Shown here in pieces: positions 1-64,000 of a stretch of DNA of 64,000 nucleotides (its first letter is position 1; every line of letters starts with the position of its first letter). The position numbers and the translations under genes were made by a program. The stretch is taken from the NCBI GenBank assembly GCA_024693325.1, contig JAILLA010000073.1, positions 40,851 to 104,850 on the forward strand. Direction: 5' to 3'. The stretch is from Solobacterium sp. (lineage in GTDB: Bacteria; Bacillota_I; Bacilli_A; Erysipelotrichales; Erysipelotrichaceae). The notes beneath the pieces were generated by a model. That model was given only the letters and a program-made list of their open reading frames with translations, was not told the origin of the DNA and searched no databases.

Positions 1-309
1 GGCAGTCAGCGCAACCGGCCAATCATAGCCCATGGCACCGCAGATCGTATACGCGAAGTAAGCGTTCAGACCAAGACCGGCAGACAGCGCGAACGGCTTG
101 TTTGCCAGAAGTGCCATAGCGAAGCATGCTACTGCGGAAGAAACAGCTGTGGCGGTAAATACAGCGCCGCTGTCCATACCGGAGGCACTCAGGATACCCG
201 GGTTGACGGCCAGGATATAGACCATTGTCATAAAGGTAGTGAGGCCGGCAGTGAGCTCGGTACGGGTATTCGTACCGTTCTCTTTCAGTTTAAACAGATT
301 TTCAAACAC
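1..309 (-). CDS. NCS2 family purine/xanthine permease (AzgA/PbuG-like), N-terminal part; truncated by window edge
   Basis: Reverse-strand translation from a GTG: MFENLFKLKENGTNTRTELTAGLTTFMTMVYILAVNPGILSASGMDSGAVFTATAVSSAVACFAMALLANKPFALSAGLGLNAYFAYTICGAMGYDWPVALTA; typical NCS2 N-terminus; AAAGGGG RBS upstream. Confidence 0.85.
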   Translation of the reverse strand, partial: MFENLFKLKENGTNTRTELTAGLTTFMTMVYILAVNPGILSASGMDSGAVFTATAVSSAVACFAMALLANKPFALSAGLGLNAYFAYTICGAMGYDWPVALTA

Positions 310-335
310 AGGATCATTCCCCTTTCATAGATAAA

Positions 336-405
336 TGCCGGTGCGCGGTTTCCTTTATCCCCTGATCAGGAATCAGCGCGATCACGATGGCATGATGCAC
401 CGGCA
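336..405 (-). promoter_or_regulatory. Structured 5' leader of the NCS2 permease gene (candidate cis-regulatory RNA)
   Basis: Perfect 9-bp inverted repeat TGCCGGTGC (336-344)/GCACCGGCA (397-405) enclosing two smaller hairpins; TATAAT-like box just upstream on the minus strand. Confidence 0.4.
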
Positions 406-552
406 AAAAGATAATCACTATTATATGCCGAAACAGGGAAAAAGAATTCATGAATCATACGATATATTTCAATGTCTGATGCCTGCGTATGATCAGGAAC
501 AGATTATAATGAAAGTAAGAACAGGAAATTTTCATAATCATGGAGGCATCGT

Positions 553-1650
553 ATGAGAAATCATGAAGTTACAGTACCTCAGTTTCTTTTGGACAGGAAC
601 GGTGAGATCGCCGAGCCCGGATGGGCACGCTCACAGGTCTGGAGATACAGCAGGGACATGATCAAGGCAAACAGGCTCAGGATCAAGGAATGGGACTATT
701 ATCTGATCGCATCGAAGGACTTCGCGCTGGCACTGACCGTTTCCGATGACGGCTATATCGGACTGCAGTCCGTATCGCTCCTGACATTCGGAGGCACGCC
801 CTGGGAACATACGGAAACAGTACTCAATCTTTTCCCGATGGGAAAACAGAAAATGCCCGCGTCCTCACGCCAGGGAGATGTCGCGTTTCAGAACGACCGT
901 CTGAGCATCCGGTATGAGCTGAGCCCCGGACAGCGGCATATTACGTGCAGCTTCAAACAGTTCAACAAAGACAAGGATCTGAGCTGTGATGTGATCCTGC
1001 ATGAAGACCCCAATGATGACAGTATGGTCATCGCAACCCCGTGGAACGAAAAACACGCGTTCTACTATAACCAGAAGATCAACTGCATGCCTGCGGAAGG
1101 AACCGTGGAATATGACGGGCATACCTACAGGTTTGATCCGGAACATGACTTCGGTACATTGGACTGGGGCAGAGGTGTCTGGACTTATGACAATACATGG
1201 TACTGGGGCAGCGGCAATGCCAGGATCGACGGACACAGGTTCGGCTTCAACCTCGGATATGGCTTCGGCAATACGTCTGCCGCAACGGAAAATGTCATTT
1301 TCTGGGACGGAAAGGCGCATAAGCTGGATGATGTGAAGTTCTGCATTCCCAATGACAACGGACCTGATCCCCTGAACGGTACGGGAGAACAGGTACGGCC
1401 GGGCATGTCCGGCGACATGGATTCTCCGGAATACATGAAAGAGTGGACATTTACCTCATCCGACGGCAGGTTTGAAGCGGTATTCAGGCCTGTCCTGGAC
1501 AGAAGCGCAAAGATCGATCTGAAAGCGATCATTTCCGACCAGCACCAGGTGTTCGGACTGATGAGCGGCACAGCCATCCTGGATGACGGGACACATGTTG
1601 ATTTCAAGGATGTACTCTGCTTTGCGGAAAAGGTACACAATCAATACTGA
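553..1650 (+). CDS. DUF2804 domain-containing protein
   Basis: 365-aa ORF with DUF2804-like motifs (YDNTWYWGSGNARIDGHRFGFNLGYGFGNTSAATENVIFWDGKAHKLDDVKF). Confidence 0.85.
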   Translation: MRNHEVTVPQFLLDRNGEIAEPGWARSQVWRYSRDMIKANRLRIKEWDYYLIASKDFALALTVSDDGYIGLQSVSLLTFGGTPWEHTETVLNLFPMGKQKMPASSRQGDVAFQNDRLSIRYELSPGQRHITCSFKQFNKDKDLSCDVILHEDPNDDSMVIATPWNEKHAFYYNQKINCMPAEGTVEYDGHTYRFDPEHDFGTLDWGRGVWTYDNTWYWGSGNARIDGHRFGFNLGYGFGNTSAATENVIFWDGKAHKLDDVKFCIPNDNGPDPLNGTGEQVRPGMSGDMDSPEYMKEWTFTSSDGRFEAVFRPVLDRSAKIDLKAIISDQHQVFGLMSGTAILDDGTHVDFKDVLCFAEKVHNQY

Positions 1651-1659
1651 GGTGATGAA

Positions 1660-2589
1660 ATGAAGAAAACACTGCTTGCAGGAACCTATACGGAACAGGG
1701 AAGCCGGGGGATCTACCGCTTCGGATTTGAAGACGGCATTCTGTCGGAGGCGGAACTCTTTGCGGAAATACAGGACCCGAAATACATCTGCACAAACGGA
1801 AAACTGGCTGCCGCGGTCGGAACATGGGACGGCAGGTCAGGATGTGCCGTTCTGGATGAAAACGGACAGATCATAGACCGCGCATTATTTGAAGACGGCG
1901 TGTCCTGCTATATCACATGGGTCGGCGACAGACTGTACTGCGCCAATTACCATGCGGGACACTTCACGGTACTGGAATACCGTGACAGGCATCTGGAAGT
2001 GATCCGTACCGTTGAGATACGGGAAAAGGCAGGCTGCCATCAGGTGATCGTCACGGATGACAGGATCCTGGTACCATGCCTGTTCCTGGACGCCGTCAAA
2101 GTATTCGATCATGACCTGAACGAACTCTCGCAGATCACATTCCCTGACGGGACAGGACCCAGACACGGGATCATGACAAAAGACGGAAAGCACCTGTACC
2201 TCGCTTCGGAACTCAGCAATGAACTGTTTGAGATCGAAACAGAGAACTGGACGATACAGAGACACATGAGCGTGCTCCCGGAAGGGAAGACACACCTGAA
2301 GGACACCGCAGCCATCAGGCTCAGTGAAGATGAAAAGACGCTATATGTATCGACCCGTACGCTGGATGTGGTATCTGTCATAGATATTGAAACATTTACA
2401 CTGAGGCAGTGCGTACCTTGCGGCGGCAGCCATCCCAGGGATATCTACAGACTCGGACAGTGGCTGCTGAGCGCCAACCGTTTTTCCGATACGGTATGCT
2501 GTTTTGCCCTGAATGAAGACGGAACGATCGGTGAAATGACTGGGAAGACGCACATCATCCAGGCAGTCAGCCTGGATGTCATGGAGTGA
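1660..2589 (+). CDS. Lactonase family (6-phosphogluconolactonase-like beta-propeller) protein
   Basis: MKKTLLAGTYTEQGSRGIYRF..., GTGPRHG..YLASELSN.., GGSHPRDI motifs. Confidence 0.85.
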   Translation: MKKTLLAGTYTEQGSRGIYRFGFEDGILSEAELFAEIQDPKYICTNGKLAAAVGTWDGRSGCAVLDENGQIIDRALFEDGVSCYITWVGDRLYCANYHAGHFTVLEYRDRHLEVIRTVEIREKAGCHQVIVTDDRILVPCLFLDAVKVFDHDLNELSQITFPDGTGPRHGIMTKDGKHLYLASELSNELFEIETENWTIQRHMSVLPEGKTHLKDTAAIRLSEDEKTLYVSTRTLDVVSVIDIETFTLRQCVPCGGSHPRDIYRLGQWLLSANRFSDTVCCFALNEDGTIGEMTGKTHIIQAVSLDVME

Positions 2590-2933
2590 ACATGGTATCG
2601 GTCAATGTGTATGAACGTTACTACAAGGCGGAATGCCTGTATAACGAAGTGATGCGGTATGGCGCAAAGGTGATCCTGCTGTATGAAGCGGAAGAAGGCG
2701 CATACAGCTATACCGCACAGTTGATCTTCTTCCCGCATCGTGATACGGAGGATTATGCGGTCTCTTATGACGCGCTGTTCACGGAAACGCTTCTGGAGGG
2801 AAAGGGCAGAAGGTCAAAGAAAAAGGAAGCAGAACTGCTGGCGCATCTGCAGGAATGCTGTGACAGGCTAGCCGCTCAGGCAGGCGGCACGGTCTTCTGG
2901 TCAGAACCGCTCACAGATGAACGAAGAGGATAA
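2586..2933 (+). CDS. Hypothetical protein, translationally coupled to the lactonase
   Basis: 115-aa ORF overlapping the upstream stop; no recognised family. Confidence 0.6.
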   Translation: MNMVSVNVYERYYKAECLYNEVMRYGAKVILLYEAEEGAYSYTAQLIFFPHRDTEDYAVSYDALFTETLLEGKGRRSKKKEAELLAHLQECCDRLAAQAGGTVFWSEPLTDERRG

Positions 2934-2938
2934 AAAAA

Positions 2939-2962
2939 TACAGGCACCGCGAGGTGCCTGTA
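2939..2962 (-). terminator. Rho-independent terminator of the Gln-rich repeat protein gene
   Basis: TACAGGCACC-GCGA-GGTGCCTGTA; T-tract on the minus strand. Confidence 0.75.
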
Positions 2963-2975
2963 TGCGTTGACGTGC

Positions 2976-4004
2976 TTATTTCTTGCCCATCAGAAGGCTT
3001 GCAAGATTCATCAGTGTATTGAGATTTCCTGCAGGTGAAGTATTCTGGGCTGTTGTATTGTTTCCGTTCAGGCTGAACACCTGGCCGTAACCGTTGTTCG
3101 CAGGAGCGGCAGCCGGCTGCTGGTTAACAGCGGAAGCTGCTGCAGGCTGGCCTGTCAGCTGTGACATCAGCTGTCCCATCTGCTTGGCATTCAGCGTGAT
3201 ATTCTGGGAAGCCTGTGCCTGTGTGATCTGGACATTGCCGCTGCCGAGCATGGACATGATCTGGGCGAGCTGGAGTCCTGTCAGGGTAACCGTCTGCTTG
3301 GAAGCTGTATAGACCTTGCCGCCAAGCTGGTTCAGCATCTGCTTCAGCTGTGATCCGTTCAGTGTGACGGACTGTTTTGCCTGTGCCTGCGTGATCTTGA
3401 GCTGTTCTTTTGTGAACATCTGCATGATCTGTGCCAGCTGCATGCCGCTCAGTGTAACAGTTGCATTAGCGGATGTTGTCTGTGTCTGCGGCTGCTGGGG
3501 CTGTGTGCCGAACAGATTGCCGAGCAGTGAGCCTGTGCTGTTCTGCTGGGGCTGCTGTGCCTGCTGGGGCTGCGCGCCGCCGCCGAGCAGTGCGGACAGC
3601 AGTCCGCCGGTAGGGCTGCTCTGCTGTGCTGATGTGTTATTGCCGGATGTTGACTGCAGCATGTTCATGACTGCGAGCAGGTCGTTGGCGTCCAGCTTGC
3701 CGTCAAGCAGGGCACCGATGCCGGATGCTCTTGTGACGCCGTCGGCTTTGCTGCTGAAGCCGCCTGTCAGCTTCATCAGGTTTTCCGCATCGATCTGTCC
3801 TTCTGCGCCGAGGAACAGCTTCATGATGTTGTTTTCGGAGACCTGCTTTGTGATCGCGGATACTTCGGAATCACTCAGTTTTTCGTCTGCCAGGATGCCT
3901 CTGACGACGCCTTCCGTGCCGTCTTTCAGCATGTCGTTCATTTTTGAAGGATCGGATGCCAGGGTATTCAGGACCTTGTTGACATTATTATTTTTTTCAC
4001 TCAT
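2976..4004 (-). CDS. Gln/Asn-rich repeat protein of unknown function
   Basis: 342-aa ORF, no signal peptide, central PQQ-rich low complexity, C-terminal repeats VTLxGxQLxQIM..QITQAQAxQ. Confidence 0.75.
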   Translation of the reverse strand: MSEKNNNVNKVLNTLASDPSKMNDMLKDGTEGVVRGILADEKLSDSEVSAITKQVSENNIMKLFLGAEGQIDAENLMKLTGGFSSKADGVTRASGIGALLDGKLDANDLLAVMNMLQSTSGNNTSAQQSSPTGGLLSALLGGGAQPQQAQQPQQNSTGSLLGNLFGTQPQQPQTQTTSANATVTLSGMQLAQIMQMFTKEQLKITQAQAKQSVTLNGSQLKQMLNQLGGKVYTASKQTVTLTGLQLAQIMSMLGSGNVQITQAQASQNITLNAKQMGQLMSQLTGQPAAASAVNQQPAAAPANNGYGQVFSLNGNNTTAQNTSPAGNLNTLMNLASLLMGKK

Positions 4005-4128
4005 TGGTAACTACCTCATTTCTAACAATATTTTGACATTCAAAGGCATGAAAGTACAGCAAATATTCAGCGGATTTCGATGCTTCCCTTTATAATAATG
4101 AACATATAGAAAGCAAGAGGATTGAATT

Positions 4129-6384
4129 ATGACTGATATGCTCGCCAGATACAAAGCTGCTGAAAAGCTTGTTCCCTGGAATACGAAACATGCCGTCCTG
4201 AACGGCAAGCCTGCAGCGAAACCGCTGGACGAAACACATTTTTACTGGGCAGAGGAAGTACGTGAAGGTGAAGATGTTTATTCCGTATTCCGCAAAGTCA
4301 GTACCATTGACGGAACAGAGGAAGATCTCTTTGATCACGCAAAGCTGTGCGGCCTGCTGTCAACGGACCATATTCCTTTCACTTCCTGCAAAGTGAAAGA
4401 CGGGAAGATGGAATTCACATATGAAGACTTTGATTATACATACAGCCTGGATGAAGGGACCCTTGAAAAGACGGGATTCCATCAGGAACGCGCAGTCTCC
4501 GTTTCACCGGACCGGACAAAGGAGATCTTTGTCAGGGATCACAACATGTGGATCCGCGACTGTCAGGACGGAAAGGAAACACAGCTGACATATGACGGCG
4601 TCAAAGACTTCGAATACGGCAAATGCGCGGAATACAGCGGGTATATCACGGACCGTGTCAAGGGAAAGCCGGAAGTGCCCGGTGTGCTGTGGGCACCCGA
4701 TTCAAAGCATTTCCTGACGTTCAAGCTCGATCAGAGGACGGTACCGGAGCTGTTTATCATACAGTCCTACGATGAGGAGACAAGGGAAAGCATCCGTCCC
4801 CGCCTGCATACATATAAGTGCTCATTCCCGGAGGATAAAGAGATCCCGCTTGCGTACTACTGCATGGGCGATGCCGAGGCATGCACAGTTACCATGCTTG
4901 ACATGGAACCGCAGCCTGCCGGAGGACCGCTGTTCGGGGAACGCTACGGAATGGCAAAATGGCTGGATGACAGCAGTGCCGTCTATACGACGCTTGTCCG
5001 CAGAGGCTGCAAATCCGCCGCGTTCGTCCTGATGACGGCAGACGGGAATGTCAGAACGCTGCTGGAGGAAGCCAGCGATACAGCGCTGAACATTCGGACA
5101 CACGGAAACCTGGACGGCTTCAATGATTACTGCGCAAGCAACTTCCTGTCTCAGGACAAGAAGACGCTTGTATGGCAGAGCGAACGTGACGATTTCGCGA
5201 GACTGTTCCGCTATGACGGAGAAACAGGAGAGCTGCTGAATGCCATGACGCCGGCAGACTGCAGCGTCGGTGAACTGATCTCCTATGACGATACGCATGT
5301 TTATTTCTATGCAAGCAACCTTTCCTGCACAAGCGATCCGTATTACCAGCTTGTCTGCAGGACAGCATATGACGGAAGCGGCTTTGAAGTCCTGACACCG
5401 GAAGACGGCATGCACAGGTGCACGATCATCAACGATATGATCATCGATACATGGAGCAGGGTCGACTGCCCGCCTGTAACCAACCTCAGGAATAAAGACG
5501 GCACGCTGGTCAGGGAACTCGTTTCTGCTGATATCAGCGACCTGCTTGCCAGAGGCTATATCATGCCGGAACGCTTCACGGTCACCGCAAGCGACGAAAA
5601 GACGACGCTGTACGGCATTCTGATCAGACCGGCAGACTTCGATGAAACAAAGAGTTATCCGTTCATTGACTATATTTACGGCGGCATGCAGTGCTACAAC
5701 GTTCCGAAAGCATTTGCTTATGAAGGCGCGATCGACGGCAGGGAAATGATGGGCGGCCTGGAAGAACTGGCACAGCTCGGCTTTGCGGGCATCATCCTGG
5801 ACGGTCTGGGAACACCGGGCAGAGGAAAGAAACTGCACAATATCAGCTATGAGAACATCCACGGCTGCGCGGGACTGAAGGACCATGTCACATCACTCCC
5901 CGAACTGAAGGAGAAATTCCCGTTCCTGGATCTCGACAGGGCAGGCATGTGGGGCAACTCCGGCGGCGGCTGCGCAACATCCAGGGCTATGCTGGAATAT
6001 CCCGACACATATAAAGTCGGTGTATCTTCTGCCGGCAACCATGACCAGCGTATGTACAACAACCAGTGGACGGAAACATATTACGGTCTGTACAACAAAG
6101 AGATCTACCTGAAGGGCGACAATACGGCACTGGCAAAGAACCTGAAGGGCCATCTGTACATCGTACACGGGGCAATGGATGACAATGTCGCGATGTCTCA
6201 GTCGATCCGTCTGATCGATGCGCTGATCAATGAGGACAAGGACTTTGACTTCCTGATCCTGCCGCGTACCAACCACAACGTACCGGCAAACCCGTACTTT
6301 ATCCGCCGCAAGATGGACTACTTTGTCAGATATCTGCTGGAAGAAGAAGTACCTTCATACAGATTCGTCATGCCGGAGGACTGA
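4129..6384 (+). CDS. S9 family peptidase (dipeptidyl-peptidase IV-like)
   Basis: DPPIV N-terminal propeller plus catalytic GNSGGG, late D and H (HGAMDDNV, PRTNHN). Confidence 0.9.
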   Translation: MTDMLARYKAAEKLVPWNTKHAVLNGKPAAKPLDETHFYWAEEVREGEDVYSVFRKVSTIDGTEEDLFDHAKLCGLLSTDHIPFTSCKVKDGKMEFTYEDFDYTYSLDEGTLEKTGFHQERAVSVSPDRTKEIFVRDHNMWIRDCQDGKETQLTYDGVKDFEYGKCAEYSGYITDRVKGKPEVPGVLWAPDSKHFLTFKLDQRTVPELFIIQSYDEETRESIRPRLHTYKCSFPEDKEIPLAYYCMGDAEACTVTMLDMEPQPAGGPLFGERYGMAKWLDDSSAVYTTLVRRGCKSAAFVLMTADGNVRTLLEEASDTALNIRTHGNLDGFNDYCASNFLSQDKKTLVWQSERDDFARLFRYDGETGELLNAMTPADCSVGELISYDDTHVYFYASNLSCTSDPYYQLVCRTAYDGSGFEVLTPEDGMHRCTIINDMIIDTWSRVDCPPVTNLRNKDGTLVRELVSADISDLLARGYIMPERFTVTASDEKTTLYGILIRPADFDETKSYPFIDYIYGGMQCYNVPKAFAYEGAIDGREMMGGLEELAQLGFAGIILDGLGTPGRGKKLHNISYENIHGCAGLKDHVTSLPELKEKFPFLDLDRAGMWGNSGGGCATSRAMLEYPDTYKVGVSSAGNHDQRMYNNQWTETYYGLYNKEIYLKGDNTALAKNLKGHLYIVHGAMDDNVAMSQSIRLIDALINEDKDFDFLILPRTNHNVPANPYFIRRKMDYFVRYLLEEEVPSYRFVMPED

Positions 6385-6385
6385 G

Positions 6386-7792
6386 ATGAACAGGATCACC
6401 GGAAGCAGCAGGATCCTTGTTGAAAACCTGATCGCTTCGATCATGAAGGACTATGATGCCTGCGGCTTGGCCGCCTGCATCATCGACCATACGGGAACTG
6501 TTCAGTATGAGATCTTCAGAGGGGAACGTGAAAAAGGCACCGGGAAAGAGATCAACGGCGACACGATCTTCGGCCTGGCATCCGTTACAAAGTCATTCAC
6601 GGCACTCGCGGTCATGCAGATGGCGGAGGCAGGCATCCTGTCACTGGATGATCCTGTCTCGAAATACATTCCCGAGTTTACAAACAGGAATACAGATACA
6701 GTAAAGATCAGTCACCTGCTGAGCCATGCCGGCGGATTCTTCCCGCTGCCCAGGATCCTTGTTGATCAGGTCGCGGAGCAGCTTGGCCTGCATGAAGAAA
6801 CAGACGGTGACCTTGCGTACAATGAGGCACTGGCTGCAGAAGGCGGCAGACTTGTGGCAGAGCGTCTTGACGAACAGACCATGGAACACGGACTGAACGG
6901 AAGGCCGGGAGAATACCTCAGCTACTGCAATGACGGCTTCGGACTGCTGTCGGAGATCATCCGCAGATACGGCGGATATCCGTCCTATGCGGAATACCTG
7001 AATGAAAAGGTATTGAAGCCGATGGATATGGACCGTTCCTTCTGTGATTTCGTGCGTCCCGCCAAAGATGAAAATGCAGCGGTGCTGTATCAGAAAAAAG
7101 ACGGTATCATGACAGGACACCGGGATTATCATGACAACGCGTTCGTACTGAACGGCGGCGGTGCCATGAAGTCGACACTGAACGATCTGAAAAAGTACCT
7201 GGCGATGTACCTGAACAAAGGCATTGCCCTGAACGGCAGGGAGATTCTGAGTGATTACAGTGTACATGAAATGGTAAAGGGACGGATCCCGTACGGACAT
7301 GACGGCAGCTATGGCTATGGTCTGTATACACAGATGATCGGCGGAATGAATGTGCCCCAGCACGGAGGTTCCCTGCCGGGTGTATCATCCAACATTGCAT
7401 TCACCTATGACAATGACTGCGCGGTCATCGTGCTGTGCAATACATCAGGCGTTCCTGTCGCTGTCATCAGTGACGCGCTGCTGAAGATGTACGCAGGCGT
7501 ATCACCGCTCAACAGCAGGCATATTTATGAACACCCATGGTCCGATGAACTGATCTCCGAAGTATGCGGAACATATTCATCAGGTGAAGGAACAGCATTT
7601 GAACTGTACAGAAAAGCAGACGGAACAGTCGGTATGAAGGATGAAACAGGTGAAAAGAACCTGATCACAACAGGTCCTGAAACAGCTGTTGTCAGGAATC
7701 TGTATGCCGATACATTCTGCCGGGTGATCCGCAGCAGACAGCGCGGTGTATATGCCGTGCAGTACGGAAGCAGGCTGATCCCTAAGGAATAA
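6386..7792 (+). CDS. Serine hydrolase, beta-lactamase class C-like family
   Basis: SVTKSFTALAVMQ (SxxK), YCNDGFGLL, HGGSLPG motifs; start chosen just after the S9 stop. Confidence 0.9.
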   Translation: MNRITGSSRILVENLIASIMKDYDACGLAACIIDHTGTVQYEIFRGEREKGTGKEINGDTIFGLASVTKSFTALAVMQMAEAGILSLDDPVSKYIPEFTNRNTDTVKISHLLSHAGGFFPLPRILVDQVAEQLGLHEETDGDLAYNEALAAEGGRLVAERLDEQTMEHGLNGRPGEYLSYCNDGFGLLSEIIRRYGGYPSYAEYLNEKVLKPMDMDRSFCDFVRPAKDENAAVLYQKKDGIMTGHRDYHDNAFVLNGGGAMKSTLNDLKKYLAMYLNKGIALNGREILSDYSVHEMVKGRIPYGHDGSYGYGLYTQMIGGMNVPQHGGSLPGVSSNIAFTYDNDCAVIVLCNTSGVPVAVISDALLKMYAGVSPLNSRHIYEHPWSDELISEVCGTYSSGEGTAFELYRKADGTVGMKDETGEKNLITTGPETAVVRNLYADTFCRVIRSRQRGVYAVQYGSRLIPKE

Positions 7793-7805
7793 CGAAAAAT
7801 GAAGG

Positions 7806-8723
7806 TCAGTAATCAAACCGGCCTTCGTTTTTTTCTTCCAGTGCTTTGATGACATGGTATGTATATTCACTGTACGGTACGCTGATCCTTACGGCTGCAG
7901 CTTTCCTGATCAGCACGCCGAGGAACATATCGACCTCCGTCTTCCGTTTCTGATCCAGATCCTGCAGGGTGGAGAGCCTGCCCTCAGGCTTCCACTTGCC
8001 GTACTGTACATGATCAATGTGAACACCATAGGCTTCAGCGACACGCAGCACTTCTGCTGCCAGAACGTCGCGCATCCATGCGGCATGTTCACTGTCATTA
8101 TATGCGCCTGTACCTACATTGAGGACGGCCTGCGGAAGGTTTGCGGATATATTCAGGGCGTATTTATGCCATTGCTGGGCAATGATATCATCACATGCGT
8201 GATACGGAAGCTCCGTACCTTCAAACAGTTCATTCAGTTCAGCGACACGGCTGTCATGTGCAGGACATGTGCTTCCATAATAGATACCGAAAGCAGAAGC
8301 TGGATTCCAGGTAAGTTTTCTTCCGTTATGCTGGGCTGCAACACGCATGAAGCAGGGTATGACCTGTGATGGATCAACGGCTTCCGCAATGATCTCTTCA
8401 CTGTCGATTCCGTTCAGCAGGCTCAGAACAGTCGTATGTTCATCAGCGATCGTCCGGATATCGTCCAGTACGTTCTGCAGAGCGGTATATTTGACGGAAA
8501 CCATCAGCAGATCAGTTCCCTGCGCTTCTTTCGGTGTCCTGATATCCGGATGGTATGTTTCACCCTGAATATTCAGGCCTTCTGTTTCAAGGCGCTGTTT
8601 CCGCTCACCTGAAGCAATGAAGGAAAATGTGACCTCTCCGCTCCGGATCTTTCCCAACAGACAATGATAGATATAAGCACCGATCGCTCCCGCGCCGATT
8701 ACTGCTATTTTTCTGATCTTCAT
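7806..8723 (-). CDS. Ketopantoate reductase family protein (2-dehydropantoate 2-reductase)
   Basis: MKIRKIAVIGAGAIGAYIYHCLLGK Rossmann motif; KYALNISANLPQAVLN; GAGGAG RBS. Confidence 0.85.
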   Translation of the reverse strand: MKIRKIAVIGAGAIGAYIYHCLLGKIRSGEVTFSFIASGERKQRLETEGLNIQGETYHPDIRTPKEAQGTDLLMVSVKYTALQNVLDDIRTIADEHTTVLSLLNGIDSEEIIAEAVDPSQVIPCFMRVAAQHNGRKLTWNPASAFGIYYGSTCPAHDSRVAELNELFEGTELPYHACDDIIAQQWHKYALNISANLPQAVLNVGTGAYNDSEHAAWMRDVLAAEVLRVAEAYGVHIDHVQYGKWKPEGRLSTLQDLDQKRKTEVDMFLGVLIRKAAAVRISVPYSEYTYHVIKALEEKNEGRFDY

Positions 8724-8923
8724 ACGAAACTCCTCAATATGCACGCATTATATCAAAGATCGCAGTGTACATGCACAAACGTGACCATATCTTTACAGGG
8801 GTTCAGCACGCACTGCTTTTCATCTTTCGTTTTGGCTGATCAGGGTCAGAATCATTGACTTCCTGACTGCAGGATACTAGGATTGATTCTCAGAAGAAGT
8901 ATTGCGGATAAAGGGAGAATGAT

Positions 8924-9274
8924 ATGAGCGGGGAAACACATACGCATATTGATGAAAACGGGAATGTGATCACACATACTCATGGTGAAGGACACCATGA
9001 TCACGGTCATTATCATGATCCCGAGGAAAAGAAACGGCAGCTGAACCGTATCTCAAGAGCGATCGGTCATCTGAACCATGTCAAAGGCATGATCGAATCG
9101 GATGAGGACTGCGCGGATGTACTGATCCAGCTGGCTGCTGTCAATGCGGCATTGAAGGGCTTGGGTAAACAGATCATCAACGAGCATATGACACACTGCA
9201 TTACACATGCCATTGAGGATGGAGACCTAAAAGCTGTTGAAGAATTCCAGAAGGCTGTAGAGAAATTTATCTGA
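8924..9274 (+). CDS. CsoR/RcnR/FrmR-type metal-sensitive transcriptional regulator with His-rich N-terminal extension
   Basis: RISRAIGHLNHVKGMIESDEDCADVLIQLAAVNAALKGLGKQIINEHMTHC (DUF156/CsoR fold) preceded by THTHIDENGNVITHTHGEGHHDHGHYHD. Confidence 0.88.
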   Translation: MSGETHTHIDENGNVITHTHGEGHHDHGHYHDPEEKKRQLNRISRAIGHLNHVKGMIESDEDCADVLIQLAAVNAALKGLGKQIINEHMTHCITHAIEDGDLKAVEEFQKAVEKFI

Positions 9275-9299
9275 TCACCCTGTACCGGGGTGATTTTTA
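9274..9299 (+). terminator. Rho-independent terminator
   Basis: ATCACCC...GGGTGATTTTT. Confidence 0.75.
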
Positions 9300-9360
9300 A
9301 GTTTGCGGCATGTCATGCCAAGCAAAGTCCAAATGACAGGGAATCTGTTAGAATTGAGTC

Positions 9361-9945
9361 ATGAAAAAGACACGTTGGATATACATCCTGATCGGTATCT
9401 GGCTCGGGTTCACTGTTTATCAGACTTTGTTCAGGAGACCTGCTGACACACCGGGCCCCGTAATACCGACAGCGATACCTGCCGCAGCACCATCCCCAGA
9501 CATTCCCGGGGAAGTCCGGTATACGGATGAAGATATTGCGGAGCTTGAACATACGGAACTGTTCTATGACAGCACGCTGGAACATATCTTTTACGGTGAA
9601 GTCAACAGTAAGGGAAACGGTTCCGGTTATCATTATGACCGTGTTGAGAATACACCCGGGTCGATCGTTGAAGGCACTCGTACGGAAGAAGACCAATACG
9701 GTGTTTACACAGCAAAAGTGGTCGTTGATGGCGCACCTAAGACCGGGAATAAAGGATATTCCTCATTCTTCCCGGATGAGATGTCACCGCAGGAAGTGAT
9801 CGATGCCATCAACGAGGCTTATGAAAACATGGAAAGGCTGAGCGGAGACCTGTATGCAGGACTGTGCGATGCCGGATTTGAGATCGATATCGTGATCGAT
9901 GATGACGGGAAGATCATCACAGCCTATCCCGTCAAAGAGGAGTAG
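9361..9945 (+). CDS. Membrane-anchored/exported protein with C-terminal bacterial EndoU nuclease-like domain
   Basis: N-terminal hydrophobic anchor MKKTRWIYILIGIWLGFTVYQTLF, Pro/Ala linker, then LEHIFYGEVNSKGNGSGYHYDRVE...GVYTAKVVVDG...SSFFPDEMSPQEVIDAINEAYEN, matching the bacterial EndoU pattern. Confidence 0.8.
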   Translation: MKKTRWIYILIGIWLGFTVYQTLFRRPADTPGPVIPTAIPAAAPSPDIPGEVRYTDEDIAELEHTELFYDSTLEHIFYGEVNSKGNGSGYHYDRVENTPGSIVEGTRTEEDQYGVYTAKVVVDGAPKTGNKGYSSFFPDEMSPQEVIDAINEAYENMERLSGDLYAGLCDAGFEIDIVIDDDGKIITAYPVKEE

Positions 9946-9947
9946 AT

Positions 9948-10319
9948 ATGCTGGAACATCATTACCGTGAGCTCAGACTGCGCGGAAAGAACAATACAAA
10001 GAGAAAACTTGTCCTGGAATTCATGGATGAGAAATATGATCTGCTGGCAGAATTCATCATGAGTGATCTGAGCCAGTTTCGTGATGAGTTTGAACAGGAA
10101 CTGGATGCAGTACTGAACGGTGAACTGGATAAGTCGGATATCAGAGGGAACAGATGCCATCTGGCCATCTTCCCTTACTATGTCATCGTATATGACGACC
10201 TGGCAGAAGACGGCGTTGGTCAGTGGTGCCAGGCTGATATGGATGATTTCCTGGATATCATCGAAGAATGGGATCAGAAATCGGAAAAACTGAGAGAACG
10301 GGAAGAACAGGTATCCTGA
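9948..10319 (+). CDS. Small acidic hypothetical protein; candidate immunity/partner of the EndoU protein
   Basis: 123-aa ORF starting 2 nt after the EndoU stop; acidic; no signal peptide; no recognised family. Confidence 0.65.
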   Translation: MLEHHYRELRLRGKNNTKRKLVLEFMDEKYDLLAEFIMSDLSQFRDEFEQELDAVLNGELDKSDIRGNRCHLAIFPYYVIVYDDLAEDGVGQWCQADMDDFLDIIEEWDQKSEKLREREEQVS

Positions 10320-10388
10320 TGTTCGGGATTCAAATGGAACGATTTATGTTTATAATTGTATGAATCAATCTGACAAAGGCGGTAAAGC

Positions 10389-11495
10389 ATGAAATTACTG
10401 ATTATCAATCCCGGATCAACATCAACCAAGATCAGCATATATGAAGATGAAAAAGTTCTGTTTGAAGAGAGCGTCTTTCATGACGCGCCGGAGCTTCTCA
10501 GATATCCCCATGTCAATGACCAGGTCCCTTTCCGGAAACAGGTCATTCTGAGTTTTCTGGAACAGAACGGTCTGTCGCTGAACGACATCGATGTGTTTGT
10601 CGGCAGAGGAGGCAGTGCCGTACCTGTAAAGTCGGGTGTCATTGAGATCAATGAACAGCTTTACAACGACACAAGAGACGCCAAAGGAGGCAGTGAGCAT
10701 CCGGCCAAACTGGGTGTTATGCTGGCATATGAACTCAGCAAAGAAGGACATCAGAGAGCATTCACAATGGATCCGACCAATGTGGATGAGCTTTGCGATG
10801 AAGCAAGACTGACAGGCATCAAAGGGTTATACCGGAATGCGCAGGCACATGTCCTGAACCAGAAGGCAGTCGCAAGGAAGCACTGTGAACAGCATGGTCT
10901 GGATTATGAGTCCTGTGATCTCATCGTATGTCATATCGACGGAGGGATCACCGTTCATGCGCATCACAACGGCAGGATGATAGACGGCAATGTCGGCAGC
11001 GGCGGAGACGGCGCGTTCACACCGACCAGGATCGGTTCTGTCCCGGTGTTGAAGCTCCTGGACTACATTGATGAGCATGGAACACAGGAAGTCAGGACGA
11101 TGTGCTCCAGATCGGGCGGTTTTGTATCGTTCTTCGGAACCAGCAATTTCAAAACAGTATACGACATGGTGCTGAGCGGCGATAAGAAAGCAAAGCTTGT
11201 ATATGACTCCATGGTCTATCAGATCTGCAAGGAGATCGGTGCCATGGCTGCAGTACTGAAGGGAAAAGTCGACGGCATCCTGCTGACAGGCGGACTGGTC
11301 ATCTATGATGATCTGTGCGGTCAGATCAGGGAACGCTGCGGATGGATCTCCGATATCTTCGTGTATCCGGGAGAACTGGAGCAGGAAGCACTGGCAAAAG
11401 AAACGCTGAAAGCATTGAGCGGAAAGCGTACGATCCATACCTACGACGGGATCCCTCCCTTTGATGGCTTTGAATTCATTGAAGAATCAGTTTGA
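10389..11495 (+). CDS. buk: Butyrate kinase
   Basis: MKLLIINPGSTSTKISIYED..., GRGGSAVPVKSG, HIDGGITVHAHHNGRMIDGNVGSGGDGAFTPTR. Confidence 0.92.
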   Translation: MKLLIINPGSTSTKISIYEDEKVLFEESVFHDAPELLRYPHVNDQVPFRKQVILSFLEQNGLSLNDIDVFVGRGGSAVPVKSGVIEINEQLYNDTRDAKGGSEHPAKLGVMLAYELSKEGHQRAFTMDPTNVDELCDEARLTGIKGLYRNAQAHVLNQKAVARKHCEQHGLDYESCDLIVCHIDGGITVHAHHNGRMIDGNVGSGGDGAFTPTRIGSVPVLKLLDYIDEHGTQEVRTMCSRSGGFVSFFGTSNFKTVYDMVLSGDKKAKLVYDSMVYQICKEIGAMAAVLKGKVDGILLTGGLVIYDDLCGQIRERCGWISDIFVYPGELEQEALAKETLKALSGKRTIHTYDGIPPFDGFEFIEESV

Positions 11496-11519
11496 ATCAT
11501 ACATATTGACGAAACCTTT

Positions 11520-11550
11520 GGACACACCTTTGCGGGGGTGTCCTTTCTTT
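11520..11550 (+). terminator. Terminator-like hairpin after buk
   Basis: GGACACACC...GGGTGTCC followed by TTTCTTTG. Confidence 0.6.
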
Positions 11551-11652
11551 GTCTGCGCAAAGGCCGGATCATCAAAAAAACTTCCTGTCCGCCGGTCGTT
11601 GTTTCATCGGCAGATCAGGAAGTTTTCTGAGAGGTGCAGCTGTAAATGAATT

Positions 11653-12405
11653 TCAGAAATATGTGTGGGCTGTTTTATACAGATTTGTGATCTGATCCAG
11701 TATATACATGACACCGTATTTGGATGAGTTATATCCCTGATTGGGACCGAAGTTGATGATCAGGTCAAACCAGTTCAGACTGCCTGTGTCCTCAAGCTGG
11801 GTGACCAGGATACTTTTCATCTTCTTTTCTGTGACATAGTCCTTGATCTCGGATGTAACAAGGCTTTTTCCGTTGATGCTGATGCAGAAGAGAAGGTCAT
11901 CCGCATCTGCTTCCCTGATCGTCTGGTTCTGTCTGAGAATATCGATGTTGCAGATAGCCAGTTTGTTCAGTTTCATCAGTTCGACCTGTGTTTTGAGCGT
12001 GAGGTTGATGTTGTTTCCATAAGCATAGAAAATGATCTTTTTGCTCTGGATCATTTTATCCACTGCGCTTCTGAACACCTTCGGGTCGATACGATTGATG
12101 TTTTCAAGTGTTCTTCCGATCGCTTCACTGGTTTTCTGCCTGCTGGTTTCATCAAACAGAATGTCTTTTGAATGCTCATCATGAAGAAGGATCTTCTTCG
12201 CACCGGAAAAGTTTTCGAAGCCCATGTCCTTGAAGAATCTGTTCAGTGTGGAAACGGATACATTGCATTCAGCAGCCGTTCTTTCAAGGCTCCACGCCGG
12301 CAAGGATGTGATGTTCTGGGCCAGGGCAAGCGCCAGATAATAATTGGTGTCCTTTTTTATGGAATTATTCAGGAAATTCATAAGCATATAAAGCAGGTTT
12401 GTCAT
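11653..12405 (-). CDS. MurR/RpiR family transcriptional regulator
   Basis: N-terminal HTH (ERTAAECNVSVSTLNRFFKDMGFENFSGAKKILL) and SIS domain. Confidence 0.88.
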   Translation of the reverse strand: MTNLLYMLMNFLNNSIKKDTNYYLALALAQNITSLPAWSLERTAAECNVSVSTLNRFFKDMGFENFSGAKKILLHDEHSKDILFDETSRQKTSEAIGRTLENINRIDPKVFRSAVDKMIQSKKIIFYAYGNNINLTLKTQVELMKLNKLAICNIDILRQNQTIREADADDLLFCISINGKSLVTSEIKDYVTEKKMKSILVTQLEDTGSLNWFDLIINFGPNQGYNSSKYGVMYILDQITNLYKTAHTYF

Positions 12406-12507
12406 AAGTCATCTCCTCATGAATCATTATCCGTTTTCTGTTGATCATGCTTAATTTATCTAAATAATTTATAACATTTTCAAGTATTTTTACTAGTCAG
12501 AATCTGA

Positions 12508-15361
<2,854 letters not shown>

Positions 15362-15370
15362 TAAGATACG

Positions 15371-15399
15371 ATCCTCCGCAGAAAAGCGGGGGATTTTTT
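15371..15399 (+). terminator. Rho-independent terminator after PTS IIC
   Basis: ATCCTCCGC AGAAAA GCGGGGGATTTTTT. Confidence 0.85.
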
Positions 15400-15585
15400 G
15401 GCTGCTAAAACATCCTGCTTGGTCGGTAGATATTTGTTCTTTCCGTGGCATCCAGGATCATTTGGCGTATATTATCTTGAAGGCAAGAGTGATGAAAGAG
15501 ATCATCGAGGATACAGATAAGATCTGATAAAAAAATGAGATCCCGGTATCCTTACTCAGAGGTCAGGAATCTCATTTTCTTTCCA

Positions 15586-15665
15586 TGCGGATGACAGGAC
15601 TTGAACCTGCACGCACAAGGCACCAGATCCTAAATCTGGCGTGTCTGCCATTTCACCACATCCGC
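15586..15665 (-). tRNA. tRNA-Leu (TAG anticodon)
   Basis: Minus strand: gcggatgtggtgaaatggcagacacgccagatttaggatctggtgccttgtgcgtgcaggttcaagtcctgtcatccgca; anticodon loop TTTAGGA; complete acceptor stem. Confidence 0.92.
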
Positions 15666-15711
15666 ATAAATACAGGCACGTACATGCCGTGCCTGTTTAT
15701 TTTATCATGAA

Positions 15712-16899
15712 TTACTGTTTTTGCATGACGTATGCAGCGAAATGCTCAACTTCATCCAGTGTTTTGAACCTTGAGATGAAGTAATCATCAGCCATGCCCT
15801 GCAGGATGCCGGGCATCCTTCCGGACATGCAGATGTGCTGTCCGTAATTCCGGTAGACATCGTCATTGGAATGGACGTAGCTGCATCTGTCGCGCTTGCC
15901 GATAAAGACACAGTTCCATGAATGATCGATATGATCGGGTGATCCGTTGTCCCAGCAGACTTTGGCGTACATTCTGTAGAGGTCAACGTCACATTCATAG
16001 TTCATCATATCCGGGATATATCCGCCCGGTGTGCGCATATTGACTTCCAGGCCGATCAGGTCGCCTGTTTTTCCAAGGCCTTCTTTATCCTCTGTCATGC
16101 GGAAGTATTCCGTATGGAAGAATCTGGACCGGATGCCGAACTGCCTGATCACTTCCGATGCCTGGGTGTCGATATCTTCAGGGATGTCACGCAGGGAATA
16201 GAAATAGTTTTCCGATCCTTCATTCAGCACATCCATGACGGATGATTTATAGACGTGGCATGTACGGTAGATGATCTTTCCGTTCTGATCGACCAGACCG
16301 TCATAGGACCAGATCTCACCGGTTATGAATTCTTCCATGATGTACTGCACAGGCAGATTCAGTGTGAAGAATTCCCTCAGCATGCCTTCATCCTTGATCT
16401 TCCAGGTGGCATTCGCTCCGACGCCGTCATCCGGTTTGACGATGACAGGATATCCGACTTCTTTGATAAATGCCAGAGCATGATCCAGGTCACTGACAAG
16501 CTGGTATCTGGCTGTCTTGACGCCGGCTTTCCGGTAGTAGTCCTTCATGGTGGACTTTTTCTTATAACGCATGACAGCGACCTCATCATCACCGCTGGTG
16601 ATGTTGAAGTCCGTACGCAGTCTTGCATCCTGTTCCAGCCAGAATTCATTGTGTGATTCCAGCCAGTCGATCTTTCCGTATTTGTGAGCGAACCATGCGA
16701 CAGCACGGTACATTTCATCATAATCGGCCAGAGAATTGACCTGGTAGTATTCCGTACATGCATCCTTCATCTGTTGGGGAAGGTAATCATACGGATCTTC
16801 GGCAATGCACAGGGCATTGCCGCCCATCTGCTTCCAGGCTTTCGGGAACTGATAATATGTATCGGGGAATGTCGGTGAAATGAATACGAAATTGTTCAT
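15712..16899 (-). CDS. ATP-grasp domain-containing protein (carboxylate-amine ligase-like), paralogue 1
   Basis: GYPVIVKPDDGVGANATWKI, YIMEEFITGEIWSYDGLVDQNG, LEVNMRTPGGYIPDM. Confidence 0.85.
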   Translation of the reverse strand: MNNFVFISPTFPDTYYQFPKAWKQMGGNALCIAEDPYDYLPQQMKDACTEYYQVNSLADYDEMYRAVAWFAHKYGKIDWLESHNEFWLEQDARLRTDFNITSGDDEVAVMRYKKKSTMKDYYRKAGVKTARYQLVSDLDHALAFIKEVGYPVIVKPDDGVGANATWKIKDEGMLREFFTLNLPVQYIMEEFITGEIWSYDGLVDQNGKIIYRTCHVYKSSVMDVLNEGSENYFYSLRDIPEDIDTQASEVIRQFGIRSRFFHTEYFRMTEDKEGLGKTGDLIGLEVNMRTPGGYIPDMMNYECDVDLYRMYAKVCWDNGSPDHIDHSWNCVFIGKRDRCSYVHSNDDVYRNYGQHICMSGRMPGILQGMADDYFISRFKTLDEVEHFAAYVMQKQ

Positions 16900-16919
16900 A
16901 GCATCCTCCCTTTTTTTAT

Positions 16920-17675
16920 TCAGCAGATGAAGCCGACGTAGTAGGGCAGTTCCTGTCTCCACCAGGGCCAGTCATGCGCGACATCATAGCCCCAGAAATC
17001 GACCCATGCAGGTACATCCTTGTATCCGAAGAGTTCCTTCATACGCTCAGCGTCTTCCTGCATCGGATGTTCCCAGGCACCGCGTCCGCAGCAGATGATC
17101 AGGTTCCGCTCACGGTACATCTGTACATAAGGGTGGTCATAGGGCATGCCGTTGATGTAGTCAACAGGGGAGTTGGCATAGACCAGATCATCGAAGTAAT
17201 CCGGGAAGAACAGTCTGGCATTGTATGCGCCGGAAAGTGCGATGCATCCGGCAAAGATGTCAGGACGTCTCAGCGCAAAGTTCAGGGCATGAGTGCCGCC
17301 CATGGAGCAGCCTGTCGTCATAATGCCGGATGCGTAGTTTCCTCCGTTGCACTCTGCGTTGATATCAAAGATCCTCGGGCAGAGTTCATCACAGATATAA
17401 CGGACATATTCTTCCTGCGCTTCGATGCGCTTCCGGTTGTCCCAGCTGGTGGAAGACCAGCTGTTGTCATCGTTGGAATCGCAGCAGAAGAGCTGGATCC
17501 TGCCGGCATCGATGAAGTCCTGGATGCAGGCGACCATGCCGTTGTTTTCGAAATCAAAGAATCTGCCGCTCTGGGAAGGGAATACGAGCATCGGTCTCCC
17601 GGCGTGCCCGTATACCTTGAATTCCATATCTCTGTGAAGATTCTGACTGTATTCGCGGTAATATGCTGTATACAC
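16920..17675 (-). CDS. Esterase family alpha/beta hydrolase
   Basis: MLVFPSQSGRFFDFENNGM, GCSMGGTHALNFALRRPDIFAGCIALSGAY nucleophile elbow. Confidence 0.85.
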   Translation of the reverse strand: MYTAYYREYSQNLHRDMEFKVYGHAGRPMLVFPSQSGRFFDFENNGMVACIQDFIDAGRIQLFCCDSNDDNSWSSTSWDNRKRIEAQEEYVRYICDELCPRIFDINAECNGGNYASGIMTTGCSMGGTHALNFALRRPDIFAGCIALSGAYNARLFFPDYFDDLVYANSPVDYINGMPYDHPYVQMYRERNLIICCGRGAWEHPMQEDAERMKELFGYKDVPAWVDFWGYDVAHDWPWWRQELPYYVGFIC

Positions 17676-18877
17676 TATTTTCGTTCTCCTTCTTTTCTGT
17701 AAACATCTGCAGCAAATTTATTGACTTCCTTGATGGTGGTAAATCTTGCCATGTAGAATTCATTGCCCATTGCTGAAGACAGCAGATCGGGCATTCTGTC
17801 GTGCATGCAGAGGTTCGGACCGTAGTTCTTGTAGATATCAGCCATGCTGGTGGTGTAGATGTACTTATCGCGTCTGCCGCAGTATACGCAGTAGTACGGA
17901 CGTTCGCCCTTGTCGGAAACGCTGTTGTCCATGCACATATGGGCGTAGATGGAATATACGTCAACATTGTTCGCGAAGTTCATCATGTCAGGTGTATAGC
18001 CTCCCGGAGGACGCATGTTGACTTCCAGGCCTACCAGTTCACCCTTCTTTCCGAGTCCCGGCTTGTCTTCCGTAAGACGGAAATACTCTGTATGGAAGAA
18101 ACGGCCTTTGATGTTAAAGGCATGGATGACTTTTTCACCCATTTTCTTCAGGTCTGCAGGGATCTTCCTGACGGTATAGTAGAAGCACTCGCCCTTGGAA
18201 TTGACGATGTCCATGACAGTCTCGGGGAATACCATGGAGCTTTCAAAGATGATGTTGTTGTTCTGGTCGGCAATGCCGTCATATGTTTCGATATATCCGG
18301 GAATGAATTCTTCCATGATGTACTGTGTGCCGAGATCCTTTGTGTAGAAATCAGCCAGTTCTTCGTCATTGGAGATCTTCCATGTCGCATTCGCGCCGAC
18401 GCCGTTGTCCGGCTTGACGATCACGGGATAACCGACTTTTTCAACAAATGCTTTACCTTCTTCCAGCGTAGTCGTCAGATGATATCTGGCTACCGGAACG
18501 CCGGCTTTTTCATAGTAGGCTTTCATGCCGGACTTGAACTTGTACCTGGTTACGTCATCTGACTTATCACCGCTGGTGATGTTGAAGTCCGTACGCAGTC
18601 TTGCGTCCTGTTCCAGCCAGAATTCGTTGTTGCTTTCCAGCCAGTCGATCTTTCCGTGCTTGTGGGCGAACCATGCAACAGCGCGGTAGACTTCATCATA
18701 GTCCTGCAGATTGCGTACCTGATAGTACTCATCCATCGCATCCTTCAGTTCCTGTCTCAGGCTATCGTAAGGATCTTCACCGATGCATAATGACGTGCCG
18801 CCGATCTCTTTCCAGGTCTTCGGGAACTGGTAGTACTGGGGCGGGAATGTGGGAGATATAAACACAAAATTTGTCAT
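17675..18877 (-). CDS. ATP-grasp domain-containing protein, paralogue 2
   Basis: Close homologue of the 15712..16899 product (FVFISPTFPPQYYQFPKTWKEIGG..., GYPVIVKPDNGVGANATWKI, LEVNMRPPGGYTPDMMN). Confidence 0.85.
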   Translation of the reverse strand: MTNFVFISPTFPPQYYQFPKTWKEIGGTSLCIGEDPYDSLRQELKDAMDEYYQVRNLQDYDEVYRAVAWFAHKHGKIDWLESNNEFWLEQDARLRTDFNITSGDKSDDVTRYKFKSGMKAYYEKAGVPVARYHLTTTLEEGKAFVEKVGYPVIVKPDNGVGANATWKISNDEELADFYTKDLGTQYIMEEFIPGYIETYDGIADQNNNIIFESSMVFPETVMDIVNSKGECFYYTVRKIPADLKKMGEKVIHAFNIKGRFFHTEYFRLTEDKPGLGKKGELVGLEVNMRPPGGYTPDMMNFANNVDVYSIYAHMCMDNSVSDKGERPYYCVYCGRRDKYIYTTSMADIYKNYGPNLCMHDRMPDLLSSAMGNEFYMARFTTIKEVNKFAADVYRKEGERK

Positions 18878-18989
18878 AAGTAAACTCCTTTTAGTTGTCC
18901 TGTACCTGTTAATTTTATCATATGGCGTCCATGGGTGCTTTATTTAGCAGGACATTCATGAAAAAAATGTTACAGAAGCTGAAAAAATG

Positions 18990-19013
18990 AAAACCCCTGT
19001 CCGGCAGGGGCTT
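18990..19013 (-). terminator. Rho-independent terminator after apbE
   Basis: Minus strand AAGCCCCTGCCGGACAGGGGTTTT. Confidence 0.75.
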
Positions 19014-19017
19014 ATAT

Positions 19018-20154
19018 TCAGTTATTCCAGATCAGGCTGTCTTCCAGACCGGACGTATAGGCGACCATGAGTCCGCCTGCTTTCCGGCAGTATTCCGTGT
19101 CCGGCGCCTTGTCCGGGGACATGATCCATATGACTTCCAGGCTGACATTGTATGCTTTCCGGTAATCCTCCACAAGCTTCATTCCGTCTTCATAGCTCAT
19201 CGTAAACAGCGTGGTTGAGAGCGCGTCGGCAGCTGCCGAATCAGGCGTGATGATGGACACGGACCGGAAGTATGATGCGGGATACATCGTGTCGGGATCG
19301 ATGATGTGGTGATACTTTTCCCCATCTGTCCCGACAAAGTAGCGTTCATAGTCACCCGAGGTAACGAACGAACATGCGCCATTCTGCTTTACGATGATCA
19401 GGCTTCCCTCTGCATCGGGATTCTGGATGCCGATACGCCATTCCTGCCCGTTGTATTTCTGCCCCAGTGTACGGGTGTTTCCGCCGGCATTGACAGCGCC
19501 GTTTGTGATGCCCAGTTCATTCAGCTTCTGCGCGATCTTTTCCGTTGCGAATCCTTTGGCGATGCCGCCGACATCCAGGGAGATATCCGGATCTGTGATG
19601 AATACCGTATTGTCTGCTTCATTGATCTCGACATATTCCCAGCCTTTGCGGGAAGAAGCTTCCTCCAGCTCGGAAAGCTCCGGGAGAGCTGCGGGTTCAC
19701 CCGCCAGGTTCGTTTCGATCCCGGCATCGCGGTATTCATGCCACACCTTCAGGAGGGAACCGATCGTAATATCGAACTTCCCGTCTGACAGTTCATAGTA
19801 ATCTTTCGCTTCCAGCAGCATCTCGATCAGATCCGGATCGACCTTGACAGGCTGAACGCCGGCATTCTCGTTGATCGTATACATGTTGTTCATGCCTTCA
19901 TAGCTGTTGTAGATATCAAACAGATCGTTGTAATAGGTAAACAGAGAGACAGCCTGATTGAAATGCGTGTCGAATATGTCCTTTGTTTCGGTGGCTTCCT
20001 GATAGGTGAAGACCGTATCAAAACCTGCGTCCAGCGACAGGTTGTTGTAGTTATGCAGTTCCGGAGCAGTGTTTTCTGACTGCCCGGGTTCCGCGGAGCA
20101 TCCTGCGCAGGTAAGCGTCAGGGATGCCGCCAGTAATAACTTGACTTTGTTCAT
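19018..20154 (-). CDS. apbE: FAD:protein FMN transferase (lipoprotein)
   Basis: Lipobox LTCAGC; MYTINENAGVQPVKVDPDLIEMLLEAKDYYELSDGKFDITIGSLLKVW; DVGGIAKGFATEKI; NAGGNTRTLG. Confidence 0.92.
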   Translation of the reverse strand: MNKVKLLLAASLTLTCAGCSAEPGQSENTAPELHNYNNLSLDAGFDTVFTYQEATETKDIFDTHFNQAVSLFTYYNDLFDIYNSYEGMNNMYTINENAGVQPVKVDPDLIEMLLEAKDYYELSDGKFDITIGSLLKVWHEYRDAGIETNLAGEPAALPELSELEEASSRKGWEYVEINEADNTVFITDPDISLDVGGIAKGFATEKIAQKLNELGITNGAVNAGGNTRTLGQKYNGQEWRIGIQNPDAEGSLIIVKQNGACSFVTSGDYERYFVGTDGEKYHHIIDPDTMYPASYFRSVSIITPDSAAADALSTTLFTMSYEDGMKLVEDYRKAYNVSLEVIWIMSPDKAPDTEYCRKAGGLMVAYTSGLEDSLIWNN

Positions 20155-20246
20155 AATCGCGATTATAGCACAAAGCACTCGTTTTCAAGTGTTCAGTATG
20201 TTTGTTTGATGATATAATTTCAATGTTATAAGGAAGGGATGAAACT

Positions 20247-21536
20247 ATGTCATTTTTAACAGGACCGATGCATCATCACCTGGAAGGACATAAGGATCTG
20301 ACTGCTCATAAAGATGTACTGATTCTGGAAGAGCCGGATGATCTTTATATTCCGCTGGTCAACGGCAGGGCATCATGCACGCCGCTGGTTCAGCCTGGTG
20401 ATGAAGTTAAGGTAGGAACAAAACTCGGGGAACCTGTTGATCACTGGTATGTACCTGTCTTTTCACCGGTTTCCGGAACTGTGGTCGGCGTTGAAAAACG
20501 TATGTCCGCAATTCTGAAGCCGACAGATCATCTGCATATCAAAAACGATCATAAGGGGACATCTGTACGCGCTTTTGAGCCGTTTGACTATGAGAGCGCA
20601 ACTAGGGAAGAAGTTCTTGAGTTCACGAAGAATGCCGGAATGCTGGGACTCGGCGGTGCCGGATTCCCTACATTCATGAAGTATTCCAAGCCGGAAAACA
20701 TTGATCTGTTTATCATCAACGCAGTTGAATGTGAGCCTTATCTGACTGCTGACTACAGAAACTCAATGGAGAATGCTTCCCTGATGAAAGCCGGTGCGCT
20801 TGCACTGCTGAAACTTTCCACAGCACCGAAAGGTGCGATCGCCGTCAAAGAGGACAAACACGATCTGATCGATGTCCTGAACAAAACATTTGCCGGCACT
20901 CCGATCGAAGTAAAGACTGTCAAGGATATCTATCCTGCAGGCTGGGAACGCACGCTTGTATATCTCCTGACCGGCAGACGCTATGACAGGCTGCCTGCTG
21001 AAGCCGGCTGCATTCTGAACAATGTCAGCACATGTATCGCTCTGGGCGACGCGATGATCAACGGAAAGCCGATCACGCACAAATACGTCACTGTATCCGG
21101 TGACGGCGTGAAGGATCCGCACAACGTATACTGCCCGGTGGGAACACCTTCCGCAACGCTGATCAAAGCCTGCGGCGGATATACTGCTGAAGACTGCCTG
21201 CTGATCGCAGGCGGTCCGATGATGGGACGCGCGATCCCGAATGAAGTATTCGTTATCGGACCTGCCAACAACGGTCTGACCGTACTTCAGAACAAGGAAT
21301 ACAAGACAGTCAAATGTCTGAGATGCGGCAGATGCACGGAAACATGCCCGTCCGGACTGGAACCTGTCCGTATCAACCAGTATGAAAAGATCAAAGACCT
21401 GGACGCTCTGAAGAAGCTGGACATCATGTCCTGCATCGAGTGCGGTATGTGCACTTATATCTGTCCGTCCAACATCGATGTTACTGAAGGTATCCGCAGA
21501 GCGAAGAGATATCTGACTCTGCAGGCTAAGAAGTAA
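20247..21536 (+). CDS. rnfC: Electron transport complex subunit RnfC
   Basis: GLGGAGFPTFMK, CLRCGRCTETCP and CIECGMCTYICP Fe-S motifs. Confidence 0.93.
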   Translation: MSFLTGPMHHHLEGHKDLTAHKDVLILEEPDDLYIPLVNGRASCTPLVQPGDEVKVGTKLGEPVDHWYVPVFSPVSGTVVGVEKRMSAILKPTDHLHIKNDHKGTSVRAFEPFDYESATREEVLEFTKNAGMLGLGGAGFPTFMKYSKPENIDLFIINAVECEPYLTADYRNSMENASLMKAGALALLKLSTAPKGAIAVKEDKHDLIDVLNKTFAGTPIEVKTVKDIYPAGWERTLVYLLTGRRYDRLPAEAGCILNNVSTCIALGDAMINGKPITHKYVTVSGDGVKDPHNVYCPVGTPSATLIKACGGYTAEDCLLIAGGPMMGRAIPNEVFVIGPANNGLTVLQNKEYKTVKCLRCGRCTETCPSGLEPVRINQYEKIKDLDALKKLDIMSCIECGMCTYICPSNIDVTEGIRRAKRYLTLQAKK

Positions 21537-21550
21537 GGAGGAGGGTGAAT

Positions 21551-23020
21551 ATGAAACTGACATTTAAACCGTCACCGAACTACCGCTCTTCCCAGACTAC
21601 GACCGGGATCATGTTTGATCTCACGGTTTGCCTGCTTGCGGTAACTGTGTTCTCGGTACTTTACTACGGCGTCAATTACGGCGCTTCCTACGGACTCAGA
21701 GTTGTGATCATGATGGTTTCCGCTGTCATCACATCCCTGATCGTTGACGCGATCTGGGCAAAGATCCAGAAGATCGACATCAAGGAAGGCATCCTGAGTT
21801 CCTATTCCTGGATCACTGCAATGATCCTGACACTGATCATCCAGATCGATGTCAGTCCTTATGCGCTCTGTGTTGCGACGGTCATCGCGATCGTATTCGG
21901 CAAGCTGGTATTCGGCGGCTTCGGTCAGAATATCTTCAATCCGGCTGCGTTCGGCGCCGCTGTCATCATGAGCTCATTCGCTGCGACAAAGTCAGCTGAT
22001 TTTGTAACAGCTGCTACTCCGACCACGACAGCTGCTGCGTACGGCTGGATCATGAACACGGAAACATTCGGTTCATATGTCACGCAGTACGGCGGACTCG
22101 GAAAGATGCTGCTGGGCTGGTACCCGAGCTCACTGGGTTCCACAAGCGCGGTCCTCATCGCACTGTGCGGTGTCTATCTTGTCTGGAGAAAAGACATTGA
22201 CTGGCGTCTGCCTGTCTGCTACATCGGCAGCGTATTCCTGATCACCACGATCATCGGCCTCATCAAGGGTGCCGGTCTGTGGTACGGTGTGTTCAATGTT
22301 CTCGCCGGCGGCGTCATGCTGGGCGGCGTGTTCATGGTCACCGATCCTGTAACAAATCCTGTTTCAATCCCCGGACGTATCATATTCGCGGTGGGATGCG
22401 CAGCACTCACTGTGATCATTCGTCTCAAAGCTAATTTCCCGGACGGCGTTCTGTTCTCGATCCTTCTGATGAACATGATGACTCCGGCGATCGATAAAAT
22501 GTTCGACGGCAACCAGATCAAAAACGCTGCTGATTTCCGCAATAAGACGATCATCTGCAGCGCACTGCTGGCACTTGTTTCCGTTCTGGTAGGCTCGACC
22601 GTACAGGCTAAGGAAGTCGTACCGGAACCGGCTGCTCCCGCTGCAGTCGAAGGTTCGCTCGGTTCGATCGACTTCAGCGCAAACAATGTTGAAGTTACCG
22701 AAGTTTCCAACGACGGCAAGACAGCTGTATACAGCTGCTCGGCAGACGGATTCGGTCTTATGAACAACATGGGCGCTGAGTACGGCAGAAACGAAGTGAC
22801 AGTCACAGTCGATGTCGCAAAGGGAAGCGTCGTCAGCGTAGCACTCGATAACTTCGGCGATACCGCAGGGATCGGTGATACAGCAACTTCCGATGATGCG
22901 CTTGCAGGCTATGCCGGCAAGACACTGAATGACAGTGTTGACACGGTAGCAGGCGCAACATTCACAAGCGGCTCGGTTGCCGCAATGGTACAGGCAGCTC
23001 TTGAAGCTGCGGCGAAGTAA
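21551..23020 (+). CDS. rnfD: RnfD with C-terminal fused FMN-binding domain
   Basis: RnfD-like membrane body (TAATPT; GGVFMVTDPVTNPVSIPGRIIF) followed by an FMN-binding-like domain ending DSVDTVAGATFTSGSVAAMVQAAL. Confidence 0.9.
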   Translation: MKLTFKPSPNYRSSQTTTGIMFDLTVCLLAVTVFSVLYYGVNYGASYGLRVVIMMVSAVITSLIVDAIWAKIQKIDIKEGILSSYSWITAMILTLIIQIDVSPYALCVATVIAIVFGKLVFGGFGQNIFNPAAFGAAVIMSSFAATKSADFVTAATPTTTAAAYGWIMNTETFGSYVTQYGGLGKMLLGWYPSSLGSTSAVLIALCGVYLVWRKDIDWRLPVCYIGSVFLITTIIGLIKGAGLWYGVFNVLAGGVMLGGVFMVTDPVTNPVSIPGRIIFAVGCAALTVIIRLKANFPDGVLFSILLMNMMTPAIDKMFDGNQIKNAADFRNKTIICSALLALVSVLVGSTVQAKEVVPEPAAPAAVEGSLGSIDFSANNVEVTEVSNDGKTAVYSCSADGFGLMNNMGAEYGRNEVTVTVDVAKGSVVSVALDNFGDTAGIGDTATSDDALAGYAGKTLNDSVDTVAGATFTSGSVAAMVQAALEAAAK

Positions 23021-23034
23021 GGGGGATCCGGAAT

Positions 23035-25284
23035 ATGAGTAAAGATTCCACAGCTTACAAAGCGGTATTACTTGCAATACTGTGTGCGGTGTGCGGACTG
23101 CTGCTGTCAGGCATCAACGCCCTGACTGCCCCGATCATCGCGAAAAACCAGCTGGCGACAGTTATGGCAAGTCTGGAACAGATCTATCCGGGCGGAGAAT
23201 TCACGGAAGCTGAATTCGACGATCCGAGCGGACTGATCCAAGGTGTCTACAAGTCACCCGGCAATGGTACGATCTATAAGATCCACAATGTCGGCTACAA
23301 CTCCAACGGATTCACATTCATGGTTGCCTTCAATGAAGACGGCTCAGTCGGCGGATTCCTCCCGATCGAGCACAATGAAACAGACGGCTTCGGCGCAAGA
23401 TGCTTCCAGGATGACTACACAGCTACGATCAACGGACTGACATCCTCCGATCCTGTTCCGCTGCTGTCAGGCGCTACCCTGACATCCACAGCGATCCAGC
23501 AGGGTATCGATGCCGCAAAGGCACTGTTCAATGCGGATGCGGGAATCTCCTATGATCCCAATGCTGTCGCAGAACCGTCTGCACCTGAAGCTCCGAAGAT
23601 CTCATTCAGTGATGACTTCGCCAATACAGAGCCTGAGGCAGAAGAAGTTTCCAATGACGGAACAACAGCTGTCTACTCCGTAAAGGCAGGCGGCTTCAGC
23701 TTCCTGAATGAAAAAGGAAACAAGAACGAAGCAGAGATCACACTCGATGTACCGAGCGGCACAGTCAAGTCTGTCAAGGTCACGAAGTTCTCCGATACTC
23801 CGGGTATCGGTGACAACGCAACATCTGACAGCGCCCTGAAGGCTTATGAAGGCCTGAAGGCAGGCGACAGTGTTGACGGTGTATCCGGTGCGACATTCAC
23901 TTCCAAATCCATCGCTGCCATGGTCAAAAGCGCTCTTGACAAGCTGGCAGGCGGCGGAACGTCCGCTGCAGAAAAGCCTGCAGAGGAAAAACCTGCTGAA
24001 GAAACAGCAGCTGTTGCAAAATATCCCGAGACTGAACCGGAAGTGGAAGAAGTTTCCAATGACGGAACAACAGCGGTCTACCGTGTCAAAACAGGCGGCT
24101 TCAGCTTCCTGAATGAAAACGGCGACAAGAATGAAGCAGAGATCACGATCGATGTTCCGTCCGGAACAGTCAAGTCGATCACGGTCGATACTTTCTCTGA
24201 TACAGCAGGTATCGGTGACAAGGCAACGGCAGAGGATTACCTCAAAAAGTTTATCGGTGTCAGCGATCCCGAAACAGTAGACAGTGTATCCGGCGCGACA
24301 TTCACATCCAATTCCGTTAAATCAATGATCCAGTCAGTTCTGGATAAACTGAAGGGCCTGAACGCAGGTACATCTGCGGCAGAACCTGAAGCAGCTGAAA
24401 CAACAGCTCCCGTCGAAACAGCTTCTGTATCCAAGTATGCAGAAACAAAGCCGGAAGCTGAGACAGTATCCAATGACGGTTCGACCGCTAAGTTCCGCAC
24501 AAAGTCCGGAGGCTTCAGCTTCCTGAACGAAAACGGCGACAAGAACGAAGCAGAGGTCGAAGTCGATGTTCCGACAGGAAAAGTCAAGTCAGTCAAGGTT
24601 ACAAAATTCTCCGATACTCCTGGTATCGGCGACAAGGCGACAGATGACTCATGGCTGAGCAAATTCGTCGGCGTCAGCGATCCGGATGAAGTTGACAACG
24701 TATCCGGCGCAACATTCACATCCAAATCCATCAAGGGCATGATCCAGTCAGCTCTTGATCAGGTAAAGAGTTCCGATCCGGCAGCTGCTGCACCTGCAGC
24801 ATCCGCTCCCGATCAGACAGCAGCTGTACCTGAAGAAACAAAAGCTCCTGAAGCATCTGCTGCTCCTGAAACAACAGACAAGGGTGACAGCCAGCAGACA
24901 GTATCCAGATTCAAGGAAACAGAACCGGAACTGGAAGAAGTTTCCAATGACGGCAAAACAGCTGTTTACCGCATCAAATCCGGAGGCTTCAGCTTCCTGA
25001 ACGAAAAGGGTGAAAAGAACGAAGGCGAGATCGAGATCGACGTTCCCACCCGTACCGTCAAGTCCATCAAGATCACAAAGTTCTCCGATACAGCAGGTAT
25101 CGGCGACAAGGCAACTGCCGATGATTTCCTCAGCAAGTTCGCAGGCAAAAAGGATGCAGATGATGTTGACGGCGTATCCGGCGCAACATTTACATCAAAC
25201 TCCGTCAAAGCAATGATCCAGTCTTCCATCGATAAGACAGAAGCACCGGCTGCTGCTTTGCCGAATACTGAGGCAGGAAAGTGA
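23035..25284 (+). CDS. rnfG: RnfG with four additional tandem FMN-binding domains
   Basis: Canonical RnfG N-terminus (LLSGATLTSTAIQQGID) then four EEVSNDG...GGFSFLNE...DVPSGTVKS...GIGDKAT...VSGATFTS repeats. Confidence 0.92.
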   Translation: MSKDSTAYKAVLLAILCAVCGLLLSGINALTAPIIAKNQLATVMASLEQIYPGGEFTEAEFDDPSGLIQGVYKSPGNGTIYKIHNVGYNSNGFTFMVAFNEDGSVGGFLPIEHNETDGFGARCFQDDYTATINGLTSSDPVPLLSGATLTSTAIQQGIDAAKALFNADAGISYDPNAVAEPSAPEAPKISFSDDFANTEPEAEEVSNDGTTAVYSVKAGGFSFLNEKGNKNEAEITLDVPSGTVKSVKVTKFSDTPGIGDNATSDSALKAYEGLKAGDSVDGVSGATFTSKSIAAMVKSALDKLAGGGTSAAEKPAEEKPAEETAAVAKYPETEPEVEEVSNDGTTAVYRVKTGGFSFLNENGDKNEAEITIDVPSGTVKSITVDTFSDTAGIGDKATAEDYLKKFIGVSDPETVDSVSGATFTSNSVKSMIQSVLDKLKGLNAGTSAAEPEAAETTAPVETASVSKYAETKPEAETVSNDGSTAKFRTKSGGFSFLNENGDKNEAEVEVDVPTGKVKSVKVTKFSDTPGIGDKATDDSWLSKFVGVSDPDEVDNVSGATFTSKSIKGMIQSALDQVKSSDPAAAAPAASAPDQTAAVPEETKAPEASAAPETTDKGDSQQTVSRFKETEPELEEVSNDGKTAVYRIKSGGFSFLNEKGEKNEGEIEIDVPTRTVKSIKITKFSDTAGIGDKATADDFLSKFAGKKDADDVDGVSGATFTSNSVKAMIQSSIDKTEAPAAALPNTEAGK
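23620..25240 (+). repeat. Coding tandem repeat (4 units, roughly 400-480 bp) encoding FMN-binding domains
   Basis: SGATFTS codons at about 23884, 24289, 24703 and 25177; recurrent near-identical DNA such as gtttccaatgacgg and ggcttcagcttcctgaa. Confidence 0.9.
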
Positions 25285-25294
25285 GGAGACGATC

Positions 25295-26038
25295 ATGAGT
25301 GTAAAAGAAGAGAAAAAAAGTTTCTTCTCGGAGATGCTCTTAAACAATCCGGTCTTCGGACTTTATCTGGGAATCTGCTCAACTCTGGCGATTTCCACCA
25401 GTCTGAACAACGCATTGGGTATGGGCGTTTCAGTAATCTTTGTCCTGGTGCTTTCCAATATCCTGGTATCACTGATCGCCAGGATCACACCGGATGAGAT
25501 CCATATTCCGGTTTACATCGTTATCATCGCTACGCTGGTCACTCTGGTAGGCATGCTGCTGCAGGCATATACGCCTGAACTGTATTCCACACTGGGTGCT
25601 TACGTAGACCTGATCGTCGTAAACTGCATTATCCTTGGACGTGCTGAAGCATTCGCCTGCAAGAACGGCGTAGGAGCTTCCGCTAAAGACGGTCTGATGA
25701 TGGGTCTGTCCTATACATTCAGCCTGATGGCGATCTCCCTGATCCGTCAGATCCTCGGAACAGGTATTCTGTCAATGTCCAACCCGTTTACAAATGCCGA
25801 GATCTTCGCGCTCCGTCTGATCCCCAGCGGATTCGAGATCCCCATCTTCAAGTCCCAGACAGGTGCGTTCCTGACATTCGCGATCCTCGCCGCTGCTGTA
25901 GCAGCTTATAAGAAGAGTATCGACGATAAGGCAGCGCAGGCTGAGAAAGAAGCGAAAGCGGCTGCTGCAAAGGCTAAGGCTGAAGCAGCGAAAGCAGCGA
26001 AGGCTGCAGGTGCTGCCGCAAAGGAGGCTAAAGCATGA
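25295..26038 (+). CDS. rnfE: RnfE with Ala/Lys/Glu-rich C-terminal extension
   Basis: RnfE/NqrD-like membrane protein (NPVFGLYLGICSTLAISTSLNNALGMG); tail QAEKEAKAAAAKAKAEAAKAAKAAGAAAKEAKA. Confidence 0.92.
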   Translation: MSVKEEKKSFFSEMLLNNPVFGLYLGICSTLAISTSLNNALGMGVSVIFVLVLSNILVSLIARITPDEIHIPVYIVIIATLVTLVGMLLQAYTPELYSTLGAYVDLIVVNCIILGRAEAFACKNGVGASAKDGLMMGLSYTFSLMAISLIRQILGTGILSMSNPFTNAEIFALRLIPSGFEIPIFKSQTGAFLTFAILAAAVAAYKKSIDDKAAQAEKEAKAAAAKAKAEAAKAAKAAGAAAKEAKA

Positions 26039-26616
26039 GTCTGTCCAGTATATTGACGCTGATCATCGGCGGCATTCTGATCAACAACGTCGTATTGACC
26101 AAGTTCCTCGGAATGTGCCCGTTCATGGGTGTATCAACAAAACTCAGTTCTGCCATCGGCATGGGCCTGGCTGTTACATTCGTTATCTTCGGTTCCTCCG
26201 TGCTGTCATGGCTGCTGTATTACTATGTTCTGGATCCGCTGAACATCGAATACATGGAACTGATCACATTCATCCTGCTGATCGCGGCATTTGTCCAGTT
26301 CGTTGAGATGTTCGTCAAAAAGAACTCTCCTTCACTGTATAAATCGCTTGGTATCTTCCTCCCTCTGATCACAACAAACTGCGTAGTTCTCTTTGTTGCT
26401 CAGGACAATATCACACAGGGCTACAACCTGATCGAAACGATGGTAAATTCCATCGCAGTACCGCTCGGCTTCATGCTGATGCTGGTGATCTTCGCAACGA
26501 TCCGTGAACGTCTGAATGGTGCAGATGTTCCTGAAGCGTTTAAGGGCAACCCGATCGCGTTCATCGTTGCAGCGATCATGGCTGTTGCGTTCACCGCATT
26601 TGCGGGACTGGTATAA
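26035..26616 (+). CDS. rnfA: Electron transport complex subunit RnfA
   Basis: NNVVLTKFLGMCPFMGVSTKLSSAIGMGLAVTFV; overlaps rnfE stop. Confidence 0.94.
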   Translation: MSLSSILTLIIGGILINNVVLTKFLGMCPFMGVSTKLSSAIGMGLAVTFVIFGSSVLSWLLYYYVLDPLNIEYMELITFILLIAAFVQFVEMFVKKNSPSLYKSLGIFLPLITTNCVVLFVAQDNITQGYNLIETMVNSIAVPLGFMLMLVIFATIRERLNGADVPEAFKGNPIAFIVAAIMAVAFTAFAGLV

Positions 26617-26622
26617 GATCCG

Positions 26623-26820
26623 ATGAATTTCATATATGCAATACTGATCGGTGCCGCACTTGGTGCACTGAACATCTTTCTCATGAAGAAGAACAGGGAG
26701 ACACCGGTTCCCGAAGGCTGTGAAAACCTGACACCGGACTGCTCTGCCTGCGGTATTGCGGACTGTGCATTGCGTGAACACTATTTGAATCAGAAGGGAG
26801 AAAAAGATCAAAATGCTTAA
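26623..26820 (+). CDS. Small single-TM Cys-rich protein embedded in the rnf operon
   Basis: 65 aa: MNFIYAILIGAALGALNIFLMKKNRETPVPEGCENLTPDCSACGIADCALREHY...; overlaps the next ORF. Confidence 0.75.
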   Translation: MNFIYAILIGAALGALNIFLMKKNRETPVPEGCENLTPDCSACGIADCALREHYLNQKGEKDQNA

Positions 26821-27091
26821 AGCTGTATTGATGATGCTGGTTCTCGGCGGACTGTGCGGCGGACTGCTCGGCATCGCTTCCGTAAAGTTCCATGTGGAAG
26901 AAGATCACAGAGCTGAAGAAATTCTTGCTATGCTCCCCGGATATAACTGCGGCGGCTGCGGATATCCCGGCTGTGCAGGTATGGCTGCGGCAATTGCGGA
27001 CGGTTCAGGAAATGTCATGAACTGCAAGCCCAGCAAACCGGAAGCGAAGGAAAAGATCAAACAGTATCTGGCAGAGAATCCTGCTGCATAA
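26813..27091 (+). CDS. rnfB: Short RnfB: membrane anchor plus single 4Fe-4S domain, no ferredoxin domains
   Basis: 92 aa: hydrophobic N-terminus and LPGYNCGGCGYPGCAGMAAAIADGSGNVMNCKP; stop followed by terminator. Confidence 0.85.
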   Translation: MLKAVLMMLVLGGLCGGLLGIASVKFHVEEDHRAEEILAMLPGYNCGGCGYPGCAGMAAAIADGSGNVMNCKPSKPEAKEKIKQYLAENPAA

Positions 27092-27100
27092 TACCGGAAC

Positions 27101-27136
27101 AAACTGCAGACCTCACAAAGGTTTGCAGTTTTTTTC
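27101..27136 (+). terminator. Rho-independent terminator of the rnf operon
   Basis: AAACTGCAGACC TCACAAA GGTTTGCAGTTTTTTT. Confidence 0.85.
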
Positions 27137-27203
27137 GTTTCCCGGAAGTGTTCAGACGAAATACACACAAATTCCGATGAATTTATGGTATTCTTTTGAC
27201 ACT

Positions 27204-28787
27204 ATGAGAAATTACATCAAACGATTCAGATACAGCCTGTGTGTACTGGCTGGCGCAATATTCTTCACTTCAGGGATCACCGCCAGAGCGGAACTGATCC
27301 CCAATTCTTTCGACGAAACGTCAAGATCGCATGATCTGAGAAGAAACGTTCCTGTTGCGATCAATGTCTACGCGAAAAACGGAACTGTTCCTCAGGTCGT
27401 TCATGAAGAAGGCGAGCTGAATGGCATCGCGTTTGACGTGCTGCGTGTAGACCCGTCTGAGGATACGTTCATCCAGGTGGATTACAGTCCGTCCGCGCAG
27501 CTGCTTTACACATTGTATGACCATGATCTTGTCAACAGCGGGTATACGCGGATCGGCGGCATCAACGCAAGCTTCTTTTCCGGCGGCGGATGTCCTGCCG
27601 GGGCAGTCAGGATAGATGACCAATGGCAGTACTATGGTGATATGGAACTGTCTCCTTCTTATGGAAACGGGTATGCGACAGCGTATTTCAACAATACGGA
27701 TATGGAGATCAAGTATCACGGCTGGTCCGGAAGCGCATGGATCCCGTATGATGACGGGATCTGGAACGGCGAGCAGACCGGTGTGCATGCCTACGGGATC
27801 AGTTCAAAGTTCGCGCTGTCAGGTTCCTATACATATTTTGTCAACGGTATTCAGACAGACCTGACAACAGGAGGGACCGGCCGCTATCAGACGACCAGGG
27901 CTGTCAGCCTGCTGGCACAGCGCGCTGACAAGCAGTATCTGCTGCTGAATTTCTATGGACGTATTTCCGACTGGGATATTATTGAATATCTACGCTCAGA
28001 GGGTGTAACGGACGCGATCAAATTTGATGGCGGCGGTTCTACCCAGATGGTGTATGAAGATACACTGGTGAACCTTCCTTATGTGAATTCCGGATACAGT
28101 GAAAAGGTCAACGACAAACCGCTGTTCGGATGGGGAGCTGTTTCCATGGGTTATCCCAAGATGGAAGAACCTGTTTATGAACGGGTGACGCTTGATGTGA
28201 AGTCAAGTGACACGGTACTCTTTGAGGAATCAGTCCCGGTCGGCGCGACGCTTACGATCATGGATGAAACAGGAAACATCTATCTGGACCATGTGAAATT
28301 CCTGCGTGAAATGCATGTTTCGCTGACGCCGACGTCTTCCGTTGCAAAATCAGGCTCACTTGATCACGACACGCTCTTTTACCAGGACCAGGAATTCGGC
28401 ACAGCAAAGACGGTACTGCGAACAGGATCGGAAACAGATGTCGTGCTGGTCGTGGTAGGTGACTATGAAATACCCGAACTTGATCTGTTTACTGCATCAG
28501 CAGTATCCGGTGAGGATACCGTCTGGACATATACGGGACAGACTCCGGTAGAACTGACGATATGTGATGAAACAGGAACACCGGTCAGTTCCGGGACTGT
28601 CGACTACGATACAACAGTTGAACTGACGCATCCCGAAGTGGAAGGCATGGAATTTACCGGCTGGCAGGTCGGAGGCGATCTGCTCAATATCAGGATCGAA
28701 CCTGTATATGAGAAGGCAGAGGAACCGGGCGTCATGGACAGGATCAGCGGATTCATTGGTAATCTGCTGCCTGATAACGAAGAATAA
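27204..28787 (+). CDS. Exported phosphodiester glycosidase family (NAGPA-like) protein
   Basis: Signal peptide; INASFFSGGGCPAGAVRIDD; YLRSEGVTDAIKFDGGGSTQMVY. Confidence 0.85.
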   Translation: MRNYIKRFRYSLCVLAGAIFFTSGITARAELIPNSFDETSRSHDLRRNVPVAINVYAKNGTVPQVVHEEGELNGIAFDVLRVDPSEDTFIQVDYSPSAQLLYTLYDHDLVNSGYTRIGGINASFFSGGGCPAGAVRIDDQWQYYGDMELSPSYGNGYATAYFNNTDMEIKYHGWSGSAWIPYDDGIWNGEQTGVHAYGISSKFALSGSYTYFVNGIQTDLTTGGTGRYQTTRAVSLLAQRADKQYLLLNFYGRISDWDIIEYLRSEGVTDAIKFDGGGSTQMVYEDTLVNLPYVNSGYSEKVNDKPLFGWGAVSMGYPKMEEPVYERVTLDVKSSDTVLFEESVPVGATLTIMDETGNIYLDHVKFLREMHVSLTPTSSVAKSGSLDHDTLFYQDQEFGTAKTVLRTGSETDVVLVVVGDYEIPELDLFTASAVSGEDTVWTYTGQTPVELTICDETGTPVSSGTVDYDTTVELTHPEVEGMEFTGWQVGGDLLNIRIEPVYEKAEEPGVMDRISGFIGNLLPDNEE

Positions 28788-28798
28788 ACGGAGGCAAT

Positions 28799-29638
28799 AT
28801 GAGCAAGATCGTATTTCTGGATGTCGACGGGACACTGATCGACTACGAAGCAAAAACACCGGCAAGCGCCAAGAAGGCGATCGCCGCAGCCAGGGCAAAC
28901 GGACATAAGGTATACATCTGTACAGGATGTTCCAAAGCTGAGATCGAGCAGAGAGACCTGCCCGAGCTGGACGGCATGATCGGCGGAAACGGCGCATACG
29001 TAGAGGACAACGGTACCGTTGTCATGCACCAGGGACTTTCCGAAGAGGATGTCAGGCACATCGTTGACTGGTGCAATGAACGCCATCTCGGATTCTATCT
29101 CGAAGCCAACTCAGGAATGTACTGCAATGACTACATGCTGGAGCAGGGGCCTGAGACAATGGTGAAGTACGCATCGGGAAAGGGCGCTGACCTGAGTGCC
29201 GCAAAACAGTCTGCCAGCAGGTTCATCAACAGCTTCATCCATCTGCAGGGAGAAGATCTTTACCGCAGTGATGTGAATAAGATCAGCTTCATCCTGAGCA
29301 CCTATCAGGATCATCTCGATTCCAAAGAGGAATTCCCGCACCTGGTCGCTAATACATGGGGCGGCAAAGGCGAGCTTGCGCTGTTCGGCGATCTTGGCCC
29401 GACAGGCATCACCAAGAAACATGCGATCGAAGTTCTTCTTGATTACCTGCATGCGGATCAGAAGGATACGATCTCATTCGGAGACGCAAAGATCGATCTT
29501 TCCATGTTTGAACTCTGTGCGTTCAATGTCGCGATGGGCAACGGCGGTCCGGAGATCAAAGCGGCCGCTGACTATATCACGACAGATGTGAATGATGACG
29601 GTCTTTATCATGCGTTCAGCTATCTTGGGCTGATCTGA
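28799..29638 (+). CDS. HAD-superfamily hydrolase (Cof-type)
   Basis: FLDVDGTLIDYEAKTPASAKKAI; SFGDAKIDLSMFELCAFNVAMGNG. Confidence 0.9.
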   Translation: MSKIVFLDVDGTLIDYEAKTPASAKKAIAAARANGHKVYICTGCSKAEIEQRDLPELDGMIGGNGAYVEDNGTVVMHQGLSEEDVRHIVDWCNERHLGFYLEANSGMYCNDYMLEQGPETMVKYASGKGADLSAAKQSASRFINSFIHLQGEDLYRSDVNKISFILSTYQDHLDSKEEFPHLVANTWGGKGELALFGDLGPTGITKKHAIEVLLDYLHADQKDTISFGDAKIDLSMFELCAFNVAMGNGGPEIKAAADYITTDVNDDGLYHAFSYLGLI

Positions 29639-29699
29639 GCCGTTACCTTACAAAACTGCTGTCAGATAAAAATCTGTTGACAAAGAATTGAAAAGAAAT

Positions 29700-29972
29700 A
29701 AACTTGTTTTATAAGCTGAGAAGAGAAGAGTACCCTGACGGAAACCATTCCAGAGAGTCCCGGAAGCTGAAAAGGGACAGGCGGAGATCAGGCGAACATG
29801 GTCTTGGAGCTGCAGGTCCGACATGTAGGATCTGCCGGGAGTGCCCGTTACAGCAATAGAGTATTTCTGAGCTGTTCAGCGTACTTGAAGAGGAGATGAT
29901 CGTGAGGTCATTTTGAACTAAGGTGGTAACGCGTATGACTACGCCCTTATGATAAGGGGCGTAGTTTTTGTT
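29700..29972 (+). promoter_or_regulatory. T-box riboswitch (likely methionine-specific) upstream of metQNI
   Basis: T-box core TGAACTAAGGTGGTAACGCG (29914-29933) followed by terminator ACGCCCTTATGATAAGGGGCGTAGTTTTTG; AACATGG specifier candidate with ATG at 29798-29800. Confidence 0.9.
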
Positions 29973-30026
29973 AAACCGGCCGACAGGATTACCTTTTCAA
30001 GGAAAGAAAACTAGGAGGGAAATCGC

Positions 30027-30884
30027 ATGAAAAAAGCAATCAGAACATTAACCGCAGCATTCCTTGCAGCAGCACTTGCAGGATGCGCAGGCGGATCATC
30101 AGCTTCAGGTACACCTGCTGAAGACAAAACCATCACAGTCGGTGCTACACCGGTACCGCACGCAGAAATTCTGAATGATATTCTGAAGGATGTCCTGGCA
30201 AAAGACGGCTGGACACTGGAAGTGACTGTCTTCAATGACTATGTACAGCCCAACACGGCTGTTGAAGAAGGCGAACTGGATGCCAATTATTTCCAGACAC
30301 TCGGATACATGAACGGTGAGAATCAGGACAGGGGACTTCATCTTGTTGCTGTAGCAGGCGTTCATATTGAACCGATGGGACTCTATTCCGAAAAGATCAC
30401 AAGCCTGTCCGACCTGGCAGACGGTGCTGAGATCGCTGTTCCGAATGATAAGGACAACGAATCACGCGCGCTTTCCCTGCTTGTCGCAAAGGGACTGCTG
30501 AATGACCCGGGTACGGAAGTACTGACGGAAACAGACTTCAACGGCAACGCTGATACGAACCCGCATGATTATAAGATCACTCCGATCGAAGCGGCATCAC
30601 TCCCCAGAACACTGGCTGATGTTGACGGAGCAGTCATCAACGGCAACTATGCGCTGGAAGCAGATCTGCCGGCAACGCACCCCGCACTGTTCATCGAGGA
30701 ATTCGACGCTGATACGACAGTACGCCGTACAAACTGGATCGTTGTCAAGGAAGGCAATGAGAACTCCGAAAAGATCCAGGCACTGTGCAAGGCGATCCAG
30801 TCTGAAAAAGTACAGAAGTTTATCGACGAAACATACAAGGGTGCAGTGATCACTTCCTTCCTTGGAGCTGACGCTGCCAAGTAA
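30027..30884 (+). CDS. metQ: Methionine ABC transporter substrate-binding lipoprotein (MetQ/NlpA)
   Basis: Lipobox ALAGC; TVGATPVPHAEILNDI; NYFQTLGYM. Confidence 0.92.
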   Translation: MKKAIRTLTAAFLAAALAGCAGGSSASGTPAEDKTITVGATPVPHAEILNDILKDVLAKDGWTLEVTVFNDYVQPNTAVEEGELDANYFQTLGYMNGENQDRGLHLVAVAGVHIEPMGLYSEKITSLSDLADGAEIAVPNDKDNESRALSLLVAKGLLNDPGTEVLTETDFNGNADTNPHDYKITPIEAASLPRTLADVDGAVINGNYALEADLPATHPALFIEEFDADTTVRRTNWIVVKEGNENSEKIQALCKAIQSEKVQKFIDETYKGAVITSFLGADAAK

Positions 30885-30965
30885 GTAAAAAACAACAGAT
30901 TAACCGCCAGCAGCACTGGTACTTGCCGGTGCTGTTGTCTTCATGAAGAATTACAGGAGCTGAAC

Positions 30966-31934
30966 ATGGTAGAAATCGCAAATGTCAATAAAAGTTTTGG
31001 TGATCTGAAGGTACTGCAGGGGATCAATATCCATATCAATGATCATGAGATCTACGGGATCATCGGTCAGAGCGGTGCCGGCAAGTCCACGCTTCTCAGA
31101 TGCATCAACGGCCTGGAGTCATATGATTCCGGGGATATCATCGTGGATGGAGTAAAAGTGAATATCCATGACAAGAACCAGCTTCGTCAGCTCCAGAAAA
31201 ACATGGGAATGATCTTTCAGAACTTCAATCTGCTGAGCAGGCTGAATGTCTATGACAATGTTGCGCTCCCTATGAAGTTCTGGGGGATGAAGACAAACAC
31301 TCCCGAAGCCAGGGAGAAGATCCTCGGTCTTCTGAGACTGGTCGGTCTGGAAGATAAAAAGGACGCAAGACCGAGAGAACTCTCGGGCGGACAGATGCAG
31401 AGAGTTGCCATTGCCAGGGCACTTGTCCTCGATCCGAAGATCCTGCTCTGTGATGAAGCAACGTCCGCACTGGATCCGGGCATTACAAAAGAGATCCTGG
31501 CACTGCTGCAGAAGATCAATGATGAGATGGGAATCACGATCATAGTTGTAACGCATCAGATGGAAGTCGTGAAACAGATCTGTCAGCGTGTCTCCTACAT
31601 CAAGGGAGGCAGAGTGCTGGCAGAGGGCAAACCGGAAGACCTGTTTGTCAGGCCGAACAAGGATATCAAGGGCTTCCTTCAGGAAAACAGCGACCTGCTT
31701 CCGAAGGAAGGGGTCAACATCCAGATGTTCTTCACGGATGAGAGCTCTGATGAGCCTGTGATCACGGGAATGGCAAGAAACCTCGGCATCGATTTCAGCA
31801 TCTGCTGGGGCAAGCTTGAAGATTTCCGCTCCAATGTATTCGGAAGCCTTGTCATCAACGTAAAGCAGGAAGACCAGCAGAAGGTATGTGATTACCTTGA
31901 CCAGGCAAAGGTCGTATGGGAGGTACTGGAATAA
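30966..31934 (+). CDS. metN: Methionine ABC transporter ATP-binding protein with NIL domain
   Basis: Walker A GQSGAGKSTL, signature LSGGQMQRVAIARAL, C-terminal NIL-like domain. Confidence 0.93.
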   Translation: MVEIANVNKSFGDLKVLQGINIHINDHEIYGIIGQSGAGKSTLLRCINGLESYDSGDIIVDGVKVNIHDKNQLRQLQKNMGMIFQNFNLLSRLNVYDNVALPMKFWGMKTNTPEAREKILGLLRLVGLEDKKDARPRELSGGQMQRVAIARALVLDPKILLCDEATSALDPGITKEILALLQKINDEMGITIIVVTHQMEVVKQICQRVSYIKGGRVLAEGKPEDLFVRPNKDIKGFLQENSDLLPKEGVNIQMFFTDESSDEPVITGMARNLGIDFSICWGKLEDFRSNVFGSLVINVKQEDQQKVCDYLDQAKVVWEVLE

Positions 31935-31935
31935 T

Positions 31936-32571
31936 ATGATGGATATTATCATGAAAGCTACGACGGAAACACTTTACATGGTGTTCTGGTCGACACTGTT
32001 TGCGGTGATCATCGGATTTGTTCCGGCACTGATCCTGACACTGACCGCACCGGACGGACTGCGTCCCAACAAGCCGGTCTATGAAGTGCTGAGCTTTATC
32101 GTCAATACATTCAGAAGCTTCCCGTTCATTATCCTGATGGTCATCGTCATTCCCGTGACCCGTGCCATTGTCGGCAAGGCGATCGGAACGACGGCGGCGA
32201 TCGTTCCCCTGACCATCACGGCTGTTCCGTTCATTGCCCGTATATTTGAGAACGCGCTGCGGGAAACAGATCCGGGTGTTATCGAGGCAGCCCGTTCATT
32301 CGGCGCTTCGGACACGCAGATCCTGTTCCGTGTCTACATCAAGGAATCCATTCCGCGAATGCTGAACGGCATCATCCTGCTGATCATCAACCTGGTCGGC
32401 TGTTCCGCAATGGGCGGCGCGATCGGTGCCGGAGGACTCGGCGACATCGCGATCAGATACGGCTATCAGATGTACAGACTTGATTACCTGACTGCCTGCT
32501 GCATCATCCTGATCATATTCGTACAGCTGGTACAGTCCATCGGCAACGCGCTCTATAAAAAAATCTCATAA
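31936..32571 (+). CDS. metI: Methionine ABC transporter permease
   Basis: TVYMVFWSTLFAVIIGF-like N-terminus; EAARSFGASDTQILFRVYIKESIP EAA motif. Confidence 0.92.
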   Translation: MMDIIMKATTETLYMVFWSTLFAVIIGFVPALILTLTAPDGLRPNKPVYEVLSFIVNTFRSFPFIILMVIVIPVTRAIVGKAIGTTAAIVPLTITAVPFIARIFENALRETDPGVIEAARSFGASDTQILFRVYIKESIPRMLNGIILLIINLVGCSAMGGAIGAGGLGDIAIRYGYQMYRLDYLTACCIILIIFVQLVQSIGNALYKKIS

Positions 32572-32625
32572 CAATTGATGGAATCGGCGCCCTTCCTGCG
32601 GATATTACCAGGGAGGGTGTTTTTT

Positions 32626-33354
32626 ATGAAGCGGAAAACGATCAAGATCACGGCAGCCATCATCTGCGGTCTGGCACTGGGAGCACTGACCATACTGGCG
32701 GCTGTTGTGTACAGCAGGATCACAATGGATCTTGTGCCTGCATATGTCGCGTCACATGATATTCCGCCCAGGACAAAGATCACAGCATCCGATCTGACGG
32801 TGATCAGGATACCTTCCGCGTATCTGGCGCCGGGGACATACCGCCGGAAAGAAGAGATCCTCGGCAGATATACGGAGATCCAGGGGATGATCCCTGCCGG
32901 CTCACCGTTCTACGCAAATATGCTGTATGAAGAGGACAGTCTGCCGGATTATCCGGCATCCCAGCTGAAACAGGGACAGGCAGCCTATTCCCTGGAAACA
33001 GACCTGGCATCAGCCGGGTCCCTGACAGCAGGCATGCGTGTCGATCTGTACCTGACGGTGGACTTTCATGATTCCTCTCATGCATCGCAATGCCTGTTTC
33101 AGCATGTCAGGATCATATCCCTGAAGGATCATCAGGGGATCGAGATCACGGATGAAAGGAGCACCGGCATGCCGTATCTCGCTGTCATTGCCCTGAACCG
33201 GAAGGATGTAGAGACTATGAGTGTGGCGGATGAGATCGGCACCGTGAAGATGATCGCTTCCTCCTCATCCTATGACAGTACGAAGGAAGCAGTCCTGGTC
33301 GGGAAGGATCTGGTCGACAGATATCAGGAACAGCTGAAGAAGGAAAACAACTGA
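32626..33354 (+). CDS. SAF domain protein (CpaB/RcpC-like)
   Basis: N-terminal TM, VPAYVASHDIPPRTKITASDLTVIRIP (SAF domain), SLETDLASAGSLTAGMRVDLYLTV. Confidence 0.75.
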   Translation: MKRKTIKITAAIICGLALGALTILAAVVYSRITMDLVPAYVASHDIPPRTKITASDLTVIRIPSAYLAPGTYRRKEEILGRYTEIQGMIPAGSPFYANMLYEEDSLPDYPASQLKQGQAAYSLETDLASAGSLTAGMRVDLYLTVDFHDSSHASQCLFQHVRIISLKDHQGIEITDERSTGMPYLAVIALNRKDVETMSVADEIGTVKMIASSSSYDSTKEAVLVGKDLVDRYQEQLKKENN

Positions 33355-33412
33355 TACTTTGCGTTTTCTGCTCAATGCGATAGAATTGTGTCATCTGAAC
33401 GGAGAATTTAAA

Positions 33413-33754
33413 ATGCACGAAATACTTGAAATGGGTCTTGAACTGATCGTTGAATACGGGGAACTGCTGCTGGCGTTCACCGGAGTCCTGGTCCTGCTGT
33501 ATCACGCAGTCAGGGGGATCATCATGATGGTGAAACACGATAAAATGGCGCCGCTGTTTGTCGGGAAAGGCATCAGCCTGTCACTGGAATTACTGATGTG
33601 CGGTGAAGTCCTCGGAACTGTCCTGGCAGACTGCCCGGATGATTACATCAGACTGGCTGTTCTGGTCGCGCTGCGTGCAGCGATGTCTGTGATCATCAAC
33701 TGGGAAATGAAGAACGAAAGAAAAGAACTCGAAGAAGAGCGCGAAGAACATTGA
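33413..33754 (+). CDS. DUF1622-like membrane protein
   Basis: GKGISLSLELLMCGEVLGTVLAD....LAVLVALRAAMSVIINWEMKNE. Confidence 0.65.
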   Translation: MHEILEMGLELIVEYGELLLAFTGVLVLLYHAVRGIIMMVKHDKMAPLFVGKGISLSLELLMCGEVLGTVLADCPDDYIRLAVLVALRAAMSVIINWEMKNERKELEEEREEH

Positions 33755-33786
33755 GAGACCAGCCGGCAGAAAACATCTGACAGAAT

Positions 33787-33856
33787 AAAAAAGAGGTGCA
33801 GCCTCAGGATCAGTGATGAGTGATCATCAGCTGCCTGTCGGCTGTTCCTCTTTTAT
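33787..33856. terminator. Bidirectional branched terminator between convergent genes
   Basis: AAAAAAGAGGTGCAGCC...GGCTGTTCCTCTTTT with inner TGATGA-GTGA-TCATCA. Confidence 0.7.
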
Positions 33857-34998
33857 TTTTTGAATAATAAACGCATGATCTCAGCAGATGAATGGGATCG
33901 TGCAGAGAGTTCCATGGACTGTTTCAGCAGGGGTACTGCGTAGTCATAGTACTGTCGCAGCCCGTCGCACAGATAATAGAGTCCCTGTTCGCCATCGTCC
34001 GCATTGGCAAACCTGTCTTTCAGGCAGCCCCCGCCGCAGAACTTCAGATACGGACATTCCCGGCACTGCCTGACAAGGGCGTCTTTTTTTGCGTTTCCGA
34101 ATGACCGCTGTACGTCCGACTCTGCCAGGGTACCCAGATCATCCTCCAGTACGTTGCCGATCAGGTGGTGCCTGTCGACAAAATGATCGCAGGAATAAAC
34201 ATTCCCGTCCCGTTCCACGATCAGTACTGTTCCGCATTTTTCCGCCAGCCAGCATACATCGGGGCTTCCGCCCGCAAGGACCAGGGCAGTCTCCGCGAAC
34301 AGCTGGACATTTGTTTTTCCCATGTCATGGGAAGCCCATTCACGGAACACATCCTTCAGGAATTTCCCGTACAGCTGGGGAGTCACGGAATCCTCCGTGA
34401 CACTGCCGTTTTCACGCCGCACGATTGGTATGAACTGGATCCATCCTGTATTGAATCTGCGCAGGGATTCATACACAGCCTTGCCATTTGCGGCTGTATC
34501 AGAGGTGACCGTGCACAGCAGGTCCGGCATAATGCCATGTTTCTTCAGACGCGATACAGTGTCCGCAACACGCTGATAGGTTGGCCTGCCGCCTGTATCA
34601 TGACGGTACAGATCATGGATGAACCTGGTTCCGTCAATGGAAACACCGACATCAAATCTGTTCTCCTTCAGGAAACGGCACCATGTATCATCGAGATACA
34701 ATCCGTTTGTCTGAAGGTTGTTCCAGCATTCCCTGCCGGAAGGCAGATATTTTTTCTGCAGGGCGACTGCTTTCCGGAAGAATTCCAGTCCCGCAAGCGT
34801 CGGTTCGCCGCCGTGCCACGTAAAAGAGATGACTTTTCCGCTTACGGCATTCATGTAGCTGCGGATATATGTCTCCAGAATTTCATCACTCATATGAGGC
34901 GGGGCACTCCCGTTGTCGGCATTCAGGTAATAGCAGTAAGAGCACTGCATATTGCACAGGGAACCGACCGGTTTGGCCATCACTACAAAATCGCTCAT
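33853..34998 (-). CDS. Anaerobic sulfatase maturase-type radical SAM/SPASM protein
   Basis: CNMQCSYCYYLN radical SAM motif; FTWHGGEPTLAGLEFF; CRECPYLKFCGGGCLKDRF SPASM Cys cluster. Confidence 0.88.
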   Translation of the reverse strand: MSDFVVMAKPVGSLCNMQCSYCYYLNADNGSAPPHMSDEILETYIRSYMNAVSGKVISFTWHGGEPTLAGLEFFRKAVALQKKYLPSGRECWNNLQTNGLYLDDTWCRFLKENRFDVGVSIDGTRFIHDLYRHDTGGRPTYQRVADTVSRLKKHGIMPDLLCTVTSDTAANGKAVYESLRRFNTGWIQFIPIVRRENGSVTEDSVTPQLYGKFLKDVFREWASHDMGKTNVQLFAETALVLAGGSPDVCWLAEKCGTVLIVERDGNVYSCDHFVDRHHLIGNVLEDDLGTLAESDVQRSFGNAKKDALVRQCRECPYLKFCGGGCLKDRFANADDGEQGLYYLCDGLRQYYDYAVPLLKQSMELSARSHSSAEIMRLLFKK

Positions 34999-35042
34999 GC
35001 ACAGTCCTTTCGTGAAAGAAGACCGGTTACGGTCTTCAGATG

Positions 35043-35807
35043 TTACTTCAGATGTTTGTCGAAGAATTCCAGTGTCTTGTTGAAGGAATCCATTGCCTGT
35101 TCCTGCCGGTACATCGGCTTGTCATAGTACCAGATGCCGTGTCCCGCGCCATCATACCGGAAGAACGTATAGTCTTTGCCAAGCTTTTTCAGCACCTCTT
35201 CCGTCTGGTCGACCTGTGCGGCATCGGGATTATGATCTTCATTGCCAAAGATACCGAGCAGAGGAATGTTCAGGTTTTCCGCATAATCGATCGGTGATTT
35301 CGGACGCGCAGGGCTGAGGTCCTCTTCCTTCATGATGACGCCGCCGCCCCAGCAGTCTACGGCACAGTCGAATCCGTCGACCGTGCAGGCAGCCAGGAAT
35401 GCATGACGTCCGCCGGAGCACATGCCGATGACGCCGACCTTGCCGTTGGACTGAGGCTGGATCTTCAGGAAGTCCAGGCATCCTTTGGTGTCGCCCATGA
35501 CGCAGTCATCGGGAACGCCGCCCAGTTCTCTGCTCTTTTTCGCTACTTCAACGGGTGTGCCGGTTCCGACACGGCAGTAAATATCCGGACAGAGTACAGC
35601 ATAACCATGCTGTGTGAACCTTCTGGATGTTTCTCTGCACCACTCATCCCAGCCCGGCATATGGGGGATCAGAACGATCCCGGGATGCGGACCATCAGAG
35701 AGCGGCCGGGAATAATAGGCACGGATCTGATCGCCCTCATAGCCTCTCAGGGAGATCGTTTCCGCAATCATGCCCTCACGGGCACCAGTCTGCAGATCAT
35801 TCCACAT
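35043..35807 (-). CDS. Dienelactone hydrolase family protein
   Basis: GVIGMCSGGRHAFLAA nucleophile elbow; GNEDHNPDAAQVDQTEEVLKKLG; DGAGHGIWYYDKP. Confidence 0.88.
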   Translation of the reverse strand: MWNDLQTGAREGMIAETISLRGYEGDQIRAYYSRPLSDGPHPGIVLIPHMPGWDEWCRETSRRFTQHGYAVLCPDIYCRVGTGTPVEVAKKSRELGGVPDDCVMGDTKGCLDFLKIQPQSNGKVGVIGMCSGGRHAFLAACTVDGFDCAVDCWGGGVIMKEEDLSPARPKSPIDYAENLNIPLLGIFGNEDHNPDAAQVDQTEEVLKKLGKDYTFFRYDGAGHGIWYYDKPMYRQEQAMDSFNKTLEFFDKHLK

Positions 35808-35899
35808 AGTATTATCACGCTCCTTATAAACTATATTTATCATATCGTAAAAGAAACACTGCTTCAAATATCCTGCCGGCATCAAATATAATATTGCGT

Positions 35900-36421
35900 A
35901 TGGAAATAAGAGAACTGAAACGCAGGGATCCTGAAATGAAGGAAGTCAGACGTCTGTATGAAGCGTCGTTTCCCGGAAATGAAAAGATGCCGTTCCGCAT
36001 CATCCTGAAAATGCTGGATGAGCATCACAAGCTGTATCTCATCACAGAAGATGCACAGATCATCGGCTTTGTGTATATGTATCTGGATACGGTATCGTTT
36101 CTTTACTATTTCGCTGTGGAAGAGGAATTCAGAGGCAGGGGGTACGGCACGCGTATCCTGCATATGCTGAAGGGGATCGGGAATACGGAAAAGATCGTCC
36201 TGGATATCGAACGGGTCACAGATGATATGACCGAAGCAGATGAAGCGTTCAGAAGATTGCGGTTTTATGAACGTGCAGGATATGCCCGCACCGGTATCCG
36301 CTACTGGTTCTTCGCAGATTACGAGCTCATCGCCGATCCTCCCGGGTATACGGAAGAAGAATACCGCAAACTGGCGCATCAGATCTGGGGGAACTATGCG
36401 AAATTCATCAGATATCAATAA
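35900..36421 (+). CDS. GNAT family N-acetyltransferase
   Basis: YYFAVEEEFRGRGYGTRILHMLK acetyl-CoA binding motif. Confidence 0.85.
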   Translation: MEIRELKRRDPEMKEVRRLYEASFPGNEKMPFRIILKMLDEHHKLYLITEDAQIIGFVYMYLDTVSFLYYFAVEEEFRGRGYGTRILHMLKGIGNTEKIVLDIERVTDDMTEADEAFRRLRFYERAGYARTGIRYWFFADYELIADPPGYTEEEYRKLAHQIWGNYAKFIRYQ

Positions 36422-36455
36422 AAAAGGACCGGAGTCCTTTTTTGAGTTGCTGTGA

Positions 36456-36899
36456 TCAGTCGATCGTGATGTATTTCTGCTCTTCGGGCTGATGTTCAAC
36501 AGCCTTGGTATTGGGAACTGTCAGATGGAGCTCACCGTTTTCAAACGATGCCTTGATGTCCTCCTCCTTAATGTTCTCACCTACATAGAAGCTTCTGGAA
36601 GCACTGCCTGAGTAACGTTCCTGACGGATGATGTTGCCCTTGGCGTCCTTCTCTTCGTTTGTTTCGTTGCGCTTTGCTTCAATGACCAGATTGCCGTTTT
36701 TCAGAGATAACTTGATGTCTTCCTTTTTGTATCCGGGAAGCGCTACATTCAGCAGATAATTGCCGTCTTTCTCTGTGATATCGGTCCTCATGATGTCATT
36801 GGTCCTGTTTGATGTGAAGAACGGTGCGGTGAATGCATCATCGAAGATGTCATCAAACAGATCATAAGCTCTTCTTCTTTCAGGTAAAAATCCAAACAT
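36456..36899 (-). CDS. Hsp20/alpha-crystallin family small heat-shock protein
   Basis: NYLLNVALPGYKKEDIKLSLKNGNLVIEAKRNE...RSFYVGENIKEEDIKASFENGELHLTVPN. Confidence 0.93.
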   Translation of the reverse strand: MFGFLPERRRAYDLFDDIFDDAFTAPFFTSNRTNDIMRTDITEKDGNYLLNVALPGYKKEDIKLSLKNGNLVIEAKRNETNEEKDAKGNIIRQERYSGSASRSFYVGENIKEEDIKASFENGELHLTVPNTKAVEHQPEEQKYITID

Positions 36900-37008
36900 A
36901 ATTTCCTCCTCGTTCACTCACGTGTTGATCCGTTTTACGTCGTGCACTTGGTTGGAACTTTTCTTTTTGTAAGCTTCTTTTGCTTACACCTATAATATAG
37001 CACGCTTT

Positions 37009-37035
37009 TTAGCACTTGCAAGTGGTAAGTGCTAA
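37009..37035. promoter_or_regulatory. CIRCE-like element (HrcA operator)
   Basis: TTAGCACTT-N9-AAGTGCTAA, perfect 9-bp arms, upstream of hsp20. Confidence 0.88.
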
Positions 37036-37179
37036 AATTTGAGAAAAAATATTGTTTTTTAGCAAGCAAATACAAAAATCAGCCTGTTTTCAGCGAAATT
37101 AATGTTTGACACATATCGCTTCATTGAAAAGACGTATAGAATATAGGAGCTGTTTAACAGCAGACCAGGAGGAAAGAAA

Positions 37180-38058
37180 ATGAAAAAGATGATGAATATG
37201 ATGTTTGCCGCAGCATTGCTGTGCACTGTCACAGGCTGCTCAGGCAAAACAGATAATGAACCGGCACCTGCCGTTTCCGAAACACCTGCAGCGGAAGCTG
37301 CTGAGACCGTTTCTGCAGAGCCGGTCAGCACGGCTGAAGCAGGACAGAATCCTGTCATGAACTTTGTCGGATCCTATGCGGCTGACAGAGCAAGCATATT
37401 GGTTGAGGCTGATGGCACAGACGGTGCAAAGTTTACCGTGAAATGGTCAGACAGTGCAGCCGAAACCAATGAATGGACAATGTCCGGCAAGTTCGATGAA
37501 AAAGATACAAGTGTTTCCTATGACAACGGAGTCAGGAAAAAGCTTGTTTTCAATGAAAAGGGCGAGAAGACTGCGGATGAAACAGTTTACGAGAACGGAA
37601 AAGGCAAGGTCGTATTTGACTATGATGCAGGTACACTGACATGGACTGATGAACTGGAACATATCGCTGATGATCTTGTCTTCGGATTTGTTCCGGCAGC
37701 CGCTGCTGAATCAGAAGGAGCACAGTTCCTCGGCCGCTGGGTATGCGGAAGGGCTATGATCGAAGTTACCGAAGCAGATGGCGATATGCCCTACAATGTT
37801 ATGATCACATGGTCCAATACGGCCGCTGAACATACAGAATGGGTATATGACTGCTACTATGACGGCGAAGCGCTCGTTTCCAATGAAACAGGTACAAAGA
37901 CAACGATCGTCTTCAATGAAAAAGGTGAGGTCACTTCATCTGATGAGGCATTCAATGACGGTGCGGTACGTCTGACTGTCAATGATAAAGGCATGCTGGT
38001 ATGGGAAGAATTCAAAGAAGATGCCGGCAAAGACATGGAGTTTGAAAAAATCGACTGA
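37180..38058 (+). CDS. Lipoprotein with two related tandem domains, unknown function
   Basis: Lipobox VTGC; two units FVGSYAADRASILVEA...VKWSDSAAETNEWTMSG / FLGRWVCGRAMIEVTE...ITWSNTAAEHTEWVYDC. Confidence 0.8.
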   Translation: MKKMMNMMFAAALLCTVTGCSGKTDNEPAPAVSETPAAEAAETVSAEPVSTAEAGQNPVMNFVGSYAADRASILVEADGTDGAKFTVKWSDSAAETNEWTMSGKFDEKDTSVSYDNGVRKKLVFNEKGEKTADETVYENGKGKVVFDYDAGTLTWTDELEHIADDLVFGFVPAAAAESEGAQFLGRWVCGRAMIEVTEADGDMPYNVMITWSNTAAEHTEWVYDCYYDGEALVSNETGTKTTIVFNEKGEVTSSDEAFNDGAVRLTVNDKGMLVWEEFKEDAGKDMEFEKID

Positions 38059-38068
38059 TCATGATCTG

Positions 38069-38099
38069 CTCCCTCCGGAAGATACCGGAGGGAGTTTTA
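38069..38099 (+). terminator. Rho-independent terminator
   Basis: CTCCCTCCGG AAGATA CCGGAGGGAGTTTT. Confidence 0.85.
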
Positions 38100-38213
38100 T
38101 AATGTTGACGTATAATAAAAAGAAAGAGTGCGCATGATCGTTTCATCTGATATCCTTATGATTCATAAGGACATATGTCTGGCAATGCCGCAGATGCTTT
38201 CCGGGAGGTGTAT

Positions 38214-39179
38214 ATGGTAAGAAAGAAAAAGGAAATCCTGATTCCAAGGATCGGCAAAACCACATGGAAGAAGCTGGATCCGGACGGGATCGACATAGAC
38301 TGGGAACTTGAACAGCTGCCGGGCTATTTCTCGGAATATATCGCGGATTATCTGGAAGAGGAAGATCATGAACCGGATCCGGATCAGAAGATCAAGGTGG
38401 TCATGCTGGGGACTGATTATCTGAAGTGGCTGGATAAGCTGGAAATAGATGACAGTGATGCGGCAAGACAGGTCTATATGGAACATGTCGAGGATGAGAC
38501 GGCTGAACAGCTTCTGAAACGCAATCATATGAACACAGACCGTTATCTGATGGCTTTGCCGTTGATCGTCAAATTCCTGCCGGCATTCAACGGAGTCCTG
38601 CAGACAGAATACAGACTGCCTGTGGAACTGTGCGTCAAAATGGAACAGGCAATTGCCGGACTGTATCCGGACACAAAGATCATCGTGCCCGGAACCATAT
38701 GCAAGTCAGTCGATATCTCTACAGTCAATCCGGAAAACTGGTTCCACGTGATCTTTGAGGAGAAAGAACATCATCCTGACTGGATCATTTCCACCCAGGA
38801 CTATGAATCACCGTTCCTGCCGCTGGCGATCCTGTATATTCCGTTTGTGATGGAACATACATGCCGGAAGGCGGTATTTACGTATGATGAATTCGTCAAC
38901 GGTGATGAATTCCATATGAATACATATGACGCGTCTCAAACAGATGGATTTGATCAGATCCTTGATGATATGACAGAGCTTCTCAAGGATTCCGGTATAT
39001 TTGAAGAGTCCCAACTTACGTTGATCGCGGATATTCCGCCTTTCGATTCTGCTTACCAGCATGAACGTTTCTGGCTCCATCGGGTCTATGAGGAATTTGT
39101 TGAAAGCATGGAAGATCTGATGGAAACCGAACTGACTGATCTGGGGCTGAAGGATACGAATAAAAAATTCAGAGCATAG
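38214..39179 (+). CDS. Hypothetical protein, upstream of cca
   Basis: 322-aa ORF from MVRKKKEILIPRIGKTTWKK, gggaggtg RBS. Confidence 0.75.
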   Translation: MVRKKKEILIPRIGKTTWKKLDPDGIDIDWELEQLPGYFSEYIADYLEEEDHEPDPDQKIKVVMLGTDYLKWLDKLEIDDSDAARQVYMEHVEDETAEQLLKRNHMNTDRYLMALPLIVKFLPAFNGVLQTEYRLPVELCVKMEQAIAGLYPDTKIIVPGTICKSVDISTVNPENWFHVIFEEKEHHPDWIISTQDYESPFLPLAILYIPFVMEHTCRKAVFTYDEFVNGDEFHMNTYDASQTDGFDQILDDMTELLKDSGIFEESQLTLIADIPPFDSAYQHERFWLHRVYEEFVESMEDLMETELTDLGLKDTNKKFRA

Positions 39180-39192
39180 AAAGAGTAAATAC

Positions 39193-40575
39193 ATGAAGTT
39201 TTCCGAAGAAGCAGTATTCATTGTAAAAACGCTCCGTGATCACGGAACGGCTTTTGTGGTGGGCGGCTGTGTCAGAGACAAGCTTATGGGTGTTGACGTG
39301 CATGATGAAGATATCACCACCAGCATCCTGCCTCAGAAAGTTTCGGAGATCTTCAAAGAACTCGGATATCCTGTGATCCCTACAGGGATCAAGCACGGGA
39401 CAGTCACTGTGCTGATCAATAGAAAACCGTATGAAATAACGACATACAGGATCGACGGGAACTATACGGATGGAAGACATCCGGACAGTATTTCGTTTAC
39501 TGCTGATGTCAAAGATGATCTGGCCAGACGTGATTTTACGATCAATGCGATCGCATATGATCCCGTCAATGATGAGATCATCGATCCTTATCATGGGATC
39601 GATGATATTAAAAACAAGATCGTCCGCGCAGTCGGTGATCCCAATGACCGTATCGCGGAGGACCGTCTCAGAATGATGCGGGCAGTGCGCTTTGCGGCAG
39701 AAAAGGGTATGGTGATCGAACCGGGCCTGTACCGTGCGGTCAGAAACTATGCACATGAGATCACCTCTGTTTCTGCGGAGAGGATCGGTGAGGAACTGCA
39801 TAAAATGATGACCGGCAGGGATCCCCGTGAGGCGCTTGTTCTTCTTCACAGGACAAGACTGCTTGAAGCGTTCGCACCGGAACTGGATATACTGTTTGAT
39901 ACACCGCAGAATAATCCTCACCATATTTATGATGCAGGGCATCATACAGCGGCTGTATTGAAAGACATTGAAAGCACGGACGATGTGCTTCGTTTTGCGG
40001 CACTCTTTCATGATGCCGGGAAGGCAGCAGTAAGAACAACGGATGAGAAGGGGATCGATCATTTTTACGGACATCCTGCAGTATCCGCAAAGATCGCTCA
40101 TCAGGTCATGAAGCGCCTGAAATATTCCAACAGGCTGATCGACGGGACCGTGCTCCTTGTAAAACACCACGAGGAGATCGGAGACCCCAAAATGAATATG
40201 GCAAAATATCTGTTCAGAAACCAGGACATCGCTTCACCGGAAATCATGAAGCAGCTGTTCATCCTCAGAAGGGCTGATGTATCAGGACAGAATCCTGATA
40301 CCTGGCAGAAAAAGTATGATGATATGGACGCTCTGGAACAGAAACTGGCGCGGATCACTGTCTTCTCGGAAAAAGATCTGGCAGTTAACGGGAATGATCT
40401 GATCGGATATCTCCGCGATCGGGGAATCGTATTGAAGGGGCATGATGTCGGACTGCTGAAAAACAGTCTTCTGCATGCTGTGATGGTTGAAAAAGAGGAA
40501 AACACAAAAGAGCATCTGCTGACCATCTGTGAGAAACGTTACAGAATGATTCTGAAGGAAAAAGGAAATTCGTAA
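39193..40575 (+). CDS. cca: CCA tRNA nucleotidyltransferase
   Basis: AFVVGGCVRDKLMGVDVHDEDITTS, RRDFTINAIAYDP, EDRLRMMRAVRFA, HD motif LFHDAGK. Confidence 0.92.
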   Translation: MKFSEEAVFIVKTLRDHGTAFVVGGCVRDKLMGVDVHDEDITTSILPQKVSEIFKELGYPVIPTGIKHGTVTVLINRKPYEITTYRIDGNYTDGRHPDSISFTADVKDDLARRDFTINAIAYDPVNDEIIDPYHGIDDIKNKIVRAVGDPNDRIAEDRLRMMRAVRFAAEKGMVIEPGLYRAVRNYAHEITSVSAERIGEELHKMMTGRDPREALVLLHRTRLLEAFAPELDILFDTPQNNPHHIYDAGHHTAAVLKDIESTDDVLRFAALFHDAGKAAVRTTDEKGIDHFYGHPAVSAKIAHQVMKRLKYSNRLIDGTVLLVKHHEEIGDPKMNMAKYLFRNQDIASPEIMKQLFILRRADVSGQNPDTWQKKYDDMDALEQKLARITVFSEKDLAVNGNDLIGYLRDRGIVLKGHDVGLLKNSLLHAVMVEKEENTKEHLLTICEKRYRMILKEKGNS

Positions 40576-40626
40576 ATCTTTTCTTGCACTGCAGGGAGGT
40601 TTAAGGTAGAATAACTATTGCCTTAT

Positions 40627-40701
40627 GGCGGCTATGGTGAAGTTGGTCAACACACTGGATTGTGGCTCCAGCACTCGTGGGTTCGAGTCCCACTAGTCGC
40701 C
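40627..40701 (+). tRNA. tRNA-His (GTG anticodon)
   Basis: ggcggctatggtgaagttggtcaacacactggattgtggctccagcactcgtgggttcgagtcccactagtcgcc; anticodon loop TTGTGGC; possible encoded G-1:C73. Confidence 0.93.
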
Positions 40702-40901
40702 CGTAAGAATAGATGGCCGCATGTTTGTGCGGTCATTTTTATTTTTCATAGCGGATGTCTATTTCTGAGGTGTCTGCTGTCCTGATAAAAACGATCTGTC
40801 CTGAAGCCTGCAGGTCACTAAACCTGCTGCAGGGAAGCTTACGCGGTTGTCTGGAACCAGTGATCGTTCTGCATCATAAAACAGTTCATACGATAAAAAA
40901 G

Positions 40902-40949
40902 AAGATCCGGAAGTGTTCTGTGTGATCCACAGAACGATCCGGATCTTTT
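40902..40949 (-). terminator. Terminator of the aldo/keto reductase gene
   Basis: AAGATCCGGA...TCCGGATCTT with T-tract on minus strand. Confidence 0.7.
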
Positions 40950-40975
40950 CGTGTGCAGATGAGTTTGTAAACAGA

Positions 40976-42094
40976 TCAGCCTTCCAGAGGTCTGCATTCC
41001 TCAAGAAGGGAAATGATCGGGAGATGCTGAGGACATGCGGCTTCGCACTGACCGCACTGGATGCAGTCACTGGCTTTGCCTTTGCCTTGGGTAACGATCG
41101 TATATTCTCTCTTTGTGCGGAATTCGGGACTGCCTTTTTTGCGGTTCTGAACTGTGAAGATCTCCGGGATCGGAATGCCCATCGGGCAGCCCTTGGTGCA
41201 GTAATGGCAGGCTGTGCAGGGAATGGACTTATCCGCGTTCAACGCTTCAACAGCCTTAGCGATCACTTCTTCTTCATGTTCGGTGAGCGGTTTGAATTCA
41301 CGCATGAAGCTGAGGTTATCCTTCATCTGTTCGACGGAACTCATGCCGCTTAATACTGCCAGAAGGTTATCCTTGGACGCAACATACCGGATCGCCCATG
41401 AAGCGTAGGATGCACCGGTGTTTTCTGCGTCAAATACAGCCTTGACCGTATCGATCGGATCAGAGAGGAGACCGCCTTTGACAGGCTCCATGACCGTGAC
41501 CGGTTTGCCATGCTCTTTGCAGATCTCCCAGTTGCGGCGGGCAGCGACTCCGGGATTCTCCCAGTCGGCATAATTGATCTGCAGCTGGACAAATTCCACG
41601 TCCGGATGTTTTTCGAGCAGTTCTTCCAGAAGCGCAGGATCTCCATGGAAAGAAAAACCATAGTGCTTGACCAGACCCTGTTCTTTCAGTTCCTTTACAT
41701 AATCCCAGATACCGTATTCTTCGTATTTCTGATAGTTGCTGCGCTGCACAGCATGGACCAGATAATAGTCAAAATAACCGGCATTTGTGCGTTCAAGACT
41801 GGTCTGCATCTCCTGTTTTGCCTCTTCCTCCGAGATGCCGGATCCAGGCTGGATGATCAGCTTGCTGGCAAGGGTATAGGAATCACGGGGATATCTGTCG
41901 ACCAGCGCTTTGCGGATGGCTTCTTCACTGCCGGGATAAACAAATGCTGTGTCGAAATAAGTTCCGCCCGCATTCATGAACAGGTCCACCATTTCGGCAG
42001 TCTGTTCAACATCGATCGTACCGTCTGTATTCCTCGGCAGGCGCATCAGCCCGAAGCCGAGTCTTAACTTTTCTTTTCCTGTAAATACACTCAT
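40976..42094 (-). CDS. Aldo/keto reductase with C-terminal 4Fe-4S ferredoxin-type domain
   Basis: LGFGLMRLPRN; YYLVHAV; CTACHYCTKGCP and CIQCGQCEAACP. Confidence 0.9.
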   Translation of the reverse strand: MSVFTGKEKLRLGFGLMRLPRNTDGTIDVEQTAEMVDLFMNAGGTYFDTAFVYPGSEEAIRKALVDRYPRDSYTLASKLIIQPGSGISEEEAKQEMQTSLERTNAGYFDYYLVHAVQRSNYQKYEEYGIWDYVKELKEQGLVKHYGFSFHGDPALLEELLEKHPDVEFVQLQINYADWENPGVAARRNWEICKEHGKPVTVMEPVKGGLLSDPIDTVKAVFDAENTGASYASWAIRYVASKDNLLAVLSGMSSVEQMKDNLSFMREFKPLTEHEEEVIAKAVEALNADKSIPCTACHYCTKGCPMGIPIPEIFTVQNRKKGSPEFRTKREYTIVTQGKGKASDCIQCGQCEAACPQHLPIISLLEECRPLEG

Positions 42095-42417
42095 ATGACA
42101 ACTCCTTCTATGGATATTATCGGCAAAAACAGGAGCTGTGTATATGATTATGATTGATTCGCCCGGATTTGGAACAGATATGATCAGTTTGCCGGAAGTT
42201 GGATAAAAATAATAGGTAATTCAGGAAAAACATTATAAAATAATAGCAGGTGTAATAACAGGTGAGCAGGGACATGTGTATGATCCCCTCTGATTCTGAA
42301 AATGCATGATAAAAGGGGAATGACAGGATATGAAGACCCTGTATGCATGACGGCTCGTTCATCTGGACAAAAGCAGGTAATCATACACTGGAAAGTATAA
42401 AAGGAGAATGTATTAAA

Positions 42418-44001
42418 ATGGGAAAACCGGTAGTTTTAGTGGTAATGGACGGTGTAGGCTGGACTGAAAAGGACAACGGCAATGCTGTTCTCCATGCTTA
42501 CAAACCGCAGATCGACGAACTGATGAGCAAGTGGCCTCACACAACGATTAAGGCAAGCGGAACAGCTGTAGGCCTTCCTTCTGATGATGACATGGGCAAC
42601 TCCGAAGTCGGACACAATGCACTCGGATGCGGCCAGATCTATTCACAGGGTGCGAAACTTGTAAATGAGTCCATCGAAAGCGGAAAGATCTATGATTCCG
42701 AAGCCTGGAAAGGCGCTGTTGACTTCGTAAAGAGCCACAACGGCAAGATGCATTTCATCGGTCTGTTATCAGACGGCAATGTTCACTCCAATATTTCACA
42801 TCTGATCGCTATGCTGAAAGAATGCAAGAAGGAAGGCGTTAATGAAGTCAGAGTTCATATCCTGCTCGACGGAAGAGACGTTCCCGAAACAAGCGCGCTG
42901 CAGTATGTAGATCAGCTTGAAGACGTACTCAAAGAACTCAATGAATCCGGATTCCACGGCGTCATCGCCAGCGGCGGCGGCAGAATGTCCATTACGATGG
43001 ACCGTTATGAAGCTGACTGGTCCATGGTTGAAAGGGGATGGCATATCCATGTCATGGGCGACGGAAGAATGTTCGCAAGCGCAACTGAAGCGATCGAAAC
43101 ACTGCGTGCAGAAGGCGGTTATACAGACCAGTATCTGCCCGGATTCGTGATCGGCAAAGACGGCCAGCCTCTTGGACCGGTCGATGACGGCGATTCCGTG
43201 ATCCTTTATAACTTCCGCGGTGACAGAGCTGTCGAGATCTCCAAAGCGTTCGACTATATGAACACAGGATTCAACAGCTTCGATATGCCCAAGAAGCCGG
43301 ATGTATATTATGCAGGCATGCTGCAGTATGACGGCGACCTGAAGCTCCCGAACCACTTCCTGGTTGAACCGCCGCATATTGAGCACACACTGAGCGAATT
43401 CCTGGTAGATAAGGGTGTCGTATCCTTCGCTTGCTCAGAAACACAGAAATACGGTCATGTTACATATTTCTGGAACGGCAACCGTTCTGAAAAGTTCTCT
43501 GATGAACTGGAAACATGGGTAGAAGTGCCTTCCGATGTCATTCCGTTCGATCTGAAGCCCTGGATGAAGGCTACAGAAGTTACCGACCTCATGGTAGAAG
43601 CGATCGAATCCGGCAAATATCAGTTCCTGAGATGCAATTACCCGAACGGCGACATGGTCGGCCATACAGGCAACTATGAAGCAACACTGATCGGTGTCGA
43701 ATCCGTTGACCTGCAGCTGAGAAGGATCATGGACGCATGCAGGAAGATGGACTATACACTGCTGGTAACAGCAGACCACGGCAACTCCGACGAGATGTAT
43801 GACAAGGGCAAGAATCCTGACGGATCACCGAAACCCAAGACATCCCACTCCCTTGCTAAAGTTCCGTTCGCTGTATACAACGGTCCGGAAGGAACAGAAG
43901 TCAAGGAAGGCGACTTCGGTCTTGCAAACGTTGCTGCTACAGTCGTTAAGATCCTCGGCTACGAAGCACCTGAGCAGTGGCTGGAAGCTATCATCAAATA
44001 A
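42418..44001 (+). CDS. gpmI: 2,3-bisphosphoglycerate-independent phosphoglycerate mutase
   Basis: VVLVVMDGVGWTEKDNGNAV; DDDMGNSEVGHNALG; ADHGNSDEM. Confidence 0.95.
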   Translation: MGKPVVLVVMDGVGWTEKDNGNAVLHAYKPQIDELMSKWPHTTIKASGTAVGLPSDDDMGNSEVGHNALGCGQIYSQGAKLVNESIESGKIYDSEAWKGAVDFVKSHNGKMHFIGLLSDGNVHSNISHLIAMLKECKKEGVNEVRVHILLDGRDVPETSALQYVDQLEDVLKELNESGFHGVIASGGGRMSITMDRYEADWSMVERGWHIHVMGDGRMFASATEAIETLRAEGGYTDQYLPGFVIGKDGQPLGPVDDGDSVILYNFRGDRAVEISKAFDYMNTGFNSFDMPKKPDVYYAGMLQYDGDLKLPNHFLVEPPHIEHTLSEFLVDKGVVSFACSETQKYGHVTYFWNGNRSEKFSDELETWVEVPSDVIPFDLKPWMKATEVTDLMVEAIESGKYQFLRCNYPNGDMVGHTGNYEATLIGVESVDLQLRRIMDACRKMDYTLLVTADHGNSDEMYDKGKNPDGSPKPKTSHSLAKVPFAVYNGPEGTEVKEGDFGLANVAATVVKILGYEAPEQWLEAIIK

Positions 44002-44032
44002 GTCTTTAGCGGCACTGAACGAAACATAGAAT

Positions 44033-44074
44033 ATCCCCGGTCTGAAGAAATGAAACAGACCGGGGATTTCTTTC
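44033..44074 (+). terminator. Rho-independent terminator after gpmI
   Basis: ATCCCCGGTCTG...CAGACCGGGGATTTCTTT. Confidence 0.88.
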
Positions 44075-44170
44075 GGAAACAACAGGGATTTACATGAGAT
44101 ACACGGGTATTTCCTGTCAATCTGCAGATCGGATGGTGTATGATGTTGTCATTCTATGCCGGAGGGGGAT

Positions 44171-45370
44171 ATGAAAAAAGAAAAACTGCTGCTGTTCTTT
44201 ATCACCGCATTCTTGTTCAACATGGCTGCGAGCTTTGTGCATCCCGTTACTCCGACCCTGATCGTAGAACGCCATCTGGACAGTTCCATGTTCGGTGTTG
44301 CGCTGGCTGCGATGATGGCGATGAATTTCCTGTTCTCGCCGTTCTGGGGAAGACTCTGCGCATATGTTCCGACAAAGCTGATCATGCTGGTGTGCTCGAT
44401 CGGGTATGCGGTCGGACAGCTGATGTTCGGCTCTGCCTATTCGGAAGCAGCTGTTGTCGGCGGAAGAATGTTTGCCGGTGCCTTCACTGGCGGTGTTTTC
44501 ACGGCAATGGCCAATTATGTAGTCAACCTGTCACGCGGTGACGCACAGGTCAGGGGCAGAAATCTTGTGGTGCTGACAACACTGCAGAATGTCGGCAGTG
44601 CATGCGGATATTTTGTCGGAGGCATGCTCGGCCTGCTCTCCGTAAACACGGCATTCCTGGCACAGGTGGTCGTACTTGTACTGTCGGGCATTGCGTACTA
44701 TCTGCTCTGTGCGGATGATACGGATGCCAAGGTAAAGCCGGACAGGAAACTGTCCCTGCGCGATGCCAATCCGTTTGCGGCTTTCTTAAGCGCACGGGCA
44801 TTTATGACACCGCTGCTGGCAATGGTATTCATGATCGTAGCGATCTCTGCGATCGGACAGAATTCCTATGAACAGTGCTTCAATTATTACATCAAAGACC
44901 AGTACGGAATGTCTTCCGCATACAACGGAATGTTCAAGGCAGGGATCGCCGGTCTGACGATCTTCCTGAATTCCACTGTCAGTATGTACCTGCAGAGGCG
45001 TACGGATATCAACAAGACATTCCTTTATATCCTGGCTGTATGTACGGCTCTGATCTGCTCGGTCCTGATCTTCCGCGGTCAGATCGTATTTATTACGGTA
45101 TATATTATTTATTCCAGTGTCATGGTGCTCCGTCTTCCGCTGCTGCAGGGGATGGCCGCTGCCCAGGCTTCTCCCGAAACAAGCAATGCTGTCATGGGCT
45201 TCTACCAGTCCATGAACTCACTGGGCGGGATCTTCGGTGCATTGTTTGCCGGACTCATCTACAGCAGGAATCCCATGTATCCGTTCATTCTTGCATTTAT
45301 CGCATTCCTTGCGGCAACATTGATCGGTGTGGTCTACAGAAGAATGTACCGTTCACAACAGCAGTCTTAA
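44171..45370 (+). CDS. MFS transporter
   Basis: About 400-aa polytopic protein; FSPFWGRLCAYVPTKL loop and MGFYQSMNSLGGIFGALFAGLIY. Confidence 0.85.
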   Translation: MKKEKLLLFFITAFLFNMAASFVHPVTPTLIVERHLDSSMFGVALAAMMAMNFLFSPFWGRLCAYVPTKLIMLVCSIGYAVGQLMFGSAYSEAAVVGGRMFAGAFTGGVFTAMANYVVNLSRGDAQVRGRNLVVLTTLQNVGSACGYFVGGMLGLLSVNTAFLAQVVVLVLSGIAYYLLCADDTDAKVKPDRKLSLRDANPFAAFLSARAFMTPLLAMVFMIVAISAIGQNSYEQCFNYYIKDQYGMSSAYNGMFKAGIAGLTIFLNSTVSMYLQRRTDINKTFLYILAVCTALICSVLIFRGQIVFITVYIIYSSVMVLRLPLLQGMAAAQASPETSNAVMGFYQSMNSLGGIFGALFAGLIYSRNPMYPFILAFIAFLAATLIGVVYRRMYRSQQQS

Positions 45371-45501
45371 TGCAATTATTCAGGCCGGTACAGCAATGTA
45401 TCGGTTTTTACGTCAGGCAATACACCGGAGCATATCTGGAATGACCCGGTCAGACATGTAATACAATGAAATTACGAACAGAGTATTTTACGGGGGATGA
45501 C

Positions 45502-45900
45502 ATGAAAAACAGGAAAAATATCTGGCTGCTGGCTTTGGCGCTTACCGCATGTGTGCTGTTTGGCATCTGGTTTGTGAACCGCCCGAAGCCAATGAGCGGA
45601 GCCAAAGCGATCGTGATCGAAGTACAGGATCCCGAAGGGAGTGTAAAGTCTTACTCCGGACGGACAGATGCAGAATATTTAAGCGGAGCAATGGATGATT
45701 TCTCTGCAGCCGGTTTTCAATATGAAGCTGTCAGCGGAGAATATGGAGCATATGTAACAACGATAAACGGTTTGAAAGCGGAAGAAACAGATTCCGCATA
45801 CTGGGCTATCTACGTAAACGGCGAATACGGAATGTACGGTATTGACCAGCAGCCGGTAACGGACGGCGATACATACCGCTTTGCTTACGAGACATACTGA
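45502..45900 (+). CDS. DUF4430 domain-containing exported protein
   Basis: N-terminal TM; GAYVTTINGLKAEETDSAYWAIYVNGEYGMYGIDQQPVTDGDTYRFAYE. Confidence 0.8.
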   Translation: MKNRKNIWLLALALTACVLFGIWFVNRPKPMSGAKAIVIEVQDPEGSVKSYSGRTDAEYLSGAMDDFSAAGFQYEAVSGEYGAYVTTINGLKAEETDSAYWAIYVNGEYGMYGIDQQPVTDGDTYRFAYETY

Positions 45901-46403
45901 TGGAAGTGCGTTCAGGTATCAGAAAGATCGTTTTTATCGCAGTGATCACTGCCGTTCTGGAGACTGCGAAGTTTTCTTTGAACGCGATCGCGAATGTTGA
46001 ACTGATCTCACTGCTGACGATCGTATTGACATTGTATTTCGGCTGGAAGATATCACTGCCGTCTTTGCTGTTGTTCGCCGGTATTGAAAGCATCTGGTGG
46101 GGGGTCAGTATCTGGACAGTCACTTATTTCTATGTCTGGCCGGTGCTGATCCTGCTGACATGGCTTCTTAGGAAACAGATGAACCGCTTTACAGCTGCCT
46201 GCCTGTCATCTTTTTACGGGCTTGCCTTCGGTCTATTATGCTCATTGACAACATTTGTCATCGCAGGTTTCAGCGCAGCTTTTGCCTGGTGGACAGCAGG
46301 TATTCCATATGACCTGATCCATGGCATCAGCAACTTTCTCATTGCATGGTTTTTATTCGATCCATTGATGAACATGTTTGAAAAACTGCATCTGAAAATA
46401 TAA
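45900..46403 (+). CDS. ECF transporter S component-like membrane protein
   Basis: Six-TM-like small protein overlapping the DUF4430 stop; GIPYDLIHGISNFLIAWFLFDPL. Confidence 0.65.
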   Translation: MEVRSGIRKIVFIAVITAVLETAKFSLNAIANVELISLLTIVLTLYFGWKISLPSLLLFAGIESIWWGVSIWTVTYFYVWPVLILLTWLLRKQMNRFTAACLSSFYGLAFGLLCSLTTFVIAGFSAAFAWWTAGIPYDLIHGISNFLIAWFLFDPLMNMFEKLHLKI

Positions 46404-46426
46404 AAGAACGGCCGGACCGTTCTTTT
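46402..46426. terminator. Bidirectional terminator
   Basis: AAAAGAACGGCCGGACCGTTCTTTT between convergent genes. Confidence 0.8.
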
Positions 46427-46446
46427 GTGTAACTGTGATCTGCTGA

Positions 46447-47268
46447 TTACCGGCGGGAAGGGTTCCGGTGTTCGCACGGTACGCCGACAATGCATCTCCC
46501 GCATCCGCCTCCGCCGCAGGTTTCTTTCAGGTAGGCACCGTAATCAGAGCATTTTTTTAAATTGCGCAGACCGTTCGGGTCGATCGCTTTGGCCGGACAG
46601 TTCCGTGCGCACTGACCGCAGTGAATACAATATTCATAGATATCCGTATAGTCACGCTCTGTCGGGGTGAATTCGTGATCTGTGATCAGGGTAGCCAGTG
46701 AACCGCAGGAACCTTTTTCAGTGATGAAATGGCGGTGGATGCCGAATGTACCGAGTCCTGCCGCAAAGCCCGCATGACGTGTTGACCAGCTGACCATATA
46801 ATGTACATCTTCTTCTCCGTTTGTAGTAGCCGGAACCTTGACTCTGCCGAAACGCTCTGCTGAGGTCGGCTCGATTGCCGTAATGCCTTGTTCAGCCAGC
46901 TGATCCTTCAGCTGTGACGCGATCGCTTTGGCCAGTCTGCTTCCGGGGACATAGCCGTATTTCCAGGATTCCGCAATCACTGTTTCGGAACGGGCAAGAC
47001 GTCCCCTGATGTCTTCTGAATAGGGGAAGAACAAAACAATCACTGATTTTGCGCCGGGCAGCCATTCTTCCGGTGTCATAAATGCTTCACCGATCGCCTC
47101 GGGATCGTTTTTGTAGAGGTCAAACAGCGGATCATCTGCCGCGGCGAAGCCGATCAATGGTTCTTCCAGGATCGGGACATCTATGTTTTTCTCGGGAAGA
47201 TGGACGATATTTTCAGCAGAAGCTGAAAAGAGTTGGCTGATCATACAGCGAATGTCTTCATTTTTCAT
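46447..47268 (-). CDS. Epoxyqueuosine reductase (QueG)-like 4Fe-4S protein
   Basis: GLGTFGIHRHFITEKGSCGSLATLITD; CIHCGQCARNCPAKAID. Confidence 0.82.
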   Translation of the reverse strand: MKNEDIRCMISQLFSASAENIVHLPEKNIDVPILEEPLIGFAAADDPLFDLYKNDPEAIGEAFMTPEEWLPGAKSVIVLFFPYSEDIRGRLARSETVIAESWKYGYVPGSRLAKAIASQLKDQLAEQGITAIEPTSAERFGRVKVPATTNGEEDVHYMVSWSTRHAGFAAGLGTFGIHRHFITEKGSCGSLATLITDHEFTPTERDYTDIYEYCIHCGQCARNCPAKAIDPNGLRNLKKCSDYGAYLKETCGGGGCGRCIVGVPCEHRNPSRR

Positions 47269-47512
47269 GATGCTGATACTCCGAAATTCTTTCTGCTTAC
47301 ATCATAAACGATATCCCGTTCTGTTTGTCGGAAAATGCATACCCGGAACACTTGTTATGCTAAAGATTTTTCACACACAGAAGGCGGACACAGGCTCTGT
47401 AAATAACTCAAAATATTAAAAATGATACTGCCGGAGAAAAATTAATAAATTACCTGTTGACATACAGGAAGCGCTATCATAAACTAAAACTGTAAACGTT
47501 AACGGAAATGAT

Positions 47513-47536
47513 AACGGTAATGTTTACGATACCGTT
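47513..47536. promoter_or_regulatory. Candidate LacI-family operator upstream of the maltodextrin operon
   Basis: AACGGTA-N10-TACCGTT inverted repeat, next to GTAAACGTTAACGG. Confidence 0.6.
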
Positions 47537-47554
47537 TAGGGAAAGAAGGAAACC

Positions 47555-48598
47555 ATGGCAACAATCAAGGACATTGCTAAATTGTCCGGTTACAGCATCG
47601 GAACGGTATCCCGCGTCATAAATCATCATCCGGATGTCAGTGAATCAACACGGCAGACGATAGAACAGGTGATCAAGGACCTGAATTTCCAGCCGAACTC
47701 AAACGCGAAGCTGCTGAAGCAGTCCGGAACTTCCGCTGTTACAGTACTTGTAAAGGGATCGAAAAACGTATTCTTCGAATCGATCCTGGAAGATATGCAG
47801 CAGGTGTTCAGGGATAACGGTGAAGAAGTCAGTGTTCTGTTTCTGGATGAGAAATCAAATGAGGTCGAGGCTGCTGCACAGGTGTGTGCCGAGAGAAAAC
47901 CGAAAGGTTTGATTTTTCTGGGTGGAAATCTCAAATACTTCCGGGAAGGTTTTTCCGCGATCAAAGTGCCATGTGTCCTGACATCGCTCAGCGGTGAAGA
48001 ACTTGGATTCGATAATCTGTCGAGCTTCACAACTGACGACAAGCAGGGTGCCAAGGATGCGATCAGCTATCTGGTGAAAGCCGGGCACCGGCATATCGGT
48101 GTGATCGGCGGATCGCTGGACTGGGAACAGGGACAGATCAGTGATTACAGACTGAGCGGCGCCCTGGAAGTCATCAACAGCAACCATCTGGACTTCACAT
48201 TTGAGAAGAACTATGAACCGTGCCTGTTTTCCATGGAAGGCGGATATGAAGCCGCCCGGAAGCTGATCAGTGCCAACGACGAGATCACAGCGATCTTCGC
48301 GATCGGCGATATCATCGCCCTCGGCGCAGTCCGCGGTATTGCGGACCTGGGCAAAAAGATCCCTGATGATATATCGATCATCGGTTATGACGGCATCGGC
48401 TACACGCAGTTCTCGATCCCGAGGATCGCTACGATCTGCCAGGACAGCAGGGAACTTGCCGTAAGAAGTGTCGAAGATCTTCTCTGGAGGATCAGTTACC
48501 AGAGAGGGCCCAGACATGAAATAATCAGACACCGGGTCATTGCAGGAGAAAGTGTAAAAAAATGCAGTATGATTAAGGAGAAAACAAACAATGGCTGA
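47555..48598 (+). CDS. LacI family transcriptional regulator
   Basis: [52 protein letters not shown]. Confidence 0.93.
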
Positions 48599-49784
48599 AC
48601 TGGAATTAAAACACATTCAGAAGATCTATCCCCACGCGGAACCGGCCAGTAAAAAGAAAAAGGGTGAAGAGCCCGCGCACAGAACATACAATCTGAAAAT
48701 TACGGATGAAGGCGTGGTCGCTGTCGATGATTTCAATCTGAAAGTCAAAGACAAAGAGTTCATCGTACTGGTAGGACCGTCAGGCTGCGGAAAGTCAACG
48801 ACACTGAGAATGGTTGCGGGGCTTGAGGATATTACCCGCGGGGAACTGTACATCGACGGCAAGCTGATGAACATGGTCGAACCCAAGGACCGTGATATTG
48901 CGATGGTCTTCCAGAACTACGCTCTGTACCCGCACATGTCGGTCAGACAGAACATGGAATTCCCGCTGGAACTGAGAAATGTTCCGAAGGAAGAACGTAT
49001 ACGCAGGGTCAATGAAGCTGCCGAGATCCTGGGGATCACCCAGTATCTGGACAGAAAGCCGAAGGCGCTGTCAGGCGGTCAGAGACAAAGAGTCGCGATC
49101 GGACGCGCGATCGTCCGTGAGCCGAAGCTTCTGTTAATGGATGAGCCGCTCTCCAACCTTGACGCAAAACTGAGAAACCAGATGAGAGCCGAGATCATCA
49201 AGCTCCGCCAGAAGATCAATACAACATTTATGTATGTCACGCATGACCAGACGGAAGCGATGACGCTGGGCGACAGGATCGTCATCATGAAGGACGGCGA
49301 GATCCAGCAGATCGGGACACCTCAGGAAGTATTCGATCACCCGAAGAACCAGTTTGTAGCAGGATTCATCGGAGTGCCTCAGATGAATTTCTATGACGGG
49401 CGTCTTGTGAAGAATGAAAAAGGTCAGTATGCGGTCAGGGTCGAGAATGCGGAGATCACATTGTCGGATGCCAAGCAGGAAAAACTGAAGGCAAATAACA
49501 TACCGGAACAGGATATCGTGCTCGGCGTCAGACCCGAACATATCACACTGCAGGAAACACCCGGAGCCATGATCGAAGGCAAGGTGGATGTCAGTGAGAT
49601 GATGGGCAGTTCCGTCCACCTGCATATCAATGCCTGCGGAAAGGACAGCATCATCATCGTGCCGACACTGGAACTCGGGAATCAGGCACTCGATATGAAT
49701 TCCACGATAAGGTTCACATTCGGCGGAAACGTCATACATGTATTTGATTTAAACGGAAACAATCTGGAGTTCGCAAACGAATGA
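48591..49784 (+). CDS. Sugar ABC transporter ATP-binding protein (MalK/MsmK/UgpC-type)
   Basis: [54 protein letters not shown]. Confidence 0.94.
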
Positions 49785-49822
49785 AGGATCAAATAACAAT
49801 TGCTTAGTTTAGGAGGAAAGAT

Positions 49823-51088
49823 ATGGCAAGCAAGAAATTCTTAACAGCAGGCTTATCAGCTCTGCTCTCCCTCAGCATGCTGGCTGCGTGCTCAGGCGGC
49901 TCATCAGGCGGCGGAACATCCGGCGGCGGATCTGACAAACCGGCAGAACCGGCTAAAGACGAAACGATCACACTGACAGTATGGGCACCGTCCGAAGATC
50001 AGTCCGAAGAAAACGGCAACTGGCTGAACAAAGAACTCGAAGCATTTAAGGCGGCACATCCTGAATGGAAACTTGAATTCAAAACAGGCGTAAGCTCTGA
50101 AGGCGACACTCTGAAGAACATCCAGACAGACCCTGAAGCAGCAGCTGATGTATTCATGTATGCAAACGACCAGATCCCTGACATGCTCGCAGCAAACGCA
50201 CTGGCAAGACTGGGCGGAGCTACTCTGGAACAGGTTCAGAAACAGTGCTCACAGACAACACTGAATACCGTTTCCTACAATGGCGGCGTATACGGCGTTC
50301 CGTTCACAGGAAACACATGGTTCATGTACTATGACAAGCGCGTCTTCTCCGAAGATGATGTCAAGAGCCTTGACACAATGCTGGAAAAGGGCAAAGTCGG
50401 ATTCCCGCTGTCCAACTCCTGGTATATCGCTTCCTTCTATGTAGCAAACGGATGCACACTGTTCGGAGAAAACGGTGACAACGCAGACGCAGGCATCGAC
50501 TTCTCCGATGACAAGGCTGTCGCTGTTACAAATTACCTGGTCGACCTCGTTGCTAACCCGAACTTCGTTGACGCAAACGGTCTGACACCGAGCACGCTGG
50601 CTGACGGAACGATCAACTGCCTGTTCTCCGGTACATGGGATTACAACGCTGTTGTTGAAGCACTCGGTGAAGAGAATGTCGGTATCTGCGCAGCTCCTTC
50701 CTATACACTGGATGGCGAGGCAAAGCAGCTCAAGGCATTTGCAGGTTCCAAAGCGATCGGCGTCAATGCAAACTCCAAGAACCCGGAAGTTGCTGTAGCA
50801 CTCGCAGCATTCCTGGGAAGCACACAGGCTCAGCAGGATCACTATGATCTGAGAAACATCATCCCGACAGACGAAGGACTGAAAGTTGATGACGCTCTTG
50901 CAAAGGCACAGATGGACGCTATGAGCTTCGCTTCCATCGTTCAGCCGCTGCAGGCTGGCATGGGTCAGTACTGGAGCCCGGCAGAAAACATGGGTAAGGA
51001 ACTTGTCGCTAAGACAGTTACACATGAAAACGCTGCTGAAAAGACCGAAGCAATGAATGACGGCATGAACACAGCTACCGTCAACTGA
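49823..51088 (+). CDS. Maltose/maltodextrin-type extracellular solute-binding lipoprotein
   Basis: Lipobox MLAACSGGSSGGG; MalE-like YGVPFTGNTWFMYYDKR and SKNPEVAVALAAFL. Confidence 0.9.
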   Translation: MASKKFLTAGLSALLSLSMLAACSGGSSGGGTSGGGSDKPAEPAKDETITLTVWAPSEDQSEENGNWLNKELEAFKAAHPEWKLEFKTGVSSEGDTLKNIQTDPEAAADVFMYANDQIPDMLAANALARLGGATLEQVQKQCSQTTLNTVSYNGGVYGVPFTGNTWFMYYDKRVFSEDDVKSLDTMLEKGKVGFPLSNSWYIASFYVANGCTLFGENGDNADAGIDFSDDKAVAVTNYLVDLVANPNFVDANGLTPSTLADGTINCLFSGTWDYNAVVEALGEENVGICAAPSYTLDGEAKQLKAFAGSKAIGVNANSKNPEVAVALAAFLGSTQAQQDHYDLRNIIPTDEGLKVDDALAKAQMDAMSFASIVQPLQAGMGQYWSPAENMGKELVAKTVTHENAAEKTEAMNDGMNTATVN

Positions 51089-51115
51089 TCCGGAAATCAT
51101 CAATCTGATCTGATA

Positions 51116-51145
51116 CATGGCTGGGGGATCATTCCCTCAGCCGTG
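51116..51145 (+). terminator. Intra-operon hairpin between binding-protein and permease genes
   Basis: CATGGCTGGGGGA-TCAT-TCCCTCAGCCGTG. Confidence 0.6.
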
Positions 51146-51172
51146 TTTCCAAGAATAAAAGGAGGCGGGTTT

Positions 51173-52525
51173 ATGGCCACACTAAAAGACCGTAATTCAG
51201 TCGGTCAGGCGATCACAAGGGGTGATCTGTGGACAAAGCTGTCCACGATCCTGATGGGTGCCGGAATATTCGGGCACGGCCAGAAGGTGAAGGGTATTCT
51301 GGTACTCATTCTTGAGGCAGCGTTTATCTTCTACATGGCATCTGCCGGATTGACCCACCTGGCAAATCTGCCGGGGCTTGGAAGTCTTGAAGCCGGTGAA
51401 GTCTACAACGAAGCCAAGGGCATCTACGAATATACACAGGGCGACAACTCACTGCTGATGCTGCTGTATGGCGTAGTCACACTGTTTGTGGTCGCTGCGT
51501 TCATACTCCTGTGGATCCTTCAGCTGAAGAAGTCCTATAAACTTCAGAAGGCTGTCGAGCAGGGCAAACATGTCAACACATTCAGAGAAGATCTGAGATC
51601 GCTGCTCAACGGCAACCTGTACATGCTTCTGATGACGACGCCGTTCCTGGGTATCCTGGTATTCAACATCGTGCCGCTGGTCTTCATGATCTGCATGGCG
51701 TTTACGAGTTATTCCAAAGAGGGCAACCATCTGATGCTGTTCGACTGGAACGGACTGACGCAGTTCGTGAGAGTCCTCAGCATGAACGGAAACATCGGCC
51801 GTCAGTTCTGGCATGTCCTGGCATGGACGATCGTCTGGGCGATCTTCGCAACATTCCTGAACTATATCCTCGGTATGATCCTTGCATTGATCATCAACCG
51901 CAAGGATACAAAGTGGAAGGGAATGTGGAGATTCTGCTTTGTATTGAGCATCGCTGTTCCGCAGTTCGTATCCCTGATGATCATGAATACGATGCTGCAG
52001 CCGTACGGTGCTGTAAATGTTGTGCTCCAGAATCTCGGATGGATCAAAAATCCGATCCCGTTCTGGTCCAACGCTATGCTGGCAAGGATCACGATAGTCG
52101 TGATCAACCTCTGGGTCGGTATTCCTTATACACTTCTGCAGATCACGGGTATCCTGCAGAATATTCCTGCAGAACTGTATGAAGCCGCAAAGATGGACGG
52201 CGCGGGTCCTGTGAAGATCTTCTTCCGGATCACGCTTCCGTACATGCTGTTTGTGACAACACCTTACCTGATCACATCATTTGTCGGCAACATCAATAAC
52301 TTCAATGTCATCTATCTGCTCTCGGGCGGCGGTCCGACATATGTCGGAGATACAGCCGGCCAGACGGACCTGCTCGTTACATGGCTGTATAAGCTGACCA
52401 TTGACCAGCAGTATTACAACATCGGTGCGGTAATCGGTATCCTGACGTTCGTGGTCCTGACCATCGTTACGCTTGTTACATACCGCAATTCCGGTTCCTA
52501 TAAGAATGAGGAGGCGTTCATGTGA
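51173..52525 (+). CDS. Maltodextrin ABC transporter permease, MalF-like
   Basis: Polytopic; PAELYEAAKMDGAGPVKIFFRITLPYM EAA motif. Confidence 0.92.
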   Translation: MATLKDRNSVGQAITRGDLWTKLSTILMGAGIFGHGQKVKGILVLILEAAFIFYMASAGLTHLANLPGLGSLEAGEVYNEAKGIYEYTQGDNSLLMLLYGVVTLFVVAAFILLWILQLKKSYKLQKAVEQGKHVNTFREDLRSLLNGNLYMLLMTTPFLGILVFNIVPLVFMICMAFTSYSKEGNHLMLFDWNGLTQFVRVLSMNGNIGRQFWHVLAWTIVWAIFATFLNYILGMILALIINRKDTKWKGMWRFCFVLSIAVPQFVSLMIMNTMLQPYGAVNVVLQNLGWIKNPIPFWSNAMLARITIVVINLWVGIPYTLLQITGILQNIPAELYEAAKMDGAGPVKIFFRITLPYMLFVTTPYLITSFVGNINNFNVIYLLSGGGPTYVGDTAGQTDLLVTWLYKLTIDQQYYNIGAVIGILTFVVLTIVTLVTYRNSGSYKNEEAFM

Positions 52526-53409
52526 TGACTGCGATGAATCAACCTATTGCGAGAAACAAGATCAGCGGCAGACGCCGCGCGGTCAACATCCTGGTTCATC
52601 TGCTGCTGGCGGTACTTGCGTTCATATGGATCATGCCGATCATCTGGATCGTCCTGACAAGTTTCCGTGCAGAGCCGGGTTCCTACGTCAATACATTCTT
52701 CCCGAAGGGATATACACTGAACAACTATATCAAGCTGTTCACAGACAGAAATGTCCTGAACTTCCCCAAGATGTTCATGAATACGCTCATCATCGCGTGC
52801 ATATCATGCGTTGTCTCAACATTCTTCATGCTGTCGGTATCCTACAGCCTTTCCAGAATGCGCTTCAAGATGCGTAAACCGTATATGAACCTGGCGATGA
52901 TCCTCGGACTGTTCCCCGGATTCATGTCCATGGTCGCACAGTATTACATCCTGAAAGCACTGGGACTGACGGAAGGATCCATGATCCGTCTTGCACTGAT
53001 CATCGTCTATTCCGCCGGCGCAGGTCTGGCATTCCAGATCTCCAAGGGATATTTCGATACGATCCCGAGATCGATCGATGAAGCAGCGATGATCGACGGT
53101 GCTTCCCAGTGGCAGGTATTCACACAGATCACCATGCCGCTGTCAAAGCCGATCGTTATCTACACAGTCATGACATCATTCATCGGACCGTGGGTAGACT
53201 TCATCTTTGCGAAGGTCATCTGCCGTGCAAATGCAGATCAGTTCACTGTAGCCATCGGTCTTTGGAATATGCTGCAGAAAGAATATATCAATCAATGGTA
53301 TACTTGTTTCGCAGCAGGCGCAGTCGTGATCTCGATTCCGATCGCAGCTCTGTTCCTGTATATGCAGAAATTCTATGTTGAAGGAATGACCGGAGCGGTG
53401 AAAGGATAA
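52522..53409 (+). CDS. Maltodextrin ABC transporter permease, MalG-like
   Basis: PRSIDEAAMIDGASQWQVFTQITMPLSKP EAA motif; overlaps upstream stop. Confidence 0.93.
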   Translation: MMTAMNQPIARNKISGRRRAVNILVHLLLAVLAFIWIMPIIWIVLTSFRAEPGSYVNTFFPKGYTLNNYIKLFTDRNVLNFPKMFMNTLIIACISCVVSTFFMLSVSYSLSRMRFKMRKPYMNLAMILGLFPGFMSMVAQYYILKALGLTEGSMIRLALIIVYSAGAGLAFQISKGYFDTIPRSIDEAAMIDGASQWQVFTQITMPLSKPIVIYTVMTSFIGPWVDFIFAKVICRANADQFTVAIGLWNMLQKEYINQWYTCFAAGAVVISIPIAALFLYMQKFYVEGMTGAVKG

Positions 53410-53414
53410 GACTT

Positions 53415-55028
53415 ATGAAGAAATTCCTGCGGTGGATACTATCGCTGGGAATCCTTCTGTTAGCAGTTGTTTACAGACTCTTGACAGCAGATCCTTCGGG
53501 ATCTGCTGTTCATGTTATGACAGAAGTGAATTCCGGCCTGACAGCGGACGTGATCGATGATCGGTACCGTACGACTTATGAAGTGTTTTTATATTCATTC
53601 TGCGACAGCGGCAATGACGGGATCGGGGATATCAACGGCCTGATCTCAAAACTGGACTATATCCAGGATCTGGGGTTCAACCAGATCTGGCTGATGCCTG
53701 TCATGCCGTCCGACACCTATCATAAATATGATGTAAAGGATTACTGTGCGATCGATCCCGCATACGGCACGCTGGATGATTTTGACCGTCTCACGGAGAT
53801 CTGTCACAGCAGAGGGATCCGTGTGATCATTGACCTGGTGCTGAACCATACAGCGTCCGGTCATCCCTGGTTCCAGCAGGCTGCATCCTATCTGAGAGGC
53901 CTGAACGGACGGGAGCCGGATGCCGGGGAATGTCCGTATGTGGATTATTACCATTTCCGGAAGGATTTCCAGAACGGTTACGCGAAACTGCCGGACAGTG
54001 ACTATTACTATGAAGCAAGATTCTGGGACCAGATGCCTGATCTGAACCTGGACAACGCGCAGGTCAGGGATGAGATCCGCAATATCATGTCATTCTGGTT
54101 CGGACACGGTGTAGACGGTTTCCGTCTGGACGCAGTCACATATTTCTACACGGGAGATCCCGGCAGGAACATTGAATTCCTGCGCTGGCTGAAGCAGACA
54201 GGCACGGAACTGAAACAGGACAGCTATTTTGTCTGTGAAGCATGGACAGGCATGGATGAATACGCGTCTTATTACGCAAGCGGCATCGATTCCATGTTTG
54301 ATTTTGCGTTCGGTGACTCGGAAGGCGCGATCGCCAGAACTCTAAAGGGTGTCTATTCTGCCAGGGAATACGGAAATACACTGGAACGTGAATGGCAGAT
54401 GTTTGCCGGATATTCCGATACTTATGTCAACGCACCGTTCTATACCAATCACGATATGGGCAGGGGAGCCGGGTATTATGCCGGTGATGACGGCAGTAAA
54501 ACAAAGATGGCGCTGTCAATGAACCTGATGACGACCGGAAATGTATTCGTATACTACGGGGAAGAGCTTGGTATGAAGGGCTCCGGAAAAGATGAGAACA
54601 AGCGTGCTCCGATGTACTGGAGTGAGGACAAAAATGCCCAGGGTATGACCCAGGGTCCTCCTTATATGGAGGATTTCGAAATGAAATTTCCTTCCTATGA
54701 AGTTCAGAAGAATGATCCGTACTCCATATACAACTATGTCAAAGAAGCCATCAGGATCAGGAACGCACTGCCGGTGATCGCAAGAGGAAGGACCTGGCTG
54801 CACCAGGACCTGACGACCGATCAGGTATGTGTGCTGCTGAAGGAAGACGGTGTCCATGCGTCGGCGGCAGTTATTATGAACATCAGTGACAGCGAGCAGA
54901 CGGTCAATGTGACCAATACGGAATTCCATACATTGAGAGGCATACTGACAGTCAGCGACAGTCCTGTCACCTTTGAGCAGAACGTACTGACGCTCCCGCC
55001 GTACAGCACGGCTGTACTGACGGAATAA
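53415..55028 (+). CDS. Exported/membrane-anchored GH13 alpha-amylase family glycosidase
   Basis: N-terminal TM; DLVLNHTASGHPWFQ, GVDGFRLDAVTYF, CEAWTG, YTNHDMGR. Confidence 0.9.
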   Translation: MKKFLRWILSLGILLLAVVYRLLTADPSGSAVHVMTEVNSGLTADVIDDRYRTTYEVFLYSFCDSGNDGIGDINGLISKLDYIQDLGFNQIWLMPVMPSDTYHKYDVKDYCAIDPAYGTLDDFDRLTEICHSRGIRVIIDLVLNHTASGHPWFQQAASYLRGLNGREPDAGECPYVDYYHFRKDFQNGYAKLPDSDYYYEARFWDQMPDLNLDNAQVRDEIRNIMSFWFGHGVDGFRLDAVTYFYTGDPGRNIEFLRWLKQTGTELKQDSYFVCEAWTGMDEYASYYASGIDSMFDFAFGDSEGAIARTLKGVYSAREYGNTLEREWQMFAGYSDTYVNAPFYTNHDMGRGAGYYAGDDGSKTKMALSMNLMTTGNVFVYYGEELGMKGSGKDENKRAPMYWSEDKNAQGMTQGPPYMEDFEMKFPSYEVQKNDPYSIYNYVKEAIRIRNALPVIARGRTWLHQDLTTDQVCVLLKEDGVHASAAVIMNISDSEQTVNVTNTEFHTLRGILTVSDSPVTFEQNVLTLPPYSTAVLTE

Positions 55029-55043
55029 CAGAGGGAGAAACAG

Positions 55044-56582
55044 ATGAAGAAATGGCTGAATGACGCGGTATTCTATGAGATCTATCCGCAGTCTTTCTAT
55101 GATACGGACAATGACGGGATCGGTGATCTGCAGGGCATTATCAGGAAGCTTGACTATATCAGGAATCTTGGCTGCAATGCCCTCTGGATCAATCCCTGCT
55201 TTGATTCCCCGTTCATGGATGCCGGATATGATGTACGGGATTATAAGAAAGTCGCTCCGCGCTACGGAACGAACGAAGACCTGTATGAACTTTTCAGACA
55301 GGCACATCTGAAAGGGATCAGGGTATTTCTGGACCTTGTTCCGGGACATACATCTGACCAGCATCCCTGGTTTGCCGAGTCCTGCAAAGCTGAACCGAAT
55401 GAATACAGCGGCAGATATGTCTGGACTTCAAACGCGTTCCAGGGGATCGCGGATCATCCGTATATCAGCGGCATGAAGGAGCGGGAAGGCTCGTATATGC
55501 TGAACTTCTTTGCCTCGCAGCCTGCTTTGAATTACGGCTGGCTGCGCTGCACTGAGGAATGGATGAGCGCACCTGATTCTGAAGATGCTGTTTCCACAAG
55601 GGAAGCCATGAAGGATGTCATGCGGTTCTGGCTGGATCACGGATGTGACGGTTTCCGTGTGGATATGGCAGACTCCCTGGTCAAAAACGATGATGAAAAC
55701 AAGTCTGCGACAGCTGCTGTCTGGCGCAATATCCACGACATGCTGGAGGAAGAATATCCTGATGCTGCAATGGTCAGCGAATGGTCCAATCCCGCACAGG
55801 CCATCAACGGAGCAGGGTTTGCGATGGACTTTTATCTGGACCATCATTACAACGGCTACAATACCCTGCTGAGGGATTATGAAACAGAAGGTGGTGACCA
55901 CAGCTTCTTCAAAAAAGATGGAAACGGGGATATCATGCGCTTCCTGGATGACTGGCTGCCAAAATACAGCGCAACAAAGGAACACGGATATATTTCCATG
56001 TTTACCTGCAATCACGATACACCGCGTCCGGCAAGAACATTGTCTGTACGTGAACTGAAGCTGGCGTATGCATTTATCCTGACGATGCCGGGTGTTCCCT
56101 TTGTCTATTACGGGGATGAGATCGGCATGAGATATCTGGATGTGAAGACAAAGGAAGGCGGTTACCAGAGGACAGGTTCCCGCACACCCATGCAGTGGGA
56201 TCGCGGAAAGAACCATGGGTTCTCCGCTTCGGATGAACCGTATCTGCCGACGGACAGTTCACCCGATGCCCCGACTGTATCGGATCAGATCAATGATCCG
56301 GATTCCCTGTATGCAGCAGTCAGGGATCTGATCAGGCTCAGACATGAGCACGATGACCTGAAGGCAGACGGACCGTTTGAGGTCGTTTATGCAGAACACG
56401 GAAAACTTCCGTTTGTATACCGCAGGGGTCCGCTTCTGATGGCAGTCAATCCGTCTGAGCATAACCTGCGGATACCTTGTGCTTTGGAAGGAACACCGAT
56501 ATACGGGATCGGTTCAGGCAGGCTTGAGAACGGAGAACTGTTTGCCGGCGCGCAGTCATTCCTTGTTTTTACTGTGTTATGA
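55044..56582 (+). CDS. Cytoplasmic GH13 alpha-glucosidase family protein
   Basis: KWLNDAVFYEIYPQSFYDTDNDGIGDLQGI; GCDGFRVDMADSLV; TCNHDTPRPAR. Confidence 0.92.
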   Translation: MKKWLNDAVFYEIYPQSFYDTDNDGIGDLQGIIRKLDYIRNLGCNALWINPCFDSPFMDAGYDVRDYKKVAPRYGTNEDLYELFRQAHLKGIRVFLDLVPGHTSDQHPWFAESCKAEPNEYSGRYVWTSNAFQGIADHPYISGMKEREGSYMLNFFASQPALNYGWLRCTEEWMSAPDSEDAVSTREAMKDVMRFWLDHGCDGFRVDMADSLVKNDDENKSATAAVWRNIHDMLEEEYPDAAMVSEWSNPAQAINGAGFAMDFYLDHHYNGYNTLLRDYETEGGDHSFFKKDGNGDIMRFLDDWLPKYSATKEHGYISMFTCNHDTPRPARTLSVRELKLAYAFILTMPGVPFVYYGDEIGMRYLDVKTKEGGYQRTGSRTPMQWDRGKNHGFSASDEPYLPTDSSPDAPTVSDQINDPDSLYAAVRDLIRLRHEHDDLKADGPFEVVYAEHGKLPFVYRRGPLLMAVNPSEHNLRIPCALEGTPIYGIGSGRLENGELFAGAQSFLVFTVL

Positions 56583-56608
56583 TAATGACGAAAGTATGAG
56601 GACGTCAG

Positions 56609-57394
56609 ATGGTATTGAGCAGGATCAGAAAAGAGATGAATTTCCGGGAGCTGGGAGGCATACCGGTCAACGGCGGCAGAGTCGTCAAACACGGTATATT
56701 CTACCGGACAGGAGCTCTGGGACTGCTGAATGAAGAGGAACTGGAGCTGGTCAGGGCACTTGGAATCAGATCTGTATTTGATCTGCGCTCTGATTATGAA
56801 CGGCGTTTCACACCGGATCCCCAGCTGCCAGGAGCAGCCTATCATCCGGTCTCCGCATTGACGGACTCTTCCGGAAAAGAAATCGATCTTTCACCTGAAG
56901 CGATCAAGGAAAGCACGAAACATGCCAGTCACGCCGAGAACGCGTCAAATTTCCTGGAGATGATGTACGGCGGACTGCCGTTTGCCGGTGCATACCAGAG
57001 GATGTTTGAGGAAATCGAAGCAGGAAACGTTCCGGTACTGTTCCACTGCTCGGCTGGAAAGGACCGTACAGGTATCGGCGCAGCGCTGATCCTGCTGGCA
57101 CTCGGAGCGGATGAAGCGACGGTACTGGATGATTACATGAAGACAAATGAATACCGTATGGCAGTGATCGAGCGCTTCCTGGAAGAACGGAAAGAGATCA
57201 TTGACCTGCATCCGGAATTCCGTGAGCTTCTGACGGGCTATGAAGGAGTCAACCGCAGTTCTGCTGAATATGCATTGAAGTCGATCCTGCGCGCGTATCC
57301 GTCATATGATGCCTATTTTGAGGCACAGTTCGGTCTGGACAGGGAGCGCCGTGAGCGTCTGAGAGAACTTTATACAGAAACTATGGAAGTGTGA
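56609..57394 (+). CDS. Tyrosine-protein phosphatase (Y_phosphatase3/LipA-like)
   Basis: NFRELGGIPVNGGRVVKHGIFYRTGAL; HCSAGKDRTGIGAALIL P-loop. Confidence 0.9.
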   Translation: MVLSRIRKEMNFRELGGIPVNGGRVVKHGIFYRTGALGLLNEEELELVRALGIRSVFDLRSDYERRFTPDPQLPGAAYHPVSALTDSSGKEIDLSPEAIKESTKHASHAENASNFLEMMYGGLPFAGAYQRMFEEIEAGNVPVLFHCSAGKDRTGIGAALILLALGADEATVLDDYMKTNEYRMAVIERFLEERKEIIDLHPEFRELLTGYEGVNRSSAEYALKSILRAYPSYDAYFEAQFGLDRERRERLRELYTETMEV

Positions 57395-57451
57395 GGGCAC
57401 ACTTCTTTTCTTTTGCGTGACATTCTGATACGTTGAGTACAGGAGGAACCT

Positions 57452-58369
57452 ATGAAGTACATACAATTAAACGGATTGAATAAGGACGTTTCAGTGATTG
57501 GTGCCGGCTGTATGAGAATTGCCAGAATGACCAGGGATGAGGTATCGGAACTGGTGCACGCAGCACTGGATCACGGCATCAATTTCTTTGATCATGCGGA
57601 TATTTACGGCAGAGGACGCAGTGAAGAAGTGTTCGGTGAAGTATTTGCCGCAGAACCGGAATTAAGAGACAGGATGTTCCTGCAGACAAAATGCGGGATC
57701 AACCAGGGAATGTTCGATTTCAGCAAAGAACATATACTGGAAGCAGTGAACGGCAGCCTGCAGCGTCTGGGAACAGATCATGTAGACTCCCTGCTGCTGC
57801 ACAGACCGGATGCCCTGATGGAACCGGAAGAAGTCGCGGAAGCATTCACCGAGCTGTATGAAGCAGGCAAGGTCCTGAGCTTCGGTGTTTCCAATCAGAA
57901 TCCTTCCCAGATGGAACTGCTGAAAACAGCCGTGAAGTTCCCGCTGACAGCCAACCAGCTCCAGCTGTCCATTGCCCATACGCCTCTGCTGGACGCAGGA
58001 TTCAATGTGGATATGGCACATGATCCTGCTGTTATGAGAGACGGAGGAACACTGGAATACTGCCGTATCAACAAGATGGCAGTCCAGGCATGGTCACCGC
58101 TCCAGGTCGGCTACTTTACAGGAACATTCCTGGCAAATGAGGCATTCGGCGAACTGAACGAAAAACTGAATGAACTGGCGGAAAAGTACGGCGTCGGAAC
58201 AGATTCGATCGCATATGCGTGGATCCTGAGGATACCGGGCAAAATGCAGGTCATCACAGGCACGACGAAGGCAGAACGTCTGGTCCATGCGGCAGAGGCA
58301 GCAGATATCGTACTCGACAGAAGAGAATGGTATGACCTGTACAAAGCTGCAGGCAACCGTCTGCCCTGA
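57452..58369 (+). CDS. Aldo/keto reductase
   Basis: GINFFDHADIYGRGRSEEVFGE; SLLLHRPDALMEPEEVAEAF; FGVSNQNPSQMELL. Confidence 0.9.
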   Translation: MKYIQLNGLNKDVSVIGAGCMRIARMTRDEVSELVHAALDHGINFFDHADIYGRGRSEEVFGEVFAAEPELRDRMFLQTKCGINQGMFDFSKEHILEAVNGSLQRLGTDHVDSLLLHRPDALMEPEEVAEAFTELYEAGKVLSFGVSNQNPSQMELLKTAVKFPLTANQLQLSIAHTPLLDAGFNVDMAHDPAVMRDGGTLEYCRINKMAVQAWSPLQVGYFTGTFLANEAFGELNEKLNELAEKYGVGTDSIAYAWILRIPGKMQVITGTTKAERLVHAAEAADIVLDRREWYDLYKAAGNRLP

Positions 58370-58385
58370 TCACAGTCATCTATTG

Positions 58386-58410
58386 AAAAGCAGCTCCGGC
58401 TGCTTTTTCT
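58386..58410 (+). terminator. Rho-independent terminator
   Basis: AAAAGCAGC TCCG GCTGCTTTTT. Confidence 0.8.
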
Positions 58411-58466
58411 CTGAGCATTGTCAAAGAACGTTTCATGTGTCAGAATACTTCCGGAAGTGAGCAGGA

Positions 58467-59150
58467 ATGGAAATTTACGTAAACGGCAGGCTGACACAGG
58501 TCCATGTGGAACGCAAACGCATCAGAAATATGTATCTCAGAGTCAATCCGGACGGCAGTCTGCGCATTTCCTGTGCAAAGTCAGTCAGTGAAGCACGGAT
58601 CAGACAGTTTATCCAGTCCAAGGAAAGCTGGATCGCAAAAGCCCTCTCAAGCGTCAGGAAAAAAGAAACGGTCAATCAGGAGGGAACGGACTCTCCGGTC
58701 ATATGGTGGCTCGGAGAAAAGAAGTTTGTCAGATATGTAGAGGCTTCAAGGGACCGGATCGTGATGGAAGGCGACATCATGACATTCTTCCTGAAGGACT
58801 TCAGTGAAGAAAGGATCACGAAAACGTTTCGGAAATACGCTTCGGAACAGCTGATGATCATGGCTGATGAATCCAGAGGACAGTGGGATGAGGCGATCTG
58901 CCGGAAACATCATATGCCGCTTCCGGCGATCCATACCCGGTACATGACATCCAGATGGGGCGTCTGCAAACCTTCGGAACATAAGATCACGCTGTCCATC
59001 AGGCTGATCCACTATCCCAGAGAAGCGTTTGAGTCAGTCCTGCTCCATGAATACGTTCATTTCCTGGTGCAGAACCATTCATCCGCGTTCTATACGGAGG
59101 TTTACAGGCATATGCCGCAGTATGACCGCTGGAACGGATTGCTGAAGTAA
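58467..59150 (+). CDS. YgjP/M48-like metal-dependent hydrolase (DUF45)
   Basis: SRWGVCKPSEHKITLSIRLIHYP...LLHEYVHFLVQNHSSAFYTEVYRHMP. Confidence 0.9.
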   Translation: MEIYVNGRLTQVHVERKRIRNMYLRVNPDGSLRISCAKSVSEARIRQFIQSKESWIAKALSSVRKKETVNQEGTDSPVIWWLGEKKFVRYVEASRDRIVMEGDIMTFFLKDFSEERITKTFRKYASEQLMIMADESRGQWDEAICRKHHMPLPAIHTRYMTSRWGVCKPSEHKITLSIRLIHYPREAFESVLLHEYVHFLVQNHSSAFYTEVYRHMPQYDRWNGLLK

Positions 59151-59285
59151 AAGGGCACTGAAAATGCTTTCAGATGAAAAATGTGATTTTTGTCGGAATT
59201 AACCAAATCAAAGGGTTTTCGGTTGAACATTTTAAGGTTTCCGATACAATATAGGCAGAACAGTAAACAGAATGGAGTTGATATC

Positions 59286-59390
59286 ATGAGACCTGTTGGT
59301 ACAACATTATTTGCTTTTTCTGTCACTTCTTTCGGAACGGAGGAACTCCTTTTCGGCGGGGTGGATACTGTAAAAAAAAGTGTTTTTTAG
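59286..59390 (+). CDS. Candidate 34-aa small protein in its own compact transcription unit
   Basis: MRPVGTTLFAFSVTSFGTEELLFGGVDTVKKSVF with GGAG RBS; promoter-like TTGAAC-N16-TACAAT (59223-59250) upstream, terminator downstream. Confidence 0.4.
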   Translation: MRPVGTTLFAFSVTSFGTEELLFGGVDTVKKSVF

Positions 59391-59418
59391 ATGGGCGTAG
59401 TACGTGTCCATCTTTTTT
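59389..59418 (+). terminator. Rho-independent terminator of the small unit
   Basis: AGATGGGCGTAGTACGTGTCCATCTTTTTT. Confidence 0.75.
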
Positions 59419-59455
59419 GAACAAAAAAAACTGAAACGTAATAAGGAGGAAAATT

Positions 59456-60124
59456 ATGGATCAGACAAATCAGGAATTCTTTGATGCAGCAGCCAGAGGT
59501 GATTTTGCCAAGGTATGCGCAATGGTATCAAAGGGCGCAAACGTCAACATTCAGAATGGTGACGGCCGCACAGCACTGATGCGCAGTGCAAAGCGTGGGT
59601 ATGAAGATGTCGTACGTTTCCTGCTCGATAATGGAGCGGATCCCAGAGCACGCGACAAGAACAACAAGACAGCGCTGATGGGCGCAGCGAAAAAGGGACA
59701 TCTGGGTATCTGCAAAATGCTGGAACATGCAGGAGCAGATGTCAACTCCCACGATAATAAAGGCAGAACCGCTCTGATGAGAGCATCACTGCTGGGTGAA
59801 CTGGAAGTTGTTGAGTATCTGGTCGGCAAAGGCGCTAACCTGGATGCACAGGATGAGCAGGGAAGAACAGCTCTGATGGAAGCTGTCAACGCATATAAAC
59901 TCGACGTCATTCGTTTCCTGATCGACAGCGGCGCAAATGTAAACGCTGTTGACGGCAGAGGGTGCACAGCTCTGATGAGAGCTGCATACAGCGGATTCCC
60001 GGAACTGGTAAATTATCTGCTTGAACATGGCGCAGATAAGGAAATTCTGGACTATAACGGCAACAAGGCGATCCATTACGTACGTAAGGAATGCCTGGCT
60101 GACCTGAAGGATATTTTGAAATAA
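59456..60124 (+). CDS. Ankyrin repeat protein
   Basis: Repeated NxxGRTALMRAxxxGxxxVVxxLLxxGAD units; about six repeats. Confidence 0.93.
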   Translation: MDQTNQEFFDAAARGDFAKVCAMVSKGANVNIQNGDGRTALMRSAKRGYEDVVRFLLDNGADPRARDKNNKTALMGAAKKGHLGICKMLEHAGADVNSHDNKGRTALMRASLLGELEVVEYLVGKGANLDAQDEQGRTALMEAVNAYKLDVIRFLIDSGANVNAVDGRGCTALMRAAYSGFPELVNYLLEHGADKEILDYNGNKAIHYVRKECLADLKDILK

Positions 60125-60141
60125 GGAGATCATAAAAATAT

Positions 60142-62205
60142 ATGAAAGATTATCTTGCAAATGAAGTCCGTAATGTAGTGGTTCTCGGACATTCAGGCTC
60201 CGGAAAAAGCTCTCTGATCGAGTCCTGCATGTATTTCACAAAAGCGATCGACCGTTACGGAAAAGCCAATGACGGTACATCCTTTCTGAACTTCGACCCT
60301 GAAGAAGGCAAAAGAGGCCTGTCCTGCTACTGTCATCTGGCACCTGTAGAATGGAAGAACAAGAAGATCAACTTCATCGATACACCAGGCTACATGGATT
60401 ACGAAGGCGAAGAGATGACCGGTCTGACAGTCGGCGATAACGCGCTGATCGTTGTCGACGCAAAAGAAGGCGTTGAAGCCGGTACTGAACGTGCATGGAA
60501 AGAAGCTGCCGGAAAGAGAAAGCTCCCGACGATCTTCTTCGTCAACAAGATGGATGATCCGAATGCCAAGTTCGAAGAGATCCTGGAAGAACTCCGCAGC
60601 AAGTTCGGTACTTCTGTTATCCCGTTTGAAATGCCGATCGTAGAAGGCGGCAAAGTAGTCGGTTCCGTCAACATTCTCCGCAACAAAGCATGGTATTACA
60701 ACAACCATGACACAGCACAGGAAGTTCCTGCAAACCTCGCTGACCAGGTTGAAGAATATTACAACGTCATCGCTGAGGCGATCGCCGGTGTTGATGATGA
60801 CCTGATGGAGAAATTCTTCGAAGGCGAAAAGTTCGATATGCATGAAGTAGCCAAGGGACTGCGTATCGGCGTCAGAAGCGGTGATATCAGACCTGTATAC
60901 TGCGGAAGCGCAGACAAGCAGACAGGTATTGAACGTATTCTCGACCTGATCACGGAATACTTCCCGAGCTATGCGGAAAAGGGTTCCATCCGAGGCCTCA
61001 ATGCAAAGGGCGATCCGATCGAAATGGAAACAAACGAGAACGAAGCAATGTCCGCTTTCGTATTCAAGAGCGTCATTGACCCGTTCGTCGGTAAGATCTC
61101 CTATCTGAAGGTCATGAGCGGTGTCCTGACATCCGATTCCCAGGTCTACAACTCCACAAAAGAATCAAATGAAAAGATCTCCCAGGTATATGTCATCAAT
61201 GGCAAATACCAGGTCGGTGTCGGCAAACTCTTCACCGGTGATATCGGTGCAGTCGTCAAGCTCCAGAACACACAGACAAACGACACTCTGTGCACAACAT
61301 CCAGAGTTGTTAAATATCCGCCGATCGAATATCCGCAGCCGATGCTGGGATATGCAGTATGGCCGAAGACAAAGGCTGACGAAGACAAGATGTCTGTCGG
61401 TATCCGCAACATGTGCGAAGAGGACGGAACGATCCGCCTCGTCAAGAATGCTGAAACACATGAGCAGGTCCTCTATGTCATGGGTGACCAGCACATCGAT
61501 CTGATCATCTCCAAGCTGAAGGCTAAGTACAGAGTCGATGTTGAGACAACTGTACCTACAGTCCAGTATCGTGAAACGATCCGCGGCAAGGCAGAAGCTC
61601 AGGGTAAATACAAGAAGCAGAACGGCGGCGCAGGCCAGTATGGTGACGTCTGGGTAAGATTCGAACCGACTGACAGTGATGATATGGTATTCGCTGAAGA
61701 AGTATTCGGCGGTGCTGTTCCGAAGCAGTACTTCCCGCCTGTAGAGCAGGGTCTGAGAGACTGCATGGAGAAAGGACCTCTGGCAGGATTCAAGGTCGTC
61801 GGCGTCAAGGCTACACTTTATGATGGAAGCTATCATCCCGTAGATTCCAAGGAAGTTGCCTTCAAGGAAGCTGCAAGACTTGCTTACAATATTGCTATGC
61901 CTAAAGCAAATCCTGTACTGCTCGAACCGATCGGCAAAGTAACTGTTGTAGCACCTGAATCCTACACAGGTACACTGATGGGCGACTTTACAAAGAGACG
62001 CGGCCTGATCCTCGATATGTCAATGAATGACGACGGTGACCAGGTCATCACAGCTGAAGCTCCGATGGCAGAAATGCTGACATATGCAAACGACCTGCGT
62101 TCCATGACACAGGGCCGCGGCAAGTATGTCATCGCGTTTGACCGTTATCAGCCGGCTCCGAAGGATGTCGCTGACAAGGTCGTCGCAAACGCAAAGAAAG
62201 ACTGA
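60142..62205 (+). CDS. Elongation factor G-like GTPase (EF-G paralogue type)
   Basis: GHSGSGKSSL P-loop, DTPGYMDY, NKMD, C-terminal EF-G domains (SYTGTLMGDFTKRRG). Confidence 0.9.
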   Translation: MKDYLANEVRNVVVLGHSGSGKSSLIESCMYFTKAIDRYGKANDGTSFLNFDPEEGKRGLSCYCHLAPVEWKNKKINFIDTPGYMDYEGEEMTGLTVGDNALIVVDAKEGVEAGTERAWKEAAGKRKLPTIFFVNKMDDPNAKFEEILEELRSKFGTSVIPFEMPIVEGGKVVGSVNILRNKAWYYNNHDTAQEVPANLADQVEEYYNVIAEAIAGVDDDLMEKFFEGEKFDMHEVAKGLRIGVRSGDIRPVYCGSADKQTGIERILDLITEYFPSYAEKGSIRGLNAKGDPIEMETNENEAMSAFVFKSVIDPFVGKISYLKVMSGVLTSDSQVYNSTKESNEKISQVYVINGKYQVGVGKLFTGDIGAVVKLQNTQTNDTLCTTSRVVKYPPIEYPQPMLGYAVWPKTKADEDKMSVGIRNMCEEDGTIRLVKNAETHEQVLYVMGDQHIDLIISKLKAKYRVDVETTVPTVQYRETIRGKAEAQGKYKKQNGGAGQYGDVWVRFEPTDSDDMVFAEEVFGGAVPKQYFPPVEQGLRDCMEKGPLAGFKVVGVKATLYDGSYHPVDSKEVAFKEAARLAYNIAMPKANPVLLEPIGKVTVVAPESYTGTLMGDFTKRRGLILDMSMNDDGDQVITAEAPMAEMLTYANDLRSMTQGRGKYVIAFDRYQPAPKDVADKVVANAKKD

Positions 62206-62221
62206 TCAGCCTCTAAACAGC

Positions 62222-62257
62222 AAAGGGAAAGTTCGTTTGAAAGGACTTTCCCTTTTT
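62222..62257 (+). terminator. Rho-independent terminator
   Basis: AAAGGGAAAGT...ACTTTCCCTTTTT. Confidence 0.85.
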
Positions 62258-62283
62258 ATGACTCGGTGCTAAAATACACGTAT

Positions 62284-62367
62284 GCCGCTGTGGCGGAATT
62301 GGCAGACGCAGTAGACTCAAAATCTGCCGGTAGCGATACCATACCGGTTCGAGCCCGGTCAGCGGCA
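62284..62367 (+). tRNA. tRNA-Leu (CAA anticodon)
   Basis: gccgctgtggcggaattggcagacgcagtagactcaaaatctgccggtagcgataccataccggttcgagcccggtcagcggca; anticodon loop CTCAAAA. Confidence 0.93.
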
Positions 62368-62384
62368 CGTATTCTTTAGGTTAT

Positions 62385-62417
62385 AGTCGATTATGCTCAC
62401 GTAATCGGCTTTTTTTG
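62385..62417 (+). terminator. Terminator downstream of tRNA-Leu
   Basis: AGTCGATTATGCTCACGTAATCGGCTTTTTTT. Confidence 0.75.
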
Positions 62418-62459
62418 TGTTTTTACTAATGAAATTAGTAAAAAACTAGGAGGTAACTG

Positions 62460-62798
62460 GTGAATGAATATCGCCAGCAATTAGACAGCTCACAGCGACT
62501 CGAGAAGTTTAGCAAGTTACTTAGTGATTCTGAGCCAATGGTGGAATTTGATCCGGTAATCTTTGATCTCTTGGTAGAAACGGTTCTGGTTGGAGGCTAT
62601 ACCAACGATGTACCTGATCCGTATAAAATAACATTCATTTTTAAAGGCGGAAGCCAAAATAGCATAGATGGTGCAGGTTTTAAAGAAGATAGGCGAAAGA
62701 AGAAAGCATTGCATCCTGTTTGGAATAACGAGGGTATGGCATTGCATTCTGATGAGGAAGGGGAGGCACCAGCTTTACAGGTATTATCAGTCATTTGA
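62460..62798 (+). pseudogene. C-terminal remnant of a serine site-specific recombinase
   Basis: FDPVIFDLLVETVLVGGYTNDVPDPYKITFIFKGG resembles the extreme C-terminus of large serine recombinases; catalytic domain absent; divergent tail. Confidence 0.6.
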
Positions 62799-62929
62799 TC
62801 TGCTGATCCTGGATGCGTATGGAATAATAGGACTAAATTCAAAAGACTCGACAGATAAAGGGTTTTTGAAGCTTAGTCCTATTTTGTTTAGCCTGCAAAA
62901 GAGACTAAAGGTCGATTTAAGGAGGAAAC

Positions 62930-63232
62930 ATGCGCAGAATGAAGATCTTTCTGCGAAGCGTGGTGTTGCCTGCAACTGTGGCAGTACTGTTAGCGATGTT
63001 GTTCCTTCCCGTCTATTACAAAGACAATCAGCTGAACATGCTCCTGATGTGGATCTGCATCGGAGTACCGTACGGTATTCGAAGGATGTTTCTTTGGCTT
63101 GTGCCGCATAAGTATGATCTTGCCGGCACGGTCGGAGTAGTTGCTTTGGATGTTGTGTTGGGAGGAATCATCGGAGGCTTCGCACTTATATTCCAGATTC
63201 TTGGAGGTGTAATCGAAACCGTAAAAGGGTAA
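62930..63232 (+). CDS. Small membrane protein, DUF6050-like, mobile-element-associated type
   Basis: LLMWICIGVPYGIRRMFLWLVPHKYDLAGTVGVVALDVVLGGIIGGFALIFQ. Confidence 0.6.
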   Translation: MRRMKIFLRSVVLPATVAVLLAMLFLPVYYKDNQLNMLLMWICIGVPYGIRRMFLWLVPHKYDLAGTVGVVALDVVLGGIIGGFALIFQILGGVIETVKG

Positions 63233-63298
63233 AATGGAATTACATATTTGTTTCACACAGGTATGGGATAATCAATTACAGAAAAGCAGGGATCAGAT

Positions 63299-63514
63299 AT
63301 GGCTCAAGGCAGATTTCAGGTTGATCAGACAGTTTATCTGATCTCTTCTGTCAATTGGATCAAAGAAGCTAAGGTACTGAAGTACTCCGGAGGATTCTAT
63401 ACAATCAAATGGACATATTCTGACGGAGGAACCAGAGTCAGGAAATCAAGGCTGTATGCTTCAAAAGAAGAAGCTGAATCAGCCAGAGATTCCGTAAAGA
63501 GAAACAGAGCGTAA
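63299..63514 (+). CDS. Small hypothetical protein (SH3/Tudor-like beta fold suspected)
   Basis: MAQGRFQVDQTVYLISSVNWIKEAKVLKYSGGFYTIKWTYSDGGTRVRKSRLYASKEEAESA; frame as given in the ORF track, exact start base not rechecked. Confidence 0.6.
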   Translation: MAQGRFQVDQTVYLISSVNWIKEAKVLKYSGGFYTIKWTYSDGGTRVRKSRLYASKEEAESARDSVKRNRA

Positions 63515-63537
63515 AATCGGGATTTGGAGAGTTGTAT

Positions 63538-63792
63538 ATGGACGAGAGATTACTCGGTAAATGTGGCTACTATTGTGGACAGTGTCCAAGTTTTATCGCT
63601 GGAGACTGTACTGGATGTATCAAAGGAAATAAGGATGGCGTTTGCTATACACGAGACTGCGTCGTAGATAAGGGCATCCTATCTTGTGGATTGTGTCAGG
63701 AATTTCCTTGTGAACGAATTCAAAGTGATCCCAAAGCAACACTTCTCAGCCCCCTGTGGCTTAAGTGGAAGGCGAGCCAAAGAGAATCATAA
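63538..63792 (+). CDS. DUF3795-like Cys-rich protein
   Basis: CGYYCGQCPSFIAGDCTGCIKGNKDGVCYTRDCVVDKGILSCGLCQEFPCERI. Confidence 0.75.
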   Translation: MDERLLGKCGYYCGQCPSFIAGDCTGCIKGNKDGVCYTRDCVVDKGILSCGLCQEFPCERIQSDPKATLLSPLWLKWKASQRES

Positions 63793-63814
63793 ATCGGCAT
63801 TTGTGGAGTAGAAA

Positions 63815-64000
63815 ATGTACAGAATCGAAGCAGACAGATTCATATTGGAGTTTATTCCAGAAATTCATGAACAAGACTTTGCATATCCTGTAAATGTATA
63901 TCTTGGTGTGAAGGTGTCCAGTTACGGCTATTCGGCAGACACATATATGGATGTCGGTGTTCAGGGAATCGCTGAATTTTCTCTACAGTTGAAGGATCTC
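63815..64000 (+). CDS. Partial hypothetical protein, resembling WapI-type immunity proteins; truncated by window end
   Basis: MYRIEADRFILEFIPEIHEQDFAYPVNVYLGVKVSSYGYSADTYMDVGVQGIAEFSLQLKDL, open to the window edge. Confidence 0.4.
   Translation, partial: MYRIEADRFILEFIPEIHEQDFAYPVNVYLGVKVSSYGYSADTYMDVGVQGIAEFSLQLKDL

Follow-up and report, generated by a model that had tools for sequence, protein, structure and literature searches.

FMN-based extracellular electron transfer in Listeria (Ndh2, EetAB, PplA, FmnB), in which Ndh2 and a quinone supply the electrons, employs an FMN_bind lipoprotein as carrier. EetB is the FAD exporter in this system, and eetB is often found alongside Rnf (PMC9973259). 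A closer precedent for the locus considered here comes from Meheust et al. (2021, eLife; PMC8238504): there, some RNF clusters encode multi-flavinylated RnfGs, which likely provide a second electron path, proposed to lead outward; the example with extra features is an RnfG from Christensenellales that has multihaem domains. SaFMN3 and CbFMN4 (PMC10339131; 8p2a, 8p2b), which are stand-alone secreted proteins and not Rnf subunits, also have FMN_bind domains in tandem, with DxxSGAT-like motifs and with flexible linkers of small residues; both are flavinylated by ApbE, and SaFMN3 has a single potential near -184 mV. In the Rnf structures solved for C. tetanomorphum (7zc6) and A. woodii (9eri), RnfG and RnfD carry one covalent FMN each and RnfB is long, with a ferredoxin domain (PMC12174285), while RnfD ends about 10-20 residues past its core, with no extra transmembrane (TM) helix and no tail.

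The window, by which is meant the whole 64,000-nucleotide stretch of Solobacterium sp. DNA that was analysed, contains an rnf operon in the order apbE (divergent), rnfC, rnfD, rnfG, rnfE, rnfA, a 65-aa ORF and rnfB (Table 1). The genes for RnfC, D, G, E, A and B thus lie in one operon and encode the respective family domains, a six-subunit set shared with the 7zc6 and 9eri complexes, as are the core folds of RnfG and RnfD. The five subunits other than RnfB agree with the family definition; RnfB, with its single FeS domain, departs from the canonical form that has a multi-cluster ferredoxin-type domain.

Table 1. Features of the rnf region, with positions in the window and, for the RnfG domains, the coordinates from the genome search
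Feature	Position	Strand	Description	Genome search
apbE, FMN transferase	19018-20178	-	Pfam ApbE E=1.5e-73; lipobox LTCAGC	
rnfC	20247-21536	+	RnfC_N, Complex1_51K, SLBB and 4Fe-4S domains	
rnfD	21545-23020	+	491 aa; NQR2_RnfD_RnfE membrane domain followed by an extra TM helix and, at the C-terminus, an FMN_bind tail	
Extra RnfD TM helix	22526-22597	+	residues 328-351, past the end of solved RnfD chains	
RnfD FMN_bind tail domain	22793-23005	+	residues 417-487, VAGATFTS, Thr472	
rnfG	23035-25284	+	749 aa; TM helix at the N-terminus, then the canonical and four further FMN_bind domains	
rnfG FMN_bind domain 1, canonical	23308-23517	+	LSGATLTS, predicted FMN Thr148	C65:64158-64367
rnfG FMN_bind domain 2	23734-23940	+	VSGATFTS, Thr287	C65:64584-64790
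rnfG FMN_bind domain 3	24136-24342	+	VSGATFTS, Thr422	C65:64986-65192
rnfG FMN_bind domain 4	24550-24759	+	VSGATFTS, Thr560	C65:65400-65609
rnfG FMN_bind domain 5	25027-25230	+	VSGATFTS, Thr718	C65:65877-66080
rnfE	25295-26038	+	Rnf-Nqr E=2.7e-55	
rnfA	26035-26616	+	Rnf-Nqr E=8.5e-57	
65-aa membrane protein, four Cys	26623-26820	+	between rnfA and rnfB	
rnfB, short form	26813-27091	+	92 aa: TM helix and one 4-Cys FeS domain	

Five distinct stretches of RnfG match Pfam FMN_bind (PF04205; E=1.3e-57), each scoring 38-53 bits in the genome search against a curated Pfam cut-off of 22. This search recovers the canonical LSGATLTS site and all four VSGATFTS units that an earlier note on this DNA had read on RnfG. 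The SGAT motifs start at residue 145 in the canonical domain and at residues 284, 419, 557 and 715 in the others, a spacing of 135-158 aa, from which it follows that the units are domains of about 100 aa, as the note had proposed, joined by linkers of 31-54 aa. With two or more FMN_bind domains that bear [S/T]GA[S/T]-like motifs, RnfG is a predicted member of the multi-flavinylated proteins; as an architecture it is not new, since the 2021 article already describes more than one FMN_bind domain on RnfG inside an rnf operon (PMC8238504). The divergent apbE does adjoin the operon, but it borders rnfC and not rnfG itself. The flavinylation motif is kept in all six FMN_bind domains (five in RnfG, one in the RnfD tail), and a DTxGIGD pocket region is common to the five tail domains (four and one, respectively). 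One FMN per motif threonine would give RnfG five covalent flavins. The single N-terminal TM helix, the homology to RnfG and the lipobox on ApbE together predict that RnfG is extracytosolic.

An AlphaFold2 model of RnfG, based on a 32-sequence alignment, contains five folded domains with pLDDT mostly 80-90. Its closest solved relatives are the RnfG chains 7zc6_G and 9eri_G, and Foldseek matched the model to RnfG, NqrC and CbFMN4 domain 1 (8p2b, TM-score 0.75 by target). The modelled repeats have an RnfG/NqrC-like fold and share it with the SaFMN3 and CbFMN4 domains; the repeats of SaFMN3 are 84-94% identical, whereas those of the window RnfG are about 64-65% identical to the first repeat. The note's further idea of a flavin "wire" is not supported as stated. 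In the monomer model the domains are separate, the linkers at residues 307-328, 443-465 and 581-629 have pLDDT below 50 and pTM is 0.32, which speaks against a rigid monomer; a rigid RnfG wire is not supported on present evidence. Proline, alanine, glutamate, threonine, serine and glycine make up 59-84% of the linker residues. Because the linkers are disordered in the model, contact would be made through diffusion of tethered domains and not along a fixed chain of cofactors.

RnfG is not the only subunit with a tail. The Pfam search found a C-terminal FMN_bind domain on RnfD as well, which the earlier account lacked. An added hydrophobic helix precedes the position of the tail in the RnfD model, followed by a linker and an FMN_bind fold of moderate confidence, and such a helix is present in all 43 of 43 family RnfDs tested, whether tailed or tail-less. 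The canonical C-terminus of RnfD lies on the cytosolic side in Rnf/Nqr structures, so the added helix is predicted to bring the tail across to the outer side of the membrane. The solved chain 7zc6_D, of 310 residues, aligns up to residue 318 of the window RnfD. The canonical FMN site of RnfD is Thr158 by homology, a threonine that is invariant in the RnfDs compared, and together with the RnfD tail (Thr472) and the five RnfG sites it brings the predicted number of covalent FMNs to seven per Rnf complex. An apparent giant RnfD of 871 aa in another genome (G029) proved to contain a run of masked N and is no true fusion.

The window RnfB aligns only to about residues 2-90 of RnfB models that are 190-292 residues long. 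Short RnfBs of about 90-150 aa recur across the family, and ORFs of ~90-130 aa with the RnfB FeS domain are common throughout the class, so that the short form marks an Rnf subtype. Given the recurrence of an RnfB that lacks the ferredoxin domain, ferredoxin may dock directly at the proximal cluster. Reports of short RnfB were not found in the main texts searched. The small membrane protein encoded between rnfA and rnfB has no Pfam or NCBIfam match; in relatives its position and motif are conserved at ~54-68 aa, with the consensus KTPVPEGCENLKxxCxGC...C, and it was not found in G023, whose RnfB is long (270 aa). It is a candidate for a further, as yet unnamed subunit of Rnf that holds an Fe-S site. 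Directly downstream of rnfB (27123-28787) is a gene for a NAGPA-like phosphodiester glycosidase with a signal-peptide-like N-terminus, and a T-box leader (Rfam RF00230) at 29709-29951 precedes genes for an apparent substrate-binding lipoprotein and ABC transporter (30027-32571). Apart from this T-box, the Rfam matches in the window are limited to three tRNAs; no match falls at the operon, and regulation of rnf by a nearby RNA was rejected.

A survey of FMN_bind domains, covering 80 named loci and mostly one genome per genus of Erysipelotrichaceae, placed the five-domain form, the largest RnfG encountered, also in two near-identical relatives (MAGs L059 and L060, of goat and cattle gut origin), and found four FMN_bind domains in L061. 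Position by position, the tail domains of the window RnfG have their nearest relatives in L059/L060. Between pairs of the four repeats dS is 0.7-1.3, which makes them old copies and, together with their occurrence in independent MAGs, rules out an assembly artefact or a recent duplication. Whole-gene dN/dS of rnfG is 0.04-0.11 against L060 and L059, and that of the tail domains against L061 is about 0.2; by these comparisons the repeats are kept by purifying selection. A rival account takes the repeats for un- or partly flavinylated relics of duplication, and motifs are indeed degenerate in some relatives: 32 of 119 RnfD tail domains there have no clean motif, many reading TGST or SSAT. With six intact sites here, dN/dS of 0.04-0.2 and copy number kept in three MAGs, this account is very improbable; moreover, upon co-expression with ApbE, SaFMN3 is fully flavinylated and CbFMN4 domain 1 bears FMN (PMC10339131).

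Within Erysipelotrichaceae, tails occur on RnfD (0-3 domains), on RnfG (0-4 extra domains) and, in two genomes, on RnfE, where an added TM helix is likewise followed by a C-terminal FMN_bind domain (L161 in G025 and L199 in G119). A three-domain RnfG is present in Holdemania, a culturable relative (loci L114 and L116). In a tree of FMN_bind domains, which is weak because the domains are short, most tail domains group with a tail from another genome that sits on the same subunit; a minority, 9 RnfD and 9 RnfG tail domains whose closest relative of all is in another genome, are nearest to the other subunit's tail. This pattern is consistent with occasional exchange of tail domains between RnfD and RnfG. 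Tails resembling those of Erysipelotrichaceae are also seen on RnfD and RnfG of Youngiibacter fragilis (L128), a member of Clostridiaceae, and this suggests horizontal transfer of its rnf operon.

Genomes with larger tails tend to encode more flavin reductases, a trend that weakens after correction for phylogeny. Across 43 genera the Spearman correlation is 0.63, with reductase counts as lower bounds, up to 8 candidates being scored per genome; after allowing for genome size, the partial correlation is 0.67. Of the 18 genera with at least two extra domains, 11 had two or more detected reductases; of the 25 below that size, one did (Fisher p=5e-5; the thresholds of 1 and 2 in this table were the analyst's choice). 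Phylogenetic independent contrasts, computed on the tree of Rnf proteins, gave r=0.42 and p=0.002, but a sign-flip test on the contrasts gave only p=0.054. In addition, tails are nearly absent from genomes without other FMN_bind proteins. Neither this near-absence nor the link to reductases is predicted if the extra domains act as a flavin capacitor, a structural spacer, an electron buffer for the Na+/H+ cycle or protection against oxidants, with no dedicated acceptor. Such roles would fit the flexible tail linkers and the behaviour of SaFMN3, whose domains share one potential (-184 mV), react with O2 and show no directionality according to the authors (PMC10339131), but overall they are rather improbable.

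Candidate surface partners for the tails are encoded in the genome. It has seven proteins that combine a lipobox with FMN_bind and FAD_binding_2 domains, the reductases C26, C65:22640 and C37 among them, of which the one scanned against NCBIfam (C26) falls in flavocytochrome c/fumarate-reductase-like families; there are also two ApbEs, an EetAB-like pair and a 116-aa FMN_bind lipoprotein. A second flavinylation cluster (L013) comprises a 339-aa FMN_bind lipoprotein and a divergent second apbE (5073-6092 and 3780-4958), the lipoprotein sitting between rhodanese-like proteins and the apbE. Elsewhere (L202, G000:C12:35650-35826, within a larger ORF) a DUF4405-like membrane domain, scoring below the Pfam cut-off, is joined to apparent SUMF1-like and Flavodoxin_4-like regions and adjoins a flavodoxin-like lipoprotein; it may constitute a second transmembrane electron route. 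FMN_bind lipoproteins, ApbE maturation and, as predicted genes, FAD export by EetB are features in common with the Listeria system (PMC9973259). A family search of the genome, which is 92% complete so that absence is not certain, detected no UbiA, hence no sign of quinone synthesis, and no NapH-type Fer4_5. Unlike in Listeria, then, Rnf is the candidate electron source, and EetAB was rejected in this role given the FAD export described for EetB (PMC9973259) and the missing UbiA. With a single PF03116 protein, and thus one Rnf, and in view of these same considerations, Rnf is the leading candidate for the delivery of electrons to flavins on the outside.

The acceptors of the Rnf tails are most likely the lipoprotein flavin reductases of the same genome, a partner that the earlier note, as with the RnfD tail, had not included. 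It is unlikely that the tails instead feed other extracytosolic acceptors, such as ferric iron, small FMN_bind lipoproteins or exogenous shuttles, the correlation then reflecting a general flavinylated lifestyle. In 13 of the 43 genera one RnfD tail domain is the sole tail and at most one reductase was detected, so that lone tails show no tie to reductases; the 116-aa lipoprotein and the 339-aa one beside the second apbE could be served in this way; and extracytosolic flavins reduce iron in other systems (PMC8238504). Against this, the relation of tail size to reductase number persists when genome size is corrected for and, in weaker form, when phylogeny is, and no iron-transport context was seen adjoining the operon.

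We judge it moderately probable that the tails of this conserved multi-flavin Rnf serve as a tethered flavin shuttle towards reductases at the surface. Rnf would be a ferredoxin/NAD oxidoreductase and ion pump with flexible flavinylated tails, four extra domains on RnfG and one on RnfD. In the course that we infer for the flavinylation of each threonine and for the flow, direction and acceptors of electrons, the secreted lipoprotein ApbE would place FMN, derived from exported FAD, on the threonine of each motif. Electrons from ferredoxin or NADH would pass through Rnf to the outside FMNs of RnfG and RnfD, from which they would either return to the cytosol, as in canonical Rnf, or move to the tail domains. 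These would swing on their Pro/Ala/Glu/Thr-rich linkers and hand electrons to the fumarate-reductase-like FMN_bind and FAD_binding_2 lipoproteins at the cell surface, making Rnf a quinone-independent source of respiratory electrons. That a branch leads outward from Rnf, as the earlier note supposed, is likely; the tandem domains on an Rnf subunit and an ApbE adjoining the operon are supported as well.

What appears to be new is the spread of tails over several Rnf subunits and the link to the number of surface reductases. The 2021 main text mentions no tails on RnfD or RnfE that follow an extra TM helix, and no correlation with the number of reductases (PMC8238504); in the main texts searched, no report of these tails, of the added helix or of reductase co-variation was found. 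A wider reading is more tentative, its chances being a little under even: Rnf would be the main quinone-free respiratory hub of Erysipelotrichaceae, its movable tails coupling cytosolic NADH and ferredoxin to surface lipoprotein reductases, with tails gained repeatedly on RnfG, RnfD or RnfE, in the latter two through an added TM helix, and with their length scaling with the reductase repertoire. If a flavin-tailed Rnf supplies the surface flavin reductases of quinone-less Gram-positive gut anaerobes with electrons, a classic ion pump would double as a respiratory electron exporter; the natural series of extra domains, running from 0 to 5 across three subunits, offers a comparative system in which to test this.
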